From Microbispora amethystogenes (GTDB taxonomy: Bacteria > Actinomycetota > Actinomycetes > Streptosporangiales > Streptosporangiaceae): DNA of 64,000 nt. Below the pieces are notes generated by a model. It saw only the letters and a program-made list of their open reading frames with translations. It was not told the DNA's origin and ran no database searches. The stretch lies in contig NZ_BOOB01000028.1 in the NCBI RefSeq assembly GCF_016863015.1, positions 1 to 64,000 of the forward strand. The letters run 5' to 3'. Position numbers and translations under genes: made by a program. Positions 1 to 64,000 of the stretch are shown one piece after another. Within the stretch, counting starts at the first letter, position 1. Every line of letters starts with the position of its first letter.

Positions 1-77
1 AGCGAAGCAGGAAGCCACAGAGGTGCCGCATAACACGGCACGGACTGAATCCCCAGCCTTCAACACCGGGGAGCGCG

Positions 78-464
78 TCAATCGCCGAGCACCAGCCTGA
101 CCTCGGTGCCCCGCTGCAGAGACCGGCTCACCGTGCAGTGCCGTTCGTGGACCCGTCCGGCGACGGCCTCGAAGACCTCCCCCGAGTCCCCCGGCGGCAG
201 TTCCACGTCGTACGTCACGGTGACGGACCGCAGCAGGGTCGGGCTCTCCTTTTCGGCCGAGACCTCCACGGCGAGCCGCGCGAGCCGGTGGCCGCGCTTG
301 GCGGTGAGCGGCTCGACGGTCATGATGTTGCATCCGCCCACGGCCGCCAGCAGCAGCTCCACCGGGCTGAACAGCCCGTCACCGGAGCCCATCACGATCT
401 CCGCGCCGCTCTCGTTGCGGGCGACGAAGCCGTCCTCGGTCCGCTCGACGCGTACAGAGCCCAT
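78..464 (-). CDS. OsmC/Ohr family peroxide-resistance-type protein
   Basis: A 128-residue protein of the usual OsmC length. The family is cytoplasmic and reduces organic hydroperoxides with two cysteines. Both are visible here: C45 in 'AVGGCNIMTV' and C110 in 'HERHCTVSRSL', so the catalytic pair looks intact. The gene starts only four bases after the stop of the upstream histidine kinase gene on the same strand, so regulator, kinase and this gene probably form one operon. That suggests, as inference, that the two-component system responds to an envelope or oxidative stress. The exact substrate (OsmC, Ohr or the YhfA-like subgroup) cannot be decided from the sequence alone. Confidence 0.85.
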   Translation of the reverse strand: MGSVRVERTEDGFVARNESGAEIVMGSGDGLFSPVELLLAAVGGCNIMTVEPLTAKRGHRLARLAVEVSAEKESPTLLRSVTVTYDVELPPGDSGEVFEAVAGRVHERHCTVSRSLQRGTEVRLVLGD

Positions 465-468
465 GCTT

Positions 469-1533
469 CTACCCTACTGGCAGCGCCAGCCGGACGAGCG
501 TGCCTCCGCCGGGAGCGGGACCGGCGGAGACGCTGCCGCCGTGGCTGTCCACGACCTGGCCAACGATCGCCAGCCCCAGCCCCGACCCGGGCAGCGCCCG
601 CGCCGAGGGCGCCCGATAGAAGCGGTCGAAGACGTGCGGCAGGTCGTCCGCCGCGATGCCGGGGCCGTGGTCGCGGACGGTCAGCACGCCGTCCCGCAGG
701 GACACCTCGACCCGCCCGCCCCTGGGGCTGTACTTCGCCGCGTTGTCGAGCAGGTTGCCGACGGCCCGGGAGAGCCGGTCGGGCACGCCCCGCACCACGG
801 CGGGCTCGACCGACACCGAGTAGGCCGTCGCGGGCCAGTGCCTGGCCGCCCGGGCGACCTCCCGGGAGACCAGCTCGTCGAAGCGCACCCGTTCCACGAG
901 TACGGCCGGCTCCTCGTCGCGGGCCAGTTCGACCACGTCCGCGACCAGCGCGGTGAGCTCCTCCAGCCCGCTCATCACGGCCCTGCTCGCCTCGTCGCGG
1001 TCCTCCTGGGGCAGGTTGCCCCTGATCAGCAGCTCCACGTTTGTCCGTACGGCGGTGAGCGGCGTGCGCAGCTCGTGGGAGGCATCGGCGACCAGGCGTT
1101 TCTGCGACTTCGCGGAGCGTTCGAGGGCGTCGAGCATGGCGTTGAAGCTCCGGGCGAGGCTGCTCAGCTCGTCGTCCCCGGACACCTGGATGCGGGTGGT
1201 GAGGTCCCTGGTCGTGGTGACCCGTCCCGCGGCGTCCTTGAGCGCGTTCACCGGCCGCAGCGCCGCCCGGGCGGCCAGCCAGCCGAGGGCCCCCGACAGC
1301 ACCAGCCCGCCCACCGCCACGGCGACGAACGGCCAGCCCAGGTCGTCGACGTCCGCGAGGGCGGCCAGCACGCCGCGGGGAGGAGGGTCGCCATAGCCCT
1401 CGTACGTCCCGTAGTGGTCCCTCGCCCACTCGACCCGGCGGCAGGTGATGAAGTAGGCGGCCACGATGACGACGATCACGCTGACCGCGGCGGCCAGCGC
1501 CGAGGCCATCGCGAGCCGCCAGCGGAGCTTCAC
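469..1533 (-). CDS. Two-component sensor histidine kinase (MprB-like)
   Basis: A membrane histidine kinase of 354 residues. There is a transmembrane helix at about residues 10-30, a short extracytoplasmic loop, a second helix at about 68-90, a HAMP linker to about 140, then the dimerisation box 'DASHELRTPLT' with phospho-acceptor H153. An HATPase domain follows, with N-box 'NLLDNAAKY' and G-boxes 'DHGPGI' and 'GSGLGLAIV'. It starts with GTG overlapping the TGA of the response-regulator gene (GTGA), which indicates translational coupling. The signal sensed is unknown; the small external domain of about 35 residues is unlikely to bind a large ligand. Confidence 0.92.
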   Translation of the reverse strand: MKLRWRLAMASALAAAVSVIVVIVAAYFITCRRVEWARDHYGTYEGYGDPPPRGVLAALADVDDLGWPFVAVAVGGLVLSGALGWLAARAALRPVNALKDAAGRVTTTRDLTTRIQVSGDDELSSLARSFNAMLDALERSAKSQKRLVADASHELRTPLTAVRTNVELLIRGNLPQEDRDEASRAVMSGLEELTALVADVVELARDEEPAVLVERVRFDELVSREVARAARHWPATAYSVSVEPAVVRGVPDRLSRAVGNLLDNAAKYSPRGGRVEVSLRDGVLTVRDHGPGIAADDLPHVFDRFYRAPSARALPGSGLGLAIVGQVVDSHGGSVSAGPAPGGGTLVRLALPVG

Positions 1534-2243
1534 CGCTCCTCCCCCGCCGGCTCGCCCATCGGCTCCGCCACCGGCTCCCTGAGCGCGTACCCCAGGCCGT
1601 GCACGGTGTGGATCAGCCGGGGCTCGCCCCCGGCCTCGGTCTTCTTTCGGAGGTAGCGGATGTAGACCTCCAGGGGGTTGGAGCCGGGCCGGAAGCCGTA
1701 ACCCCAGATGCGCTCGTGGATGACCTGCCGGGTGAGCACCTGGCCGCCGTTGCGGATCAGCAGGTCGAGCAGGGCGTACTCGGTCCTGGTCAGGTCGATC
1801 AGCCGGCGCCCGCGCCGGGCCTGCCTGCTGTCCGGCAGCAGGACGAGGTCGGCGAAGCCCGCCTCGGCCGACGGCGCGGCGCGGCGCAGCAGGGCCCGCA
1901 CCCGGGCGAACAGCTCCTCCAGCGCGAACGGCTTGACGAGGTAGTCGTCGGCGCCCGCGTCGAGGCCGGCGACCTTGTCGCCGATCCCGTCCAGCGCGGT
2001 CAGCATGAGGACCGGCAGCCTGTTGCCGTCGCCCCGCAGCGCCCGGCAGACCTCGATGCCGTCCATCCCCGGCATCAGGACGTCGAGCACCATCAGGTCG
2101 GGCGCCGAGCCGCCGATCACGTCGAGGGCGTCGAGGCCGTCGCCCGCGGTCGCCACGCCGTACCCCTCGACCCGCAGGGCCCGCGCGATCGCGTCGCGGA
2201 CCTCGGGTTCGTCGTCGACCACCAGCACCTGTGTCTTGACCAC
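1530..2243 (-). CDS. OmpR/PhoB-family response regulator (MprA-like)
   Basis: A 237-residue DNA-binding response regulator. The receiver domain (about residues 1-118) shows the acidic pair D10/D11, phospho-acceptor D54 in 'LMVLDVLMPGMDG', T82 and K104 in 'YLVKPF'. The C-terminal winged helix has the typical 'LTRTEYALLDLLIRN' and 'YIRYLRKKTE' segments. It is the partner of the overlapping histidine kinase gene just downstream. It is the first gene of the inferred three-gene operon with the kinase and the OsmC-like gene, so it may control its own operon. The target promoter sequence was not identified. Confidence 0.93.
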   Translation of the reverse strand: MVKTQVLVVDDEPEVRDAIARALRVEGYGVATAGDGLDALDVIGGSAPDLMVLDVLMPGMDGIEVCRALRGDGNRLPVLMLTALDGIGDKVAGLDAGADDYLVKPFALEELFARVRALLRRAAPSAEAGFADLVLLPDSRQARRGRRLIDLTRTEYALLDLLIRNGGQVLTRQVIHERIWGYGFRPGSNPLEVYIRYLRKKTEAGGEPRLIHTVHGLGYALREPVAEPMGEPAGEER

Positions 2244-2297
2244 GCCGTCATTGTGACGTGGGGAGATGAGAGGTTGCTGAGCAGGGCCGGAGCGCGC

Positions 2298-2573
2298 TCA
2301 GGCGTCGGGGTGTCTGGACAGGTAGTCGACGTAGACCGGCCGGAGCGCGTCGCCGAGCTCGCCCTCACCCGCCGCCATGGCATCGCTGAGCAGCGCCGAC
2401 ACCCTGCTGAGGTCGTTCGCGGTCTCGTCGGTGTTCCCGCTGGCCGCCTCGGCCGCCGGGATGACCTTCAGCAGATCCCACAGGAACCCCAGGTCACCGT
2501 GTCGTACGGCGTAGTGCACGGCCCGGTCGTGCAGTTCCTTCGCGGGCAGCGACTCCAGCTCTTCCACGTCCAT
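2298..2573 (-). CDS. Small acidic conserved-type protein, unknown function
   Basis: A 91-residue acidic, helix-rich protein starting 'MDVEELESLP' and ending 'YLSRHPDA'. There is no signal peptide or membrane segment, so it is probably cytoplasmic. A GAGGTGAG-type ribosome binding site sits just upstream of the ATG. It lies between the response regulator gene and a divergent membrane protein gene. I do not recognise a catalytic motif. The codon pattern matches its neighbours, which supports a real gene rather than a chance frame. Confidence 0.65.
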   Translation of the reverse strand: MDVEELESLPAKELHDRAVHYAVRHGDLGFLWDLLKVIPAAEAASGNTDETANDLSRVSALLSDAMAAGEGELGDALRPVYVDYLSRHPDA

Positions 2574-2762
2574 TCGGTCTCACCTCGCAAGGAGGGTTTC
2601 CCCGATGTTTGCCGCTTATACCCGGCGCCGGGAGAAAGCCGTGCCGGGGACCACCGCCCGCCGCTCCGCCGTGCCCGGTCGAGGCGGGGGAACCGGGCGT
2701 ACGGCTCCGGCCGTTCCCCGGACACGGAAACCGCGCACTCTTTGCCGCACCGTGGAAGGATC

Positions 2763-3140
2763 GTGGACGTGAAGGTCATACTCAAGATCGTTGTGGTGGC
2801 CGCGGCCCTGTGGGCGTCCACCAAGCTGGTGGACGGCATCACCGTGAGCGCGGGCTCCACCGCCAAACAGATCGGCACCCTCTTCGCGGTCGCGCTGATC
2901 TTCGGCCTCGTGAACGCCGTCATCAAGCCGGTCATCAAGACCATCGGATGCGCGTTCTACGTGCTCACGCTGGGCCTGTTCGCCCTCGTGGTGAACGCCG
3001 CGCTGCTCCTGCTGACGAGCTGGCTCGCCGAGCAGCTCGACCTTCCCTTCCACGTCAGCGGATTCGTCGCCGCCTTCTGGGGCGCCATCGTCGTGGGCGT
3101 GATCAGCTGGGTCCTCAACATGCTCCTCGGCGACGACTGA
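2763..3140 (+). CDS. Phage-holin-like family IV (DUF/PF04020-type) membrane protein
   Basis: Predicted 125-residue integral membrane protein. GTG at 2763 is preferred because 'GGAAGGA' lies just upstream and the protein then begins directly with a membrane helix ('VKVILKIVVVAAALWAS'). Four hydrophobic helices follow, with the diagnostic 'FGLVNAVIKPVIK' and 'LTLGLFALVVNAALLLL' segments of the bacterial family annotated as phage holin family 4. Despite the name, these proteins are chromosomal and their function is unknown; no phage genes are nearby. A much longer frame extends upstream but is mostly antisense to the two-component genes. Confidence 0.85.
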   Translation: MDVKVILKIVVVAAALWASTKLVDGITVSAGSTAKQIGTLFAVALIFGLVNAVIKPVIKTIGCAFYVLTLGLFALVVNAALLLLTSWLAEQLDLPFHVSGFVAAFWGAIVVGVISWVLNMLLGDD

Positions 3141-3198
3141 CCCTCGGCGTCCCGGCGCGCGGTTCCTACGAAGCCGGCCACTTCGCGTGGTGCGGATT

Positions 3199-3210
3199 GA
3201 CAACGTTGTC
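3199..3210. promoter_or_regulatory. LacI-type operator upstream of the LacI regulator gene
   Basis: Perfect 12-bp palindrome GACAACGTTGTC, 30 bp before the chosen GTG start of the LacI-family gene. The same core recurs upstream of the convergent solute-binding protein gene (7576-7593). A central CG with flanking arms is the classic layout of LacI-family operators, so autorepression is inferred. Confidence 0.75.
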
Positions 3211-3240
3211 CGGGGTCGTGGAATGGGGGATGATCCCTGC

Positions 3241-4314
3241 GTGGGAGACACGAGACGCGGCCGTCCGACCATGAACGACGTGGCCGCCGCGGCCGGCGTG
3301 GCGCTGAAGACCGTCTCCCGCGTGGTCAACGACGAGCCCGGCGTGAACGCCGCGACGGCGCTGCGCGTGAAGGCCGCGATCGACCGGCTCGGCTACCGCC
3401 GCAACGACGGCGCGCGGACGCTGCGCCGCGGCCGTACGGCGAGCATCGGCCTGGTCATCGAGGACGCCGCCGACGTCTTCTACTCCAGCCTCAGCCGGGC
3501 CGTCGAGGAGACCGCGCTGCACCACGGCTGTCTGCTGTTCACCGGGTCGTCCCAGGAGGACGCGGCCCGGGAACGCGACCTCGTGCTCGCCTTCTGCGCC
3601 CGCCGCGTCGACGGGCTGATCATCGTGCCCGCCGGGACGGACCACACCTATCTCGCCCCCGAGTTCGAGGCCGGGACCAGGGCGGTGTTCGCCGACCGGC
3701 CGCCCGGCGCGGGCTGCGAGGCCGACGTCGTCCTGTCCGACAACGCGGGCGGGGCCCGGGCGGGCGCGGCCCACCTGATCGCGCACGGCCACCGCCGCAT
3801 CGCCTTCCTCGGCGACCTTCCCCGGATCTTCACGGCCGCCGAGCGGCTGCGCGGCTACCGGGAGGCGCTGGCCGCCGCGGGCCTGCCGTACGACGAGGGC
3901 CTGGTGGCGATGGGCCCGGCGGACCCGGCACGGTTGCGGGCGGACCTCGCCCGGCTGCTGCGGGCGGCCGACCCGCCGACCGCGCTGCTGACCGGCAACG
4001 GCCGGACCACGGTCGAGACGCTGCGGGCGCTGGCCTCGATCACCGGCTCCGCGACCGGCGCCTTCGTGGAGGGCGTGCGCCCCGGCCTCGGCGGTCTCGC
4101 CCTGGTCGGGTTCGACGACTTCGAACTGGCCGACCTGCTGGGCGTGACCGTGGTGGCGCAGGACCCCGCCCGGCTCGGGCGTACGGCGGCCGACCTGCTC
4201 TTCCTGCGCCTGGCCGGGGACGACGGCCCGGTCACCCGGTTCGAACTGCCCACCAGGCTGATCCCGCGCGGCTCGGGCGAGCGCCCTCCCCCGCCCCGCC
4301 GGGACCACCCCTGA
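3241..4314 (+). CDS. LacI-family transcriptional repressor of a sugar ABC importer
   Basis: A 357-residue regulator if read from GTG 3241, which places the helix-turn-helix ('TMNDVAAAAGVALKTVSRVV') at the N-terminus as usual; an in-frame start at 3187 would add 18 residues and overlap the operator. The hinge and the periplasmic-binding-protein-like effector domain follow ('SIGLVIEDAADVFYSSLSRAV', 'LVGFDDFELADLLGVTVVAQDP'). It converges on the permease genes, with three bases between the stop codons. Shared palindromes upstream of this gene and of the solute-binding protein gene support control of that importer. The effector sugar is unknown. Confidence 0.92.
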   Translation: MGDTRRGRPTMNDVAAAAGVALKTVSRVVNDEPGVNAATALRVKAAIDRLGYRRNDGARTLRRGRTASIGLVIEDAADVFYSSLSRAVEETALHHGCLLFTGSSQEDAARERDLVLAFCARRVDGLIIVPAGTDHTYLAPEFEAGTRAVFADRPPGAGCEADVVLSDNAGGARAGAAHLIAHGHRRIAFLGDLPRIFTAAERLRGYREALAAAGLPYDEGLVAMGPADPARLRADLARLLRAADPPTALLTGNGRTTVETLRALASITGSATGAFVEGVRPGLGGLALVGFDDFELADLLGVTVVAQDPARLGRTAADLLFLRLAGDDGPVTRFELPTRLIPRGSGERPPPPRRDHP

Positions 4315-4317
4315 ACG

Positions 4318-5211
4318 TCAGCCCTTGAGCGCGCCGGCCATGAGGCCGCGCATGAAGAACCGGCCGAGCAGGACGTACACGACCATCGTGGGGATGGACG
4401 CGAGGATCGCCGCGGCCATCTGCTGGCTGTACGGCGTCGTCACCGCGCCCGCGATGTTGTTGAGCATGACCGTGGTCGGCCACGAGGTGGGCCCGGTGAG
4501 GAAGACCGCGAAGAGGAAGTCGTTCCACATCGAGGTGAACTGCCAGATGATCACCACGGCGAACGCGGGGCCGGAGACCGGCAGCACGATCGACCAGAGC
4601 GTGCGCAGCATGCCCGCGCCGTCGACGCGGGAGGCCTCGATCAGCTCGTCGGGGATCGTGACGTAGTAGTTCCGGAAGATCAGCGTGCAGATCGGGATGC
4701 CGTACACCACGTGGGCGAGGACCAGGCCCGGGATGCCGCCGTAGAGTTGCACGCCGAGCGCGTCGCCCACGTCCACCATCAGCTGCACCAGCGGGATCAT
4801 GACGCCCTGGTACGGGATGAACATCCCGAAGAGGAACAACGTGAACAGGACGTCGGCGCCGGGGAAGCGCCATTTGCTCAGCACGTACCCGTTCAGCGAC
4901 CCGAGGGCGGCGGAGATCAGCGATCCGGGGATCGCGAGCAGGAAGCTGTTGACGATGCCCGGTTCGAGCTTCTCCCAGGCGACGCTCCACGCCTCGGTCG
5001 TCCAGACCTTGGGGAGGTTCCACGCCTGGGCGGGATCGGCCTCGCTGAGCGGCTTGAAGCTCGTGACCAGCAGCACGTAGACCGGAATCAGGAAGACCAG
5101 GACGAACAGCAGCAACAGGACGACCCGCACCCACGTGCCGGCCCTGCCCTTCTCGCGGGCCGGGGCGGCGGGCGCCGTACGCGGGGCCTTCCCGGCGACG
5201 TGGGCGGTCAC
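4318..5211 (-). CDS. Carbohydrate ABC transporter permease, MalG-like
   Basis: A 297-residue inner-membrane permease of the CUT1 type. An N-terminal cytoplasmic tail is followed by six predicted helices and the EAA loop 'EASRVDGAGMLRTLWSIVLP', which contacts the ATPase. The C-terminus 'RFFMRGLMAGALKG' is typical of MalG/LacG-type subunits. Its GTG start overlaps the stop of the MalF-like gene (GTGA). No ATP-binding subunit is encoded here; actinobacteria commonly use one shared MsiK ATPase for such importers, which would explain the absence. Confidence 0.95.
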   Translation of the reverse strand: MTAHVAGKAPRTAPAAPAREKGRAGTWVRVVLLLLFVLVFLIPVYVLLVTSFKPLSEADPAQAWNLPKVWTTEAWSVAWEKLEPGIVNSFLLAIPGSLISAALGSLNGYVLSKWRFPGADVLFTLFLFGMFIPYQGVMIPLVQLMVDVGDALGVQLYGGIPGLVLAHVVYGIPICTLIFRNYYVTIPDELIEASRVDGAGMLRTLWSIVLPVSGPAFAVVIIWQFTSMWNDFLFAVFLTGPTSWPTTVMLNNIAGAVTTPYSQQMAAAILASIPTMVVYVLLGRFFMRGLMAGALKG

Positions 5212-6101
5212 GAGCGGTTCCCCTTACGGGCGTTCCAGATCAGGTAGGGCACGACGAAGATCACGACGGACAGCACGATGTAGGAGGCGATCGTCGCGCC
5301 CTTGGCCGGGTCGTGCGAGTCGTAGACCGCCGTCCACATGAACGTCGCGGGCACGTCGGTGATGATCTGCTTGCCCGACACCGCGACGACGAGGTCGAAG
5401 ACCTTCAGCGAGATGTGGCCGAGGATGATCAGCGCGGAGAGCGTCACCGGGCGCAGCATCGGCAGCACCACGTGCCGGTAGACCCCCCACTCGCCGCAGC
5501 CGTCCACCCGGGCGGCCTCCCGCAGTTCCTCGGGAACGCCGCGGAAGCCGGCGAGGAACAGCGCCATGATGTATCCGGACATCTGCCAGACGGCCGGGAT
5601 CGCCATGGCCGCCATCCCCCAGTCGGGATCGCGGAACCACTGCCACTGCAGGAAGTCGAGCCCCATGTAGTGGAAGAGCCGGTTGAGGCCCACCGCGTGC
5701 TCGCCCGTCGCGCTGTTCATCAGCCACCGCCACACCACCCCGGTGGCGATGAAGGAGATGGCCATCGGGAACAGGTAGACGGCGCGGAAGCCGCTCTCCG
5801 CCCGGATGCCCTTCTCCATCAGGAACGCGAGGAGCCAGCCGAGGACGAGCGCGCCGGCGACGAAGACCACGGTGAAGACGATCGAGTGCCGGACCGACAG
5901 GCCCCAGCGCTCCTCGCTCCAGATGCCGGTGAAGTTCTCCAGCCCGACGAACCTGCCGGGGATCTCCGCGATCTCGTTGTGTTTGTCGGTCATGGCGAGC
6001 TTGAGGTTCCAGCCCAGCAGGCCGTACACGAAGACCGCGATGAGGATGATCGACGGCGAGACCAGGAGCAGCCCCGGCAGCCATCTGCGCACCCGCGTCA
6101 C
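5208..6101 (-). CDS. Carbohydrate ABC transporter permease, MalF-like
   Basis: A 297-residue CUT1 permease with six predicted helices and the EAA motif 'EAARVDGCGEWGVYRHVVLP'. It forms the transmembrane pair with the overlapping MalG-like subunit. It follows the solute-binding protein gene after a 130-bp spacer that contains a strong hairpin and short tandem repeats, which probably lowers permease expression relative to the binding protein. The substrate is unknown. Confidence 0.95.
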   Translation of the reverse strand: MTRVRRWLPGLLLVSPSIILIAVFVYGLLGWNLKLAMTDKHNEIAEIPGRFVGLENFTGIWSEERWGLSVRHSIVFTVVFVAGALVLGWLLAFLMEKGIRAESGFRAVYLFPMAISFIATGVVWRWLMNSATGEHAVGLNRLFHYMGLDFLQWQWFRDPDWGMAAMAIPAVWQMSGYIMALFLAGFRGVPEELREAARVDGCGEWGVYRHVVLPMLRPVTLSALIILGHISLKVFDLVVAVSGKQIITDVPATFMWTAVYDSHDPAKGATIASYIVLSVVIFVVPYLIWNARKGNRS

Positions 6102-6123
6102 TTGCGCCTCTCAGAAGTCAAGC

Positions 6124-6175
6124 ACGGCCCACGCCGCGCCGGCCGGAGCCCGGCGTCGGTCACGGCGTGGGCCGT
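6124..6175 (-). terminator. Strong hairpin between binding-protein and permease genes
   Basis: Perfect 13-bp inverted repeat (6124-6136 with 6163-6175) around a GC-rich 26-nt loop, located between the stop of the solute-binding protein gene and the start of the MalF-like gene. There is no U-tract, so partial attenuation or 3'-end protection of the binding-protein mRNA is more likely than full termination. Confidence 0.65.
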
Positions 6176-6189
6176 ACGGGGAGATCAGC

Positions 6190-6245
6190 TCACCGGCCGC
6201 CTGTCACCGGCCGCCGTTCACTGGCCACTGTTCACTGGCCGCTGT
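6190..6245. repeat. Four tandem copies of a 14-bp repeat spanning a stop codon
   Basis: The motif TCAC(C/T)GGCC recurs at 6190, 6204, 6218 and 6232, a strict 14-bp period. The last copy contains the stop codon of the solute-binding protein gene (TCA at 6232-6234, read on the minus strand). Because 14 is not a multiple of three, copy-number change could alter the local reading frame. Confidence 0.8.
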
Positions 6246-7518
6246 TCTTGGCCGCCGCGACCAGCGCCTGCTGGAGCTTGGCGACGTCCTTGTCCTGCTG
6301 GAACAGGCCGACCGCGTCGGTGATCGCGGTACGCCACGTGTCGTTGGCGACCACGCCGTGCTGGATAGAGCCGGCCAGCTTGTCGCCGGCCCACTGCTCC
6401 AGGCTCCAGGACAGGTAGTCCTTGTAGAGGGACTGGTCGGCGTCCTTGCGGGCGGGGATCGAGCCCTTCAGCGGGTTGAACGCGTCCTGGCCCTCCTTGC
6501 TGGCGGCCACCTTCAGCCACGCGATCGCGCCGTCGCGGTTGGGCGCGCCCTTCGGCAGCGTGAAGCTGTCCGACAGCCACATGAACGTGCCGTCCGTGCC
6601 CGGCGACGCGGCCCAGTCGAAGTCCTTCTTCGACTCCTTGCCGAGACCGCCCTCCGGCGGGTTGTGGAAGTAGCCGTAGGCCCAGTCGCCCATGATGTTG
6701 AAGGCGGCCTCGCCGTCGGCGACCTGCTTGGCCGCCGGCTGCCAGTCGTCCTGCGGGGTCCCGGCGTACGACAGGATCGTCTTGAAGTTGTCCAGCGCCT
6801 TGGTCACGTTGGCGTTGGACCAGTCGGAGCTCGCCGTCCACAGGGCGTTGTAGGCGTCGGTGCCGAGGGAGCCGAGCAGCACGGACTCCAGCAGGTGGAC
6901 GAGCGTCCACTGCGAGCCGATCGACAGGGGGATCTTGCCGCTCTTCTTGACCTTCTCCAGGTCGGCGACGAACTCCTCGACCGTCTTCGGCGCGCCCGAG
7001 ATCCCGGCGCCCTTGAGGACCGAGGGGTTGAACCACAGGACGTTCGACCGGTGGATGTTCACCGGCACGGAGTAGACCTGGCCCTCCACCGTGATCTGGT
7101 CGATCAGCTGCTGGGGCAGGACGTCCTTGAGCTTCAGCTCGTCGTACAGGAAGTTCAGCGACTCCAGCTTGCCGCTCTTGATATAGCCCTGGAGTTCGGC
7201 TCCGGCGTGCCCCTGGAAGGTGTCCGGAGGCTGGTTGGCCTGCAGCTTGCTCGACAGCAGCGCCCTGGCCTGGTCGCCCGAGCCGCCGGCGACGGCGGCG
7301 TCGAAGAACTCGAAGTTCGAGTTCTCCTTGGCGAAGATGTCGCGCATCGCCTTCAGGCCGTCGGCCTCACCCGGACCCGTCCACCACGAGAAGACCTCGA
7401 CCTTCTTGTGCGCGGCAGGGCCGCCCGCGGTGTCCTGCTTGTCACCGCCGCCGCACGCGGAAAGGGTCAGCAGGCCTGCCACCGAGACCGCGACGGCCGC
7501 CATCCACCGTCGTCTCAT
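6232..7518 (-). CDS. Sugar ABC transporter solute-binding lipoprotein
   Basis: A 428-residue extracellular binding protein. The ATG at 7518 is chosen because an 'AAGGGA' ribosome binding site precedes it and a lipoprotein signal follows directly: 'MRRRW', a hydrophobic core, then lipobox LSAC with C22. The mature protein matches family 1 solute-binding proteins of CUT1 importers ('EVFSWWTGPGEADGLKAM', 'INIMGDWAYGYFHNP'-type segments). It anchors to the outer face of the membrane and delivers a carbohydrate to the two downstream permeases. The longer in-frame start at 7602 would run through the operator and is unlikely. Confidence 0.95.
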   Translation of the reverse strand: MRRRWMAAVAVSVAGLLTLSACGGGDKQDTAGGPAAHKKVEVFSWWTGPGEADGLKAMRDIFAKENSNFEFFDAAVAGGSGDQARALLSSKLQANQPPDTFQGHAGAELQGYIKSGKLESLNFLYDELKLKDVLPQQLIDQITVEGQVYSVPVNIHRSNVLWFNPSVLKGAGISGAPKTVEEFVADLEKVKKSGKIPLSIGSQWTLVHLLESVLLGSLGTDAYNALWTASSDWSNANVTKALDNFKTILSYAGTPQDDWQPAAKQVADGEAAFNIMGDWAYGYFHNPPEGGLGKESKKDFDWAASPGTDGTFMWLSDSFTLPKGAPNRDGAIAWLKVAASKEGQDAFNPLKGSIPARKDADQSLYKDYLSWSLEQWAGDKLAGSIQHGVVANDTWRTAITDAVGLFQQDKDVAKLQQALVAAAKNSGQ

Positions 7519-7575
7519 CGCAACATTCCCTTCAGGCTTTTCGCGAGGATTTCGGGCTCCCCGAAGACACATATG

Positions 7576-7593
7576 GCTGACAACGTTGTCAGC
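7576..7593. promoter_or_regulatory. LacI-type operator of the sugar importer operon
   Basis: Perfect 18-bp palindrome GCTGACAACGTTGTCAGC, 57 bp upstream of the ATG of the solute-binding protein gene. Its 12-bp core is identical to the palindrome before the LacI-family gene at 3199-3210. The position fits transcriptional repression of the importer operon. Confidence 0.8.
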
Positions 7594-7748
7594 ACAGCCC
7601 ATCCAGCCACTTCCACGGGCACGCCGTCAAGTTTGTCCCGATAACGTCTCTGCATACGGAGCTTGGCGGCCTGTTAGGGACGTGCGTCAAAGGGAGAGCC
7701 GCGACCGGAGCCCGCGAAATTGTCGGCGCGGGCGCACACACTGCTGGC

Positions 7749-9650
7749 ATGACGGTCACACAGCAGGGGGGACATGACCATCTGTCCGAGGACGACCTAC
7801 CGGATCTGGAGGAGATCGAGTCGCCTCAGTGGGCCCGCCACTACGGCACGATGGCGGGGCTCAGTTTCCTGACCGTGGCCCGGCGGCTGCCCGGCCTGAT
7901 CCGCCAGGCCCTCCGCATCGCGTGGGAGGCGAGCCCCCGCGACACGGTGGCCACCGTCACGCTGAACGTGCTCGGGGGCGTCCTCACCGCCTTCGGCCTG
8001 CTGGCCACCACCGGCGTCCTGACCGCGCTGCTCCAGGAGGGCCCGACTCCCGACCGCGTCCGGGCCGCGCTGCCGAGCCTGCTGCTCGTAGGCCTCGCCG
8101 CCACCGTCCGCACGGCGGTGCAGGCCGGTGCGGGCTGGGCGGAGTCGCGGCTGTCGCCGCAGGTCAGCCGCATCACCGAGCGGCGGCTCTACACGCTGAC
8201 GAGCCGGGTCGAGCTCATCTGCTACGACGACCCGGAGTTCCACGACGCGTTGCAGCGGGCCCGCATGCGCGGCATGGTGGCCGACTCGATCGTGAGCACG
8301 GCCATCGACACCGTGTCCGCCGTGGTCGGGCTCGCGGCCGCGGCGGGCGTGCTGGGCGTGCTGCACCCGGTGCTGCTGCCGCTGCTCCTGCTGGCGGTGC
8401 TGCCCGACGCCTGGGCCGCGGTCCGGTCGGCCAGGATGCGCTACACCACCAATCTGCAGCTGATCTCGGCCCACCGCCGCAAGTGGATCATCGAGGAACT
8501 GCTCGCCGACAAGGACACCGCGGCCGAGGTGCGTACGTTCACCATGCGCGGCTTCCTGCTCCGCATGTTCGACAAGGTCGCCATAGGCGAGCAGCGGGTG
8601 ATGCTCGCGCTCGCGCGGCGGCAGACGTTCACGAGGATCCTGGGTGAGGCGCTCGGCGGCGTCGGTCAGGGCGTCGTCTACCTCACGCTCGGGGTGCTGC
8701 TGGTGATCGGCGCGGTGCCGCTCGCGGTGGCCGGAACGGCGGTGCTCGCCATCCGGACCGGCCAGGGGTCGCTGGCGAACCTCCTGTTCTCGACGAACCG
8801 GCTCTACGAGGAGGGCCTCTACTTCACCGACTTCCTGGACTTCACCGCCCGCGCCGAGGCCAGGATTCCCCCTCTCCGCGAGCGGGAGGCCCCGGAGCGC
8901 TTCGAGCGCATCACCGTCGAGGACGTCACATTCACCTATCCCGCCACGCCGGCCCCGGCGCTGCGCGGGGTGTCGGCCCGCGTCGAGCGCGGGGAGGTGG
9001 TGGCCCTCGTCGGGGAGAACGGCTCGGGCAAGACCACCCTCGCCAAGATCCTCGCCGGGTTGTACGAACCGGACGGCGGCCGTGTGCTGTGGGACGACGT
9101 CGACGTGACCGAGGTCGATCCCGACAGCCTGCGCCGCAGGATCGCGGTCATCGCACAGGACCACACCCGGTGGCCGCTGACCGCCCGCCACAACATCACG
9201 ATGGGCATGGGGCGGGGCGAGGCCGAGGTCGTCCGCGCCGCCGAGGTCGCGGGCGCCGACCAGGTCATCGCCGAACTGCCGCTCGGCTACCGCACGCTGC
9301 TGGACCGCCGGTTCAAGAACGGCCACGAGCTGTCGGGCGGCCAGTGGCAGCGCGTCGCGGTGGCGCGCGGCTTCTACCGGGACGCGCCGCTGCTGATCTG
9401 CGACGAGCCCACGGCGGCCCTCGACGCCCGGGCCGAGCACGCGTTGTTCGACCGGATCAGGCGGCACGCCGACGGGCGGACGGTGCTGCTCATCACCCAC
9501 CGGCTCGCCAGCGTCCGCTACGCCGACCGCATCTACGTGCTCGACCACGGCCACGTCCGCGAGCACGGCACCCACGACGAGCTGATCGCGCTCGGCGGGC
9601 TCTACGCCGAGCTCTACAACCTCCAGGCCGAGGCCTACCGGGCCTCGTGA
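7749..9650 (+). CDS. ABC transporter, fused permease and ATPase (exporter type)
   Basis: A 633-residue half-transporter. The N-terminal ~370 residues hold about six membrane helices ('VATVTLNVLGGVLTAFGLLA', 'LLPLLLLAVLPDAWAAV'). The C-terminal nucleotide-binding domain has Walker A 'GENGSGKTT' from residue 422, signature 'LSGGQ' from 528, Walker B 'LLICDEPTAALD' and the switch histidine in 'LLITHRL'. It resembles exporters found next to lantibiotic or peptide genes, but no peptide or modification gene is adjacent, so the substrate is open. Such proteins act as homo- or heterodimers. Confidence 0.93.
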   Translation: MTVTQQGGHDHLSEDDLPDLEEIESPQWARHYGTMAGLSFLTVARRLPGLIRQALRIAWEASPRDTVATVTLNVLGGVLTAFGLLATTGVLTALLQEGPTPDRVRAALPSLLLVGLAATVRTAVQAGAGWAESRLSPQVSRITERRLYTLTSRVELICYDDPEFHDALQRARMRGMVADSIVSTAIDTVSAVVGLAAAAGVLGVLHPVLLPLLLLAVLPDAWAAVRSARMRYTTNLQLISAHRRKWIIEELLADKDTAAEVRTFTMRGFLLRMFDKVAIGEQRVMLALARRQTFTRILGEALGGVGQGVVYLTLGVLLVIGAVPLAVAGTAVLAIRTGQGSLANLLFSTNRLYEEGLYFTDFLDFTARAEARIPPLREREAPERFERITVEDVTFTYPATPAPALRGVSARVERGEVVALVGENGSGKTTLAKILAGLYEPDGGRVLWDDVDVTEVDPDSLRRRIAVIAQDHTRWPLTARHNITMGMGRGEAEVVRAAEVAGADQVIAELPLGYRTLLDRRFKNGHELSGGQWQRVAVARGFYRDAPLLICDEPTAALDARAEHALFDRIRRHADGRTVLLITHRLASVRYADRIYVLDHGHVREHGTHDELIALGGLYAELYNLQAEAYRAS

Positions 9651-9652
9651 GG

Positions 9653-10051
9653 TCAGGAGGCCTGCTCGCAGTCGGGGAGCATGGCGCGCATGGTGAGCAC
9701 GTCCTTGTAGTACTGCATCTTCCGCTGCACCCCGCCCTGCTTCTGGCGCAGGTCGGCGATCTGGGCCTCGACCTTCCGGTCGTGCTCCTCCAGCAGCGCG
9801 ATGCGGTCGGCGATGGTGTGCTCGCCCTGCCGTACGAGCGCGGCGAAGCGCAGCATCTCGGCGATCGGCATGCCGGTGTCCCGGAGACAGCGGACCATGC
9901 CGAGCCAGCTCACGTCCTCCTCGGTGAAGCGCCGCTGGCCCGACGCGTTCCGGCCGATCGGCTCAAGCAGCCCGATCCGTTCGTAGTAACGAAGGGTGTC
10001 GAGGCTGAAACCGGTCTCCTCGACGACCTGTCCAGGTGTGTACACGGCCAC
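9653..10051 (-). CDS. MerR-family transcriptional regulator
   Basis: Read from GTG 10051, a 132-residue regulator: 'VYTPGQVVEETGFSLDTLRYYERIGLL' is the classic MerR DNA-binding start, followed by the second wing ('GQRRFTEEDVSWLGMVRCL') and a long dimerisation coiled coil to the C-terminus ('EEHDRKVEAQIADLRQKQ'). The tail has a single cysteine ('LPDCEQAS'), so a metal-binding role is not evident. An upstream frame extension to 10132 lacks homology-like features. It converges on the ABC exporter gene and diverges from the pentapeptide-repeat gene. Confidence 0.9.
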   Translation of the reverse strand: MAVYTPGQVVEETGFSLDTLRYYERIGLLEPIGRNASGQRRFTEEDVSWLGMVRCLRDTGMPIAEMLRFAALVRQGEHTIADRIALLEEHDRKVEAQIADLRQKQGGVQRKMQYYKDVLTMRAMLPDCEQAS

Positions 10052-10086
10052 GCCGTTGATCCTGTCACAGCGGATGCCGTACCGCC

Positions 10087-10115
10087 GCGAACCGTTGTGC
10101 CTGTAGGCGGTTCGC
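10087..10115. promoter_or_regulatory. Possible operator in the MerR/pentapeptide intergenic region
   Basis: Inverted repeat GCGAACCG (10087-10094) with CGGTTCGC (10108-10115), 13-bp spacer, in the divergent promoter region. Dyads separated by this distance occur at MerR-type promoters, but no matching -35/-10 pair was established, so the call is tentative. Confidence 0.35.
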
Positions 10116-10219
10116 AAGCGAATCGCAAACAACTCCCCTTATAACGGATGCTGTTCAACGCCTTTCCGAGGGACCATTCCCGGCGGGCGGCGCGTTTCGA
10201 GGGAGACAGTGAGACAGAG

Positions 10220-11905
10220 ATGCCCGGCCTTCCCCGCCTCCTCGCCGGCATGGCACTCGCCGCCGCCGCCGTCCTGCCGATGGTCCCGGTCTCGCCGGCC
10301 TCCGCCGCGCCGCTCCCGTGCCGTCCCCGCAGCGGCCCGAAACTGGCCGGGCGCGATCTCACCCGGGCCGCGCTGCCCGCCGACCTGTCCTGCGCCGACC
10401 TGCGCGGCGCCACGCTGGACGGGCTGTACGTACGCGTCCCGCTCGCCGGGGCCGACCTGCGGGGAGCGTCGCTCAAGGGGACCCACCTCGGGAACGCCCA
10501 GATGGCCGGGGTCAGGCTGGGCAAGGCCGACCTGTCGGAGGCCGAGCTCTACTACGCGGACCTGCGGGGCGCGGACCTGCGCGGGGCGACGATGGACGAC
10601 TCCTTGCCGTACGGCGCGCACCTGGAGGGGGCCAACCTCAGCGGGGCGACCCTGACACGGGCCAAGGCGTACTCGGCGCAGTTCGACGACGCCAAGCTGG
10701 TCGGCACGGACCTCACCGACGCCGACGTCTACGGCGCCGACCTGCGCCGGGCCGACCTCACCCGGGTGAAGGCCCCGAAGGCCCGGCTCTACGGCGCCAC
10801 CCTGATCAAAGCCGTGTTCCGGCGGGCGGACCTCCGGGACGCGCAGCTGTACCAGTCGGTGATGGACGGCGCCGACTTCCGGGGCGCCGACCTCGGCGGG
10901 GCTGACCTGCGGGACGTGCGCGGCGCCCGGCTGGCCGGGAGCACGGGCGTGCCGAAGGCCCTGCCCGCTCCCGGCGCGGCGTGCGAGCCCGGCGAGGGCC
11001 AGCACTACGCGGGGTGGGACCTGACCACGGTCACCGACTTCCCCGGCGACCTGAGCTGCGCCGACCTCACCGGCGCCAAGCTGGACGGCCTCAACCTGGG
11101 CAGCGTCAAGCTCAACCGGGCCATCCTGCGGGACGTCTCCGCGGCCGGGACGACCTTCCGCTCCCTCAAGGGCGCGGACCTGACCGGCGCGCACCTGCGA
11201 CGGGCCGTGCTCGGCAGCGCGGACCTCACCGGGGCGAACCTTACCCGGGCGGACCTCTCGGAGGCCGAGCTCAGCAGCTCCACCCTGACCGGGGCCACGC
11301 TGACCGGCGCAGACCTTCGCGGGGCCGAGATGACCAGCGTCACGGCGGACCAGGCCGACTTCACCGCCGCGCGGATGGACCGGGCGCAGCTGGGCAGCGG
11401 CAGGCTCCGGGACGCGGTCTTCCGCAAAGCCACGCTGACCGACGCCAGCCTGCGGTCGGCCGAACTGCGCGGCGCGACCTTCCAGGACGCCGAGGTGACC
11501 GGCCTGGAGGTCGACTACGCGGAGGACGCCGACCTGTCCGGGTCGACCAGCAGGCTCGGCGCCGGCTGGATCGTCTTCTTCGGCATCGCAGGCCTGGTCG
11601 TCTTCTGGATCGTCCTCGGGCTGGTCGTCCGCGGAACCCGGCGGAGGAAGGCCGTCAGGAAGCAGGCCGCGGAAACGGCCGTCCGGTTCGCGGACGCGCG
11701 GCACGTCCAGGAGGAGAACGTGACGCGGCTCGGCGAGGAGATCGACGGCGCGGCGGACAGAACCGGCGAAATCGACTGGAACGCGGCCCTGGACGCCTAC
11801 GACGCGGCGAAGGAGGCTCTAGCGACCGCCCACGACATGAGCGACCTGCAGGACGTCGAGACGATCGTGGCGCGCGGCCGGAAGGCCCTCGGCCGCCGCC
11901 GGTGA
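10220..11905 (+). CDS. Exported pentapeptide-repeat membrane protein
   Basis: A 561-residue protein read from ATG 10220, which gives a signal peptide ('LLAGMALAAAAVLPMVPVSPASA'). Two blocks of A(D/N)LXX pentapeptide repeats follow, each opening with a similar cysteine-containing cap ('PADLSCADLRGATLDGL' and 'PGDLSCADLTGAKLDGL'), which indicates an internal duplication. A single membrane helix ('WIVFFGIAGLVVFWIVLGLVV') near residue 450 and a charged cytoplasmic tail of about 100 residues end the protein. Pentapeptide repeats fold as right-handed quadrilateral beta-helices. Here they lie outside the membrane, so DNA-gyrase mimicry as in MfpA/Qnr is unlikely. Function unknown. Confidence 0.85.
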   Translation: MPGLPRLLAGMALAAAAVLPMVPVSPASAAPLPCRPRSGPKLAGRDLTRAALPADLSCADLRGATLDGLYVRVPLAGADLRGASLKGTHLGNAQMAGVRLGKADLSEAELYYADLRGADLRGATMDDSLPYGAHLEGANLSGATLTRAKAYSAQFDDAKLVGTDLTDADVYGADLRRADLTRVKAPKARLYGATLIKAVFRRADLRDAQLYQSVMDGADFRGADLGGADLRDVRGARLAGSTGVPKALPAPGAACEPGEGQHYAGWDLTTVTDFPGDLSCADLTGAKLDGLNLGSVKLNRAILRDVSAAGTTFRSLKGADLTGAHLRRAVLGSADLTGANLTRADLSEAELSSSTLTGATLTGADLRGAEMTSVTADQADFTAARMDRAQLGSGRLRDAVFRKATLTDASLRSAELRGATFQDAEVTGLEVDYAEDADLSGSTSRLGAGWIVFFGIAGLVVFWIVLGLVVRGTRRRKAVRKQAAETAVRFADARHVQEENVTRLGEEIDGAADRTGEIDWNAALDAYDAAKEALATAHDMSDLQDVETIVARGRKALGRRR

Positions 11906-11950
11906 AAGCGGCTTGCGCTGGAGTGCGCTCCAGGCGGCAGCCTGTTCGGC

Positions 11951-12862
11951 ATGAGAATCGCTCTGGGGACGATCCCCTTCGGGACCACCGTGGACGAAGA
12001 GACCTCTTTCGCCATCCTCGACCGCTTCGTCGAAGGCGGCGGAACGATCCTCGACACGGCCAACAACTATCCCTTCTGGCAGGACGGCGCGACCGGGGAC
12101 GAGAGCGAGTCCACCATCGGCCGGTGGCTCGCCTCCCGCCGCAACCGGGACACGGTGGTGATCAGCACCAAGTGCGGCGCCCGCCCGTCCGTGCCCGGCG
12201 CCCGTACGCTCGACGCCGCCGAGGGCCTGTCAGCCGGTGTCGTCCGGGCCGCGATCGAGGGCAGCCTACGGCGCCTCGGCACCGATCACGTGGACGTGTA
12301 CTGGGCCCACGTCGACGACAGGGCGACGCCGCTGGAGGAGACGGTCGCCGCCTTCGACGAGGTGGTGCGGGCCGGCCAGGCCCGGGAGGTGGGCGCGAGC
12401 AACCACGCCACCTGGCGGCTGGAGCGGGCCCGCGCCCTGGCGGCGGCGCGCGGCGGCGCCCGGTACGGCCACGTGCAGCTCCGCCACTCCTATCTCCGTC
12501 CCCGCCCCGGAGTACGGCTGCCCGAGGGCGGCCACACCCTGGTCACCGAGGAGTTGCTCGACTACGTGCGCTCCGAGGGCGATCTGCGGCTGTGGGTCTA
12601 CTCCTCGCTGCTGGCGGGCGCGTACACGGCCAAGCCGCTGCCCGAGCACTACGACCACCCCGGCACCACCCGGCGGCTGGCCGTGCTCGACGAGGTGGCG
12701 GGCGAGATCGGCGCGACGCGCAACCAGGTCGTGCTCGCCTGGCTGCGGGCGCAGGACATCCTCCCGATCGTCGGAGTCAGCTCCGTCGCCCAGCTGGAGG
12801 AGATCATGACCGACGTGAAGCTCGACGCCGACCTGCTCTCCCGCCTCGACGCCACCGCCTGA
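11951..12862 (+). CDS. Aldo/keto reductase
   Basis: A 303-residue NADPH-dependent oxidoreductase of the (beta/alpha)8 AKR family. Catalytic-tetrad positions can be read: Asp and Tyr in 'TILDTANNYPFWQDG', Lys in 'VVISTKCGA', His in 'DVYWAHVDD'. The C-terminal cofactor segment is 'ILPIVGVSSVAQLEEIM'. Stand-alone gene after the pentapeptide-repeat gene. The substrate is unknown. Confidence 0.93.
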   Translation: MRIALGTIPFGTTVDEETSFAILDRFVEGGGTILDTANNYPFWQDGATGDESESTIGRWLASRRNRDTVVISTKCGARPSVPGARTLDAAEGLSAGVVRAAIEGSLRRLGTDHVDVYWAHVDDRATPLEETVAAFDEVVRAGQAREVGASNHATWRLERARALAAARGGARYGHVQLRHSYLRPRPGVRLPEGGHTLVTEELLDYVRSEGDLRLWVYSSLLAGAYTAKPLPEHYDHPGTTRRLAVLDEVAGEIGATRNQVVLAWLRAQDILPIVGVSSVAQLEEIMTDVKLDADLLSRLDATA

Positions 12863-12974
12863 CAAGTAACCCCCGGCGGCGGTTTCCCGCCGATTCCGCC
12901 GCCGGGCTGCTCAGCGGCCACCCCACCGGGAGGTCGACTGGCCACGACCTTTTCCTCGCCACCCGGAGACCGCC

Positions 12975-13546
12975 ATGACGCCAGCGCTGCAGATCAGCGG
13001 GCTGACCAGGCGATTCGGCGACAGGCTCGCCGTCGACGCCATCGACCTCAGCGTTCCCCCGGGCTCCTTCTTCGGGCTCGTCGGCCAGAACGGCGCCGGC
13101 AAGACCACCACCCTGTCCATGGCCGTCGGCTGCTGCCCTACGCCGGCCTGATCTTCATCGTGATGGCCGCCGCCATGACCTCCACCCTGTACGGCACCGA
13201 CGGCACCGCGTTGTGGCTGACGCTGATGACGACGACCGCGAGCGACGTGCGCGGCAGGCAGCTGGCCTGGCTGTCGGCGCACGCACCGGTGGCGATCGTG
13301 CTGACGGTGGCGTTCACCGCTGTCACCGGCGGCCCGTGGCCCCTGATCCTGGCACTGCTACCCGCCCTGCTGGGCGGCGCGGCCGGGCTGGTGCCGCTCA
13401 TCTCGGTGTACGGGCTCGTACCCGGTACCGACCCGCACCGCCGCGCCGGCAACCCGCTGCGTACCAGCGAGGACGACGACGGCCTGACCGGGCTGGCGAT
13501 GCACGGCACGGGCGCGTGGGTCGTCAAGCCACAGGCGCCTCGATAA
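12975..13546 (+). pseudogene. Collapsed ABC transporter locus: ATPase 5' end joined to permease 3' end
   Basis: The frame from ATG 12975 encodes the first ~50 residues of an ABC ATPase through an intact Walker A ('GLVGQNGAGKTTTLSMAVG') and then stops at 13149-13151. Immediately afterwards, in another frame (from about 13133 to the stop at 13546), lies the C-terminal part of a multi-helix ABC permease ('LPYAGLIFIVMAAAMTSTLYG', 'ALWLTLMTTTASDVRGRQL'). The rest of the ATPase and most of the permease are missing. The join falls in a run of repeated CTG near 13130-13135, so a deletion through microhomology is likely. No functional transporter can be made. Part of the permease remnant (13160-13546) is still open and could be mis-annotated as a small membrane protein. 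Confidence 0.85.
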
Positions 13547-13557
13547 GGTCGTCGGCC

Positions 13558-14811
13558 ATGTCGAGGCATCCAGACGCGGGGCTGGGACGGGACTTCGCGT
13601 GGCTGTGGGGGGCCTACGCGGTGAGCTCCCTGGGGACATGGCTGGCCCTGGACGCGTTTCCGTTGATCGCCATCCTGGCCCTGCACGCCGGCGCCGCGCA
13701 GGTGTCCCTGATCGCCGCGGCCGGCGGAGCGGCCGGCGCCCTGCTGGCCGTGCCGCTCGGCCCGTGGATGGAGTTCCGGGGGAAGCGACGGCTCATGATC
13801 CGGGCCGACCTGGTCCGTTTCCTGACGCTGCTGACCGTGCCGGTCGCGTACGCCGCCGGGCTGCTGACGTACGCGCACCTGCTCGGCGTGGCCGTGGTCG
13901 TCGCGCTGGCCGACATCGTCTTCGTGGGGGCCAGCGGAGCCCACCTCAAGGCCCTCGTGCCCAAGAGCCACCTGATGGAGGCGAACGGCCGGTTCGAGAC
14001 GGTCATGTGGACGTCGACCGCCGTCGGCCCGCCGGCCGGCGGCGCGCTCATCGGGATTCTCGGGCCCGTCGTCACGGTCGCCCTGAACGCGGCCAGCTTT
14101 CTGCTGTCCGCGCTCGGCATCCGCGCGATCGCGGCCCCGGAGCCGGCCCCGCCCACCCGCCGTACGGGCGTCTCACGCCGGGCGGAGATCGCCGAGGGGT
14201 GGCGGACGATCGTCGCGGACCCCGGGCTGCGGGTCCTGTTCGCGAACACGGTGCTCGTCTCCGGGCTCATCATGGCGACGGCTCCGCCGCTGACCTTCCT
14301 GATGCTGCACGATCTCGGCCTGACTCCGCTGCAGTACGGGCTCGCCTTCGGCGTTCCCTGCCTGGGCGGCGTCCTGGGCTCCCGGATCTCCCGTCCGCTC
14401 GTCCGCCGGTTCGGGCAGCGGGCGATGCTGCTGGCGTTCGGCGTCGCGCGGGTGCCCTGGCTCGTCGGACTCGCGTTCACGGGAGCGGGCCCGGCCGGGA
14501 TGGCGCTGATCATGCTGGTCGAGTTCGGCCTGATCACCTGCATGGGCGTCTTCAACCCCGTCTACGCCACGTACCGCCTCGAACGGATCGCGGACGGCAA
14601 GGTGGCGCGGGTCCTCACCGCCTGGACCATCACATCCCGGACGACGACCGCCGCGCTCACGGCCCTGTGGGGTGTCCTCGCCGGCCTCGCCGGCGCCCGC
14701 ACCGCGATCACGATCGGCGCGGTGCTGCTCGTCGCGACGGCCGCGATACTCCCGTGGCGTACGCCGTCCCACGACACCGTGCCCGTACTCACCGCCTCCC
14801 CGGCCAACTGA
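13558..14811 (+). CDS. MFS transporter
   Basis: A 417-residue protein with about 12 hydrophobic helices, arranged as two six-helix halves around a cytoplasmic loop ('APPTRRTGVSRRAEIAEGWRT'). The ATG at 13558 lies 11 bases after the stop of the permease remnant. It resembles the macrolide-efflux/MefA-like branch of the major facilitator family ('GLGRDFAWLWGAYAVSSLG'). The substrate is not inferable; no biosynthetic genes are adjacent. Confidence 0.9.
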   Translation: MSRHPDAGLGRDFAWLWGAYAVSSLGTWLALDAFPLIAILALHAGAAQVSLIAAAGGAAGALLAVPLGPWMEFRGKRRLMIRADLVRFLTLLTVPVAYAAGLLTYAHLLGVAVVVALADIVFVGASGAHLKALVPKSHLMEANGRFETVMWTSTAVGPPAGGALIGILGPVVTVALNAASFLLSALGIRAIAAPEPAPPTRRTGVSRRAEIAEGWRTIVADPGLRVLFANTVLVSGLIMATAPPLTFLMLHDLGLTPLQYGLAFGVPCLGGVLGSRISRPLVRRFGQRAMLLAFGVARVPWLVGLAFTGAGPAGMALIMLVEFGLITCMGVFNPVYATYRLERIADGKVARVLTAWTITSRTTTAALTALWGVLAGLAGARTAITIGAVLLVATAAILPWRTPSHDTVPVLTASPAN

Positions 14812-14976
14812 CGCCCGTCTTTTCCTCTTTGTCTGAACATTTGGTTACTTCCTGAGCTACCAGTGCGCTCGTGGTGCAATCGGGGCAAAATTGCAGACCA
14901 GCGTACGAGAACCGTGCGTACCGGCATTGGGGCGCGCTTCCGGCGTGAGCTCTCGTCAATACAAGGAGGGCCGGTC

Positions 14977-17900
14977 GTGGCTCCGAGGTCCACGGGGACG
15001 ACAGGCGCGGGGCCGCATCCGGCGACGGCGCCGCTGGGCGCGTCCCGACGCAGATCGCAGGGGCCCGTACGGGGACGGCGCAGGCAGTGGGGGCACGACC
15101 GGCGCACCCAGGCGATGCCGATGGTGCCGCAGCCGGCCAGTGACCGGCGGATCGCCCTGGCCCGTCTGTCGATCATGCTGACCGTGACGGCCTGGCTGGC
15201 CTACCTCGTCACGTGGTTCTTCCAGGACTTCTTCGACCCGCGCTACTCCTCCGTGGTCGCGCGGTCCGAGGCGATCCTCTATCTGCTCATCGTCACGATG
15301 CTGACGATTTCCGCACTGGCCTATCTGATGGCCCGGCTCGGCTTCTTCTACCGCACCCGCAGTCATCACCGGGCGAGCCGGGCCATTCTGGACCAGTTCT
15401 TCGAGACCACGCGGCCGACGCTCACCACGATCATCCCCTCCTACCAGGAGGAGGCCCGGGTCATCCGGACGACGCTCCTCTCGGCGGCACTGCAGGAGTA
15501 TCCGGACAAACGCGTCGTCCTGCTGATCGACGACCCGTACGTGCCCAAGACGGCCAAGGCGCGGGAACAGTTGCTCGCTGCGCGGGAACTGCCGGGCCAG
15601 ATCATGCGACTGCTGGCCGCCCCGGCGGCGCGCTTCACGCACGCGCTGGAGACGTTCGAACGTTCTCTGGAACGTGACACAATGCCGGACGCCGGTGCGG
15701 TGATCACACTCGCGGGCCACTACGACGCGGCCGCGAACTGGCTGGAACACCTGGCCATGGACCAGGAGATCACCGACCACACCGACGCGTTCTTCGCCAA
15801 CGAGGTCGTGCTCCGCCTGGCGGACTCCCTCCGGGAGATCGTCTCGGCCCTGCGCGCCTCGGCGATGGAGAACGCCGTACTGGACGGGGCGCAGATCCGG
15901 CGGCTGTACCGGCGACTGGTCTGGATCTTCCGCGTGCAGGTCACCAGCTTCGAGCGCAAGCGGTACGTCTCGCTGTCGCACGAGCCCAACAAGGCCATGA
16001 ACCTCAACAGCTACATGGGCCTGCTGGGCGGCACGTACCGCGAGGTGCGCACGGTCAGCGGCCTCGCGCTGGTGCCGTCGAGCCCGGAGACCAGCCAGGT
16101 GCGCATCCCCGACCCCGACTACGTGGTCACCCTGGACGCCGACAGCGTGCTGCTGCCCGAATACTGCCTGCGCCTGGTCCACCTGCTGGAGCAGAGCGAA
16201 TACCGCACCATGGCCATCGCGCAGACGCCCTACAGCGCGTTCCCGGGCTCGGCCACCCGGCTGGAGCGCATCGCCGGCGCCACCACCGACCTGCAGCACA
16301 TCGTGCACCAGGGCCTGACGTACTACGACGCCACCTTCTGGGTGGGCGCGAACGCCGTCATCCGCAAACGGGCCCTGGACGACATCCGCGAGACCTCCTA
16401 CATCGGCGACTGGGAGATCCGCCACTACATCAAGGACCGGACCGTCATCGAGGACACCGAGTCGACGATCGACATGGGGGTCCACGGCTGGCGGCTGCTC
16501 AACTACCCCGAACGGCTCAGCTACAGCGCGACCCCGCCCGACTTCGGCTCGCTCGCCATCCAGCGGCAGCGGTGGGCCAACGGCGGGCTGCTCATCATCC
16601 CCAAGCTGTTCCGCCAGTCGCGGGCCCGCCGGGAGAACGGGGAACGCACCCGGTTCAGCGAGCTTTTCCTGCGCTGGAACTACATGGCGTCCATCTCGTG
16701 GAGCTCGGCCAGCCTGCTGATCCTGCTCGCGTTCCCGTTCAACTCGACGCTGATCAGCCCGCTGCTCGGGCTGATCGCGCTGCCGTACTTCGTGGCGATG
16801 GCCGGTGATCTGCGGTACTGCGGTTACAAACGCCTCGACGTGTTCCGCATCTACGGCTTCAACCTGGTGCTGCTGCCGGTGAACCTGGCCGGCACGCTCT
16901 CCTCGATCGTGCAGGGGATCACCGCGTCGAAGGCCGCGTTCGCCCGTACGCCGAAGGTGCACGACCGCACGGTCGCGCCGCCCACCTTCGTCGTGACGCC
17001 GTACCTGCTGGCCGGGCTGGCGGGCTACACCTTCTACACGGCCTACCAGCACCACCTCGTGGTGAACATGGCGTACGCCGGGTTGAATGTCACCCTCGCC
17101 TGCTACGCCATCGTGGCCTTCATCGGGCTGCGCAACTCGGTGGTCGACGCGTGGATCCACGGGACCGGGCTGCTCTACCGGCCGGCGGAGAAGCGGCGGC
17201 GTTTCCGGCGTGCGAAGCGGGGCGTCCAGCCGGCCAGGCAGGAGACCGACTGGCGGTCGGTCCTGGAGGTGGGCTTCACCGAGCAGCCGAAGGCGCCGGC
17301 CTTCGCGGGCTGGGCGGCCGATTCGGCCGCCGTGGCCCCGCCGGTGGGGGCGCCTGGCGGTCCCGTCGAGGTTCCCCCCGACGCGCCCGCCGCGGGCGGC
17401 GGCGGGCAACCGGGCCGCAGGCTGTCGTTCCTCCGGGTGCTCGCCGCCGTCACGCTCGTGGCGGGATGCGGGTACGGCGGATACGTCGGCGTCCAGGCGA
17501 AGCTCGACACCGTCGGCGTGGTCCCCGGCCAGACCTGGTTCGCGCCGTACGTCGACGTCACCCTGACGCCGACCTACCAGTTCCAGAACCCGCAGGCCAA
17601 CCCGGCCCGGCAGACCGTGCTGGGCTTCGTGGTCGCCGACCCGGCGATCCCCTGCGTGCCGAGCTGGGGAGGCGTCTACCGGCTGGCCCAGGCCGACCGG
17701 TCGCTCGACATCGGCTCGCGCATCGCGCAGATCCGGCAGAACGGCGGACAGGCCATCGTGTCCTTCGGCGGCCAGCGCAACACCGCCCTCGACGTCGGCT
17801 GCACGTCCGTCACCAGGCTCACCACGGCCTACCAGTACGTGATCGACCAGTATCACCTCACCGCCATCGACCTCGACATCGAGGGCCCCGCGCTCGACGA

Positions 17901-18930
17901 CACGCAGGCCCGGGAGCGCCGCGCGGCGGCCGTCGCCGCGCTGCAGAAGGCGGCCGACGCCGCGAAGCGCAAGGTCAACGTCTGGCTGACCCTTCCGGTC
18001 GACACGTCGGGGCTGCAGGACAACGCCCTCTCGGCCATCTCCGCCATGCTCCGCAACCACGTGTCCATCACCGGGATCAACGTCATGACCATGGACTTCG
18101 GCCATGCGGTGACCGACGGGAACGGCCTGCTGCCGTCGGTGAAGGACGCGCTCAACGCCACCCACACGCAACTGGCCGACCTGCTGCCCCGGTACGGCGT
18201 CCACCTGACCTCCGCGCAGATCTGGCAGCGCATCGGCGCGACCGTGATGATCGGTCAGAACGACGTCCAGGCCCAGCGCTTCACTGTGGCCGACGCCCAG
18301 GGCCTCAAGGCCTTCGCGAGCGGCACCGGACTCGGCCGGATCTCCATGTGGTCGCTCAACCGGGACCGCCAGTGCGGCGCCTCGTTCGCCGAAAGCGGCG
18401 TGCTGTCGAACACCTGCAGCGGCACGGCGCAGAAGGACCTCGGGTTCTCCGAGATCTTCGGCCAGTTGAAGGGCCAGGAATTGGTGCAGCCCCCGGGCGC
18501 GAAGGTCCAGGCCGTCTCCCCCGACAAGGACCCGGCGCACGCCCCGTTCCCGCGGTGGTCGCCCAGTGCCTCGTACCGGCGGGGCTACAAGGTGGTGCAG
18601 GATGGGCAGATCTACCAGGCCAAGTGGTACAACGCCGGCCAGGACCCGGCGGCGCAACTCCAGTATTCCTGGCAGTCGCCGTGGGAACTGCTGGGCCCGG
18701 TCCTGCCCGGAAGCCGCGGGCCCGTCATCATCCGCCTGACCCGCGAGAAGTTTCCGGCCTGGGACCTGCAGACCCTCTACAAGCCCGGCACCCGGGTCCT
18801 CCACCGAGGCCTGCCGTACCAGGCCAAATGGGTCAATCAGGGCGTCAGCCCCGCCGCCGGTCTGTCCGGCGACACCCCGGACTCCCCCTGGAAGCCCCTC
18901 TTCCGAATCGCCGGCGAACCAATCAACTGA
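14977..18930 (+). CDS. Fusion of processive GT2 glycosyltransferase with GH18 chitinase-like and chitin-binding domains
   Basis: A 1317-residue membrane protein. GTG 14977 follows a perfect AAGGAGGG six bases upstream. Layout: two N-terminal helices (about 60-115); a cytoplasmic GT2 domain with D387/D389 ('LDADS'), an acidic acceptor motif E492-E495 ('IEDTE') and 'QRQRW' at 529-533, the QxxRW signature of processive synthases; about five membrane helices; a further helix at about 815-838; then an outside domain with the GH18 motif 'IDLDIEG' (D965, D967, catalytic E969); then two CBM5/12-like modules from about 1192 and 1258 ('YQAKWYNAGQDP', 'YQAKWVNQGVSP'). Inferred: it makes and exports a beta-linked, perhaps GlcNAc-containing polymer and trims or binds it outside. 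Confidence 0.9.
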   Translation: MAPRSTGTTGAGPHPATAPLGASRRRSQGPVRGRRRQWGHDRRTQAMPMVPQPASDRRIALARLSIMLTVTAWLAYLVTWFFQDFFDPRYSSVVARSEAILYLLIVTMLTISALAYLMARLGFFYRTRSHHRASRAILDQFFETTRPTLTTIIPSYQEEARVIRTTLLSAALQEYPDKRVVLLIDDPYVPKTAKAREQLLAARELPGQIMRLLAAPAARFTHALETFERSLERDTMPDAGAVITLAGHYDAAANWLEHLAMDQEITDHTDAFFANEVVLRLADSLREIVSALRASAMENAVLDGAQIRRLYRRLVWIFRVQVTSFERKRYVSLSHEPNKAMNLNSYMGLLGGTYREVRTVSGLALVPSSPETSQVRIPDPDYVVTLDADSVLLPEYCLRLVHLLEQSEYRTMAIAQTPYSAFPGSATRLERIAGATTDLQHIVHQGLTYYDATFWVGANAVIRKRALDDIRETSYIGDWEIRHYIKDRTVIEDTESTIDMGVHGWRLLNYPERLSYSATPPDFGSLAIQRQRWANGGLLIIPKLFRQSRARRENGERTRFSELFLRWNYMASISWSSASLLILLAFPFNSTLISPLLGLIALPYFVAMAGDLRYCGYKRLDVFRIYGFNLVLLPVNLAGTLSSIVQGITASKAAFARTPKVHDRTVAPPTFVVTPYLLAGLAGYTFYTAYQHHLVVNMAYAGLNVTLACYAIVAFIGLRNSVVDAWIHGTGLLYRPAEKRRRFRRAKRGVQPARQETDWRSVLEVGFTEQPKAPAFAGWAADSAAVAPPVGAPGGPVEVPPDAPAAGGGGQPGRRLSFLRVLAAVTLVAGCGYGGYVGVQAKLDTVGVVPGQTWFAPYVDVTLTPTYQFQNPQANPARQTVLGFVVADPAIPCVPSWGGVYRLAQADRSLDIGSRIAQIRQNGGQAIVSFGGQRNTALDVGCTSVTRLTTAYQYVIDQYHLTAIDLDIEGPALDDTQARERRAAAVAALQKAADAAKRKVNVWLTLPVDTSGLQDNALSAISAMLRNHVSITGINVMTMDFGHAVTDGNGLLPSVKDALNATHTQLADLLPRYGVHLTSAQIWQRIGATVMIGQNDVQAQRFTVADAQGLKAFASGTGLGRISMWSLNRDRQCGASFAESGVLSNTCSGTAQKDLGFSEIFGQLKGQELVQPPGAKVQAVSPDKDPAHAPFPRWSPSASYRRGYKVVQDGQIYQAKWYNAGQDPAAQLQYSWQSPWELLGPVLPGSRGPVIIRLTREKFPAWDLQTLYKPGTRVLHRGLPYQAKWVNQGVSPAAGLSGDTPDSPWKPLFRIAGEPIN

Positions 18931-18972
18931 AGAATCAACGACATAAGAGCAGTAAACGCCTGAAATGTCGAG

Positions 18973-19004
18973 TGCCTGCGGGCGCTTCAACGCGCCCGTA
19001 GGCA
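18973..19004 (+). terminator. Terminator hairpin after the GT2-GH18 gene
   Basis: A 13-bp stem with one mismatch (18973-18985 with 18992-19004) and a 6-nt loop, 42 bases after the stop codon. A U-tract is absent, as is common in actinobacterial terminators. Confidence 0.65.
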
Positions 19005-19126
19005 TGCAGTACTAGTTCACGAGCTATATCCAAAAGCGAGGCATATCTTTACTTCAGGATGATTCGCCCGTAATCTTTGGGCCGGAGTTGTCGCGTTCCG
19101 CCGACCGCGCTGGAGTCCGCCACCTC

Positions 19127-21229
19127 ATGGCCGCACCGTCATCAGGATCACCGACATCACCGCCCTCAGCAGCGCCTTCGCTGGCTCCGCATCCCTCGCC
19201 ACGCTCCGATCCCCCGGCGAAACGACCGGACGAGCCTCCGTCCACCGCCACGCCCTCCCCCCAGCCGCAGCCGTCCCCGATCGGCGGCATCGGCGACGGC
19301 TACTCCGGCATCAACCCCTCGGCGCTGGACGACTTCGAGCGCGGACTCGGCCGCGCGGAAGACTCCCTCGGCCGCAACGAGCAGGTCATCGACCGGACGC
19401 TGCGACAACTCGGCCTGGACACATCTGGCATCGGCGCCCTCCGTGAGATGAGGAGATGGCTCACGACCAGCCGACCCGACCTGCGACGCCGCAGCGAGAC
19501 GATCCGCGCCCAGCAGGGCGAGTGGAGCGCCGGCGCCGGTGCGACCGGCGGCCTGCGCGACTTCGACGAGAGCCTGTACGGCAGGGCGGCCCACGACCCC
19601 GACGTCTACGCCGCCGTGACCACCCTGACCGAAGCCGCGGACAAGGGCGAGGTCGACGCGAAGACGCTGGCGGCTCTGGAGAAGCGGAAGGGAGACGCCG
19701 CCTTCGCGACCGCCCTGCTGACCACCCTCGGCGGGGCGGGCTTCCGGGAACTGGTGGCGAAGACCGCCGAGCACGGAGACGATAAGAAGGTGCAGCGGTT
19801 GCAGGCCGCGCTCGGCGCCGCGCTGGGCACGGCGAGTCCCCGGTTGAGCCCGGCCTGGCGCGACCAGCTCGCCTCCCCGTCCGCCGCCGACCCGAGGCAG
19901 GCGTACGCGGTCGCTCTCGCACTGAAGAACGGCAAGGCCGACACGTCCTTCCTGGTGGCGGTCGCCCGGAAACTCGACGCATGGGACCGCGCCCGGAGCA
20001 GGCAGCCCGCCCCCTCGCCGGACCCGATGGTGCCCCTGATGGAGGCGCTGGCCGCCAATCCCATCGCTGCTCAGGACTTCTTCGCCAAGGACGCCACGGC
20101 GCTCAAGCACTTCCTGACCGAGCGGTACACCCAGGACGGCGGCGCGGCGCTGGGCAAAGCGCTGGAGGCCGCCATGCTCACCTTCCGCGACCACGACGGA
20201 TCACCGACCCAGCCATCCCGCGGCTACCTCTCAGCCGCACTCGCCTCGGAGTTCGCCCATCTGGAAGCCCAGCGAATCGAAGCCGGCGACCCCCCGGCCT
20301 CACTCGTCCCCACCACCACAACCGGCCACATCCTCGCCGGCTACATCAGCGACATCAACCGAGTCGCCGACTCAGGCAGCGACCCTGGTGCGCCGGGAGT
20401 CAGAGGAGCCGACTACTCGCAGATGGCAGGGCAGGACCCATGGGGAGCGTGGTTCAACAAGAAGGAGCTGCGCTCACTGTTGAAAGAAAACTTTTCCGAC
20501 TCCAAGGCATTTTCCCTTGTCACGGTTGCCCAGACCGCGTTTGCGGCGCGGCTCCTCGATTCGGGCGCCAACGCAATGACCATTGGTAACGGCGACGATG
20601 CCCTGCGAACGAGCGCGCGAAAAATCGGCGCCGGCTTCGGGCTAATTACCGATGCTGCCGGCCTGGCAAAGATCGAGGAGGGCAAGAAACTGGACGAGAC
20701 GCAGACGGTGAAGGTTAAGGCATTCAATGCTGTGGTCAACAGCGCACTCGCCATACCTCGGTGGGAAGGGGCCTGGCCGATCACCACCAGCGTCATCGGA
20801 GCATGGAACGGGCTTCTCGAAGACGCTCTTAAGGGGAAGGAGGAAGGCATCGCCCGCAGCGACGCCAACGCTGCCGTTGATAACTCGAGAACCCTCGTGC
20901 AGGATCTCACCGCACAGGCGATGCTCAAGCACGGACTTTTCGGAGAGGCTGAGCCTGCAGCAAAAACTCACCCTTGGGCCTCACTTGAAGGACTCAAGAA
21001 GGGAGACGACCCACGTAACAACCCGAACAACTTCCTGAAGGACGATGGTCGAACGCTTATGACCATGGATGAGATGATCGATCAGAAAGCCAGCAACAGC
21101 ACCGACAAGTATCGTCGGGTCGAGGCTTACAAGCGCTGGCTCTATGAGCAGTCAGGACAGCCATGGCGGGATGTCAGCGAACCCCTCGACCAAAGCTTCT
21201 CGCGAGCCTTTGCGCAGTACGAGTCGTGA
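19127..21229 (+). CDS. Large helical protein with WXG100-like N-terminus, unknown function
   Basis: About 700 residues read from ATG 19127; a TTG at 19088 is also possible and no ribosome binding site decides it. A Pro/Ser-rich N-terminus (about 50 residues) precedes a helical region ('SALDDFERGLGRAEDSLGRN', 'EMRRWLTTSRPDLRRRSETI') that resembles WXG100/ESX-type substrates and the long uncharacterised proteins found beside them in actinobacteria. The remainder is helix-rich with no recognised enzyme motif, no signal peptide and no clear toxin domain. The second half is more AT-rich than the flanking genes, suggesting horizontal origin. Its last four bases overlap the GTG of the lipoprotein gene. 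Confidence 0.8.
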   Translation: MAAPSSGSPTSPPSAAPSLAPHPSPRSDPPAKRPDEPPSTATPSPQPQPSPIGGIGDGYSGINPSALDDFERGLGRAEDSLGRNEQVIDRTLRQLGLDTSGIGALREMRRWLTTSRPDLRRRSETIRAQQGEWSAGAGATGGLRDFDESLYGRAAHDPDVYAAVTTLTEAADKGEVDAKTLAALEKRKGDAAFATALLTTLGGAGFRELVAKTAEHGDDKKVQRLQAALGAALGTASPRLSPAWRDQLASPSAADPRQAYAVALALKNGKADTSFLVAVARKLDAWDRARSRQPAPSPDPMVPLMEALAANPIAAQDFFAKDATALKHFLTERYTQDGGAALGKALEAAMLTFRDHDGSPTQPSRGYLSAALASEFAHLEAQRIEAGDPPASLVPTTTTGHILAGYISDINRVADSGSDPGAPGVRGADYSQMAGQDPWGAWFNKKELRSLLKENFSDSKAFSLVTVAQTAFAARLLDSGANAMTIGNGDDALRTSARKIGAGFGLITDAAGLAKIEEGKKLDETQTVKVKAFNAVVNSALAIPRWEGAWPITTSVIGAWNGLLEDALKGKEEGIARSDANAAVDNSRTLVQDLTAQAMLKHGLFGEAEPAAKTHPWASLEGLKKGDDPRNNPNNFLKDDGRTLMTMDEMIDQKASNSTDKYRRVEAYKRWLYEQSGQPWRDVSEPLDQSFSRAFAQYES

Positions 21230-21813
21230 TCCGGAAGACTCTCTCCGCGTGGGCAGCGCTAGCTCTCTTTTTGGCCAGCACTACCGGGTGCTCAGAAAAG
21301 AAGCACATCGATCGTACACCCATGCCCACAATCGCAGCCCCCCCTTACGCGTGTGACTATATTCCTCTGCGTCCGATCGAAGTGATGACTGGGGTAAGAG
21401 ACCCACTTATTCGGGGGGACTTCGATTTACGGCGGAGCAGCACCGGCATGGGAGGTTGTGCGATCTATCAGCGGACCGGCGACAAGCTCAAAGTATTGTA
21501 TGTTGACCTCTCGCCAGGAGGGGAATTAGCGGAAGTTGAGGAGCATCTGAGGGGTGGCGCCAAACCCTTACCGGAGATCCTACCCGGGGGAAAGGGTTAT
21601 TATTTCAAAGACTCTTCGAGTAATACCAATTCGGTCTATTCCATGCTTGTGCGAGACGAGACTCGAATCATGATTCAGCTTGAGATAGGCGCTGAAGGGC
21701 GGGACAACGCGGCGGATGTGGTGGCGTTGATGAAGCTGATCGCACCCAAGCTGATCACCGATGCGAGCGCCGCGTCATCGTCCCCCTCGCCGTCTGTGTC
21801 CGCGAAGGGATGA
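21226..21813 (+). CDS. Lipoprotein (DUF3558-like), unknown function
   Basis: A 195-residue predicted lipoprotein. GTG 21226 overlaps the TGA of the preceding gene (GTGA) and starts a lipoprotein signal: 'MIRKTLSAW', a hydrophobic core and lipobox 'STTGC' near residue 22. The mature part has the spaced cysteines of DUF3558-like actinobacterial lipoproteins ('PYACDYIPL' and 'MGGCAIYQR'). It ends with a Ser/Pro-rich tail. Base composition is distinctly AT-richer than the chromosome average seen here. Overlaps on both sides show it is translated together with the helical protein and the small WXG-type protein, so these three likely act together at the cell envelope. Confidence 0.82.
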   Translation: MIRKTLSAWAALALFLASTTGCSEKKHIDRTPMPTIAAPPYACDYIPLRPIEVMTGVRDPLIRGDFDLRRSSTGMGGCAIYQRTGDKLKVLYVDLSPGGELAEVEEHLRGGAKPLPEILPGGKGYYFKDSSSNTNSVYSMLVRDETRIMIQLEIGAEGRDNAADVVALMKLIAPKLITDASAASSSPSPSVSAKG

Positions 21814-22121
21814 TGCTTGTGGCTCAGCTGGTCACCAATCCGCTGTACGCAGCTCTTACGGACGCTCTGCGGACGATCGAACCGCTGGTGCAGGAGATCG
21901 AGCAGCGCGTGGACGGGCCGTACCTGCACTTTCACAATGGGGCGGTGTGGACGGGAGCGGCGGCCAGGCGCTTCGACGAAGAGTTCAGCCAGCACCGCTC
22001 CCGTGTCCGCACCTCCACCGACAGGATCCTGTACGAACTACGCCAGGCGCTGGCCGGTACGCCCCCCGAGGTGACCGAGGAACAGGCCAGAACGATCCGG
22101 ACCAGATATGGCCTGCCCTGA
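21810..22121 (+). CDS. Small WXG100-type protein
   Basis: A 103-residue protein of the size of ESX/WXG100 proteins: helix, a central turn with 'VWTGAAARRFDEEF' (WTG in place of canonical WXG), then a second helix ('HRSRVRTSTDRILYELRQAL'). The ATG overlaps the stop of the lipoprotein gene (ATGA), so translation is coupled. WXG100 proteins usually form helical-hairpin dimers and are exported by type VII secretion; no EccC or other secretion component is encoded in the window. A partner or chaperone role for the large helical protein is inferred. Confidence 0.75.
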   Translation: MMLVAQLVTNPLYAALTDALRTIEPLVQEIEQRVDGPYLHFHNGAVWTGAAARRFDEEFSQHRSRVRTSTDRILYELRQALAGTPPEVTEEQARTIRTRYGLP

Positions 22122-22144
22122 CGACCGTTGGATCGGATACGCCC

Positions 22145-23233
22145 TCACGTTCCTGGAAGCGGGCGGGAGACTTCGAGGCCGTCGCCCGGAAAGGGACCCT
22201 GCAGTTCCCGGGCGAGTTCGGGATCACACCGCACCACCGCAGTGGAGTGCCAGGCGGTCAAAGCACGTGCGAATGGAAGCACTTCTCCAGTCTCCGCCTC
22301 CGTGACCAGATGGCCGAGCAACTCACGGATACAGGCCCGACGCTCGGTATCCGGAAGCCAGGTGAGCCAAGGCAACTCCTCCGCGAGAGCCACTTCGGCG
22401 GAGCCGCCATTGCGACGAGCGACCGCCGCAGAGACAGTGAAGGCCATCGAAGATCGACAGTCGTCGCCGACTGACGCATCCTGCGACGCGACGCCGGGTG
22501 GTCGGCGTGATTCCGCCAGGTCAAACGGCACCGAGCCGCTTCTGAGCTTCTGAGCCGCTCGAAGGATCTCTGGCTCGAATTCCCGAGCGTCACAGTAAGG
22601 GTCAAGCCCGAGGCGCGCCGCAGCAAGACAGAACTCTATTTCTTCTTCGTCTGCGGCCTGTATAGTCTGCCACTCCGTAGCCAGCGGCGTTCCATGAACA
22701 CCGTGTCCCTCCAGACGTTCTATAACACCCGCGACGACGAATGCCAGTTTCTCCCCCACAGAGGCCGCCTCTACCTGTGCTTCTCCTTGGGAGATGAATC
22801 TTGTGGGATATTCGCGGCTGGACGTTCTGTCGCGACTCCAGATGAGCCGGGTTTCTCTGCCTTCGGGGATGATCAGAAGGTCCGGCCAAAGGAAGCCGTC
22901 TCCCGAAGAACGCAATCCATGGCGTTGATAGAGGCTCCGGAGAACATCCCGATGCTGTTTCGGCCCCCTGCCCCGCGATACGTTGTAGTACGACACAGGA
23001 CGCGAATCGGCTTTGAGGAACCACCAGTTATAGGCTATCCACTCGGCCAGAGGATACAGCGGAGCATAGATCGATCGTCGAGAGGCCCCGGACGCGTGGT
23101 CCTGAACGAGAGTGATCCAGTCATCTCCAATCGAGATCTGTATTCGCGCCCAGGTCTCTCTAAGTTCAGGAGCCATCACGCCGGGAGCCGCTACCCATTC
23201 CCATGTTACGTTGAGCTCACTGGCCTGGGCCAT
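22145..23233 (-). CDS. Protein resembling ImmA/IrrE-associated proteins, probably C-terminally truncated
   Basis: A 362-residue soluble protein read from ATG 23233 (an ATG at 23251 is possible). Segments such as 'SIYAPLYPLAEWIAYNWWFL' and 'EEIEFCLAAARLGLDPYCDA' resemble long actinobacterial proteins whose C-terminal half carries an ImmA/IrrE-type zinc-peptidase region. No HEXXH motif is present, and the frame ends abruptly after 'VSRPLPGT', 24 bases from the convergent WXG gene. I infer loss of the C-terminal domain at the edge of the inserted cassette; an alternative is a naturally short member. It is AT-richer than the surroundings. Confidence 0.55.
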   Translation of the reverse strand: MAQASELNVTWEWVAAPGVMAPELRETWARIQISIGDDWITLVQDHASGASRRSIYAPLYPLAEWIAYNWWFLKADSRPVSYYNVSRGRGPKQHRDVLRSLYQRHGLRSSGDGFLWPDLLIIPEGRETRLIWSRDRTSSREYPTRFISQGEAQVEAASVGEKLAFVVAGVIERLEGHGVHGTPLATEWQTIQAADEEEIEFCLAAARLGLDPYCDAREFEPEILRAAQKLRSGSVPFDLAESRRPPGVASQDASVGDDCRSSMAFTVSAAVARRNGGSAEVALAEELPWLTWLPDTERRACIRELLGHLVTEAETGEVLPFARALTAWHSTAVVRCDPELARELQGPFPGDGLEVSRPLPGT

Positions 23234-23461
23234 GTCAGCCGCCCTGGCCATTCAGCGGGTTGCAGCGAATATCCCTTGTACGACCCCAGCCCGGGATCAA
23301 CAATTTATTCAGCAAAATGCTCCAAATCGTGCCCTGTTTACGGCTTATTTATTTTGACGACCATCGCAGGACCGCGACCGCATCAAAAGAAATCGGGTCC
23401 GAAAGCAACTCACTGCCTCATGCGATGACCGCGCCCCTGGGTGCGATGGTGAGCACCGCCC

Positions 23462-24772
23462 TCACACGTCGCGGCCCGCGGGTGCGGAAGTGAGCAGTTC
23501 GCGCAGTTCACCGACGGCGGGCCGATCATGCTTCTCTCGCGGTACTGCACGCAGGACCCAACGCGCGGTCTCGGTGGTCATCACGCTGCGTGCCTCGGGA
23601 CGTATGTCGCCCATCACAGCCGTCGCGTAGCGCGCGCCCTCGTCGACCCCTCCGTTGACGACCGTACACAGGGCCGAATGCAGTTGGATCATCGCGAAGT
23701 ACTGCCGGTCGTAGGTTGACGCCATCGCGACGTCGCGGGCCTGCAGGTGCAGGGACTCATCGCCGATGCCCGCATAGATCATGCACTCGGCGTAGGCCAG
23801 TTGGCCGCCCTGCCAGTAGCCCGGCATGATGGACGCCGCCGGAGGGTCGGCGGCCAGCAGATCGCGGGTGACGTTCAGCGCACTTCGGGCTTCCTTCTGT
23901 TTGCCCAGCATGGCCAATGCCTTGGCCTGAGAGCAGACGACCAGGGCGAGGCCGAGGGAAGGCTGGGTTCCGGCCATCCGCTGCGCGCTCTCGGTGAGCC
24001 GCAGAACGGTTTCCGGGTCGCGCTGGCCATACAGACCATGGCCGGTCTCGGTGGCGCGGACTCCGAGACCCAGCTCAAGGTCTCCCGAGGCGTCGGCGGC
24101 CTGCCGGGCCGTACGCCACCAGCGCAGGGCGGCGCCGTGCTCGCCGAGCCGGGTCAGCGCGTTGGCGTGGACGGTCGCGAGCGCCGCCGTGACCCGGTGC
24201 AACTCGGTCACGGCATCCGGTGTCGACCTCTCGATCTGGTGCCTGACCGCCATCAGATCGATCAGCAGGTCCGCCGCGACCTGCGCCGGAGGCCGGGTAC
24301 GCAGGGCGTGCAGGTGGTCCAGGCAGGCGAGGTGCCAGTCCTCGACGCTCCGGGGCTCCGCCTCCATCGCCAGGTCGAGCAGACGGCGCACCGGCTCGCC
24401 AGCGGTGACATCACCGAGTGCCCTCATGCCGAGACCCGCGATCGCCAGTTGCAGCAGGTGACGACGTTCCATGAATTCACCTTTGTCCTGATCCGGCTTC
24501 GGAGATGCGGAACGCAGCCGTTCCAGTTCGGACATCGCCTGATGCAGCGCGATCAGAATTCCGTCCGCGCCGAAAAAGTCGTCGAGGCGGCGCACCGAAT
24601 CGACATGAGGCAGACATTCCCCGCGTTCCCATCGGGCAATCCGTGACCAATCGGTAAGGATCTCCTTTCCTACTTTGGTCAGGGGGACGTCACCACGCAT
24701 CCGGCGTAGGGCCGCGCCGAACAGATGCAGCGGAGACGCACCAGGATCCACCGGATTCGGCCTGCGCGACAT
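23462..24772 (-). CDS. Helix-turn-helix (XRE-like) regulator with TPR-type C-terminal domain
   Basis: A 436-residue regulator. The N-terminal ~70 residues form an XRE-like helix-turn-helix ('DWSRIARWERGECLPHVDSV'), followed by a linker with a short hydrophobic 'RRHLLQLAIAGLGM' segment and a long alpha-helical TPR-like region to the end. An AGGAGGGG ribosome binding site precedes the ATG. Many actinobacteria carry dozens of such regulators, usually beside very small genes of unknown function, as seen here with two divergent small genes. The TPR region presumably binds a peptide, protein or small ligand; this is inference from domain type. Confidence 0.85.
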   Translation of the reverse strand: MSRRPNPVDPGASPLHLFGAALRRMRGDVPLTKVGKEILTDWSRIARWERGECLPHVDSVRRLDDFFGADGILIALHQAMSELERLRSASPKPDQDKGEFMERRHLLQLAIAGLGMRALGDVTAGEPVRRLLDLAMEAEPRSVEDWHLACLDHLHALRTRPPAQVAADLLIDLMAVRHQIERSTPDAVTELHRVTAALATVHANALTRLGEHGAALRWWRTARQAADASGDLELGLGVRATETGHGLYGQRDPETVLRLTESAQRMAGTQPSLGLALVVCSQAKALAMLGKQKEARSALNVTRDLLAADPPAASIMPGYWQGGQLAYAECMIYAGIGDESLHLQARDVAMASTYDRQYFAMIQLHSALCTVVNGGVDEGARYATAVMGDIRPEARSVMTTETARWVLRAVPREKHDRPAVGELRELLTSAPAGRDV

Positions 24773-24926
24773 GCCCCTCCTATTGGTGGTATTGGCTCCG
24801 ACGTTCCACCAGCTCGAAACCCATGAAGGGCCTTTCGCCCCGCCTCACTATTAACAGGGAAACGGCCGCCCGGCCACGAAAACAGCGGGACCCGCAGGCG
24901 ACTCCACCGCCATACGGGTCCCTTGA

Positions 24927-24944
24927 TCAGGAAGGAGCTCCTGA
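24927..24944 (+). promoter_or_regulatory. Possible ribosome-binding-site hairpin before the small divergent gene
   Basis: TCAGGA (24927-24932) and TCCTGA (24939-24944) flank AGGAGC, so pairing would place the ribosome binding site of the GTG at 24948 inside a hairpin. An 8-bp inverted repeat (24887-24894 with 24915-24922) lies just upstream. Translational control is possible but unproven. Confidence 0.35.
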
Positions 24945-24947
24945 CCC

Positions 24948-25157
24948 GTGACAAACACTAGAGGTACGGCCTTCGCCGGTTGGCGGATCATGCGAAGCGA
25001 CGCCGGCCGATTCTGGGCAACCCGCGAGCGCCGCTTCCCCCAGGAGGCCGAGGACGCCGGAGCCCTGCGTACGGTCGACGGCGACGACCTGCAAGCGCTC
25101 TGCCGGGCCATCGCCGAGCAGGAGAGCCTGGCCGACACGACGGCGGTGACGTCGTGA
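24948..25157 (+). CDS. Small protein divergent from the HTH regulator, unknown function
   Basis: A 69-residue charged protein ('AGWRIMRSDAGRFWATRERR', 'DGDDLQALCRAIAEQE') starting with GTG after an AAGGAGC ribosome binding site. No signal peptide or membrane helix. It is divergent from the XRE-like gene and its stop overlaps the GTG of the next gene (GTGA). Small genes in this position are typical partners of such regulators in actinobacteria, but their role is not established. Confidence 0.65.
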   Translation: MTNTRGTAFAGWRIMRSDAGRFWATRERRFPQEAEDAGALRTVDGDDLQALCRAIAEQESLADTTAVTS

Positions 25158-25477
25158 TCCTCGCGGCGCTACGCCACCGAACCTGCCCGCCCTGGTGCAT
25201 CGAGGCGCACATCGGCGAACGGCCGGGCGCACGGATTCACAACGGCTGGCTTCATGCGGTCGAGTGCAGCAGACACCCGCGGTGCGCCAACGGCGAGTGC
25301 CAGCGGTTGTGGCTCGACCTGGTCCTCACGCCGCGCGACGACGGCCCCCTCATCCATCTCCAACTGGACGACCTGCCCGTCGCCATGCTGACGGCCGCCG
25401 AGGCCGAACGCCTCGGCCTTCGTCTGATCGGCCTCGCCGCCATCAGCGCCATGGAGACCCCGCCCTCCGCCGCCTGA
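25154..25477 (+). CDS. Small cysteine/histidine-containing protein, unknown function
   Basis: A 107-residue protein whose GTG overlaps the previous stop. The N-terminal half contains several Cys/His residues in a zinc-finger-like spacing ('CPPWCIEAH', 'HAVECSRHPRCANGECQ'). The second half reads as a small beta-strand/helix domain ('LIHLQLDDLPVAMLTAAEAE'). It is co-translated with the 69-residue gene. Proteins with a 'CPxWC...H' start recur beside XRE-like regulators in actinobacteria. Metal binding is inferred from residue spacing only. Confidence 0.65.
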   Translation: MILAALRHRTCPPWCIEAHIGERPGARIHNGWLHAVECSRHPRCANGECQRLWLDLVLTPRDDGPLIHLQLDDLPVAMLTAAEAERLGLRLIGLAAISAMETPPSAA

Positions 25478-25638
25478 TCGGTTTCCAGCCCGCCTGCCGT
25501 GTGCCCCCGTACGGCAGGCGGGCCAGAACTCCGCGCCTCACCGCGCAATACGCTCTGCATCGCCGATGTCGCAGTGCGATAATCGCTTACCTGTGCGAGC
25601 AACTACTGGGACTTCAATGGATAGGAGAGATAATCGCC

Positions 25639-26319
25639 ATGGACGCTGTAGTCGATGTGCTGGAGCGACCTCTCTACACGATGTCCCAGGTGGATCGCCT
25701 GCTTGGCCTTCCCCACGGCACCGCCCGGAGATGGATCGACGGGTATTCGCGCCGCGGGAGAGATTATCGACCGATTGTGCGCGAGACGCCCACAGGGGCA
25801 GATGTCGTCACCTGGGGTGAATTTGTCGAAACCCGCCTGCTATCCGAGTTTCGTGACGCAGGCGTTCCGATCCTCAACATGAGGCCGGCCATCGAAGCAC
25901 TGCGCGCTCAGACCGACTCCCGGTACCCCCTTGCGCACTCCGCGAGCCTGCTCACACCAATGGGCAAGGAACTGGTCAAACGCATTCAGGACGAGGTCCA
26001 CCTGGACCGGGAGCTGCAACTTGTCGTCGTTCGGAACGGCCAGTACATGCTGACCCCACCTGCCGAGTTGTACGTCAACGCGATGCAGTTCGACGACGAC
26101 GGCGCAGCCGTACGCATGCTCCCCGACCCTGAATACCCTCAGGTCCTTATCGATCCCGCTCGGGCGTTCGGCGAGCCTGCGGTTCGATCCGTACCCACCG
26201 AGGTGATCGCCGAGCAGGTACGGGCCGGGGACCCGGAGGAACTCGTCGCGGAGTTGTACGACCTTCCACTCGAGCACGTGCGCGCGGCGGTCCGGTTCGA
26301 GCAACGCCATAGTGCCTGA
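25639..26319 (+). CDS. DUF433-type antitoxin (VapB45-like)
   Basis: A 226-residue protein from ATG 25639, with AGGAGAG nine bases upstream. The N-terminus carries a MerR-like helix-turn-helix ('TMSQVDRLLGLPHGTARRWI'), followed by a DUF433-like region ('WGEFVETRLLSEFRDAGVPI'). Size, domain order and the adjacent PIN-like gene match the VapB45/VapC45 (Rv2018/Rv2019) arrangement of Mycobacterium tuberculosis. As an antitoxin it would bind the toxin and its own promoter. The longer frame upstream overlaps the preceding gene in another frame and is not used. Confidence 0.8.
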   Translation: MDAVVDVLERPLYTMSQVDRLLGLPHGTARRWIDGYSRRGRDYRPIVRETPTGADVVTWGEFVETRLLSEFRDAGVPILNMRPAIEALRAQTDSRYPLAHSASLLTPMGKELVKRIQDEVHLDRELQLVVVRNGQYMLTPPAELYVNAMQFDDDGAAVRMLPDPEYPQVLIDPARAFGEPAVRSVPTEVIAEQVRAGDPEELVAELYDLPLEHVRAAVRFEQRHSA

Positions 26320-26334
26320 CGTACGGACACGTGA

Positions 26335-26766
26335 ATGCCCCCCATTCATCCACAGGATCTACGGTTTTTCGTGGACGAGACATCGCTTGGAGTCGGCAGG
26401 GCCCTGGCACTGCTGCGCCGCGACGTGATCCACACCGGGCATCGCCTCATACCCGAGGTCCCCCTCGGCACATTGGATGACGACTGGATCCCGAAAGTGG
26501 CGTCGAGAGACCTGGTTGTGATCACGCGGGACAAGAGGATCCGCAGCAAGCACGCGAAGGCGTTGCTGTACGCCGAGCATGGGCTGCGCGTCTTCTGGAT
26601 CGCCGGCAAGAAGGACTTGTCCAACTGGGACACGATGCGTCTGCTGGTCCGCAGATGGGACGACATCGAACGCGAGATCAAGGAGCGAGGGCCGGGCCCC
26701 TGGTTCATGGCTGTCTCCGAGCCGCGCCTGAACGCGATGAGCATCAGGGACCGCAAGTCGGCCTGA
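26335..26766 (+). CDS. PIN-like toxin (VapC45-like ribonuclease)
   Basis: A 143-residue protein. The acidic residue in 'RFFVDETSLGVG', the central 'GTLDDDWIPKVASRDLVVITRDKRIRSK' segment and the size fit the PIN-like (PIN_8/Mut7-C-like) nucleases. It lies 15 bases after the DUF433 antitoxin gene on the same strand, so the two form a type II toxin-antitoxin operon. The expected activity is metal-dependent RNA cleavage; the acidic residues needed appear present. A GTG at 26331 is out of frame; the ATG at 26335 is the only good start. Confidence 0.8.
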   Translation: MPPIHPQDLRFFVDETSLGVGRALALLRRDVIHTGHRLIPEVPLGTLDDDWIPKVASRDLVVITRDKRIRSKHAKALLYAEHGLRVFWIAGKKDLSNWDTMRLLVRRWDDIEREIKERGPGPWFMAVSEPRLNAMSIRDRKSA

Positions 26767-26834
26767 AGCTGCTGTGCAGTCGGCCGAAGCTCAATATCCT
26801 GAACCATGCGCGGCCCACTCGGGGTCGCGAAGTG

Positions 26835-26870
26835 AAGCCGGGTTGACCTCCGCAGGTGGTGGCCCGGCTT
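26835..26870. terminator. Bidirectional terminator hairpin between the toxin and TetR genes
   Basis: Perfect 8-bp inverted repeat AAGCCGGG (26835-26842) with CCCGGCTT (26863-26870), situated between two convergent genes. Confidence 0.5.
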
Positions 26871-26878
26871 TCGCGTGT

Positions 26879-27523
26879 CTATTGAAGGTGGTCGGAGAGG
26901 TAGCGGCGGACGAGGCGTTTGCATTCGGCGATGAGGTCGGAGTCGCCGTCCGGGTGGGCGCGGAAGGCCAGCTTGAGCACGGCGTCGGCGGCCTCGACGG
27001 CGACCACGAAGGCGCGGGACAGGCCGTCGCCCGGCACGACGCCGAGCACCTCCACCATCATCGAGCGCAGCCGGTCGGCCACGATCACGTTGTTCTCCAG
27101 GGCCTCGTCCAGCATCCGCTGGGTGCCGGGCAGGGCCGGGCCGCCGGGGGCGGCGAGCACCTCGCCGAAGTCCACCACCCCGAAGCCGGGCATGGTGCGC
27201 TTCATCCGGACGAACTCGTCGATGCCGAGGTCGACCGCACCGGCCCAGTCGGAAAGGCGTGCGTCCGCCAGCAGGGTCGCCATCCGGTCCAGGTACGCCT
27301 CCAGGTTCCGCAGCGCGAGCGCGCGGACCAGGCTCTGCTTGTCCGTGAAGAACTGGTAGAAGGTGCCGATCGGCACCCCGGCCCGGCGGGCGACCTCCTT
27401 GGTCGTCAGCGCCTCGTACCCCACCTCGTCGAGCAGCCCGGCGCACTCGTCCAGCATGCGCTCCACGCGCTCCTGGCTGCGGCGCTGGGCGGGCCGCCGG
27501 CGCAACGTTCCCCCTGTGGTCAT
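26879..27523 (-). CDS. TetR-family transcriptional regulator
   Basis: A 214-residue regulator from ATG 27523. The helix-turn-helix 'LTTKEVARRAGVPIGTFYQF' is textbook TetR, followed by an all-helical ligand domain. It is divergent from the GH1 beta-glucosidase gene with only 70 bp between starts, so it most likely controls that gene and itself. The intergenic region contains short GTTA/TAAC arms but no perfect long palindrome that I could define. A start at 27595 would read through the divergent promoter and is rejected. Confidence 0.92.
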   Translation of the reverse strand: MTTGGTLRRRPAQRRSQERVERMLDECAGLLDEVGYEALTTKEVARRAGVPIGTFYQFFTDKQSLVRALALRNLEAYLDRMATLLADARLSDWAGAVDLGIDEFVRMKRTMPGFGVVDFGEVLAAPGGPALPGTQRMLDEALENNVIVADRLRSMMVEVLGVVPGDGLSRAFVVAVEAADAVLKLAFRAHPDGDSDLIAECKRLVRRYLSDHLQ

Positions 27524-27593
27524 GACGCCATTGTCTCCCGCCCACCGGACGGCTACGTTAACGCGAGTAACACTCATGATAACGGGAGACGGC

Positions 27594-28874
27594 ATGTTCC
27601 TGTGGGGTACGGCGACGGCGTCCTACCAGATCGAGGGAGCCGTCGCGGAGGACGGCCGGGGCCCCTCCGTCTGGGACACCTTCTCCCATACGCCACACAA
27701 AACGCGTGACGGACACACCGGAGACGTGGCCTGCGACCACTATCACCGGTACGCCGAGGACGTCGCCCTGATGGCCGGCCTCGGGGTCGGCGCCTACCGG
27801 TTCTCGATCTCCTGGCCGCGAATCCTGCCGACCGGCCGGGGCCGGGTCAACCAGGCCGGGCTCGACTTCTACGACCGCCTCGTGGACGCGCTCCTCGAGA
27901 AGGGGATCACCCCGGTCCCGACGCTCTTCCACTGGGACCTGCCGCAGGCGCTGGAGGACGAGGGCGGCTGGCTCGACCGCGACACGTCCCGCTGTTTCGC
28001 CGACTACGCCGCCGTCGTGGCCGACCGGCTCGCCGACCGGGTCTCCATGTGGATCACGCTGAACGAGCCGTTCGTCCACATGGTGTACGGATACGCCCTC
28101 GGCATGCACGCCCCCGGCAGGGCGCTCATGCTCGGCGCGCTGCCCGTGGCCCACCACCAGCTGCTCGGCCACGGCCTGGCCACGCAGGCGCTGCGGGCGG
28201 CCGGAGCGCGCGACGTGCTCATCACGAACAACTGCACGCCCGTCTGGCCCGCCTCCGATTCCGAGCAGGACCTCGCCGCCGCCGAGGCGTACGACATCCT
28301 GCACAACCGGCTGTTCAACGACCCGGTCCTCACCGGCGCCTACCCCGACCTGTCGGCGTACGGCGTCGAGCTGCCCGTGAAGTCAGGCGACCTGGAGACG
28401 ATCGCCCAGCCGCTCGACGGCCTGGGGGTCAACTACTACATGCCGACGCGGATCTCCGGCCCCGGCGGGGGCGACCTGCCGTTCGAGTTCGAGCCGATCA
28501 CCGGTTATCCCGCGACGGCCTTCGGCTGGCCCGTCGTCCCCGGCGGCCTGCGCGAACTGCTCGGCTCCCTCACCGCCCGGTACGGCGACGCGCTCCCGCC
28601 CGTCTACGTCACCGAGAACGGCTGCTCGTACGACGGCCTGGACGACCAGGAGCGGATCGCCTATCTCGACGGCCACATCCGGGCGATGCGGGAGGCGGAC
28701 GCGGACGTGCGCGGCTACTTCGTCTGGTCGCTGCTGGACAACTTCGAGTGGGCCGAGGGCTACCACCAGCGGTTCGGCCTGGTCCACGTCGACTTCGAGA
28801 CCCAGAGGCGCACCCCGAAGGCGTCCTACCACTGGTTCGCGGACTACCTGAAGGATCAGAGCACCGACACGTGA
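27594..28874 (+). CDS. GH1 family beta-glucosidase
   Basis: A 426-residue cytoplasmic glycoside hydrolase, slightly shorter than the usual 440-480. Acid/base E158 in 'TLNEPFVHM' and nucleophile E341 in 'YVTENGCSYDG' are both present, as is the N-terminal signature 'FLWGTATASYQIEGA'. ATG 27594 has CGGGAGA upstream; ATG 27576 would add six residues. It hydrolyses terminal beta-glucosides such as cellobiose. It is divergent from TetR and converges with the coiled-coil protein gene, overlapping it by 19 bases. The sugar importer at 4-7.5 kb may feed it, but there is no direct evidence. Confidence 0.95.
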   Translation: MFLWGTATASYQIEGAVAEDGRGPSVWDTFSHTPHKTRDGHTGDVACDHYHRYAEDVALMAGLGVGAYRFSISWPRILPTGRGRVNQAGLDFYDRLVDALLEKGITPVPTLFHWDLPQALEDEGGWLDRDTSRCFADYAAVVADRLADRVSMWITLNEPFVHMVYGYALGMHAPGRALMLGALPVAHHQLLGHGLATQALRAAGARDVLITNNCTPVWPASDSEQDLAAAEAYDILHNRLFNDPVLTGAYPDLSAYGVELPVKSGDLETIAQPLDGLGVNYYMPTRISGPGGGDLPFEFEPITGYPATAFGWPVVPGGLRELLGSLTARYGDALPPVYVTENGCSYDGLDDQERIAYLDGHIRAMREADADVRGYFVWSLLDNFEWAEGYHQRFGLVHVDFETQRRTPKASYHWFADYLKDQSTDT

Positions 28875-29764
28875 ACGTGGTCGTAGTGGTTGGCGGTGAT
28901 CCCTCCGCGGTCGGACATCATCCGCCACCCGGCCCCGGTGCGCATGTCGTAGAAGCGCTGCTGCCAGATGATGTACATAATCCCGTACTGGCTCGCGTGC
29001 TGGATGCACCACTGGGCGAGGGCGTCGCCCCGCTCCTTGGCCACCGCGTCGGGCATGCGGCCGCCGCTGCTCATCATGAAGTCGCAGGCCCGGCCCTTGC
29101 CGTGCTCCCCCGGGTCGCCCGCCCGCAGGCAGCCGACGCTGAACGGCATCGGGAACTGCGACATGATCGCGTTGCGGACGGTGACCATGCGCTGGGTCAG
29201 GCCGCTGCCGGCGTCGGGGGTCTGGAAGCCGTACTTCGCCATCAGGGTCTCGATCTGGCGCCGCTTCGCCTTCAGCTCCTTGATGTGGCGCTGCAGCTTG
29301 TCGATCTCGCCGTCGGCGTCGCGGGCCGCCTTCCGCTGCTTGGCGACCAGCTCCCTGAGGCCGTTGAGCCGCTCCGACTTCGCGTCGCCCAGGTAGGCCA
29401 GCGTCGACAGCGAGCTCAGGTCGCCCGACACCGAGAAGAGCTGTGAGGCGTCCATGCCTCCGCTCATGTAGGAGGTCTGGGCGAACTGGGTGACCGCCCG
29501 CTGGGCCGCGAGCAGGTCCACCTTCAGCTTCCCGACCTTGGCGGACGCCTTCTTGGCGGCCAGTTCAGCGTCCTCCAAGCTGAGGATCTCACCGCGGTAC
29601 TGCTTCTGCAGCGCGGCGGCCTCCTTCGTCAGCTTGGCCAGTTTGGCCTGCTGGCCGGGCTCGGCCGAGGCGGTGAACACGCCCGAGACAGAGGGTGCGG
29701 CGAGGAGAGCGGTGGTCACCACCGCCAGCCTGGCCCAGCGTCCCGACCGCACGTCGACCTCCAC
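28856..29764 (-). CDS. Secreted coiled-coil protein with a cell-wall-type C-terminal domain
   Basis: A 302-residue exported protein. A signal peptide ('LAVVTTALLAAPSVSGVFTASA') is followed by a long coiled coil (about 35-185; 'KLAKLTKEAAALQKQYRGEI') like those of CwlO/RipA-type hydrolases. The C-terminal ~110 residues ('ACDFMMSSGGRMPDAVAKER', 'HYDHVHVSVL') form a compact domain with D and H residues resembling a LAS-type (VanY/D-like) fold. No NlpC/P60 cysteine is visible. It probably acts at the cell wall. The last 19 bases overlap the 3' end of the convergent GH1 gene. Confidence 0.82.
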   Translation of the reverse strand: MEVDVRSGRWARLAVVTTALLAAPSVSGVFTASAEPGQQAKLAKLTKEAAALQKQYRGEILSLEDAELAAKKASAKVGKLKVDLLAAQRAVTQFAQTSYMSGGMDASQLFSVSGDLSSLSTLAYLGDAKSERLNGLRELVAKQRKAARDADGEIDKLQRHIKELKAKRRQIETLMAKYGFQTPDAGSGLTQRMVTVRNAIMSQFPMPFSVGCLRAGDPGEHGKGRACDFMMSSGGRMPDAVAKERGDALAQWCIQHASQYGIMYIIWQQRFYDMRTGAGWRMMSDRGGITANHYDHVHVSVL

Positions 29765-29965
29765 TCGGATTCGGTCCGAAACTATAGGAGACGATCTATA
29801 TGTCTGCTACCGGAACAGGAGAAACTGTTGGGTTTAAAGCAGGCAATCGTCGGGTTCCGCGTTCTGTGATCGATTCGAGACTTACGCGTCGCCTTACTGC
29901 ACTTGAACGCGGATTGACCCCGGCGGAGATTCGGGAGATCGCCACCCCTCACGAAGGGCTCATCG

Positions 29966-32900
29966 ATGTCCCGACGAGTGATCGTCTCGACCCTGGCCAC
30001 CGTGGCTCTCGGCGCGGCGCTCCTGGCGCCGGCCGCGCCGGCGCAGGCCGGCCAGGGCGACCCGCTCCCGCCTACGGACCAGATCGACCTCTACCAGCTC
30101 GACAGCGCGCCCGGAACCGCGGCCACGCTGAACCAGAAGGGCTTCGACGTCGTCCAGCAGCACCCCTCACGCGACAACACGGGTGACAAGGAGCACGTCG
30201 AGCTGACGGCGACCCCCGCCGACGTCAAGAAGCTCCAGATCCTCGGCTACCGGCCGCAACCGGTTCGCAACCCCCAGGGCCAGACACAGCTGCAGGCGGC
30301 CCGGGCGCAGGCGGCCGGCGGATACACCGTGTGGAGGTCCTACTCGGAGAAGGGCGGCATCGCCGACCAGCTCAGGGCCATCGCCGACGCCAACAAGGAC
30401 GTCGCGAAGCTGGAGTCGATCGGTAAGACCGTCCAGGGCAAGGACATCCTCGCCCTCAAGCTGACCGCGCTGGCCCGGGTGCTGCCCGACGGCCTGAAGC
30501 CCGCCGTGCTCTACTCCGCCACCCAGCACGCCCGGGAGTGGATCGCGACCGAGGTCGACATGCGGCTGCTGAAGTATCTGGTGGCCAACAAGGGCAAGGC
30601 CGACGTCGCGAAGCTGCTGGCCACCACCGAGGTGTGGTTCGTGCCGGTGGCCAACCCCGACGGCTACGACTTCACCTTCACCGAGGGCAACCGGCTCTGG
30701 CGCAAGAACCTCCGCGACAACGACGGCGACGGCGCGATCACCGGCGTCGACGGGGTCGACCCCAACCGCAACTACCCCACCAAGTGGGGGTACGACGAGG
30801 AGGGCTCCTCCAGCGTCCTCAGCAGCGAGACCTACCGTGGCACCGCCCCGGCGTCGGAGCCCGAGACGAAGGCCATGGACGGCCTGCTCAGGCGGCTCCG
30901 CTTCAAGGCCCAGGTCAACTACCACTCGTACGGCCCGCTGCTGCTCTATCCGCAGGGGTGGCAGGTCCAGACGACGACCGCGGACGACCCCGTCTACCTG
31001 GCACTGACCGGGACCGACGAGAAGCCCGCGATCCCCGGCTTCGACCCCGGCGTCGGCGCCGAGCTCTACACCACCAACGGCGAGACCACCGACCACGCGC
31101 ACAAGGCGTACGGCACGCTCGCCTGGACGCCGGAGCTGGAGGAGGGCTGCGACGGCTGCGGCTTCGTCTTCCCCGACGACGAGGCGCTGGTGCAGGCCGA
31201 GTTCGAAAAGCAGCTGCCGTTCGCGCTGGACGTCGCGAAGTCGGCGCCGAACCCGGCCGAGCCGGTCAGCCACCTCGGCAACACGGTCCCCGACTTCGTC
31301 GTCGACCCGTTCGACGTCGGCTACGGCACCGACCAGGTCGTGCAGGTCGACGCCAAGCGCAAACTCGGGCCCGTCCTCCTCAACTACCAGATCAACGGCG
31401 GGCGGACGAAGATCGCGCCGACGAGCGAGTGGAAGGGCGGCGAGCGGTACGGCGAAGGCTACGACACCTACTTCCACCAGCTCAGGGGCACGGTGAAGGG
31501 CGCCAAACCCGGTGACCGGGTGAAGGTGTGGTTCACCTCGCTCCTGAAGAAGAGCGACGACTTCACCTACCGGGTCTCCACGGACATCGGCGGGAAGGTC
31601 CTGGTCGTCGCGGCGGAGGACGTCACGGGGATCAGCCCCGCCCAGGGCGCGACCGAGGCGAAGTACGCCGCCGCCTACGTCACGGCGCTGACCGGGTCCG
31701 GCTACTCCTCCGACGTGTACGACGTGGACAAAAACGGCCGGAAGGCGCCCCACCCGCTCGGGGTCCTGAGCCACTACAAGGCGGTCATCTGGGAGACCGG
31801 CGACGACATCATCCCCCGCGCGGCCGGGCAGCCCGGCGGCACCGCCGCCAACCTGGCCGAGGAGCTGGAACTGGCGTTCCGCGACTACCTCAACGAGGGC
31901 GGCAAACTGCTCGTCACCGGCAAGTACGCGTTGTACGCCCAGAACGTTGACGGCGCCTACTGGTACGAGCCGGACTATCCGGCGCAACCCGAATGCACGA
32001 CGCTGAGCAAGCCGCCGTGCCTGGCGCTCAGCAACGACTTCGTGCAGTACTACCTCGGCGCCTACACCTTCGTCGAGGGCGGCGGCCAGGACGCGGACGG
32101 CGCCACGGTGCCGCTGAAGGGCACGAGCGGCGCCTTCGCCGGGTTCCTCGGCACCCTCAACGGCGGCGACTCGCCCGGGAACCAGGACAACACCTCCGCG
32201 TTCGTCACGACCTCGTCGGTGCTGCCGGTCGGCCGGTTCCCGCAGTTCGCCAGTTCGGCCCCGCTGAAGTGGCAGTACGCCGGGGGGTCGCCCTTCGCGC
32301 CGCACACCGGCGCGTGGGACGTGCAGAGCGGCCAGGCCGACCAGTCGTACAAGCGGCTGACGAGGACGATCGACCTCACCGGTAAGACCAGCGGCGAGCT
32401 GTCGTTCTGGACGTCGTACAACACCGAGCCGGACTGGGACTTCCTGACCGTCGAGGCGCACACGGCCGGCCAGGACGACTGGACGACGCTCCCCGACGCC
32501 AACGGGCACACCTCGGACGAGCCCGGTGAGAGCTGCGCCAGCGGCTGGGCGGACCTCCACCCGTTCACCGCCCACTACCAGACGTACGACGGCGCCTCGT
32601 CGTGCACGGCGACCGGCACCACCGGCGCGTGGCACGCCGCCTCCGGCCCGTCGAACGGCTGGCAGCAGTGGACGATCGACCTGACGGCCTACGCCGGCAA
32701 GCAGGTCGAGGTGTCGATCTCCTACATCAGTGACTGGGGCACCCAGGGCCTCGGCGTCTGGCTGGACGACGCGACGGTCAAGGCCGACGGCGCGGTCGTC
32801 TCGCAGACCTCGTTCGAGGACGGCCTCGGCGGCTGGACCGTCGCGGGCCCGCCCCCGGGCTCGGCGGAGGCGCTGAACGACTGGACGCGCAGCGACCAGA

Positions 32901-33040
32901 CGCTGGAGGACGGCGCGGGCGTCACCACGAAGGACACGGTCTATTTCGGCTTCGGCGCCGAGGGCGCCACGACCCAGGCCATGCGGACCGACCTGGTCCG
33001 CCGGTCGATGCGGCACCTGCTCGGGCCGGCCCTTCCGTAG
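29966..33040 (+). CDS. Secreted M14 zinc carboxypeptidase with C-terminal immune-inhibitor-A-like domain
   Basis: A 1024-residue secreted enzyme. The signal peptide ('VSTLATVALGAALLAPAAPAQA') is followed by a propeptide-like region and an M14 domain (about 120-430): zinc ligands H and E in 'QHAREWIATE', third ligand in 'NYHSYGPLLLYPQG', catalytic Glu in 'WTPELEEGCDGCGF'. The C-terminal half contains an intermediate domain and beta-rich modules ('LTGKTSGELSFWTSYNTEPD', 'GWQQWTIDLTAYAGKQVEVS') like those in immune inhibitor A (M6) peptidases. It removes C-terminal residues from extracellular peptides. The length is typical for large actinobacterial M14 enzymes. Confidence 0.95.
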   Translation: MSRRVIVSTLATVALGAALLAPAAPAQAGQGDPLPPTDQIDLYQLDSAPGTAATLNQKGFDVVQQHPSRDNTGDKEHVELTATPADVKKLQILGYRPQPVRNPQGQTQLQAARAQAAGGYTVWRSYSEKGGIADQLRAIADANKDVAKLESIGKTVQGKDILALKLTALARVLPDGLKPAVLYSATQHAREWIATEVDMRLLKYLVANKGKADVAKLLATTEVWFVPVANPDGYDFTFTEGNRLWRKNLRDNDGDGAITGVDGVDPNRNYPTKWGYDEEGSSSVLSSETYRGTAPASEPETKAMDGLLRRLRFKAQVNYHSYGPLLLYPQGWQVQTTTADDPVYLALTGTDEKPAIPGFDPGVGAELYTTNGETTDHAHKAYGTLAWTPELEEGCDGCGFVFPDDEALVQAEFEKQLPFALDVAKSAPNPAEPVSHLGNTVPDFVVDPFDVGYGTDQVVQVDAKRKLGPVLLNYQINGGRTKIAPTSEWKGGERYGEGYDTYFHQLRGTVKGAKPGDRVKVWFTSLLKKSDDFTYRVSTDIGGKVLVVAAEDVTGISPAQGATEAKYAAAYVTALTGSGYSSDVYDVDKNGRKAPHPLGVLSHYKAVIWETGDDIIPRAAGQPGGTAANLAEELELAFRDYLNEGGKLLVTGKYALYAQNVDGAYWYEPDYPAQPECTTLSKPPCLALSNDFVQYYLGAYTFVEGGGQDADGATVPLKGTSGAFAGFLGTLNGGDSPGNQDNTSAFVTTSSVLPVGRFPQFASSAPLKWQYAGGSPFAPHTGAWDVQSGQADQSYKRLTRTIDLTGKTSGELSFWTSYNTEPDWDFLTVEAHTAGQDDWTTLPDANGHTSDEPGESCASGWADLHPFTAHYQTYDGASSCTATGTTGAWHAASGPSNGWQQWTIDLTAYAGKQVEVSISYISDWGTQGLGVWLDDATVKADGAVVSQTSFEDGLGGWTVAGPPPGSAEALNDWTRSDQTLEDGAGVTTKDTVYFGFGAEGATTQAMRTDLVRRSMRHLLGPALP

Positions 33041-33057
33041 GGCTCCCGCCGGAGAAC

Positions 33058-33099
33058 CCGTGGCCCGGTCCTCGCCGTACGGCGGGGGCCGGGCCACGG
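33058..33099 (+). terminator. Terminator after the M14 carboxypeptidase gene
   Basis: Perfect 11-bp inverted repeat CCGTGGCCCGG (33058-33068) with CCGGGCCACGG (33089-33099), and an inner CGCCG/CGGCG hairpin, 18 bases after the stop codon. Confidence 0.75.
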
Positions 33100-33200
33100 T
33101 CGCGCTCGCACCGACACCGGCGTCGGCTCTTGCCAACACCGAGCAGAACATGATTCGGTCTCCGTGTGTGGTCAAGCGCGCGCCCGATCGGGAGGCAGGC

Positions 33201-34637
33201 ATGCGGCAGCACGACACGCTGTTCGTCGGCGGCGACTGGGTGACCCCCGCGGGCACGGGCACGATCGAGGTGGTCTCCCCGCACACCGAGGAGGTCGTCG
33301 GCCGGGTCCCGGACGGCACCGCGGCCGACATGGACCGCGCGGTCGCGGCGGCCAGGGACGCCTTCGACAACGGGCCGTGGCCGCGGACGACGATGGCCGA
33401 GCGCGCGGCGGCGGTGGGACGGCTCGCGGAGATCTACGAGGCGCGCCAGGCCGAGATGGCCGAGCTGATCACGCTGGAGATGGGCGCCCCGATCACGTTC
33501 TCCCGGCTCGCCCAGACGCCGCAGCCCCTGGGCATGCTGAAGTACTTCGCCGGTCTCGGCGCCGCGTTCCCCGTCGAGGAGGAGCGGCCCGGCCTGTTCG
33601 GCCCGGTGACCGTCCGCCGTGAGCCGGTCGGCGTCGTCGCGGCCGTGGTCCCCTGGAACGTCCCCCAGTTCGTCACCATGAGCAAGCTCGCCCCGGCGCT
33701 CGTCGCGGGCTGCGCCGTCGTGCTCAAGCCCGCCCCCGAGACGCCCCTCGACGCCTACCTGCTCGCCGAGATGATCCACGACGCCGGGATCCCCGGCGGG
33801 GTCGTGAACATCGTCCCGGCCGGCCGCGAGGCGGGCGAGCACCTCGTCTCCCACCCGGGCGTCGACAAGGTCGCCTTCACCGGCTCGACCGCCGCCGGCC
33901 GCCGGATCGCCGCGATCTGCGGCGAGCGGCTCAAGCGGTGCACGCTGGAGCTGGGCGGCAAGTCGGCGGCCATCATCCTGGACGACTGCGACCTGTCCTC
34001 GGCGATGGGCATGCTGACGATGGCCACGCTGATGAACAACGGCCAGGCGTGCGTGGCGCAGACCCGCGTCCTCGCCTCCCGCGCCCGGTACGACGAGGTG
34101 GTGCAGGCCGTCGCCCACATGGTGACGAGCCAGCGGGTGGGCGACCCCGCCGACCCGGCCACCGGCATCGGCCCGCTCGTGGCCCGGCGGCAGCAGGAGC
34201 GGGTCGAGGGCTACATCAGGGCGGGCGTCGAGGAGGGCGCCAAGCCCGTCGTCGGCGGCCTCGACCGGCCGTACGACCGGGGCTGGTACGTCGCCCCCAC
34301 CGTCTTCGCCGACGCCACCAACGACATGCGCATCGCCCGCGAGGAGATCTTCGGCCCGGTCCTCACAGTGATCCCGTACGAGGACGAGGCGGACGCGGTG
34401 CGGATCGCGAACGACAGCGACTACGGGCTGTCGGGCTCGGTCTGGACCGGCGACGCCGAGCACGGCATGGAGATCGCCCGCCGGGTGCGCACCGGCACGT
34501 ACGGCGTCAACACGATGCACACGCTCGACCCCAACACGCCGTTCGGCGGGTTCAAGGCCAGCGGCCTCGGCCGCGAACTCGGCCCCGAGGGCCTGTCGGC
34601 CTACCTGGAGCACAAGTCCATCGCCCGCCTCGGCTAG
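33201..34637 (+). CDS. Aldehyde dehydrogenase (NAD(P)+-dependent)
   Basis: A 478-residue ALDH-superfamily enzyme from ATG 33201, preceded by GGAGG. Landmarks: 'PWNVPQFVTMSKLAPALVAG' (cofactor loop), 'GSTAAGRRIA', 'LELGGKSA' with the general-base Glu, the catalytic cysteine in 'NNGQACVAQTR', and 'EEIFGPVLTVIPY'. It oxidises an aldehyde to the acid; the substrate range is not inferable. The TAG stop codon forms part of the CTAG that borders a small inverted-repeat element, so the element was probably inserted at the 3' end without changing the protein much. Confidence 0.95.
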   Translation: MRQHDTLFVGGDWVTPAGTGTIEVVSPHTEEVVGRVPDGTAADMDRAVAAARDAFDNGPWPRTTMAERAAAVGRLAEIYEARQAEMAELITLEMGAPITFSRLAQTPQPLGMLKYFAGLGAAFPVEEERPGLFGPVTVRREPVGVVAAVVPWNVPQFVTMSKLAPALVAGCAVVLKPAPETPLDAYLLAEMIHDAGIPGGVVNIVPAGREAGEHLVSHPGVDKVAFTGSTAAGRRIAAICGERLKRCTLELGGKSAAIILDDCDLSSAMGMLTMATLMNNGQACVAQTRVLASRARYDEVVQAVAHMVTSQRVGDPADPATGIGPLVARRQQERVEGYIRAGVEEGAKPVVGGLDRPYDRGWYVAPTVFADATNDMRIAREEIFGPVLTVIPYEDEADAVRIANDSDYGLSGSVWTGDAEHGMEIARRVRTGTYGVNTMHTLDPNTPFGGFKASGLGRELGPEGLSAYLEHKSIARLG

Positions 34638-34708
34638 GTCGTGTCTGACAAATCAAGCCCTGCTGCGCGTGGCCCAGCTCGCGACGGGCAGCATTTGTCA
34701 GACACTCC
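34638..34708. mobile_element. Small MITE-like inverted-repeat element flanked by CTAG
   Basis: The 13-bp terminal repeats GTGTCTGACAAAT (34641-34653) and ATTTGTCAGACAC (34693-34705) are perfect, enclose 39 bp and are flanked on both sides by CTAG (34634-34637 and 34709-34712). Such ends and a CTAG/TA duplication resemble IS5/IS630-type miniature elements. No transposase is encoded. An alternative is a long terminator hairpin for the aldehyde dehydrogenase gene; both may be true. Confidence 0.6.
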
Positions 34709-34862
34709 CTAGCGTCCCTCCGGCCCGGTGCGGCACGCATGCCGCACCGAGCCGGCAGACAACTCAGCGCGCCCCCGCGACGCTGTGTTTCCCGGCGCGC
34801 CCCTCAGGCTCGCTCGGTGTTTCCCGCTTCACCAACGGGTTGTGCGTACGTATAGACGACCC

Positions 34863-35618
34863 TTATGCGGATTTGGTTCGCGAAATCCAGTGACCAATTC
34901 TGCGGACCAGGTCGGGGGTGGCCGCGGCCTCGGCGTGGCCGTAGCCGGGCTCGATCCACAGCTCCTTCGGCTCCCCGGCGCTCTCGTAGAGCTGGTAGGC
35001 GTGTTCGACGGGGAAGAACGGGTCCCGGTCGCCGTGCACGATCAGCAGCGGCGTGGGGGCGATCATCGCCACCGCCTCGTGCGGCGGGAGCGGCACGGGG
35101 TCCCATCCCTCCACCGCGATCCTGGTCCGCTTGGCCAGCCGGACCGCCAGCCGCCCGTGCCAGCGCTCGATCGCCCAGTGGACCTGGCGCATGGGCTTGG
35201 TGCCCCGGTAGTACCAGCGGGCCGGGCCGCTCACCGCGACCACCGCGTCCACGCCCCGGTGCAGCGCGGCGTGCCGTACGGCGACGGCCGCGCCCATCGA
35301 GAAGCCGAGCGTGACGATGCGGCGGTAACCGATCGAGCGGGCGTGCTTGACCGCCGCGTCCATGTCGAGGACCTCCAGGTCGCCCACGGTCGACCGGCCG
35401 CCGGAGCGTCCGTGGCCCCGGAAGTCGAACGACACCACGCCGCCGAACCTCGACAGGACGTGCACGATGCGTCGGGTGTCCAGCCCTCTCCACGTGCCGG
35501 TGAACCCGTGCGCGACCACGACGCCGAGGTCGAGAGATCCGTTGGGCGTGTGCGCCGCGTCGATGCGGACACCGTCCGCGGTGCGCAGCATCGCTCCGTA
35601 AGCAGCAGCGAGAGCCAT
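34863..35618 (-). CDS. Alpha/beta hydrolase
   Basis: A 251-residue hydrolase. Oxyanion segment '[12 protein letters not shown]', nucleophile elbow 'GFSMGAAVA' (Ser), acid in '[12 protein letters not shown]' and catalytic His in 'PGYGHAEAA' complete the triad. No signal peptide, so cytoplasmic. It diverges from typA. It could be an esterase, lipase or thioesterase; the family is too broad to specify. Confidence 0.92.
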
Positions 35619-35846
35619 GCCTCCGACCTTATTTCCCCCATGTCACACGTCCCCCGCCAGGCGGCCGCCAGACCATGGAATGCGGGCCGCGGCGCAGGCG
35701 TTGAGATCGAGGGTCCCGGAGCCGTCGGCGCGTGGTGGCGATCGGGATCAACTAAACTGGTATGGCCGCGTCTTGCGGCTGCTGTGCGTCTCGCTTCGGT
35801 CCCGGGACGCGGACGACACCCCGACGAACCAGAGCGAGACTTCCCT

Positions 35847-37700
<1,854 letters not shown>

Positions 37701-37837
37701 CCTCGCCGTCTGATCACCCGGCCCGCGACGCCAAGAGCGGGTAAACGACGGGTACGGACGGCGTCGTTCCTCCTCCTCGGCTCGGCTCGCCGTGCTCTGC
37801 TGTCGGATGCGTCAAGCGTCTGAGGAGGACAGCGACC

Positions 37838-38503
37838 ATGCCTCGCCCACCCCGTTTCGCCCCACCGCGTGTCGCCCTGGGTCTCCCGCTGGGACTCGCG
37901 CTGGTGCTCACGCTGCCCGGCGGCCTCGCCCTGGGACGGGCCGGCACGGCCGTCCCCCGGGCGTCCGCCGCTTCCGCGGCATCGTCACGCACCGGCGAGA
38001 CGGCGGCCGCCGTCATCAGGGACGCCACCGGGCGCGTCCTGGGCAGCGTCCGGTTCGAGCGGTACGACCTGGAGAAGACCAGGGTCAGCGTCAGCGTGCG
38101 GGGGCTCGAGCCGGGGTTCCACGGCTTCCACGTCCACGCGGCGGGCGTGTGCGACCCGCGTGCCGTCGACCGGGCCACGGGCACGGCGTTCTCCAGCGCC
38201 GGGAGCCACCTCGGCCCGGGCACGCACGGTGCGGGGGCCGGGGACATGCCTCCGCTGCTGGCCGCGGACGACGGAACCGCCTCCGCCTCGTTCGTGACCG
38301 ACCGGTTCACGGTCGAGGACCTCGCCGACGCCGATGGCAGCGCGGTCGTGGTGCACGCCGGGCCGGACAACTTCGCCCACATCCCGAAGAGGTACTTCCA
38401 CCGCCCCGACTCCATGGGCGCCACCGGCCCTGACCTGACCACCCGCAAGACCGGCGACGCCGGCGCGCGGATCGGCTGCGGAGTGGTCAGGCCGCGCGCC
38501 TGA
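37838..38503 (+). CDS. Secreted Cu/Zn superoxide dismutase-like protein
   Basis: A 221-residue exported protein: signal peptide with a long hydrophobic core ('VALGLPLGLALVLTLPGGLAL'), then a Cu/Zn SOD domain. Copper/zinc ligands appear in 'GFHGFHVHAAGVC', 'GSHLGPGTHG', the Asp in 'GAGDMPP' and 'VVVHAGPDNFAHIP'; the disulfide cysteines are in 'GVCD' and 'IGCGVV'. The conserved 'GARIGCGV' end carries the substrate-guiding Arg. It detoxifies extracellular superoxide. An AGGAGGA ribosome binding site precedes the ATG. Confidence 0.9.
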   Translation: MPRPPRFAPPRVALGLPLGLALVLTLPGGLALGRAGTAVPRASAASAASSRTGETAAAVIRDATGRVLGSVRFERYDLEKTRVSVSVRGLEPGFHGFHVHAAGVCDPRAVDRATGTAFSSAGSHLGPGTHGAGAGDMPPLLAADDGTASASFVTDRFTVEDLADADGSAVVVHAGPDNFAHIPKRYFHRPDSMGATGPDLTTRKTGDAGARIGCGVVRPRA

Positions 38504-38517
38504 CCCCGTATGCCACG

Positions 38518-39354
38518 TCAGCGGTTGGTGTACGTCTTCCCCGGTGCGGGGCTGCCGAGCAGTTCGGAGACGGTCACGTACGTGAAGCCCTTGCGGTCGA
38601 GTTCGTCGAGCAGGTGGGGCAGCGCCTGCACGGTCGTGGGATGGATGTCGTGCATGAGCACGATGTCGCCCGGCTTGGCCGCGGCGCTGCGCTGGGCGAT
38701 CACCGTGGGGTTGCGGTTGAGCCAGTCGAGGGTGTCGACCGCCCACAGGATCTGTGCGAGCCCCTCCTGCTTCGACTCCTCCTCCACCGACTTGTTCGTC
38801 GCGCCGTACGGCGGGCGCATGAGCCGCATCCGCACGCCGGTGACCGCGCGTACGGCCTCCTGGGTCCGCTCCAGCTCGCGCCGCATGGCCTCGGTCGAGA
38901 GGCCGGACAGCGAGGCGTGGTCCCAGGAGTGGTTGCCGACCTCGTGCCCCTCGGAGGCCATGCGGCGGACGAAGTCCCGGGTCTCCCCCGTGATCATCTG
39001 GCCGAGCATGAAGAACGTGGCCCGGGCGTGATGCGCGGCGAGCAGGTCGAGCACGTGCCCGGTGTACTCGGCGGGCCCGTCGTCGAAGGTCAGCGCCACG
39101 CACCGGTGCTGCCGGCAGTCGACCTGCCGGGGCGGCGGCACCGCGGGCAGGCGCGGCCCGGGCGCTCCGCGCTGCGCCCCGGCGAGCCGCCAGCGCAGCA
39201 GGTCGGCGTCGAACCGCCGCACCGGCCCGAAACGGAAGTGTGGCGCGACGGCCCGCACCGCCTTGCGCTCGGTTCCCCGCAGCGGGGGCGCGGACCTGTT
39301 CTGGGCGCATCCGGCGAGCAGCGCCAACGACAGCAGCACGTATCCGATCCGCAT
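38518..39354 (-). CDS. Polysaccharide deacetylase (NodB-domain) lipoprotein
   Basis: A 278-residue protein. A lipoprotein signal 'MRIGYVLLSLALLAGCAQ' puts it on the outer membrane face. The NodB domain has motif 1 'ALTFDDGPAEYT' with catalytic Asp and metal Asp, and motif 2 'GHEVGNHSWDHASL' with the metal histidines. It removes acetyl groups from N-acetylglucosamine polymers such as peptidoglycan or chitin-like chains. Convergent with the SOD gene. A functional link to the GT2-GH18 fusion at 15-19 kb is conceivable but not supported by proximity. Confidence 0.93.
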   Translation of the reverse strand: MRIGYVLLSLALLAGCAQNRSAPPLRGTERKAVRAVAPHFRFGPVRRFDADLLRWRLAGAQRGAPGPRLPAVPPPRQVDCRQHRCVALTFDDGPAEYTGHVLDLLAAHHARATFFMLGQMITGETRDFVRRMASEGHEVGNHSWDHASLSGLSTEAMRRELERTQEAVRAVTGVRMRLMRPPYGATNKSVEEESKQEGLAQILWAVDTLDWLNRNPTVIAQRSAAAKPGDIVLMHDIHPTTVQALPHLLDELDRKGFTYVTVSELLGSPAPGKTYTNR

Positions 39355-39388
39355 CCGACCCCCCGGAGCAGGCGGGGGGCCACGAACG

Positions 39389-39694
39389 TCACGGATAGCC
39401 GCCGGCGGCTCCCCCCCGCAGAACTCTGTCCAGCTCCTCCCACCAGGGCGGCACGTCCACCTTCAGTTCGGCGTGTCTGCGAGCCACCCGGACGGCGCAC
39501 CCTGCGGGATCCGTACCCAGGTGCCGGCACTTCACGGCACCCTCGCGCCAACGGTAAAAACCGTCACGGAACGTCACGACGAGGCCGATCCACACCGAGA
39601 GGGTAGCCTCGTCGCCGATCTCGTACGCGTCGGCCACCCCGAGCGCGGCGAGTTCCGCGCGAAGTTTTTCCACCGCGACCCGCGACTCACTCAC
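39389..39694 (-). CDS. Small protein, unknown function
   Basis: A 101-residue protein from GTG 39694 ('VSESRVAVEKLRAELAALGV'); an upstream start at 39715 would add seven residues. The sequence has a helical start and a WR/CRH-containing middle ('FYRWREGAVKCRHLGTDPAG'). No signal or membrane segment. Similar small proteins occur widely in actinobacteria without assigned function. It lies 34 bases upstream of the deacetylase gene on the same strand. Confidence 0.65.
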   Translation of the reverse strand: MSESRVAVEKLRAELAALGVADAYEIGDEATLSVWIGLVVTFRDGFYRWREGAVKCRHLGTDPAGCAVRVARRHAELKVDVPPWWEELDRVLRGGAAGGYP

Positions 39695-39841
39695 CGGGCA
39701 CCGCCCCCCGCCCACCAGACACGTACAAAAAGGGATGTACCCAAGCTTGAGGCGGCGCTTTCCGATTCATTCTGTAATCATCGGCCACGCAGCGTCACCG
39801 CGCAGCCCTTACTCGTGAGTCATGTGGCCCCGGCGCATCGC

Positions 39842-40417
39842 TCAGGGTGAGGGGTCTCTGGGTTCGGTGACGACCATCACGAACCGCAGCGGCGCGTCAC
39901 CCTCGTTGGCGTACCGGTGCGGGCGGTCGGCGCTGAACACGACCGCGTCGCCGGTCCCGACGACGTGGCTCCGGCCGTACACCCCGAGGGTGAGCCGTCC
40001 CTCCAGCACGGTGAGCATCTCGCGGGTGCCCGCGGGGTGCGCGTCGCCGTCGTGGTGCTCGCCCGGCGCGAGACGCCAGTCCCACAGTTCGAGGATCGCG
40101 GGCGCGTCGGTCCCGACGAGCAGGCGGGCCGAGCCTCCCCCGGGCTGCTCGAACGTCACGACCTCCGACTCGTGCACGATCCGGACGACCGGCGTGTCGG
40201 CGACCTCCACCAGCCGGGCGAGGGTCACGCCGAGCGCGTCGGCGATGCGCGTGAGCGTGTTGACGCTGGGGTTGGTCCGGCCCTGCTCGATCTGCACGAG
40301 CATGCCGCGGCTCACGTTCGACCTGGCCGCGAGTTCGTCGAGGGTCATCCCCCGGTGGGCGCGCTGGCCGCGCACGTTCGCGGCGATGGCGGCGGTGATC
40401 GTCCCGGGCTCAGGCAT
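39842..40417 (-). CDS. XRE-family regulator with cupin domain
   Basis: A 191-residue regulator: helix-turn-helix at about 10-65 ('MTLDELAARSNVSRGMLVQI'), then a small cupin barrel (about 110-185; 'LAPGEHHDGDAHPAGTREML'). This architecture is common for regulators of amino-acid, polyamine or efflux genes. It diverges from the EamA transporter gene with a 68-bp shared promoter region, so it likely controls that transporter. Confidence 0.92.
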   Translation of the reverse strand: MPEPGTITAAIAANVRGQRAHRGMTLDELAARSNVSRGMLVQIEQGRTNPSVNTLTRIADALGVTLARLVEVADTPVVRIVHESEVVTFEQPGGGSARLLVGTDAPAILELWDWRLAPGEHHDGDAHPAGTREMLTVLEGRLTLGVYGRSHVVGTGDAVVFSADRPHRYANEGDAPLRFVMVVTEPRDPSP

Positions 40418-40485
40418 GGGTCAACTATATTGGCCTAACATTGCAGTCCATTGCACTATCCGTGAAGTTTCCTTGGGGGTTGGTC

Positions 40486-41322
40486 GTGACGGCGATCACG
40501 CTCGCGACCGCATGCGCGGTGATCTTCGGTACGGCCGACTTCTTCGGCGGGCTCGCCACCAGACGCTCGAGGGTGCTGGCCGTCGTCGTGCTCTCGCAAC
40601 TGGGCGGCATGCTGCTGGTCGTGGCCCTGCTCCCGATCCTGCCGGGGCATGCGAGCACGGCGGCGCTGCTCTGGGGAACGGCGTCGGGCGTCGCCGGGGC
40701 CTTCGGCATCGTGCTGTTCTACCGCGGCCTGGCCACCGGCATGATGTCCGTGGTCGCCCCCACCACCGCCACGACCGCCATGGCGGTCCCGGTGGTCTTC
40801 GGGCTGGTCACCGGCGACCGTCCGTCGCCCCTTGCGCTGGCCGGGGTCGCGCTCGGCCTCTTCGCCGTGCTGCTGGTCAGCCGCGAGCCGGGCGGCTGGG
40901 CCGGCCGCCCGAGGCTGGGCCCGGTCGTCGCCGCGCTGGTGTCGGGCGCGGGCTTCGGCGGGTTCTTCGTGCTGCTCAAGCTGGCTCCGGCCGACTCGGG
41001 GGCCTGGCCGCTGCTGGGGGCGAGGCTCGCGTCGATCACGCTCGTCGCCCTGCTCGCCCTCGCCACGCGCAGGGGCCTGCGCCCGGCGCCGGGCTCCCTG
41101 CGGGTGACGGTCGTGGCCGGCGTGCTCGACATGGCCGCCAACGTGCTGTATCTCTTCGCGGCGCAGCGGGGGATGCTCACCCTGGTGGCGGTCCTGGTGT
41201 CGCTCTATCCGGCGAGCACGCTGCTGCTGGCGAGGTACGTACTGGGCGAGCGGCTGAGCCCCGTGCAGATCACCGGCGTCGGCTTCGCGCTCGGCGCGAT
41301 CGCCCTCATCGCCGCCGCCTGA
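40486..41322 (+). CDS. EamA/DMT-family transporter
   Basis: A 278-residue membrane protein with ten predicted helices in two EamA repeats (for example 'ACAVIFGTADFFGGLATRRS' and 'LYPASTLLLARYVLGERLSP'). GTG 40486 follows a G-rich ribosome binding site; the upstream TTG at 40441 would add 15 residues. DMT transporters usually export amino acids or metabolites. Divergent from the cupin regulator, which is its probable controller. Its stop is followed by the tandem 34-bp repeats. Confidence 0.9.
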   Translation: MTAITLATACAVIFGTADFFGGLATRRSRVLAVVVLSQLGGMLLVVALLPILPGHASTAALLWGTASGVAGAFGIVLFYRGLATGMMSVVAPTTATTAMAVPVVFGLVTGDRPSPLALAGVALGLFAVLLVSREPGGWAGRPRLGPVVAALVSGAGFGGFFVLLKLAPADSGAWPLLGARLASITLVALLALATRRGLRPAPGSLRVTVVAGVLDMAANVLYLFAAQRGMLTLVAVLVSLYPASTLLLARYVLGERLSPVQITGVGFALGAIALIAAA

Positions 41323-41339
41323 ACCACCCCGCCGGGGGG

Positions 41340-41427
41340 CCGGGCTCAGGTGGCACAGCCCGGCTCGAAGAGCCCGGGCTCAGGCAGCGCAGCCCGGCTC
41401 GAAGAGCCCGGGCTCAGGCGGCGCAGG
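41340..41427. repeat. Tandem 34-bp repeats forming bidirectional terminator hairpins
   Basis: Two full units (41340-41373, 41374-41407) and a partial third (41408-41427) repeat with a 34-bp period. Each full unit carries AGCCCGGCTC-GAA-GAGCCCGGGCT, a stem-loop able to terminate transcription in both directions between the convergent EamA and sigma-factor genes. The third unit reaches into the last codons of the sigma gene. Confidence 0.8.
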
Positions 41428-42007
41428 CGGGTTCGGGGACCCGGACGACGCCCTCCTCGCGGGCGTAGCCCTCAAGCATTCCGCGCAGCTGCCGGCGGCC
41501 GCGGTGCAGGCGGGACATGACGGTGCCGATCGGGGTGCCCATCCGGTCGGCGATCTCCTTGTAGGCGAACCCCTCGACGTCGGCCAGGTAGACCGCGACC
41601 CGGAACTCCTCCGGCAGGGCGCGCAGGGCGTTCATCACGACACTGTCGGGGATCAGGTCGAGCGCCTCGGTCTCGGCGGAGCGCAGGCCGGTCGACATGT
41701 GCGACTCCGCCGCGGCGAGCTGCCAGTCCTCGATCTCCTCGGCGGCCGACAGCTTGGGCGACCGCTGCCTCTTCCGGTAGTCGTTGATGAAGTTGTTGGT
41801 CAGGATCCTGTGCAGCCACGCCTTGAGGTTCGTGCCCTCGCGGAACTGGTGGTAGGAGGTGTAGGCCTTGGCGACCGTCTCCTGGACCAGGTCCTCCGCG
41901 TCGGCGGGGTTGCGCGTCAGGCGCATGGCGGAGGCGTAGAGCTGGCTCGTCACCGGCACGACCTCACGCTCGAACCATGTCTGCCGCTGCTCGTCGGTCG
42001 AGATCAT
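41414..42007 (-). CDS. ECF RNA polymerase sigma factor, SigR/SigH-like
   Basis: A 197-residue group IV sigma factor. Region 2 '[20 protein letters not shown]' and '[20 protein letters not shown]', then region 4 '[20 protein letters not shown]', match the SigR/SigH (thiol-oxidative stress) subgroup. The N-terminal '[11 protein letters not shown]' is also characteristic. In Streptomyces and Mycobacterium the anti-sigma gene rsrA/rshA follows immediately; here the next downstream feature is a terminator repeat and a convergent transporter, so no partner anti-sigma is adjacent. Its last codons lie within the partial tandem repeat, so the C-terminus may have been reshaped. Confidence 0.92.
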
Positions 42008-42296
42008 CTCTTCCCCCTACGGAACTTATCCCCCGTTACCCGTCCGGCCCGAACACATGCGAGGACGACCGTTCATTGTTCTGCCAAGGACATCGTGCCG
42101 GTCGGGGCCTAAGCACGCCGTTAGCTCGTCCGGAGCGGTCATTCCTCGTCCCTCAGCCCATCGCTCAGCGCCGTCGCTTCCGGGGGCCGGTCCCACGCGG
42201 CCAGGTCACGCGCAAGCCGAACAAGTCTCATTAGCGTAACACTGAAGGCTCAATCCGGCGTAAAATGTGGCGGACTTCACTGGCTACAGTGGCGCC

Positions 42297-43367
42297 ATGA
42301 ACCACCTGGACCGGCATGACGCCGCGACACGGGCATGGGTGGCCGACGCCATCCAGGCCGTCGAGGCCGACGCCAACCGAAGCTGTGACACTCATCTCCA
42401 CGCCTTCCCGCTCCCCTCGCACTGGGGTGTCGACCTCTATCTAAAAGACGAGTCGGTGCACCCCACCGGTTCACTCAAGCACCGTCTCGCCCGGTCCCTC
42501 TTTCTGTACGGCCTCGCCAACGGCTGGATCGGCCCCAGCACGACGATCATCGAGGCGTCCAGCGGGTCGACCGCCGTGAGCGAGGCGTACTTCGCCCGCC
42601 TGCTCGGCCTGCCGTTCATCGCGGTGATCCCGGCGGGCACGTCCCCGGAGAAGCGGGAGATCATCGAGTTCTACGGCGGCAAGTGTCACCTCGTGGACGA
42701 CCCCAGGGCCATCTACGACGAATCGCACCGCCTGGCCGCCGAGACCGGCGGCCACTACATGGACCAGTTCACCTACGCCGAACGGGCGACGGACTGGCGG
42801 GGCAACAACAACATCGCCGAGAGCATCTTCCAGCAGATGGCCCTGGAGCGGCACCCGGAGCCGGCCTGGATCGTGGTCGGCGCGGGGACCGGCGGGACCT
42901 CGGCGACGATCGGCCGCTACATCCGCTACCGCCGCCACCAGACCCGGCTGTGCGTGGCCGACCCGGAGGGCTCGGCGTTCTACCCGTCCTGGGTCTCCGG
43001 CGAGGAGCGCGACGGCGCCGGATCGCGGATCGAGGGGATCGGCCGGCCGAGGGTCGAGCCGTCGTTCCTGCCGACGGTCATCGACCGGATGTGCCAGGTC
43101 CCGGACGCCCTGTCGATCGCGGCCATGCACTGGGTCAGGGAGGTCACCCGCCGGGAGGTCGGCGGCTCGACCGGCACCAACATCGCGGCGGCCGTACGGA
43201 TCATCGGGGAGATGCGCGAACGCGGCGAGCGGGGCAGCGTGGTCACCCTGATCTGCGACGGCGCGGAGCGTTATCGCGACACCTATGGAAGCCCGCGCTG
43301 GCTCGCCGGGCAGGGCATCGACATCGGGCCGCACCTCACCGGTCTGCGTGCGTTCCTCGCGAGCTGA
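42297..43367 (+). CDS. PLP-dependent cysteine synthase-family enzyme, Cds1-like L-cysteine desulfhydrase
   Basis: A 356-residue fold-type II PLP enzyme. K61 in '[11 protein letters not shown]' is the predicted Schiff-base lysine, and '[20 protein letters not shown]' binds substrate. The glycine-rich '[14 protein letters not shown]' binds PLP phosphate. Length and the extended N-terminus resemble Cds1 (Rv3684) of mycobacteria, which releases H2S from cysteine, rather than CysK/CysM of about 310 residues. It is divergent from the thiol-stress-type sigma factor gene, a suggestive pairing for sulfur/redox balance; the link is inferred. Confidence 0.88.
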
Positions 43368-43392
43368 CCCGCGCCCGGCTCGCTGACGCTCC

Positions 43393-44643
43393 TCACCCGG
43401 ATGCGGGCTCGAGGACGGCGTCGCGCAGCGGGGACCGGGACACGGCCACCGACAGCAGCAGCCAGCTCACGCCCACGAAGGCCAGGATCACGTACGTGTC
43501 GTGCAGCGCGTGCTCCAGCACGCCGGTCACGATCGACGCGAGGGGAATGGAGGCGAACCCGAGCATCCGGGTGGTGGCGAGGACCCGGCCGAGCAGCCGC
43601 TCGGGGACGAGCCGCTGGCGGAGCGTGAGCGCGGACACCCCCACCACACCGGCCGCGGCGAACTGCGCCAGCCAGGCCGCCCCGATCGCCACCGGGCCAC
43701 GCGCCGGGACCAGGCAGAGCACCGCGAGGCCGCCCACGGCCATCGCCGCCGTCAGGAGCGTGCCCGGCGGGTGGCGCCTGAGCAGGCGGCCGGCCGCCGC
43801 GGCGCCGAGGACCGCGCCCATCCCCTGCATCGCGTACACCACACCGATCTGCGCCGGCGTGAACCGGTGATATTCGGTGAGGTAGAAGACGAGGTCGGCC
43901 AGGGCCAGCCAGATCGTGAAGTTGCCCGCCATGGCCAGCAGAGCACTGGACAGGACGATCCGGTTCTCCCCGAACAGGTAGCGCAGTCCCTCCCGGATGT
44001 CACCGAATACCGACTTGCGGGCGGCGGCGCGGCCGGGGCGCGCGGCCGTGCGCCCGATGAACAGGATCAGCAGCGCCGACACGAAGAACGTGCCCGCGTC
44101 CAGGAAGATCGCCGTCTCGTAGCCCAGCGCCATCACGACGGTCGCGCCGATCAGGGGGCCCACCGTGCCGAGCGTGTAGTCGCCCATGTGGACGCGCGCG
44201 TTGGCCGTCGCCAGGCGCCGCGGCGGCACCAGCGTCGGCAGGATGCTCTGGAACGCCGGTTGGTAGAGCGGCTCGGCGCACGCCAGCAGGAAGGTGAGCG
44301 CGAAGACCAGCCAGACCGGCCGCGCTCCCGCCATCACGAACAGGGCCAGCGCGCAGGCGACCACCCCGGCGGCCAGGTCACCCGCGACCAGCACCCGCCG
44401 GTGGTCGAACCGGTCGGCGATCACACCTCCGAACATCGCGAGCAGCAGATAGGGCAGGTACTCCAGCGCGTACAGCGCGCCCGTGGCCAAGGCGGAGCCC
44501 GTCAGGTGCAGCACCAGCAGAGGAAGGGTCAGCCGGTACATCCAGTTGCCGACGGACGAGGTGAGATAGGCGCCCAGCAGCAGCCAGTACCGGTGGGTGG
44601 GATAGGCGGCCAAGGCCTCGCCCGGCACCGTGTCGTCAGGCAT
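43393..44643 (-). CDS. MFS transporter, exporter type
   Basis: A 416-residue protein with about 12 helices ('RYWLLLGAYLTSSVGNWMYR', 'EYLPYLLLAMFGGVIADRFD') and a cytoplasmic centre loop. It belongs to the macrolide-efflux-like branch. Its ATG overlaps the end of the TPR gene by eight bases (ATGCCTGA), so it is the last gene of the peptide-TPR-MFS operon and is translationally coupled to the TPR protein. Export of the peptide product or a related ligand is a hypothesis. Confidence 0.92.
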   Translation of the reverse strand: MPDDTVPGEALAAYPTHRYWLLLGAYLTSSVGNWMYRLTLPLLVLHLTGSALATGALYALEYLPYLLLAMFGGVIADRFDHRRVLVAGDLAAGVVACALALFVMAGARPVWLVFALTFLLACAEPLYQPAFQSILPTLVPPRRLATANARVHMGDYTLGTVGPLIGATVVMALGYETAIFLDAGTFFVSALLILFIGRTAARPGRAAARKSVFGDIREGLRYLFGENRIVLSSALLAMAGNFTIWLALADLVFYLTEYHRFTPAQIGVVYAMQGMGAVLGAAAAGRLLRRHPPGTLLTAAMAVGGLAVLCLVPARGPVAIGAAWLAQFAAAGVVGVSALTLRQRLVPERLLGRVLATTRMLGFASIPLASIVTGVLEHALHDTYVILAFVGVSWLLLSVAVSRSPLRDAVLEPASG

Positions 44644-46654
44644 CTTCCAGAGCCTGCCGCACGTCCGCGTCGTCCGGCGCCAGGTCCGCCGCCCGGAGGA
44701 GGTCGGCCTTGGCCGGTTCCCGCCTGCCCAGGGCGCGCAGTGCGACGGCCCGGTTGTACAGCAGCGCGGCGTCCTCGCCGAGTTCGAGCGCCCGGGTCAG
44801 GTCGGCCACGGCACCTTCGGGGTCTCCGGTCTCGAAGGCGAGGGCACCCCGGGCGGCCCACGCCGACGCCAGCGCGGGGTCCCGGTCCAGCGCGGCGTCG
44901 AGCGCCTTGCGCGCCTCGGCGTGCCTGCCCTCCGCCGCCTCCACCTGACCCAGCACGCACAGCAGATGGGCGTTTCCCGGATCCAGCGCCAGGCCCAGCT
45001 CCACGTCCTCCCTGGCCCTGCCGTACTCCCCGGCGGCGGTGAGCAGTCCCGCCCGGTTGACGTAGGCGAGTGCGAATCCGGGGTCCAGCTCCAGGGCGTG
45101 GTCCAGGTCGGCCAGCGCCCCCTCATGGTCCCCCTCGGCGAACCGGATCTCCGCCCGGTTGTAGTACGGCTCGGGGAAGGGCGGGCTCACCCGCATCGCG
45201 GTCTCGTAGTCGGCCGCCGCCTCGTCGTGCCTGCCGAGGCGGCACAGCAGGTTGCCGCGGTCGACGTAGTAGTCGGGATACTCCGGGTCGGCCTCGACCG
45301 CCGCCGTCAGGTCGGCCAGCGCCTCGTGCGGCCGCCCCAGCAGCACGCTCAACTGGGCCCGGTTGGCCCGCAGGACCAGCCGGTGGATGGGGTGCTCGCC
45401 GGGGTCCAGGTCGCGTTCCGCCAGCTCGATCGCCGCCTCGACGAGCCGGTACGCCTCGGTGAGCCGGCCGTGGCGGCTCACCACGAGCGCCTTGCCGTTG
45501 AGGTCGAAGCCCAGGTGGAAGGCGCGCAGCCGGCGGTCGGGCAGCAGAGAGGTGAGCGCCACCGCCTCGTTGATCCAGGCCAGCGCCTCGTCGGCGTCCC
45601 GCCGGGCCGGGTCGTGGTGACGGACCAGCAGCATCGCGGTGGCGTAGGCCGCGGTCGCCCGGTCCTTCGGGTCGACGATCTCCCTACGGGCCAGATCGAA
45701 CAGCGCGCGGGCCGCCTCCTCCCGCTCGGTGGCGCCGAGCGCGGACGCGGTGCCGTGCAGGATCCGCCACCACACCTCGGGGTCGGCCTCCCGCTCGATG
45801 ATCCGCAACGCCCGCTCGCCCAGCTCGGCGGCGGCGTGGTGGAAGCCTTCGGTCAGGCACCGGTCCACCGCGAAGGCGAACGCGTCGATCACCGCCCGTG
45901 GGTCGCCCCCCTGCTCCAGGTGACAGCGCTCGCGGTGGTAGGGGATCGCACCGAGCCGCGGCGCGACGAGCCCGGTCGCGGCCAGCGCGTCGGCCCTCTC
46001 CCGGTGCCTGCGGGCCCGTTCTCCGGGACTCGCCCGCTCGTACGGCTCGCGCACCGAGGGCGCGTCGCAGGTGCCGTCGAGCTCGACATAGTCCCCCTCG
46101 GCGTTCCCCTCGGTGACGTGGTCCCTCCTGGTGACCCGTCGCTCGGCGTACCGTTCGAGGGCGGCGGCCAGTTCGGGATCGGGATCGGCCGCGCAGACGA
46201 CGAGCGTGAGCAGGGCGGGGTCGAGGCGGCGGAGCAGGACGGTGAGAAGCTCGCGGTCGGTGTGGTCGGCGTGGTCCACCTGTTCCACGACGAGCGCGCG
46301 CGGCCCCCGCGCCGGGTAGTCGCGGAGGAACTCGGCCAGGCCGTTGGCGATGCGCAGCGTGCGCCGGGGCGCGGGCACCAGGATGCGCTGGCTCCTGGGC
46401 AGAGCGGCGGCGATCGACTGCCGCCGGGCCGGGACCACATCGCACAGGTCGGGGGCGGCCGCACGGATCTCGATGTCGTGCGCGGACACCAGGTCGGGCC
46501 GGTGCTCCAGGGCCCGCGGCACCAGCGCGTGCAGCAGTGCGCCCGCCGCGGTGTACGGCCCGCACCGCCGCCGGTGCGCGTCGATCGGAGGCAGCAGCGG
46601 CTCCGGGACCGGCTCCCCCGTCCAGTGTGTCGCCCTGATCCACAGATGGCGCAC
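44636..46654 (-). CDS. TPR protein with degenerate ATPase-like N-terminus
   Basis: A 672-residue cytoplasmic protein; GTG 46654 follows GGGGAGG. The N-terminal ~230 residues resemble a STAND/AAA-type module that lost its P-loop: no GxxxxGK is visible, yet a Walker-B-like strand remains ('RALVVEQVDHADHTDRELL', 'LTLVVCAADPDPEL'). From about 380 to the end there are at least eight TPR motifs ('PYYNRAEIRFAEGDHEGAL', 'AYVNRAGLLTAAGEYGRARE'). TPR arrays bind peptides or proteins. It lies 100 bases after the 24-residue peptide gene and overlaps the MFS gene. Role inferred: peptide receptor, chaperone or regulator. Confidence 0.85.
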   Translation of the reverse strand: MRHLWIRATHWTGEPVPEPLLPPIDAHRRRCGPYTAAGALLHALVPRALEHRPDLVSAHDIEIRAAAPDLCDVVPARRQSIAAALPRSQRILVPAPRRTLRIANGLAEFLRDYPARGPRALVVEQVDHADHTDRELLTVLLRRLDPALLTLVVCAADPDPELAAALERYAERRVTRRDHVTEGNAEGDYVELDGTCDAPSVREPYERASPGERARRHRERADALAATGLVAPRLGAIPYHRERCHLEQGGDPRAVIDAFAFAVDRCLTEGFHHAAAELGERALRIIEREADPEVWWRILHGTASALGATEREEAARALFDLARREIVDPKDRATAAYATAMLLVRHHDPARRDADEALAWINEAVALTSLLPDRRLRAFHLGFDLNGKALVVSRHGRLTEAYRLVEAAIELAERDLDPGEHPIHRLVLRANRAQLSVLLGRPHEALADLTAAVEADPEYPDYYVDRGNLLCRLGRHDEAAADYETAMRVSPPFPEPYYNRAEIRFAEGDHEGALADLDHALELDPGFALAYVNRAGLLTAAGEYGRAREDVELGLALDPGNAHLLCVLGQVEAAEGRHAEARKALDAALDRDPALASAWAARGALAFETGDPEGAVADLTRALELGEDAALLYNRAVALRALGRREPAKADLLRAADLAPDDADVRQALEDA

Positions 46655-46704
46655 GCGATCGGCCTCCCCGTGATCGGCGCCGGAAGATCCCCGCAGACAG
46701 AGAA

Positions 46705-46747
46705 CGGAGCCGGCGCCCCGGGTCGAACCCCTCGGACGCCGGCTCCG
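46705..46747 (-). terminator. Terminator/attenuator hairpin between the small peptide gene and the TPR gene
   Basis: Perfect 11-bp inverted repeat CGGAGCCGGCG (46705-46715) with CGCCGGCTCCG (46737-46747), starting seven bases after the peptide stop codon. It would let the short peptide message accumulate while only some transcription continues into the TPR-MFS genes. Confidence 0.7.
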
Positions 46748-46754
46748 TGATCGA

Positions 46755-46829
46755 TCAGGTCAGGTGCCGGGGACTGGCGGCGGCGGACAGCTTGGCCGTG
46801 CCAGGCTTGTGGACGATGATCTTCTTCAT
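46755..46829 (-). CDS. 24-residue basic peptide, putative RiPP-precursor-like or signal peptide gene
   Basis: ATG at 46829 preceded by AAGGGGGC at good spacing, stop at 46755; the product begins 'MKKIIVHK' and ends 'SPRHLT'. It is strongly basic at the N-terminus with a small Ser/Ala-rich centre and no cysteine, so lanthionine bridging is not expected. A plausible promoter lies directly upstream and a perfect hairpin directly downstream, which frames it as a small transcription unit at the head of the TPR-MFS operon. Too short for routine gene finders. Expression is not proven; the evidence is the ribosome binding site, promoter, hairpin and position. Confidence 0.6.
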   Translation of the reverse strand: MKKIIVHKPGTAKLSAAASPRHLT

Positions 46830-46863
46830 GGTGCCCCCTTCGACCATTGTTCGAATGAGGGAT

Positions 46864-46892
46864 ATATCAACACGAACGAGACCGGCCAACAA
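46864..46892 (-). promoter_or_regulatory. Predicted promoter of the peptide-TPR-MFS operon
   Basis: On the minus strand TTGTTG (46887-46892), 17 bp, then TGATAT (46864-46869), a near-consensus vegetative promoter about 35 bp upstream of the peptide start codon. Confidence 0.5.
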
Positions 46893-46928
46893 GGCTTGAT
46901 CGGGAAATGCCCATAGTCGGATAGCGCC

Positions 46929-48104
46929 TCAGTCGCCGATCAGGGCGTCCACGAAGACCTCGGGGTCGAACGGCGCGAGGTCGTCCGGGCCCTCGCCGAG
47001 GCCGACGAGCTTCACCGGCACGCCCAGCTCACGCTGGACCGAGATCACGATGCCGCCCTTGGCCGTGCCGTCCAGCTTGGTCAGGGCGATGCCGGTCACG
47101 TTGACCACCTCGGCGAAGACCTGGGCCTGGCGCATGCCGTTCTGGCCGGTGGTCGCGTCGAGGACGAGCAGCACCTCGTCCACCGTCGCCTTCTTCTCGA
47201 TGACCCGCTTGACCTTGCCCAGCTCGTCCATGAGGCCGGTCTTGGTGTGCAGCCGTCCCGCCGTGTCGATGATCACGGTGTCGGCCTTGTCCTCGATGCC
47301 CTTGGCCACGGCGTCGAACGCCACGGACGCCGGGTCGCCGCCCTCGGGGCCGCGTACGACGCCCGCGCCGACCCGGTCGCCCCACGTCTGGAGCTGGTCG
47401 GTCGCGGCGGCCCGGAACGTGTCGGCGGCGCCGAGCACGACCTTCCCGCCGTCGCCGACCAGCACCCGGGCGAGCTTGCCCGAGGTGGTGGTCTTGCCGG
47501 TGCCGTTGACGCCGACGACGAGCACGACGGCGGGCCGCTCACCGTGGGGCCGGGTGTGGAGGGTGCGGTCGAGGTCCGGCGCGACCTGCGTGAGCAGTTC
47601 CTCGCGCAGCAGCCTGCGCACCTCGTCCGGGGTGCGGCTGCCGAGCACCTTCACCTTCGTCCGGAGTTCCTCCACCATCGCGCGGGTGGGCGCGACGCCG
47701 ACGTCGGCGGTGATCAGAGTCTCCTCGATCTCGTCCCAGACGTCGTCGTCGAGCCGGTCCCGCGACAGCAGTTCGAGCAGTCCACGGCCGAGGACGTTCT
47801 GCGAGCGGGCCAGGCGGCTGCGCAGCCGGATCATCCGTCCCGCCGAGGGCGGCGGGACCTCGATCTCCGGAGCCTTGATCAGCTCCTCGATGGGGGGAGG
47901 CGGCAGCGTGGTCGTCGTGCCGCCGTCCTCCTCGCCCAGCCCTCCCTTGAGCGGCTCCTCGACGACGGGAGCCTTCGGCTCGGGCGGGGCCGGCGGCGCG
48001 GGCGGCAGGTCCTTCGCCTTCGGCCGGAACAGCAGCCACAGGCCACCCACCGCCAGTATGGCGACGATGGCCACGATCACGATGATGCCGAGGTAACCGT
48101 CCAC
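46929..48104 (-). CDS. ftsY: Signal recognition particle receptor FtsY
   Basis: A 391-residue GTPase from GTG 48104 (ATG 48125 adds seven residues). N-terminal membrane helix 'YLGIIVIVAIVAILAVGGLW', a charged Pro/Glu-rich A domain, then the N and G domains: G1 'GVNGTGKTTTSGKLA', 'VVLGAADTFRAAA', 'VIIDTAGRLHTK' and 'LTKLDGTAKGG'. It docks SRP-bound ribosomes to the SecYEG translocon. An N-terminal helix is usual in actinobacterial FtsY. It follows smc on the same strand with 110 bases between. Confidence 0.97.
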   Translation of the reverse strand: MDGYLGIIVIVAIVAILAVGGLWLLFRPKAKDLPPAPPAPPEPKAPVVEEPLKGGLGEEDGGTTTTLPPPPIEELIKAPEIEVPPPSAGRMIRLRSRLARSQNVLGRGLLELLSRDRLDDDVWDEIEETLITADVGVAPTRAMVEELRTKVKVLGSRTPDEVRRLLREELLTQVAPDLDRTLHTRPHGERPAVVLVVGVNGTGKTTTSGKLARVLVGDGGKVVLGAADTFRAAATDQLQTWGDRVGAGVVRGPEGGDPASVAFDAVAKGIEDKADTVIIDTAGRLHTKTGLMDELGKVKRVIEKKATVDEVLLVLDATTGQNGMRQAQVFAEVVNVTGIALTKLDGTAKGGIVISVQRELGVPVKLVGLGEGPDDLAPFDPEVFVDALIGD

Positions 48105-48214
48105 ACCATGCAGTTTCCCAGACAACCGGCAGTGCTCGGTCGCGCGGACCCGCCCGTCGCGCGCCTCCGCCGCGCCACGGCCCCGGGTTCACGCCGCAGT
48201 CCGGGACCTGGTTG

Positions 48215-51200
48215 CTACACCTTCTCCCGCAGGCGCTGGCTCACGACCTGGGTGACGCCGTCGCCGCGCATCGACACACCGTAGAGCGCGTCGGCGATCT
48301 CCATCGTGCGCTTCTGGTGGGTGATCACGATGAGCTGTGAGGCTTGTCTCAGTTCCTCGAAGAGAGTCAGCAGCCGCTGGGTGTTGGTGTCGTCGAGGGC
48401 CGCTTCGACCTCGTCCATCACGTAGAACGGCGACGGGCGGGCCTTGAAGATCGAGATCAGGAACGCCACCGCCGTCAGCGACCGCTCGCCGCCGGACAGC
48501 AACGACAGCCGCTTGACCTTCTTGCCGGGCGGCCGGGCCTCGACCTCGACCCCGGTGGTCAGCATGTCGGAGGGGTCGGTGAGCAGCAGCCGGCCCTCCC
48601 CGCCGGGGAAGACCCGGCCGAAGATCTGCTCGAACTCGCGCGCCACGTCCTCGTACGCCGCCGCGAAGACCTGCTCGACCCGGTCGTCGACCTCCTTGAC
48701 CACCAGCAGCAGGTCGCGCCGGGTCTTCTTGAGGTCCTCCAGCTGGGAGGTGAGGAAGGCGTGCCGTTCCTCCAGCGCGGCGAACTCCTCCAGCGCCAGC
48801 GGGTTGACCTTGCCGAGCTGGGTCATCTGCCGCTCGGCCGTCCTCGCCCGTTTCTCCTGCTCCTCCCGCACGTACGGCACGGGCGGCTCGCCCGGCACCG
48901 GCGCCGTGGGGCCGTACTCGGCGAGGAGGGGTTCCAGCTCGATGCCGTACTCCTCCAGGGCCCGCTGCTCCATCTGCTCCAGGCGCAGCCGCCGCTCCGT
49001 CCTCGCCATCTCGCTGCCGTGGACCCGGTTGACCAGGGCGTCCAGCTCGGAGCCGAGCTCGCGGACACGCAGGCGCACCTGCTTGAGCTCGGCGTCGATC
49101 TGCCCGCGGGCCCGCTCGGCCTCGTCGCGCTCCTCGGCGGCCCGCGCGAGTGAGCCCTCCAGGGCGGTCAGCGCGGTGCGGGCGCCCTCGGCGACCGCGG
49201 CGGCGATCTCGGCCTGCCTGCGCCGGCGTTCCCGGTCGGCCGCGGCCCGCGCGCGGTCCTGCCGCTCCCGCTGGGCCGCGCGGAGCAGGGCGTCGGCACG
49301 GCCCGCGATGCCCCGCGCCCGCTCCTCCGCCGTACGGACGGTCAGCCGGGCCTCCATCTCGGCCTGGCGGGTGACGCCGCAGACGGCGGCGAGATCGTCG
49401 CGGGTGTCGGTGGTCGGCTCCGCCTCCAGCTCGGCGGCGTACTCCGCCTCGGCGAGCTGTTCCTCCAGCTCCACCACCACGGCCTGGGCCTGTTCGCGGG
49501 CCTCTTCCGCGTCGCGCACCGACCCGCCCAGCCGCGCCGCCTCGTCCTGGGCGGCCTTGACGGCGGCCTCCAGCCGGGCGAGCTGCTTGGCCGCCGCCGC
49601 GGCCTTCTGGTCGGCCTCCCGCTGCCTGCCGCGCAGCCGGTCGAGCACCGCCTGCGCCGCGTTCAGCCGGTTCTGGGCGTCGTTGACGCCGCTCTGGGCG
49701 GCGCTCACACCGCTCTGCGCCTCGGCCACCCGCGCCTGGGCCTCCTCCAGCGCGAGCTGGCACTCCCGCTCGGCGGCCACGGCCTCCGCGAGCGCCTCGG
49801 CGTGCCGCTCGGCCCCGGCCCTGGCGGTGGCCAGGTCGGCGGCGGCCTCGTCGAGGGCGGTCCGCATCTGCAGCAGCGAGGACCCGCCGCCGGAGCCGCC
49901 GTGCGCCGCGTGGACCCCGAGCAGGTCGCCCGACGTGGTGACGGCCCGCAGGTCCGGATGGGAGTCCACGACCTTGCGCGCGGCCGGCAGGTCGGGCACC
50001 ACGACCACGTCGGACAGCAGCGCCTCCACCGCCGGGCGCAGCTCGTCCGGCACGGCCACCAGGTCGGCCGCCCACTCCGCGCCCGCGACGGGCGGCTCCG
50101 GCCGGTCGTATGTCTCGTGCCGGTCGGCCGCGACGAGCAGGGCGGCGCGTCCGGCGCCGGTCTCGCGCAGGTGCTCCACGGCCGCCACGGCCGCGGTGAG
50201 CGAGGCGACGGCCACGCCGTCCACGGCCAGCACGGCCGCGACGGCGGCCTCAGCCCCGGGCCGTACGGCCAGCAGCGTGGCGACGGGGCCGAGCATCCCG
50301 GGCAGGCCCGCCCCGAGCAGCGCGGCGGCCCCGTCGGCGCCTCCGGCGAGGCTCATCTCCAGGGCCTCGCACCGCGCCTGCAGGGCGGCGACGGCACGCT
50401 GCGACTCGGAGTCGGCGGCGCGGGCGGCGCCGACGGCGGCCTTCGCGGCGGCCAGCGCGGCGACGGGCGCGGACAGGGCGGCCCGCTCCCGCTCCACCAC
50501 AGCCCCGGCCTGCTCCGCGACGGCCCTGGCCTCCTCCACCGCGGCGCGGGCGAGGCCGACGCCCTCCTGCGCGGTCTCCAGCTCGGCGGCGAGCTCGGGG
50601 TCGGCCGGTGGCTCGTCGAGCGCGCCCGTGTCCAGCTCGTCCTGGGCCCGCTCGGCGCGGCGGGTGGCGTCCTCGACGGCCTTGGTGAGCCGGCCGATCT
50701 CGTCCCCGGCGGCCCTGGCCCGGCTCCTGGCCGACTCGACCTGGCCGCGCAGCCGGGCGAGCGCCTCCCTGCGGTCGGCCGCGGCGCGGGCGGCGACCGA
50801 AAGGCGCCGTTCCTCGGCGGCGAGGGCCTCCTCGGCCTCGGCGCGGACCTCGACGGCGGCGGCGAGCCGCTCGCGCGCCTCGTCCAGCTCGGCGGCCAGC
50901 ACCCGCTCCTGCTCGCGCACCTCGGCGGCCTCGCGCTCCAGGTCCTCCGGATCGCGCCCGCGCCGTTCGACGGACGCGGCGTCGGCGGCGTGCCGCCTGC
51001 GCTCGGCCGCCAGGCTCTCCACGCCGCGCAGCCGCTCCCGCAGGGCCGAGAGGTGGTAGAAGGTCTCCTGGGCCGCCTTCAGCCGCGGCTGGGCCTCGTT
51101 CTCCGCGGCCTCCAGCTCGGTCTCCCGCCGCTGCCCCTCGGCCAGCTCGGCCTCCACCCGGGCCCGCCTGGCCTGTACGGCCGCCTCGTCGGCCTCCTCG

Positions 51201-51928
51201 CGCTGCAGGGTGTCGCGGAGGGTCACGACGTCGTCGGCGAGCAGGCGCAGCCGCGCGTCGCGCAGGTCGGCCTGGATCACGGCCGCCTTCCTCGCGATCT
51301 CGGCCTGCCGGCCGAGCGGCTTGAGCTGGCGGCGCAGCTCGGCCACGAGGTCCTGGACGCGGGTGAGGTTGGCCTGCATCGCGTCGAGCTTGCGGAGCGC
51401 CTTCTCCTTGCGCTTGCGGTGCTTGAGCACGCCGGCGGCCTCTTCGATGAACGCCCTGCGCTCCTCGGGCCCGGCGTGCAGCACCTGGTCGAGCTGGCCC
51501 TGGCCGACGATGACGTGCATCTCCCGGCCGATGCCGGAGTCGGAGAGCAGCTCCTGGATGTCGAGCAGGCGGCAGGTGTCGCCGTTGATGGCGTACTCGC
51601 TCTGGCCCGACCGGAACATCAGCCGGCTGATCGTGACCTCGGTGTAGTCGATCGGCAGCGCACCGTCACCGTTGTCGATCGTCAGGGTGACCTCGGCGCG
51701 GCCGAGGGGCGGGCGGCTGGAGGTGCCCGCGAAGATGACGTCCTCCATCTTGCCGCCGCGCAGCGACTTGGCGCTGTGCTCGCCCATCACCCAGGCGAGG
51801 GCGTCGACGACGTTGGACTTGCCGGAGCCGTTGGGGCCGACGACCGCCGTGATGCCGGGCTCGAAACGGAGGGTGGTGGCCGAGGCGAACGACTTGAAGC
51901 CGCGTAAGGTGAGCGTCTTCAGGTACAC
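48215..51928 (-). CDS. smc: Chromosome segregation ATPase SMC
   Basis: A 1237-residue SMC protein from GTG 51928, which has GAGGGGGG upstream and gives the standard N-terminus ('YLKTLTLRGFKSFA'). Walker A 'GPNGSGKSN' is at 31-39, a long coiled coil follows, the hinge lies near the middle, and the signature 'LSGGE' starts at residue 1144 followed by Walker B 'FYVMDEVEAALDDTN'. It loads at parS via ParB and compacts the chromosome with ScpA/ScpB. A 36-residue N-terminal extension in the frame (to 52036) is Pro/Arg-rich and not used. Confidence 0.97.
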   Translation of the reverse strand: MYLKTLTLRGFKSFASATTLRFEPGITAVVGPNGSGKSNVVDALAWVMGEHSAKSLRGGKMEDVIFAGTSSRPPLGRAEVTLTIDNGDGALPIDYTEVTISRLMFRSGQSEYAINGDTCRLLDIQELLSDSGIGREMHVIVGQGQLDQVLHAGPEERRAFIEEAAGVLKHRKRKEKALRKLDAMQANLTRVQDLVAELRRQLKPLGRQAEIARKAAVIQADLRDARLRLLADDVVTLRDTLQREEADEAAVQARRARVEAELAEGQRRETELEAAENEAQPRLKAAQETFYHLSALRERLRGVESLAAERRRHAADAASVERRGRDPEDLEREAAEVREQERVLAAELDEARERLAAAVEVRAEAEEALAAEERRLSVAARAAADRREALARLRGQVESARSRARAAGDEIGRLTKAVEDATRRAERAQDELDTGALDEPPADPELAAELETAQEGVGLARAAVEEARAVAEQAGAVVERERAALSAPVAALAAAKAAVGAARAADSESQRAVAALQARCEALEMSLAGGADGAAALLGAGLPGMLGPVATLLAVRPGAEAAVAAVLAVDGVAVASLTAAVAAVEHLRETGAGRAALLVAADRHETYDRPEPPVAGAEWAADLVAVPDELRPAVEALLSDVVVVPDLPAARKVVDSHPDLRAVTTSGDLLGVHAAHGGSGGGSSLLQMRTALDEAAADLATARAGAERHAEALAEAVAAERECQLALEEAQARVAEAQSGVSAAQSGVNDAQNRLNAAQAVLDRLRGRQREADQKAAAAAKQLARLEAAVKAAQDEAARLGGSVRDAEEAREQAQAVVVELEEQLAEAEYAAELEAEPTTDTRDDLAAVCGVTRQAEMEARLTVRTAEERARGIAGRADALLRAAQRERQDRARAAADRERRRRQAEIAAAVAEGARTALTALEGSLARAAEERDEAERARGQIDAELKQVRLRVRELGSELDALVNRVHGSEMARTERRLRLEQMEQRALEEYGIELEPLLAEYGPTAPVPGEPPVPYVREEQEKRARTAERQMTQLGKVNPLALEEFAALEERHAFLTSQLEDLKKTRRDLLLVVKEVDDRVEQVFAAAYEDVAREFEQIFGRVFPGGEGRLLLTDPSDMLTTGVEVEARPPGKKVKRLSLLSGGERSLTAVAFLISIFKARPSPFYVMDEVEAALDDTNTQRLLTLFEELRQASQLIVITHQKRTMEIADALYGVSMRGDGVTQVVSQRLREKV

Positions 51929-52117
51929 GTCCGCCCCCCTCGGTGCCGCCCGTCGGCTGGGGGGAAAGACTACAGGTCCCGGCGCCGGAGTACGCGGAAT
52001 AGACGCCGCTCGACGTCCGGCCTCCCGGGGAGGCAATTCCCGTGGGACAGTCCCGGAAATGGCAAGGGACGCCTTTGCGGGGCGTCCCTACAATCCTTTT
52101 CCCGTTCCGCCGGTCCC

Positions 52118-52312
52118 CTAGGTGAGAGCCGGCTCGCGATCCTGCAGCCGGACCAGGGCCTCATCACGAGTTTGCGCTTCGAGCGCGTCGTTCTGGGCCT
52201 GGAGCCGGTTGAGTTCTGCCTCGAGGTCGCGGATGCGCTGCTGGAGGCGACGCATTTCCGAGATCATTCGAGGATCAGGACCGCCGACGTGGCCGAGTAG
52301 AGCCTTCGCCAT
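52118..52312 (-). CDS. Small coiled-coil protein, unknown function
   Basis: A 64-residue protein with a single leucine-rich coiled coil ('ISEMRRLQQRIRDLEAELNRLQAQ') followed by a charged tail. Similar short proteins sit next to smc or acyP in related actinobacteria. A TATATT hexamer at 52468-52473 (minus strand) may be its -10 region. No further function can be read from it. Confidence 0.7.
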   Translation of the reverse strand: MAKALLGHVGGPDPRMISEMRRLQQRIRDLEAELNRLQAQNDALEAQTRDEALVRLQDREPALT

Positions 52313-52500
52313 AGTAAAGGGTCCTCCACGCTGAGTGACCAGACTGGTTCGCGCACTTCATGCCGCGGGAGGGGTGCGCGTGGTTCCTCTCAAGAGTCGC
52401 ACCGGCATTGGAGACGGTCAAGTTGAACGCTCCGCACGATGAAGCCGGTGGGCACTCTCGCTAGGTAAATATACCGGATTTACGGGGTTTGAGGGAAGCC

Positions 52501-52770
52501 CTACCTCTCGACAAACCCGGCGATACTCCGCTTCGCTTCGCTCCAGCGCTCGACCACCCCCTCGACGTGGCCGGGCGTGTCACCGGTGCGTAACAGGTCC
52601 AGGAGCTTGTCGCACGACTCCCTGGGACCTTCGGCGACGACCTCGACCCTTCCGTCGGCCAGGTTCGCGGCCCACCCGACCAGCCCGAGTTCCAGCGCGC
52701 GGGCGCGGGTCCACCAGCGGAACCCCACACCCTGCACCCGTCCCCGGACCCATGCCGTCAACCGAATCAC
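52501..52770 (-). CDS. Acylphosphatase
   Basis: An 89-residue acylphosphatase. Catalytic R18 in '[11 protein letters not shown]' and N36 in '[13 protein letters not shown]' are both present, and length is canonical. It hydrolyses carboxyl-phosphate bonds in acyl phosphates such as acetyl- or carbamoyl-phosphate. It sits in the conserved smc-acyP-mutM-rnc order of actinobacteria. Confidence 0.95.
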
Positions 52771-52818
52771 GAATACAAGTATCCAGATCGGCTCCGGCCG
52801 CGATCGCCGGGGGTCGGG

Positions 52819-53703
52819 CTAGGGGCGGGCGTTCCTCGGGCGGGGCTGGCACTTCGGGCAGCTGTAGGAGGAGCGGTTCATGAACGCCTCCCGCCTGACC
52901 GGCGTGCCGCAGCGGCGGCAGGGCTCGTCGCGCCTGCCGTAGACGGCGAGCGACCGGTCGAAGTAGCCGCTCTCGCCGTTCACGTTGACGTACAGGCTGT
53001 CGAAGGACGTGCCGCCCTCGCCGAGGGCCTCGGTCATGACGGCCCGGGCCGCCGCGAGCAACTCGAAGATCTTCGGCCGGCTCAGCGTCTCGGTCGGGCG
53101 CGCCCAGTGCAGCCGCGCCCGCCACAACGCCTCGTCCGCGTAGATGTTGCCGACCCCGCTGATCAGCGACTGGTCGAGCAGCGCCCGCTTGATCCCCGTA
53201 CGGCGCAGCCGCAGCCGGACGGCGAACTCGGCGTCGTCGAAGGCGTCCTCCAGCGGGTCGGCGGCGATGTGCGCGACCGGCTCGGGCACCGCCCGGCCCC
53301 GGCCGGCGGTCATCGGGGCGACCAGCAGGTGCCCGAAGGTGCGCTGGTCGACGAAACGTAACTCCAGGCCGCCGTCGGCGAAGCCCATGCGCACCCGCAG
53401 GTGCTTCTCGATCGGCGCCATCGGGTCCACGACGAGAAGCTGGCCGCTCATGCCGAGGTGGGCGAGCAGCGCCTCCCCCGCCTCCTCGGTCTCCGTAGGA
53501 GGGCCGTCGAGCAGGGGCAGCCACAGGTACTTGCCCCTGCGCTCCGCCGAGGCGAGGGTGCGGCCCTTGAGCTGGGCGGCGAGATCGCCGGGGTTGCGGC
53601 GGACCGCGCGGGGATTGAGCACCTCGGCCGCGGCGACCGTACGGCCGGCGACCCAGCGCTCCAGGCCCCGGCGTACGACCTCGACCTCGGGCAGTTCGGG
53701 CAT
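52819..53703 (-). CDS. mutM: Formamidopyrimidine-DNA glycosylase
   Basis: A 294-residue bifunctional base-excision repair enzyme (Fpg). Start '[17 protein letters not shown]' supplies the catalytic P2 and E3 after Met removal; the helix-two-turn-helix contains '[20 protein letters not shown]'; the C-terminal zinc finger is 'CRRCG...CPKCQ' with Cys spacing 2-16-2. It removes 8-oxoguanine and cuts the abasic site. Typically co-transcribed after rnc, as here. Confidence 0.97.
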
Positions 53704-53722
53704 GTTCCCTCCCCGGGCGGGG

Positions 53723-54472
53723 TCAGGCGCGGACGGGCCCGGCGCCCTCGCGGGCGTCGCGCAGCGCGCGGATCGCGGTCCAGGCCGCCTCGGCCGCCTG
53801 CTGCTCGGCCTCCTTCTTGCTGCGACCGGCGCCCTTGCCGTACTCCTTGCCGCCCACGCGCACGACGGCCGAGAAGGACTTGGCGTGGTCGGGCCCGCTC
53901 TCGTCGACGTGATACTCCGGCACGCCGAGCATCTCGGCGGCGGTGAGCTCCTGCAGGGAGGTCTTCCAGTCGAGTCCGGCGCCGAGTGACGCCGACCGCG
54001 TGATGAGCGGGTCGAACAGCAGGTGGACGACGCGGAACGCCTCGTCCAGGCCCTTGTCGACGTACACGGTGCCGATCAGGGCCTCCAGCGTGTCGGCCAG
54101 GATGGACGACTTGTCCCGTCCGCCGGTGCCCTCCTCGCCGCGGCCGAGCCGCAGGTACTTGCCGAGGTCGAGCGCCCTGGCGACGTCCGCGAGCGCCCGC
54201 ATGTTGACCACGGCGGCGCGCAGCTTCGCGAGCTGGCCCTCCGGCAGGTCCGGGTGGTTGCGGAACAGCGTGTCCGTCACCACCAGGCCCAGCACCGAGT
54301 CACCCAGGAACTCCAGGCGCTCGTTGGTCGGCAGGCCGCCGTTCTCGTACGCGTACGAGCGGTGCGTCAGCGCCCGCTCCAGGATTCCGGTGCTGAGCCG
54401 GACGTCCAGCACCTGGTGAAGCTCGTCTCTGGCGATCTCGACGGGCACGGGTTTCGCCGATGGTGCGGCCAT
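53723..54472 (-). CDS. rnc: Ribonuclease III
   Basis: A 249-residue dsRNA endonuclease from ATG 54472, with GGGAGGA five bases upstream. Signature '[18 protein letters not shown]' with metal ligands E54 and D58; second acidic pair in '[13 protein letters not shown]'; a C-terminal double-stranded-RNA-binding domain ('[20 protein letters not shown]', '[18 protein letters not shown]'). It processes rRNA precursors and structured mRNAs. The frame upstream to 54655 has no homology-like content. Confidence 0.97.
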
Positions 54473-54660
54473 GGAATCCTCCCAATTCCTCCGCGGGACA
54501 AAGCCGTGCGCGGGAGGCAGGTGGATCCGCCGATGGCCCGAAGGCGTGGTGGACGCCGGTCCGCCGGGAGCCGATGGCCCCGGCGTCCACCACGGCCGCG
54601 GGCGTGCATGCCGGTGCGTGTCTACCGTCCTACCGCCGCACGTTCCTGAAAGCACGGTAA

Positions 54661-54694
54661 CGCCGGCCGGGTCCTGTTGACGATCCGGCCGGCG
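54661..54694 (-). terminator. Hairpin between rpmF and rnc
   Basis: Perfect 10-bp inverted repeat CGCCGGCCGG (54661-54670) with CCGGCCGGCG (54685-54694), 14-nt loop, upstream of the rnc start and downstream of rpmF. It probably separates the rpmF unit from rnc. Confidence 0.6.
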
Positions 54695-54713
54695 TCCCGA
54701 TTTCCACGCGCGG

Positions 54714-54734
54714 CCCGGAGACTTGGTCTCCGGG
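54714..54734 (-). terminator. Terminator just after rpmF
   Basis: Perfect 9-bp stem CCCGGAGAC (54714-54722) with GTCTCCGGG (54726-54734), 3-nt loop, 26 bases downstream of the rpmF stop. Likely the main terminator for the coaD-yceD-rpmF group. Confidence 0.7.
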
Positions 54735-54760
54735 TCGCACTCGCGGCAGCTTGCGCGCGA

Positions 54761-54940
54761 TCAGGCCGACGGCTCGACGACCTGACGGCGGTTGTAGGTG
54801 CCGCAGGTCGGGCACGCCACGTGCGGGCGCTTGGGCGAGCGGCACTGCGGGCAGCTCACGAGCGCGACTGCCGCCGCCTTCCACTGGGACCTGCGGGCGC
54901 GGGTGTTGGCCCGCGACATTCTCCGCTTGGGGACGGCCAC
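54761..54940 (-). CDS. rpmF: Large-subunit ribosomal protein bL32
   Basis: A 59-residue ribosomal protein. GTG 54940 is preceded by a perfect AGGAGGG and gives '[20 protein letters not shown]', the conserved L32 start. A zinc ribbon is retained ('CPQCRSPK' and 'CPTCGTYN'), so this is the zinc-binding (C+) form. It lies one base after the yceD stop; the upstream extension of the frame is not coding. Confidence 0.97.
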
Positions 54941-54941
54941 G

Positions 54942-55514
54942 TCAACCCTCCTGATCGTCTTTCTGTTCCTCAACCAAACCCTGCAGCGCCGCCCAGCGGG
55001 GGTCGACCGTCTCGTGCCGGTGGTCCGGGCCGGCCTCCGCCAGCCTGACTCCGCACTCCGCGCAGAGACCGGGGCAGTCTTCACCGCACACCGGGCTCAG
55101 CGGCAGTGCGAGCACCACCGCGTCACGGAATACCGGCTCGAGATCGAGCAGTTCGCCGTCGAGGAGCAGATCGTCCTCTCCGGCGTCCTCCGCCGAGTAG
55201 AAGTAGAGCTCCTGGAAGTCGACCTCGATCTCCGAGGTCAACGGGTCCAGGCAGCGCGAGCACTCCCCCGTGAGGGGAGCCTGCGCCGTGCCCGTCACGA
55301 GCACGCCCTCCATCACCGCCTCGAGCCGGATGTCCAGCTCGACGTCGGCGTCCTTGGGAACGCCGATCATTCCGACCGCGAGGTCCACCGGCGCCGGGAG
55401 GGTCGGGGTGAGGGTGCGCATCGATCCCGGTCGGCGTCCCAGATCGTGGGTGGAAATCACCCAGGGGGCTCGGGGATCGAGGCTGCGCAGACTCATCCTG
55501 CTCTCGTTAGGCAT
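54942..55514 (-). CDS. YceD/DUF177 family 23S rRNA accumulation protein
   Basis: A 190-residue DUF177 protein. Conserved Cys-containing segment '[20 protein letters not shown]' and a second pattern '[13 protein letters not shown]' near the C-terminus are typical, as is co-location before rpmF. The family affects 23S rRNA levels and ribosome assembly. Only one base separates it from rpmF, so the two are translationally linked. Confidence 0.93.
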
Positions 55515-55565
55515 GGCGAATCACCGCCGTCGTGCAAGGCTGAAAGGCAAGAATACCAGCCCCGT

Positions 55566-56042
55566 TCAGCCTCTGAGCCGCTCGATGAGCAGCTGGTGGA
55601 CGAGGTCCGGGACCAGGCCCGACACGTCGCCGCCGTACCGGGCGATCTCCTTGAGCCTGCTCGACGACAGGAACGAGTACTCCGGGTTGGTGGACATGAA
55701 CAGCGTCTCCACCCCCGACATCCGGTAGTTGAGCTGGGCCATCTGCAGCTCGTAGTCGAAGTCGCTGACCGCTCGCAGGCCCTTCACGATGGCCGGGATG
55801 CCCTGCTGCCGGCAGAAGTCCACCAGCAGCCCGTGGAACTTCTCGACCCGGATGTTGCCGTACTCCTTCGTCACCGCCTGGAGCATCTCGATGCGCTCGT
55901 CGACGGTGAACAGGCTGTGCTTCTCGATATTGATCAACACGGCCACGACGACCTCGTCGTACAGCCGTGACGTCCGGCCGATGATGTCCAGATGTCCGTT
56001 GGTGACGGGATCGAACGACCCCGGGCAGACGACGCGGCGCAA
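55566..56042 (-). CDS. coaD: Phosphopantetheine adenylyltransferase
   Basis: A 158-residue CoA-biosynthesis enzyme. TTG 56042 is preferred: it is preceded by GGGGG and gives the canonical N-terminus 'RRVVCPGSFDPVTNGHLDI' with the TNGH motif at 14-17. 'YSFLSSSRLKEIARYGGDV' carries the conserved ISSS/R region. It transfers AMP to 4'-phosphopantetheine. The frame upstream overlaps the rsmD end and is not used. It follows rsmD by 17 bases. Confidence 0.95.
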   Translation of the reverse strand: MRRVVCPGSFDPVTNGHLDIIGRTSRLYDEVVVAVLINIEKHSLFTVDERIEMLQAVTKEYGNIRVEKFHGLLVDFCRQQGIPAIVKGLRAVSDFDYELQMAQLNYRMSGVETLFMSTNPEYSFLSSSRLKEIARYGGDVSGLVPDLVHQLLIERLRG

Positions 56043-56059
56043 CGCGCACCCCCATAGAT

Positions 56060-56629
56060 TCACGGGTTCCCGGCGGCGCGACCGTACCAAACGGCCGCTT
56101 CGCCGTACCGGCGGACCCTGTCCTCGGTGAATCCCTCCGGCCACACCAGGTCCTTACCCCTGGACTCCCGCTCCACGGCCACCAGCGCGCCCTCCGCCAG
56201 CCAGCCGTTGTCGCGCAGCGCCGTGAGCACCCGCGAAACGGCCTCGTCCGAGACGGCGTAGGGCGGATCGGCGAAGACGAAGTCGTACGGCTCCTCGCAC
56301 GGGCGGCCGACCACCCGCTCGACCTTCTCGGCCCGCAGGAACGCCCCCGGCAGCCCCAGCGACGCAATGTTCTCCCTGATCGTCCGCGCGGCCCTGGCGT
56401 CCGACTCGACGAGCAGCGCGTGGACGGCTCCCCGGCTCAGCGCCTCCAGGCCCACGGCGCCCGACCCGGCGTACAGGTCGAGCGCCCGGGCCCCGTCCAG
56501 CGGCCCGAGCGTGGAGCCGACCGTCGCGAACACGCCCTCCCGGGTGCGATCGCTCGTCGGCCTGGTCGATCTCCCCGGCGGGACGGCCAGCCTGCGGCCG
56601 CCCGCCGTCCCTGCGATCACCCGCGTCAC
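56060..56629 (-). CDS. rsmD: 16S rRNA (guanine(966)-N(2))-methyltransferase
   Basis: A 189-residue SAM-dependent methyltransferase. 'ALDLYAGSGAVGLEALSRGA' is the SAM-binding motif and 'FVFADPPYA' the catalytic DPPY. 'RVIAGTAGGRRLAVPPG' and 'RPTSDRTREGVF' identify RsmD specifically. It methylates G966 of 16S rRNA. Placed between recG and coaD, the usual order. Confidence 0.96.
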   Translation of the reverse strand: MTRVIAGTAGGRRLAVPPGRSTRPTSDRTREGVFATVGSTLGPLDGARALDLYAGSGAVGLEALSRGAVHALLVESDARAARTIRENIASLGLPGAFLRAEKVERVVGRPCEEPYDFVFADPPYAVSDEAVSRVLTALRDNGWLAEGALVAVERESRGKDLVWPEGFTEDRVRRYGEAAVWYGRAAGNP

Positions 56630-57158
56630 GTCCTCATTGTCCCGCCCGCGACGGCCGCCGCGGCACGCCGGGGACGGGCCGGGCGTAGATCAGCGGCGTA
56701 GATCAGCCGGGTCAAGAGTGGGCAAGCGGCGGCGAGGAAAGGGTAAGAGCCGTATCGCGGGCTCCGTCCCATGCGCATCATGAGTTCTGCGGCCTCCACG
56801 GTGACCCAGCGGGAGGCCGGCCGGCGTGATCGTGAGCCCTTCCGCACGTCGGCGCCTCCGGCACCTGACCCGGAGGCGGGCCCGGCCGGGGACGGCATTC
56901 GGGGGGAGGCCGTCCCCTGAGCCGGGCTCTGGGTCGTCACACGGGCGTCGTGTTCGCACGACGCCCGTTCCAATTCCCCCGGATCCCCCGCCTCGCCGCG
57001 CCTTCCGTGACCGTGTGCGCGACTGCCCCTGACGACCCGCGACCGTCCCCGGCTTCCCGGGTCTCCCCTGGCTCCCGTCGAGCCCTACGCCGCCGGACCT
57101 CTGATCCTCCGGCCCCCCACTCCTCCGCATCCACCCCGCCGAGGCCCGAGCGAGCCCG
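56630..57158. other. 529-bp region between recG and rsmD without a supported gene
   Basis: No open frame here has a ribosome binding site, recognisable domain or neighbour-like amino-acid composition. Several frames in all directions are Pro/Arg-rich, the signature of GC-rich non-coding DNA. No strong hairpin or promoter pair was identified. A remnant of a deleted gene or a long untranslated region is possible. Confidence 0.5.
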
Positions 57159-59330
57159 TCAGGCCTTCTCCAGGAACTCGGCGCGCTCGTCGGAGACCAG
57201 GGCGTCGATCTCGGCGCGCAGCGCCGGGTGACCCGACAGCCCGGGGTCGGCGGACAGCAGCGAGGTCGCCTCGGCGCGGGCGGCCTCGATGACGTCCTCG
57301 TCCCGCAGCAGCTGCAGCAGCTTGAGCGACGACCTGCGCCCCGACTGGGCGGCGCCGAGCACGTCGCCCTCCCGGCGCTGCTCCAGGTCGACCCGGGACA
57401 GCTCGAAGCCGTCGAGGGTCGTCGCCACCGCGTCGAGCCTGCGGCGCGCGGCCGTGCCCTCCGGCGCCTCGCTCACCAGCAGGCACAGCCCGGGCAGGCC
57501 GCCCCGCCCGACCCGGCCGCGCAACTGGTGCAGCTGGGAGACGCCGAAGCGGTCGGCGTCCATGATGACCATGACCGACGAGTTGGGGACGTCGACGCCG
57601 ACCTCGATGACCGTGGTCGCCACCAGGACGTCGATCTCCCCGCGGGCGAAGGCGCGCATCACCGCGTCCTTGTCCTCGGGCGCCAGCTTGCCGTGCAGCG
57701 CCTCGATCCGCAGCCCGGCGAGGGGACCCTCCGCGAGCGTGCGCGCGACGTCGAGCACCGCCAGGGGCGGCCGGCGCTCGTCGTCGGCCTTCGCCAGGTC
57801 GCCCTCGTCGCCCTCCTGGTCGCCGATGCGCGGGCACACCACGTACGCCTGGCGGCCGAGCCCGGTCTCCTCGCGGACCCGCTGCCACGCCCGGTCGAGG
57901 TAGTGGGGCTTCTCGGCGGCGGGCACCACGTGGGTGGTGATGGGAGCGCGGCCGGAGGGAAGCTGGGACAGCGTCGAGACCTCCAGGTCGCCGAAAACGG
58001 TCATCGCGACGGTGCGCGGGATCGGCGTCGCCGTCATGACCAGCACGTGGGGCCGCCCGCCGCCGCCCTTCTCGCGCAGCGCGTCGCGCTGTTCGACGCC
58101 GAACCTGTGCTGCTCGTCGACCACGACCAGCCCGAGGTCGAAGAACTGGACGTGCTCCTGGAGCACGGCGTGGGTGCCGATCACGATGCCGGCCGTGCCG
58201 GAGGCCGCGTCGAGCAGCGCGCTCCTGCGCGCCGCCGCGCCCATGGACCCGGTGAGCAGCGCGACCGCGGTGCCGCCGAGCATGCCGCCGCCCGCGAGAT
58301 CGCCCAGCATGGCCACGATCGACCGGTGGTGCTGCTGGGCGAGCACCTCGGTGGGGGCGAGCAGCACGGCCTGGCCGCCGGAGTCGACCACCTGGAGCAT
58401 CGCGCGCAGCGCGACCACGGTCTTGCCCGCGCCGACCTCGCCCTGCAGGAGCCGGTGCATGGGATGGGCGCGGGCGAGGTCGGCCGCGATCTCCTCGCCG
58501 ACCCGCCGCTGCCCCTCGGTGAGCTCGAACGGCAGCCGCTTGTCGAACTCCCCGAGCAGCCCGCCCTCGCGCCGGGCGCGGGGCGTGGCGGCCCAGGCGG
58601 AGGCGGCCATCCGCCGCCGCACCAGGACGGCCTGCAACACGAACGCCTCGTCGAACTTCAGCCGGTCGTGGGCCCGCGCGACGTCCCCCTGACCGCGCGG
58701 CCGGTGGACCAGGCGCAGCGCGTCCTCGATCGGCAGCAGGCCCAGCCGCTCCCGCAGCTCGCCGGGGACGGGGTCGTCCAGGCTCAGCACGTCGAGCACG
58801 GTCTGCACGGCCCGGCGGATCTTCCAGCTCGGCAGCCCCTGGGCCGAGGGGTAGATCGGCACCAGCGCGGAGGCGAACTCCTCGGCCGTCTCCGCCGTCT
58901 CGTCGAACGACTCGTACTCGGGATGGGTGAGCGACACGCGCCGGGACTTCCCGGCCACGAAGACGTTGACCTTGCCCGAGAACATCGCCTCGGTGCCCGG
59001 CGGCAGCCGCTGCTCGGCGACGTAGGCGCCCTTGCCGAAGAACGCCAGGTGCAGCCGCTCCCTGCCGTCCGTCACCACCATGTCGAGCCAGGTGCCCTGC
59101 CGGTTCTTCATCGGCCTGCGGACCGCGGACGACACCTTGGCGACCACGGTCACGTGCTCGTCGTTCTCCAGTGACGCGATCGGCGTCAGCTCACCCCGCT
59201 GGGCGTAGCGCCGCGGATAGTGGCGCAGCAGTTCGCCGACCGTGCTGATGCCCAGCGCGGTCTCCAATGGGGCGGCGGACCTGCCGACCGCCTTCTTGAG
59301 CGGCTCGTCGAAGCTCGTCACGACACTCAT
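57159..59330 (-). CDS. recG: ATP-dependent DNA helicase RecG
   Basis: A 723-residue superfamily 2 helicase. The N-terminal wedge/OB region includes 'VAKVSSAVRRPMKNRQGTWL'. Motif I 'GEVGAGKTV', motif II 'VVVDEQHRFGVEQRDAL' (DEQH), motif III 'MTATPIPRTVAMTVFGD', and motif VI 'HQLRGRVGRGGLPGLCLL' follow. It reverses stalled replication forks and branch-migrates Holliday junctions. It ends 529 bases before the rsmD start and starts 28 bases after the DhaL-type gene. Confidence 0.97.
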   Translation of the reverse strand: MSVVTSFDEPLKKAVGRSAAPLETALGISTVGELLRHYPRRYAQRGELTPIASLENDEHVTVVAKVSSAVRRPMKNRQGTWLDMVVTDGRERLHLAFFGKGAYVAEQRLPPGTEAMFSGKVNVFVAGKSRRVSLTHPEYESFDETAETAEEFASALVPIYPSAQGLPSWKIRRAVQTVLDVLSLDDPVPGELRERLGLLPIEDALRLVHRPRGQGDVARAHDRLKFDEAFVLQAVLVRRRMAASAWAATPRARREGGLLGEFDKRLPFELTEGQRRVGEEIAADLARAHPMHRLLQGEVGAGKTVVALRAMLQVVDSGGQAVLLAPTEVLAQQHHRSIVAMLGDLAGGGMLGGTAVALLTGSMGAAARRSALLDAASGTAGIVIGTHAVLQEHVQFFDLGLVVVDEQHRFGVEQRDALREKGGGGRPHVLVMTATPIPRTVAMTVFGDLEVSTLSQLPSGRAPITTHVVPAAEKPHYLDRAWQRVREETGLGRQAYVVCPRIGDQEGDEGDLAKADDERRPPLAVLDVARTLAEGPLAGLRIEALHGKLAPEDKDAVMRAFARGEIDVLVATTVIEVGVDVPNSSVMVIMDADRFGVSQLHQLRGRVGRGGLPGLCLLVSEAPEGTAARRRLDAVATTLDGFELSRVDLEQRREGDVLGAAQSGRRSSLKLLQLLRDEDVIEAARAEATSLLSADPGLSGHPALRAEIDALVSDERAEFLEKA

Positions 59331-59358
59331 TAGTACCCGTACGCGCCGACAATCGGGC

Positions 59359-60954
59359 TCACTCGGCGCCGATCAGGAGGGGATACCCGCCCTGCCCGCC
59401 CTCGTACACGACGATCTCGAGGTCGGGCCGCGTCCGCTCCAGGTCGTCCTCGACGGCCCGCGCGACCTCGGGCGGCGCGCCCGCGCCGACGACGAGTGTG
59501 ACCATCTCGCTGCCGCCCGACACCAGGCGCCGGGCGACCTCGACCGCGGTCGCGGCCAGGTCTGCGCCGATCAGCGCGACCTCGCCGTCCACCACTCCGA
59601 GCACCTCGCCGGGACGGCACAGGCCCGCGCTGGTCACCGCCGCGCGGTCGGCCACCCACACGTGCCCGTGGCGGGTGTGCCCGGCCGCGTCGGTCATCGC
59701 CACGATGTCGTCGTCGAACCGGCGGAGCGGGTCGTGCACGGCCAGCGCGGCGAGTCCCTGCACGGAGGCCCGGGTGGGCAGGACGCTGACCGTCGCGCCC
59801 TCCTCCCTGGCGATCTCGGCGGCGGCGACGGCCACGTCGTACACGGCGGCGTCGTTGGGCAGCACCGCGACCTCCGCGCCGGCGTCGCGGATCCCCCGCA
59901 CCAGCGCGGCGACCGGCGGAACCGCCCCCGGATCGCGCCGTACGACCACCGCGCCCGCCTCCGCGAACAGGCCCGCCAGGCCGTCTCCGGCGGCGACCGC
60001 CACCACTCCCCTGACCGGTCCCGGCTCGTGCGGCCGTGTCCCGAGCCAGGTGACCTTGATCCGGTGCGGGCGTCCGGCCCGGAGCCCGGACTCGATCGCC
60101 GCGCCCGCGTCGTCCACGTGGACGTGGACGTTCCAGAGGGTCTCCCCGCCGACGATCACGAGGCTGTCCCCGAGCGTGTCCAGCTCCGCCCTCAGCCGGC
60201 TCACCTCGTCCGCGCCCGCGTCCAGGAGGTACATGACCTCGTACCCGGGGCCGTCCGCGTGCCGCCCGGCCTCTTCCGGCGCGAGCCCGACGCGCGCCTC
60301 CGGCACGCCCCGGCCGGCCGGGGCGGGTACCTCGTGCCGCTCGCTGTACGCCTCGGTCACCACCTCGGCCAGGCTCTCCAGGACGATCACCAGCCCGGCC
60401 GCGCCCGCGTCGACCACTCCGCTGCGGGACAGCACGTCGAGCTGGCCGGTCGTGCGGCGCAGCGCCCGCCGCGCCTCCTCCGCCGCCAGGCGGGCCACCC
60501 CGGCCAGGTCGTCCGGCGCGTCCCGTACGGCCCGCGCGGCGGCGGACAGCACGGTGAGCAGGGTGCCCTCCACCGGCCTGGCCACCGCCGCCCTGGCCGT
60601 CTCGGCCGCCCTCGCGAGGCCGGCGCGCAGGTCGGCGCCGTCGCCCCGGGCCGGGCCGAGCGTGTCGGCGAGGCCCTTGAGCGCCTGGCTGACGATCACG
60701 CCGGAGTTGCCCCGCGCGCCGAGCAGCGCCCCGCGGGCCAGCGCGGCCCAGGTGGCGCCGCCGTCCGCGCCCGCGGGCAGCGCGTCCAGCGCGTCCGCCG
60801 CGGACAGGAGCGTGAGGTGCAGGTTCGTCCCGGTGTCCCCGTCCGGCACGGGGAAGACGTTGAGCGCGTCGATCTCCGCCCTGGCCCGGCCGAGCGCCGT
60901 GGCGCAGTGCCGGGACCAGCGCCGTACGGCAGGGGGATCGAGCTCCTTGAGCAT
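59359..60954 (-). CDS. DAK2/DhaL-domain protein, fatty-acid-kinase-like (YloV/FakA family)
   Basis: A 531-residue protein from ATG 60954, preceded by AAGGAAGGA. The N-terminal DhaL domain has 'LNVFPVPDGDTGTNLHLTLL' with ATP/Mg-binding Asp residues and 'LLGARGNSGVIVSQALKG'. A middle domain and the C-terminal DAK1-like/EDD region follow. In Firmicutes such proteins phosphorylate fatty acids with a DegV partner, but no degV is adjacent here. The usual actinobacterial position between rpmB and recG is kept. Confidence 0.9.
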   Translation of the reverse strand: MLKELDPPAVRRWSRHCATALGRARAEIDALNVFPVPDGDTGTNLHLTLLSAADALDALPAGADGGATWAALARGALLGARGNSGVIVSQALKGLADTLGPARGDGADLRAGLARAAETARAAVARPVEGTLLTVLSAAARAVRDAPDDLAGVARLAAEEARRALRRTTGQLDVLSRSGVVDAGAAGLVIVLESLAEVVTEAYSERHEVPAPAGRGVPEARVGLAPEEAGRHADGPGYEVMYLLDAGADEVSRLRAELDTLGDSLVIVGGETLWNVHVHVDDAGAAIESGLRAGRPHRIKVTWLGTRPHEPGPVRGVVAVAAGDGLAGLFAEAGAVVVRRDPGAVPPVAALVRGIRDAGAEVAVLPNDAAVYDVAVAAAEIAREEGATVSVLPTRASVQGLAALAVHDPLRRFDDDIVAMTDAAGHTRHGHVWVADRAAVTSAGLCRPGEVLGVVDGEVALIGADLAATAVEVARRLVSGGSEMVTLVVGAGAPPEVARAVEDDLERTRPDLEIVVYEGGQGGYPLLIGAE

Positions 60955-61159
60955 CCGCCGTCCTTCCTTCCGCGCGCTCCGGGCCCTCGATGCGCTACCG
61001 TTGGCGGGTACGAGACTATCCCCGTTCGTCGGCCTCCCGTTTGGCGTGGACCGGCGCACATCGGATATCCTCGTGTGGCCAGCCGGTTGTCCCGGCATTG
61101 CTCGGATGAGCCGCTGCACCGGCGCCGGGCCGATCGACTGATTCAAAGGAGCGATTACC

Positions 61160-61345
61160 GTGGCTTCCGTCTGCGACGTCTGCGCCAAGAAGCCGATTTT
61201 CGGCAACAACATCTCCCACTCGCACCGCCGCACCCGCCGCCGCTGGAACCCCAACATCCAGACCGTGCGCGCGGTGGTCAACGGGACGCCGAAGCGGATG
61301 AACGTCTGCACCTCCTGCATCAAGGCCGGCAAGGTCACCCGCTGA
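61160..61345 (+). CDS. rpmB: Large-subunit ribosomal protein bL28
   Basis: A 61-residue ribosomal protein starting with GTG. Conserved '[20 protein letters not shown]' and '[15 protein letters not shown]' retain four cysteines, the zinc-binding (C+) form. It is divergent from the DhaL-type gene. A textbook terminator follows 28 bases after the stop. Confidence 0.97.
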
Positions 61346-61373
61346 CCCGCTGACCTACTGACGCTTCGCCCGA

Positions 61374-61399
61374 GCCCGTCACCTCTGCCGGTGACGGGC
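61374..61399 (+). terminator. Rho-independent terminator of rpmB
   Basis: Perfect 10-bp stem GCCCGTCACC (61374-61383) with GGTGACGGGC (61390-61399), 6-nt loop, followed by TTTCG. Confidence 0.9.
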
Positions 61400-61576
61400 T
61401 TTCGCGTGCCCGGACCCCGGCGGCGCATACGCGCTGACCGCGCACGACTCCAACGGAGCCGGATTCCGGTTCGGGATCATCCGCTTCGGCGGGCCCGCGC
61501 ACGCGGGATCATGTGGATCCGGTCCGTGACGCCGACGCCGTTCCAGGAGTCGGCGAGCCAGGAAGGATTCAGGCTG

Positions 61577-61981
61577 TTGAGCGAATGCACGCTGCGCGTG
61601 ATCGGTCGAGTGGAGTCGCCCCTCACCGATCGAGCGACGGCACCCCTGCAGGCCGACGAAGGCGCCCCCAGCGCCTGGCTGATCTTCGACGAGCGGTACG
61701 CGCCCGCCCTGGAGGGCCTGTCCCCGGGCACCGACGTGCTCCTGCTCACCTGGCTCGACCGTGCCGACCGCGACACGCTCACCGTCCACCCGCGCGGCGA
61801 CATCACGCGTCCGCGCGCCGGCGTCTTCACCACCCGCAGTCCCGACCGGCCCAACCCGATCGGCCTGCACGAGGTCCGCATCCTCGCCATCGCCGGAACG
61901 CGCGTCCAGGTCGGCAACCTCGAAGCTCTCGACGCCACCCCGATCCTCGACGTCAAACCCCTCCTCACACCGGAGCGATGA
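61577..61981 (+). CDS. TrmO-like tRNA (t6A37-N6) methyltransferase family protein
   Basis: A 134-residue SAM-dependent enzyme of the TrmO/TsaA fold. TTG 61577, with AGGAAGGA nine bases upstream, is preferred; ATG 61511 would add 22 residues. Diagnostic segments: 'LRVIGRVESPLTDR' near the N-terminus, 'DVLLLTWLDRADRDTLTVHP' and 'GVFTTRSPDRPNPIGLHEVR'. It lacks the extra C-terminal domain of E. coli TrmO, as do many actinobacterial members, so activity on tRNA is plausible but unproven. Confidence 0.85.
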   Translation: MSECTLRVIGRVESPLTDRATAPLQADEGAPSAWLIFDERYAPALEGLSPGTDVLLLTWLDRADRDTLTVHPRGDITRPRAGVFTTRSPDRPNPIGLHEVRILAIAGTRVQVGNLEALDATPILDVKPLLTPER

Positions 61982-62048
61982 CACGCCGGACCGTCGCCGA
62001 CCACGCCAACCGCGCCACGGGTGCGGGCGCGGCCGGCGCGGTGCCCGC

Positions 62049-62846
62049 TCAGGCGTCCCGGCGCAGGCGCCAGCCGTGGTCGACGGGGCCGATGCCCGCG
62101 CCCAGCGGGAACCCGTGCGCGATCGCGCCGGTGACGTACTCCTTGGCCCGCCGTACGGCGCCGGGGACGTCCTCGCCGAGGGCGAGGTAGGACGCGATGG
62201 CGGAGGCGAGCGTGCAGCCGGTGCCGTGGGTGTGCCGGTTGTCGAGCCGCTCGGCGGTGAAGCGGTGTTCGGCCGATCCGTCGGTCAGCAGGTCGACCGG
62301 CTCGCCGGGCAGGTGCCCGCCCTTGATGAGCGCCCACTTCGGGCCGAGCGCCAGCACCGCCTCGGCGGCGCGGGGCAGGTCGGCCTCGTCCTCGACCTTG
62401 ACGTCCGTGAGCTGCTCGACCTCCCACAGGTTGGGGGTGACCACGGTCGCCGTGGGCAGCAGCGCCCTCCTGACGGTCTCCACGGCCTCCGGCCGGAGCA
62501 GGCTGTCGCCGTGCTTGGACACGCCCACCGGGTCCACCACGACGGGAACGGCGACGCCCGCGAGGACCTCGGCGACGGTCTCCACCAGCGCCGGCGAGGC
62601 CAGCATGCCCGTCTTGACCGCCTGGGCTCCGATGTCGCCGAGGACCGAGTCGAGCTGGGCCCGCACCGCCTCCGGGGGCAGCTCCCAGTAGCCCTGGACG
62701 CCCAGCGAGTTCTGCGCCGTCACCGCGGCGATCACGCTCATGCCGTGTACGCCGAGAGCCAGCATGGTCTTCAGGTCGGCCTGGATGCCGGCTCCGCCGC
62801 CGGAGTCGGAGCCCGCGATCGTCAGAACACGTGGTGGGGTGGTCAT
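62049..62846 (-). CDS. thiD: Hydroxymethylpyrimidine/phosphomethylpyrimidine kinase
   Basis: A 265-residue ribokinase-fold enzyme of thiamine synthesis. '[20 protein letters not shown]' binds HMP, '[15 protein letters not shown]' and the anion-hole '[19 protein letters not shown]' with its catalytic Asp-Cys region complete the family pattern. ATG 62846 lies right after GGAGG; an in-frame ATG at 62855 would add three residues. No TPP riboswitch was recognised upstream. Convergent with the TrmO-like gene. Confidence 0.95.
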
Positions 62847-63114
62847 GGCCTCCATCCAACCAGGTCCCCTCCGACGTGCGCCGTGCCCCTTCGCGACGCA
62901 GACGGGCCGGGCACGCACGGGCTCCGGCACCGATGCCACCGCGCGCTGTGACCACGCGGCGAGCCGCCCTCGACGCCCCACCACACCCCAGCGAACGCGC
63001 CCCCAGGTCGAGGCACCTCCCGCCGGGGTCAGCGGTGGTGGCGGGGGGAGCCGCGCGCGGCGGCGCAACACTTCTCGGTGACCGCCGCCGGGAAAGGGAA
63101 CCTCACCGCGGGTG

Positions 63115-64000
63115 TCAGTGGTGGTGGCGGCCGGAGTTGTTTGCGACGGCGCACCGGCCCTCGGCGAGCGCGCATTCGGCCGGGGCGCGGGAGGAGCCCT
63201 CGGCGTCGAAGACGACGCCGATCTCGCCGTCCTCGCCGAGTGACTCGCCGGTGACGACCAGAGTGTCTTCCTGCTGCTCCCAGTGGGCGGCGCCCCGCAC
63301 CGCGATCACCCGTCCGCCGACCGGCAGCCGGAGTGTCCAGGAGGAGAGCGCCGGCCCCTCGTTGCGTACGGCGAGCCGGGCCGTGTAGGCCGCGCCGCGC
63401 CTGCCCGTCACCGCGTACGCGACGCGGACGGCACCGTCACCCTGCGCGGCGGCCGGGGCGGCCGAGTCGGTGTGCGGGGCCTCCCCGCCCGAGTCCGACG
63501 AGCCCGCGCCGCCCGGATCCGAGGAGTCCGAGGCGTCCGAAGCGGCGGGGCTGCCTGGGTCCGCGCCGTCGGTCTTGCCGTCCGTTCCGGGGGCGTCGGC
63601 CGTCGCCGGGGCGCCGACGTCGGCGGGCGTGGAACCGGCGCCGGTCCGGGCGCCGCTCCCGTGCCCGGCGGGCGACGTGGCGCGCGCCTTGGGCGAGGCG
63701 GAGGCGCGCGCCTTCTGCTGAGTGCGACCCGGATCGGCTCCCGGGCCGGCGGGGCCGGAGTCGGGCTGGGAGGCAGACTGGGAGCCGGGGCCGGGGGGCG
63801 TTCCGGGACCGGTGTCACCCCGTGCCGGGTCCTCGCCGGTCCGGCCGCCCGCGGCTCCGTCTCCCGCCGTGTCCCCCGCGGCTCCGTCCCCGGCCGTGCC
63901 GCCCGTCGTCTCGCCCCCTGCTTCGCCGATCTGGGGAGCGGTGCCGGTCTCCTGCTGCGTCCCCGCGCCGAGAGAGGGAGCACCGGTCACGGCGCAGTCC
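63115..64000 (-). CDS. Secreted Gly/Ala/Ser-rich protein with CBM2-like C-terminal domain (5' end outside the window)
   Basis: The frame is open to the window edge, so the N-terminus is missing; at least 295 residues are present. A long low-complexity region rich in Gly, Ala, Thr, Ser, Pro and Asp (first ~190 residues seen) leads to a beta-rich C-terminal domain of about 100 residues ('[20 protein letters not shown]', '[21 protein letters not shown]') resembling cellulose-binding CBM2 modules, ending in three histidines. A disulfide between the two C-terminal cysteines is likely. The upstream catalytic or sensor domain is outside the window, so function is open. Confidence 0.7.

Follow-up and report, generated by a model that had tools for sequence, protein, structure and literature searches.

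The short peptide gene on the minus strand of the analysed window (64,000 nucleotides of Microbispora amethystogenes) is real and conserved, and it is tied to a TPR protein far beyond this window. The cassette consists of the peptide gene, a hairpin, the TPR gene and an MFS gene, in this order and on one strand (Table 1). The actinobacterial loci and similar plasmid cassettes point to an undescribed mode of making or sensing short peptides. Our preferred reading, to which we assign a probability of about 0.45, is that of a minimal cassette for peptide maturation: a precursor peptide and a TPR partner which binds it and matures or senses it, with export of the product.

Table 1. Features of the cassette and the evidence for each.
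Feature	Position	Strand	Evidence
24-codon peptide gene MKKIIVHKPGTAKLSAAASPRHLT and stop	46755..46829	(-)	reading frame, conservation, pN/pS
RNA hairpin, 15 bp, 3' of peptide stop; T-rich tail weak	46704..46748	(-)	folding
TPR protein, 672 aa; degenerate AAA_16-like N-terminal domain, without strict P-loop	44636..46654	(-)	Pfam, alignments
MFS exporter gene (MFS_1/MFS_3), 416 aa	43393..44643	(-)	Pfam
Candidate promoter TTGTTG-N17-TGATAT	46864..46892	(-)	by eye only; consensus scan missed it

The preliminary description had reported the peptide frame together with a strong ribosome binding site, and both are real, with GAAGGGGG situated ahead of the ATG. Its expectation that such a frame would recur upstream of TPR orthologues was borne out as well: all 31 TPR loci opened (30 best matches and the paralogue of the window genome, the window being counted in) had an upstream frame of this pattern with 24 residues. 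In a wider set of 41 loci, overlapping with these 31, a frame of the peptide family was found upstream in 37, and no peptide of the family pattern was found close upstream in L068, L076, L077 and L078. L076 has a 26-residue frame with a TTG start 1.7 kb upstream. All 29 frames lying less than 300 nt from the TPR gene in the wider set comprised 24 residues. The length was exactly 24 in 29/29 loci directly ahead of a TPR gene, versus one of four without a TPR gene. A peptide profile built from 24 sequences, including that of the window, found two copies in the 8.1-Mb genome (E 6e-13 and 1e-12); since it separates these from the next-best match (E 0.096), the frame stands above chance. The pN/pS values were 0.26, 0.45 and 0.35 in three groups, the third codon position was the most variable, and the whole peptide was conserved, its N-terminal end included. 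The conserved front consists of MKK, alternating hydrophobic residues, R/H-K-P-G and L-T/S. The back is SxxHxG-like in the short types, whereas that of the M50 type varies and has Tyr and often Cys; a conserved front and a variable back across groups might correspond to the leader and core of a RiPP precursor. The window peptide ends in SPRHLT. The peptide gene adjoins that of its TPR partner in soil actinobacteria.

The TPR gene starts with GTG behind GGGGAGG. The length of its product and the lack of a P-loop agree with what had been described: many TPR models of Pfam matched the protein, and the strict Walker A motif GxxxxGK[ST] occurred in none of 44 aligned TPR relatives. The AAA_16 match is weak (E 0.0012, below the model cut-off) and covers only the C-terminal part of the model. 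An invariant GPYT was considered as a decayed P-loop and rejected, because it aligns after the P-loop region of P-loop-like relatives, a region with no counterpart in the window family. Asn431 and Asn499 were found in 30/30 rows of the alignment, Asn533 and Asn634 in 29/30. The nearest natural solved structures by sequence belong to the TPR superhelix of O-GlcNAc transferase, with which the window protein shares a TPR run with recurring Asn, presumably ladder-like in both, but it differs from this enzyme in that no glycosyltransferase model was matched in the Pfam scan.

The strongest rival reading is signalling of the RRNPP kind, in which the peptide or a fragment of it, inside or outside the cell, switches the TPR protein. 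RRNPP systems, as outlined in PMC10075063, comprise a receptor with TPRs of 250-500 aa, an adjacent small propeptide gene, Sec secretion and plasmid carriage. A two-gene core in which a small peptide gene directly adjoins the gene of a TPR protein, the strict peptide length and the frequent location on plasmids are all in line with this outline. On the other hand, the window TPR protein is longer than the range given there, cassettes occur also outside Bacillota, and the peptide does not appear Sec-like by hydropathy, with a highest 12-residue mean of 0.36 and no hydrophobic signal segment; an exporter would stand in place of Sec. No HTH or other output domain was found in the window protein by Pfam and NCBIfam scans, and the O-methyltransferase, ATP-grasp and S9 peptidase genes of some cassettes would be unexpected for a pure signal. 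The preliminary description had proposed either signalling by RRNPP logic or a modified peptide with an exporter, and of its interpretation the conserved peptide tied to a TPR protein stands, while membership in the RRNPP family does not, because the receptor is too long and has no HTH model in the Pfam scan and the peptide has no hydrophobic signal segment by hydropathy. We regard RRNPP-like signalling as unlikely.

The hairpin after the peptide frame exists as described earlier, but its length had been understated as 11 bp: the arms, 46748-46734 and 46718-46704, form 15 consecutive pairs, with an energy of -44.1 kcal/mol (z -4.59), and none of 200 shuffles was equally good. The promoter-like pair can be read by eye at a spacing of 17 but is weak, and the consensus scan gave 0 sites; its TGATAT part is also kept in L040 and L041. 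Stems of at least 8 bp were found in 11/12 loci of the window type, 8/8 of the M50 type and 12/15 plasmid loci, versus 4/17 in the sister group. The proposal that the hairpin sets a high ratio of peptide to receptor thus fits the first three sets. It does not fit the sister group, in which a GTG that overlaps the stop codon of the peptide can serve as start of the TPR frame.

The eight-base overlap of the MFS and TPR genes follows from the coordinates in Table 1, and the MFS protein matched MFS_1 of Pfam with E 2e-35. By BLAST against the cassette MFS set, a match directly after the TPR gene was found in 5/12 loci of the window type and 0/17 of the sister type, and the sole matches in the eight M50-type loci were two short flavin-reductase-like genes. 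The MFS gene is an optional cassette part, mostly absent from the bacterial family of the window beyond the window type, and was rejected as an obligatory partner in this family. In the sister-type locus L069 an MFS-like gene was seen by eye, without a BLAST match to the set. An M50-like gene lies between the peptide and TPR genes in eight divergent loci, and the order peptide, HExxH membrane protein, TPR is shared by these eight and Streptomyces sp. NBC_01450. A RiPP cluster would encode a modifying enzyme nearby, but clustering and inspection by eye recognised no modifying enzyme, protease or RRE beside window-type or sister-type peptides; S9, ATP-grasp, O-methyltransferase or ThiF genes occur in some plasmid cassettes only. 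Such window-type or sister-type peptides are also present in five genomes (G029, G047, G058, G100 and G200) in which nothing M50-like was matched at E 1e-10.

The two-gene units of the sister type, 17/17 of which had no MFS match (one MFS-like gene by eye), would suit a peptide that stays inside the cell and serves the TPR protein as a small subunit or an inhibitor, with neither export nor maturation, and the overlap of stop and start codons would give near-equal amounts of both. This reading is quite improbable, as most plasmid loci have a downstream exporter and the other types have hairpins favouring an excess of peptide as well as variable C-termini.

We opened 17 named plasmid loci with related TPR proteins from Pseudomonadota, Bacillota, Fusobacteriota and Streptomyces. 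Not counted among them were L170 (Nonomuraea, family of the window), L190 (which repeats the Acinetobacter locus in shorter form) and L185, a Phyllobacterium TPR protein which was rejected as a relative and has no such peptide gene; L175 is the other end of the record of L173, and L184 and L191, with identical TPR proteins, were counted separately. A short basic peptide gene lies upstream in 15/17 loci and an exporter gene downstream in 13/17. By hhalign, TPR proteins from different phyla are related, with a probability of 100 and E values of 6.5e-52 over 618 columns and 1.2e-43 over 521 columns; among the plasmid relatives only some, with about 457-502 aa, approach the length range of RRNPP receptors. 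A detector free of window motifs, designed after the peptides had been seen, matched the 300 nt ahead of the TPR gene in 11/15 plasmid loci and gave one match in the remaining 380,612 nt, by its rules a third tandem Exiguobacterium copy. The peptide profile did not significantly match the plasmid peptides among 7,870 small frames of these loci: unrelated frames scored better than the best of them, which took ranks 8 and 9 (E 5.4 and 5.6). Likewise, a letter-based peptide search in the plasmids gave no match. The link across phyla therefore rests on the TPR protein, the place of the peptide gene and the hairpin. Of the 15 peptide genes, 13 could be compared with the gene tables, and 12 of these are unlisted there (PLSDB tables being incomplete); the two left out are those of L173, which crosses the record start, and L179, whose record is not annotated. 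The Klebsiella cassette had no match in 5,426 E. coli genomes.

The accessory genes on plasmids bear on a further reading, a Trojan-horse narrow-spectrum antibiotic similar to microcin C or pantocin, in which the TPR protein would aid synthesis and the MFS protein would provide export and self-protection. Microcin C and pantocin A clusters contain a short precursor and an MFS exporter, with ThiF, GNAT and peptidase genes, and microcin C is defined by a C-terminal Asn and an MccB-type ThiF enzyme. Short precursor and exporter recur here, and some cassettes carry comparable genes: plasmids from Klebsiella, Pantoea and Vibrio have an MFS gene together with one for a peptidase or hydrolase, and Bacillota cassettes contain O-methyltransferase, GNAT and ThiF. 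Exiguobacterium has three tandem peptide genes, and its locus holds both a peptide with C-terminal Asn and a ThiF gene. However, the constant part here is the TPR protein, and ThiF adjoins the TPR gene in 1/17 plasmid loci. The window peptide ends in Thr, not Asn, no ThiF gene was recognised in the window unit, and most sister-group loci have no adjoining exporter or enzyme, so an antibiotic of this kind appears rather doubtful. The least probable reading, a regulatory leader peptide that, by being translated, governs expression of the TPR and MFS genes through hairpin attenuation or translational coupling, draws on the hairpin directly 3' of the frame in the window type and the stop codon overlapping a possible TPR start in the sister group, but can hardly account for a peptide conserved along its whole length with most variation at third codon positions, kept in a sister group mostly without hairpin and parted from the TPR gene by an M50-like gene in a third group.

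In the maturation cassette that we prefer, the conserved front would serve as the recognition part and the back would become the product or ligand. Judged from sequence, the TPR protein may bind the peptide, its superhelix with Asn 431, 499, 533 and 634 holding the peptide and presenting it to be trimmed or modified. The hairpin would cause more peptide than TPR protein to be made, and a downstream MFS or LysE gene, where present, may export the product. Other cassettes combine the core with genes for an M50-like protease, S9 and other alpha/beta hydrolases, O-methyltransferase, ATP-grasp or ThiF enzymes, and the core could act as a platform for such tailoring genes. Tentatively, one may envisage a cross-phylum system that needs only the TPR protein to mature or sense peptides of ~20-30 residues, exporters and tailoring enzymes being optional. 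Its ribosomally made products, or hormones, would form a class so far undescribed in Actinomycetota, Pseudomonadota, Bacillota or Fusobacteriota. If the TPR protein matures the peptide alone, it would be an unfamiliar type of peptide-handling protein. The cassettes provide a search rule, in which a short basic frame behind a strong ribosome binding site goes with a hairpin, a homologous gene for the TPR protein and often an exporter, for peptide genes seldom listed in the gene tables of the plasmid records opened here; should the products be antibiotics or signals, the whole set would be opened up together.

The window TPR protein had no FxSxx-type match up to E 10 in NCBIfam, a library which we take to contain a TPR model of that system. 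FxSxx-COOH systems, as described in PMC7159879, resemble the cassettes in a small peptide with conserved C-terminus, a metallopeptidase and TPR/STAND proteins, but the window peptide has no FxSxx end. Biphenomycin-type RiPP clusters likewise have an operon that encodes a short precursor together with an MFS transporter and a TPR protein; in PMC12707348 and PMC12257519 this TPR protein (BipC/PbsE) is an arginase accompanied by MNIO and radical SAM enzymes, whereas here the arginase motifs are missing and none of these enzymes was recognised by eye. Identity with the TPR arginase was rejected, DIDLD and EEHxE being absent from the 44 aligned TPR proteins, one row of which has a DxHxD string. Not all of the defining features tested for RRNPP, microcin C, FxSxx and biphenomycin systems are present, and no published account of such a cassette was found among the open-access papers listed. 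A search of 394 class genomes with the P-loop-type TPR protein gave three matches, all of them known M50-type TPR genes, and the TPR search of phages gave four partial matches.

A conserved peptide frame with a TPR gene as its constant neighbour, frequently joined by a hairpin and an exporter gene, makes up the cassette. When 100 relatives were searched for the TPR protein, 48 genomes gave matches, though many of these were no more than generic TPR. In the first set of 31 opened loci, comprising the 30 best matches (window locus included) and the paralogue on contig C9 of the same genome, each TPR gene was preceded by a 24-residue frame sharing one common pattern; for L031 the start was read from a wider stretch, L043. 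In a wider set of 40 places from the same match list, overlapping the first and making 41 loci with the window, a frame of the family lay upstream in 37. The preliminary description, which proposed a peptide/TPR/MFS operon, had staked the peptide on its conservation upstream of TPR orthologues, and this is what both sets gave.

The frame lay no more than 300 nt from the TPR gene in 29 loci, 12 of window type (W) and 17 of sister type (G, with peptides ending in HKG), and was 24 residues long in all of them. In eight loci of the M50 type (D) the peptides were 26-33 residues long and lay approximately 1.4-1.7 kb upstream. Variation in the 24-residue set was greatest at third codon positions, and pN/pS was 0.26 (G), 0.45 (W) and 0.35 (D). 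A profile of 24 peptides found two copies in the own genome of 8.13 Mb (E 6e-13 and 1e-12; next match 0.096). Across the class, 18 of the 394 genomes searched gave matches, and three of those 18 lie outside the family. One D-type peptide (L075; genome G073, contig C29) had a Cys-rich end, MACYCYGCCCCGGRAAI.

Window features and plasmid peptides
Feature	Position	Strand	Remark or sequence
Peptide gene	46829-46755	minus	first in 5' to 3' order
Hairpin	between peptide gene and TPR gene	minus	
TPR gene	46654-44636	minus	after hairpin
MFS gene	44643-43393	minus	after TPR gene
FtsY-like gene	46929-48125		upstream of peptide gene; named by eye
SMC-like gene	48215-52036		upstream of peptide gene; named by eye
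Mesorhizobium peptide	plasmid		MKKKIAETTTVIRTTTPYTGTV
Vibrio coralliilyticus peptide	plasmid		MKKSMLKKLPKLNKKVRTTTPYQAA
Streptomyces NBC_00503 peptide			MKVKVSEKQDTVRTTTSYVAG
Bacillus badius peptide			MKKVKVKATPVKAANAVVYSGN
Priestia peptide			MKTVKITKKVVKASNAVMYSGN
Exiguobacterium peptide, three copies			MKTVVIKKNSVRAKVVLGYN
Klebsiella peptide			MKMIKRKPAAKRVDFSVMYNR
Pantoea agglomerans peptide			MKMIKRKPSAKRVDFSVMYGGTN
Listeria seeligeri peptide			MEKIMKPVPTRKTKSIGYNG
Streptobacillus peptide			MKKLIKKKIELKKVNFSVMYCYKDGCLAF

Sphaerimonospora, Planomonospora and Streptosporangium supplied the nearest named matches of the TPR protein, eight loci out of nine; the remaining locus, in a proteobacterial MAG, matched weakly. 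No promoter was found by a consensus scan at the window cassette. An FtsY-like gene lay upstream in several W loci, and in 5 of the 12 the stretch directly after the TPR gene matched the MFS set by BLAST (window, L040, L041, L049, L050). None of the 17 G loci gave such a match; L069 nonetheless has an MFS-like gene by eye. Most G loci share the order globin-like, mechanosensitive-channel-like, XRE-TPR, GNAT, peptide, TPR, PurU-like and S9-like (named by eye). The paralogous unit of the own genome (L079, 7676-9729; peptide MKKIIIRKPGTTKLSGTSSVIHKG) had no MFS match after its TPR gene.

The peptide and the TPR protein belong together. Peptide loci lacking the TPR gene were L113, L116, L120 and L123, where tblastn found no TPR remnant; one of these peptides stopped at codon 24, the other three extending to 25, 30 and 30. 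The 24-residue length thus occurred in 29/29 frames with a TPR gene versus 1/4 without (Fisher p 7e-4), but as the sequences share ancestry and had been viewed before the test was devised, the difference is a hint of a peptide-TPR tie. In G loci GGGTGA ended 16 of 17 peptide genes, and a GTG overlapping the peptide stop opens the TPR frame in L051-L053, L058 and L065, where chosen as start. In L123 (1-500) the peptide frame continues, by eye, into a mobile-element-like gene, and the TPR gene is gone.

TPR relatives were also run by tblastn against 72,556 plasmid records, and 17 loci were opened from the list tops (L168, L169, L171-L174, L179-L184, L186-L189, L191). In 15 of them the TPR gene was preceded by a gene for a short basic peptide; none was found in the two Acinetobacter loci. 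An exporter gene followed in 13 of the 17 (12 MFS, one LysE), the downstream side being poorly visible in L179 (unannotated) and L189 (stretch ends); two genes intervene in Bacillus and Priestia, and no exporter gene was found downstream in L168 and L171. Cassettes with an S9 peptidase or alpha/beta hydrolase were those of NBC_00503, Klebsiella and Pantoea agglomerans (by Pfam), Pantoea soli (by annotation) and Vibrio (by eye). An ATP-grasp gene was present in NBC_00503, an O-methyltransferase gene in Bacillus, Priestia and Exiguobacterium, a GNAT gene in Bacillus and a ThiF gene in Exiguobacterium. In Exiguobacterium alkaliphilum (L182, 4636-4931) three identical 20-residue peptide genes stand in tandem before the TPR gene, and in Vibrio coralliilyticus (L172, 7938-10207) the TPR gene is annotated as two overlapping frames.

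A hairpin with a stem of at least 8 pairs, no more than 65 nt after the peptide stop, was found in 11/12 W, 8/8 D, 12/15 plasmid and 4/17 G loci, and is therefore a common but not necessary part of the cassette.

By hhalign, the Streptosporangiaceae TPR set matched the Rhizobiales/NBC_00503 set (probability 100, E 6.5e-52, 618 columns) and the enteric/Bacillota set (E 1.2e-43, 521 columns), and a third pair of sets matched in the TPR part only (E 1e-30), all values possibly inflated by TPR repeats. The first two pairs, however, also aligned over an N-terminal stretch that carries a (S/D)LT...RxRFY-like motif. A detector free of the window's motif, designed after the peptides had been seen and asking for a basic N-terminus, a Lys at position 2, a Tyr or His close to the end and a ribosome binding site, matched no more than 300 nt upstream of the TPR gene in 11 of 15 plasmid loci; the one further match in 380,612 nt must, by its rules, be the third Exiguobacterium copy. 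These rules do not cover the peptides of Listeria and Microvirga. Speaking against the link beyond the family, the profile of Streptosporangiaceae peptides missed the plasmid peptides among 7,870 frames, the best two coming 8th and 9th (E 5.4 and 5.6); the two groups of peptides may therefore be unrelated, or a relationship may be hidden by their shortness. The window MFS matched those of the Bacillota cassettes with E about 1e-25 and 24-26% identity, which is nothing unusual for MFS.

The TPR groove would bind the peptide. By sequence, the nearest natural solved structures are OGT superhelices, with one engineered TPR protein scoring above them. Asn recurred at 431 and 499 (30 of 30 rows) and at 533 and 634 (29 of 30), comparable to the Asn residues that play a role in OGT. 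As the outcome of binding we rank maturation of a peptide product first, with a probability of about 0.45, and the tailoring genes in several cassettes favour it. The unit may instead serve as a regulator, sensing the peptide, a reading favoured by the two-gene G units. Searches of open-access literature turned up no description of a peptide-TPR-exporter cassette. Passages on RRNPP system criteria (PMC10075063), biphenomycin clusters with an MFS and a TPR arginase (PMC12707348, PMC12257519), graspetide loci whose TPR proteins have an unclear role (PMC8939145) and FxSxx systems (PMC7159879) do not describe it.

In D loci the peptide is followed by a membrane protein of 400-490 residues with an HExxH motif, and then by TPR. 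We read the front of this protein as PqqD-like; Pfam Peptidase_M50 matched 2 of 9 members (best E 4e-4). Peptide, M50-like and TPR genes also occur together in genomes G302 (L114), G157 and G348 and, with the M50-like gene in between, in Streptomyces sp. NBC_01450 (L168). The NBC_00503 cassette carries a flavin reductase domain fused to an MFS transporter (L169, 7173-9011), and a short gene after TPR in L071 and L074 matches this fusion, probably in its reductase part. Elsewhere, relatives of the M50-like protein adjoin ThiF enzymes (two were run through Pfam, one of them giving an N-terminal PaaA-like match below the threshold) and, at L163, L164, L166 and L167, short peptides with a similar front. 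At L163-L167 and, in the own genome, at L158 (contig C18, 206317-207471), PqqD-like/M50-like genes adjoin ThiF-like genes and short peptides whose front is KIxIR-like; these probably make up a further family of peptide products.
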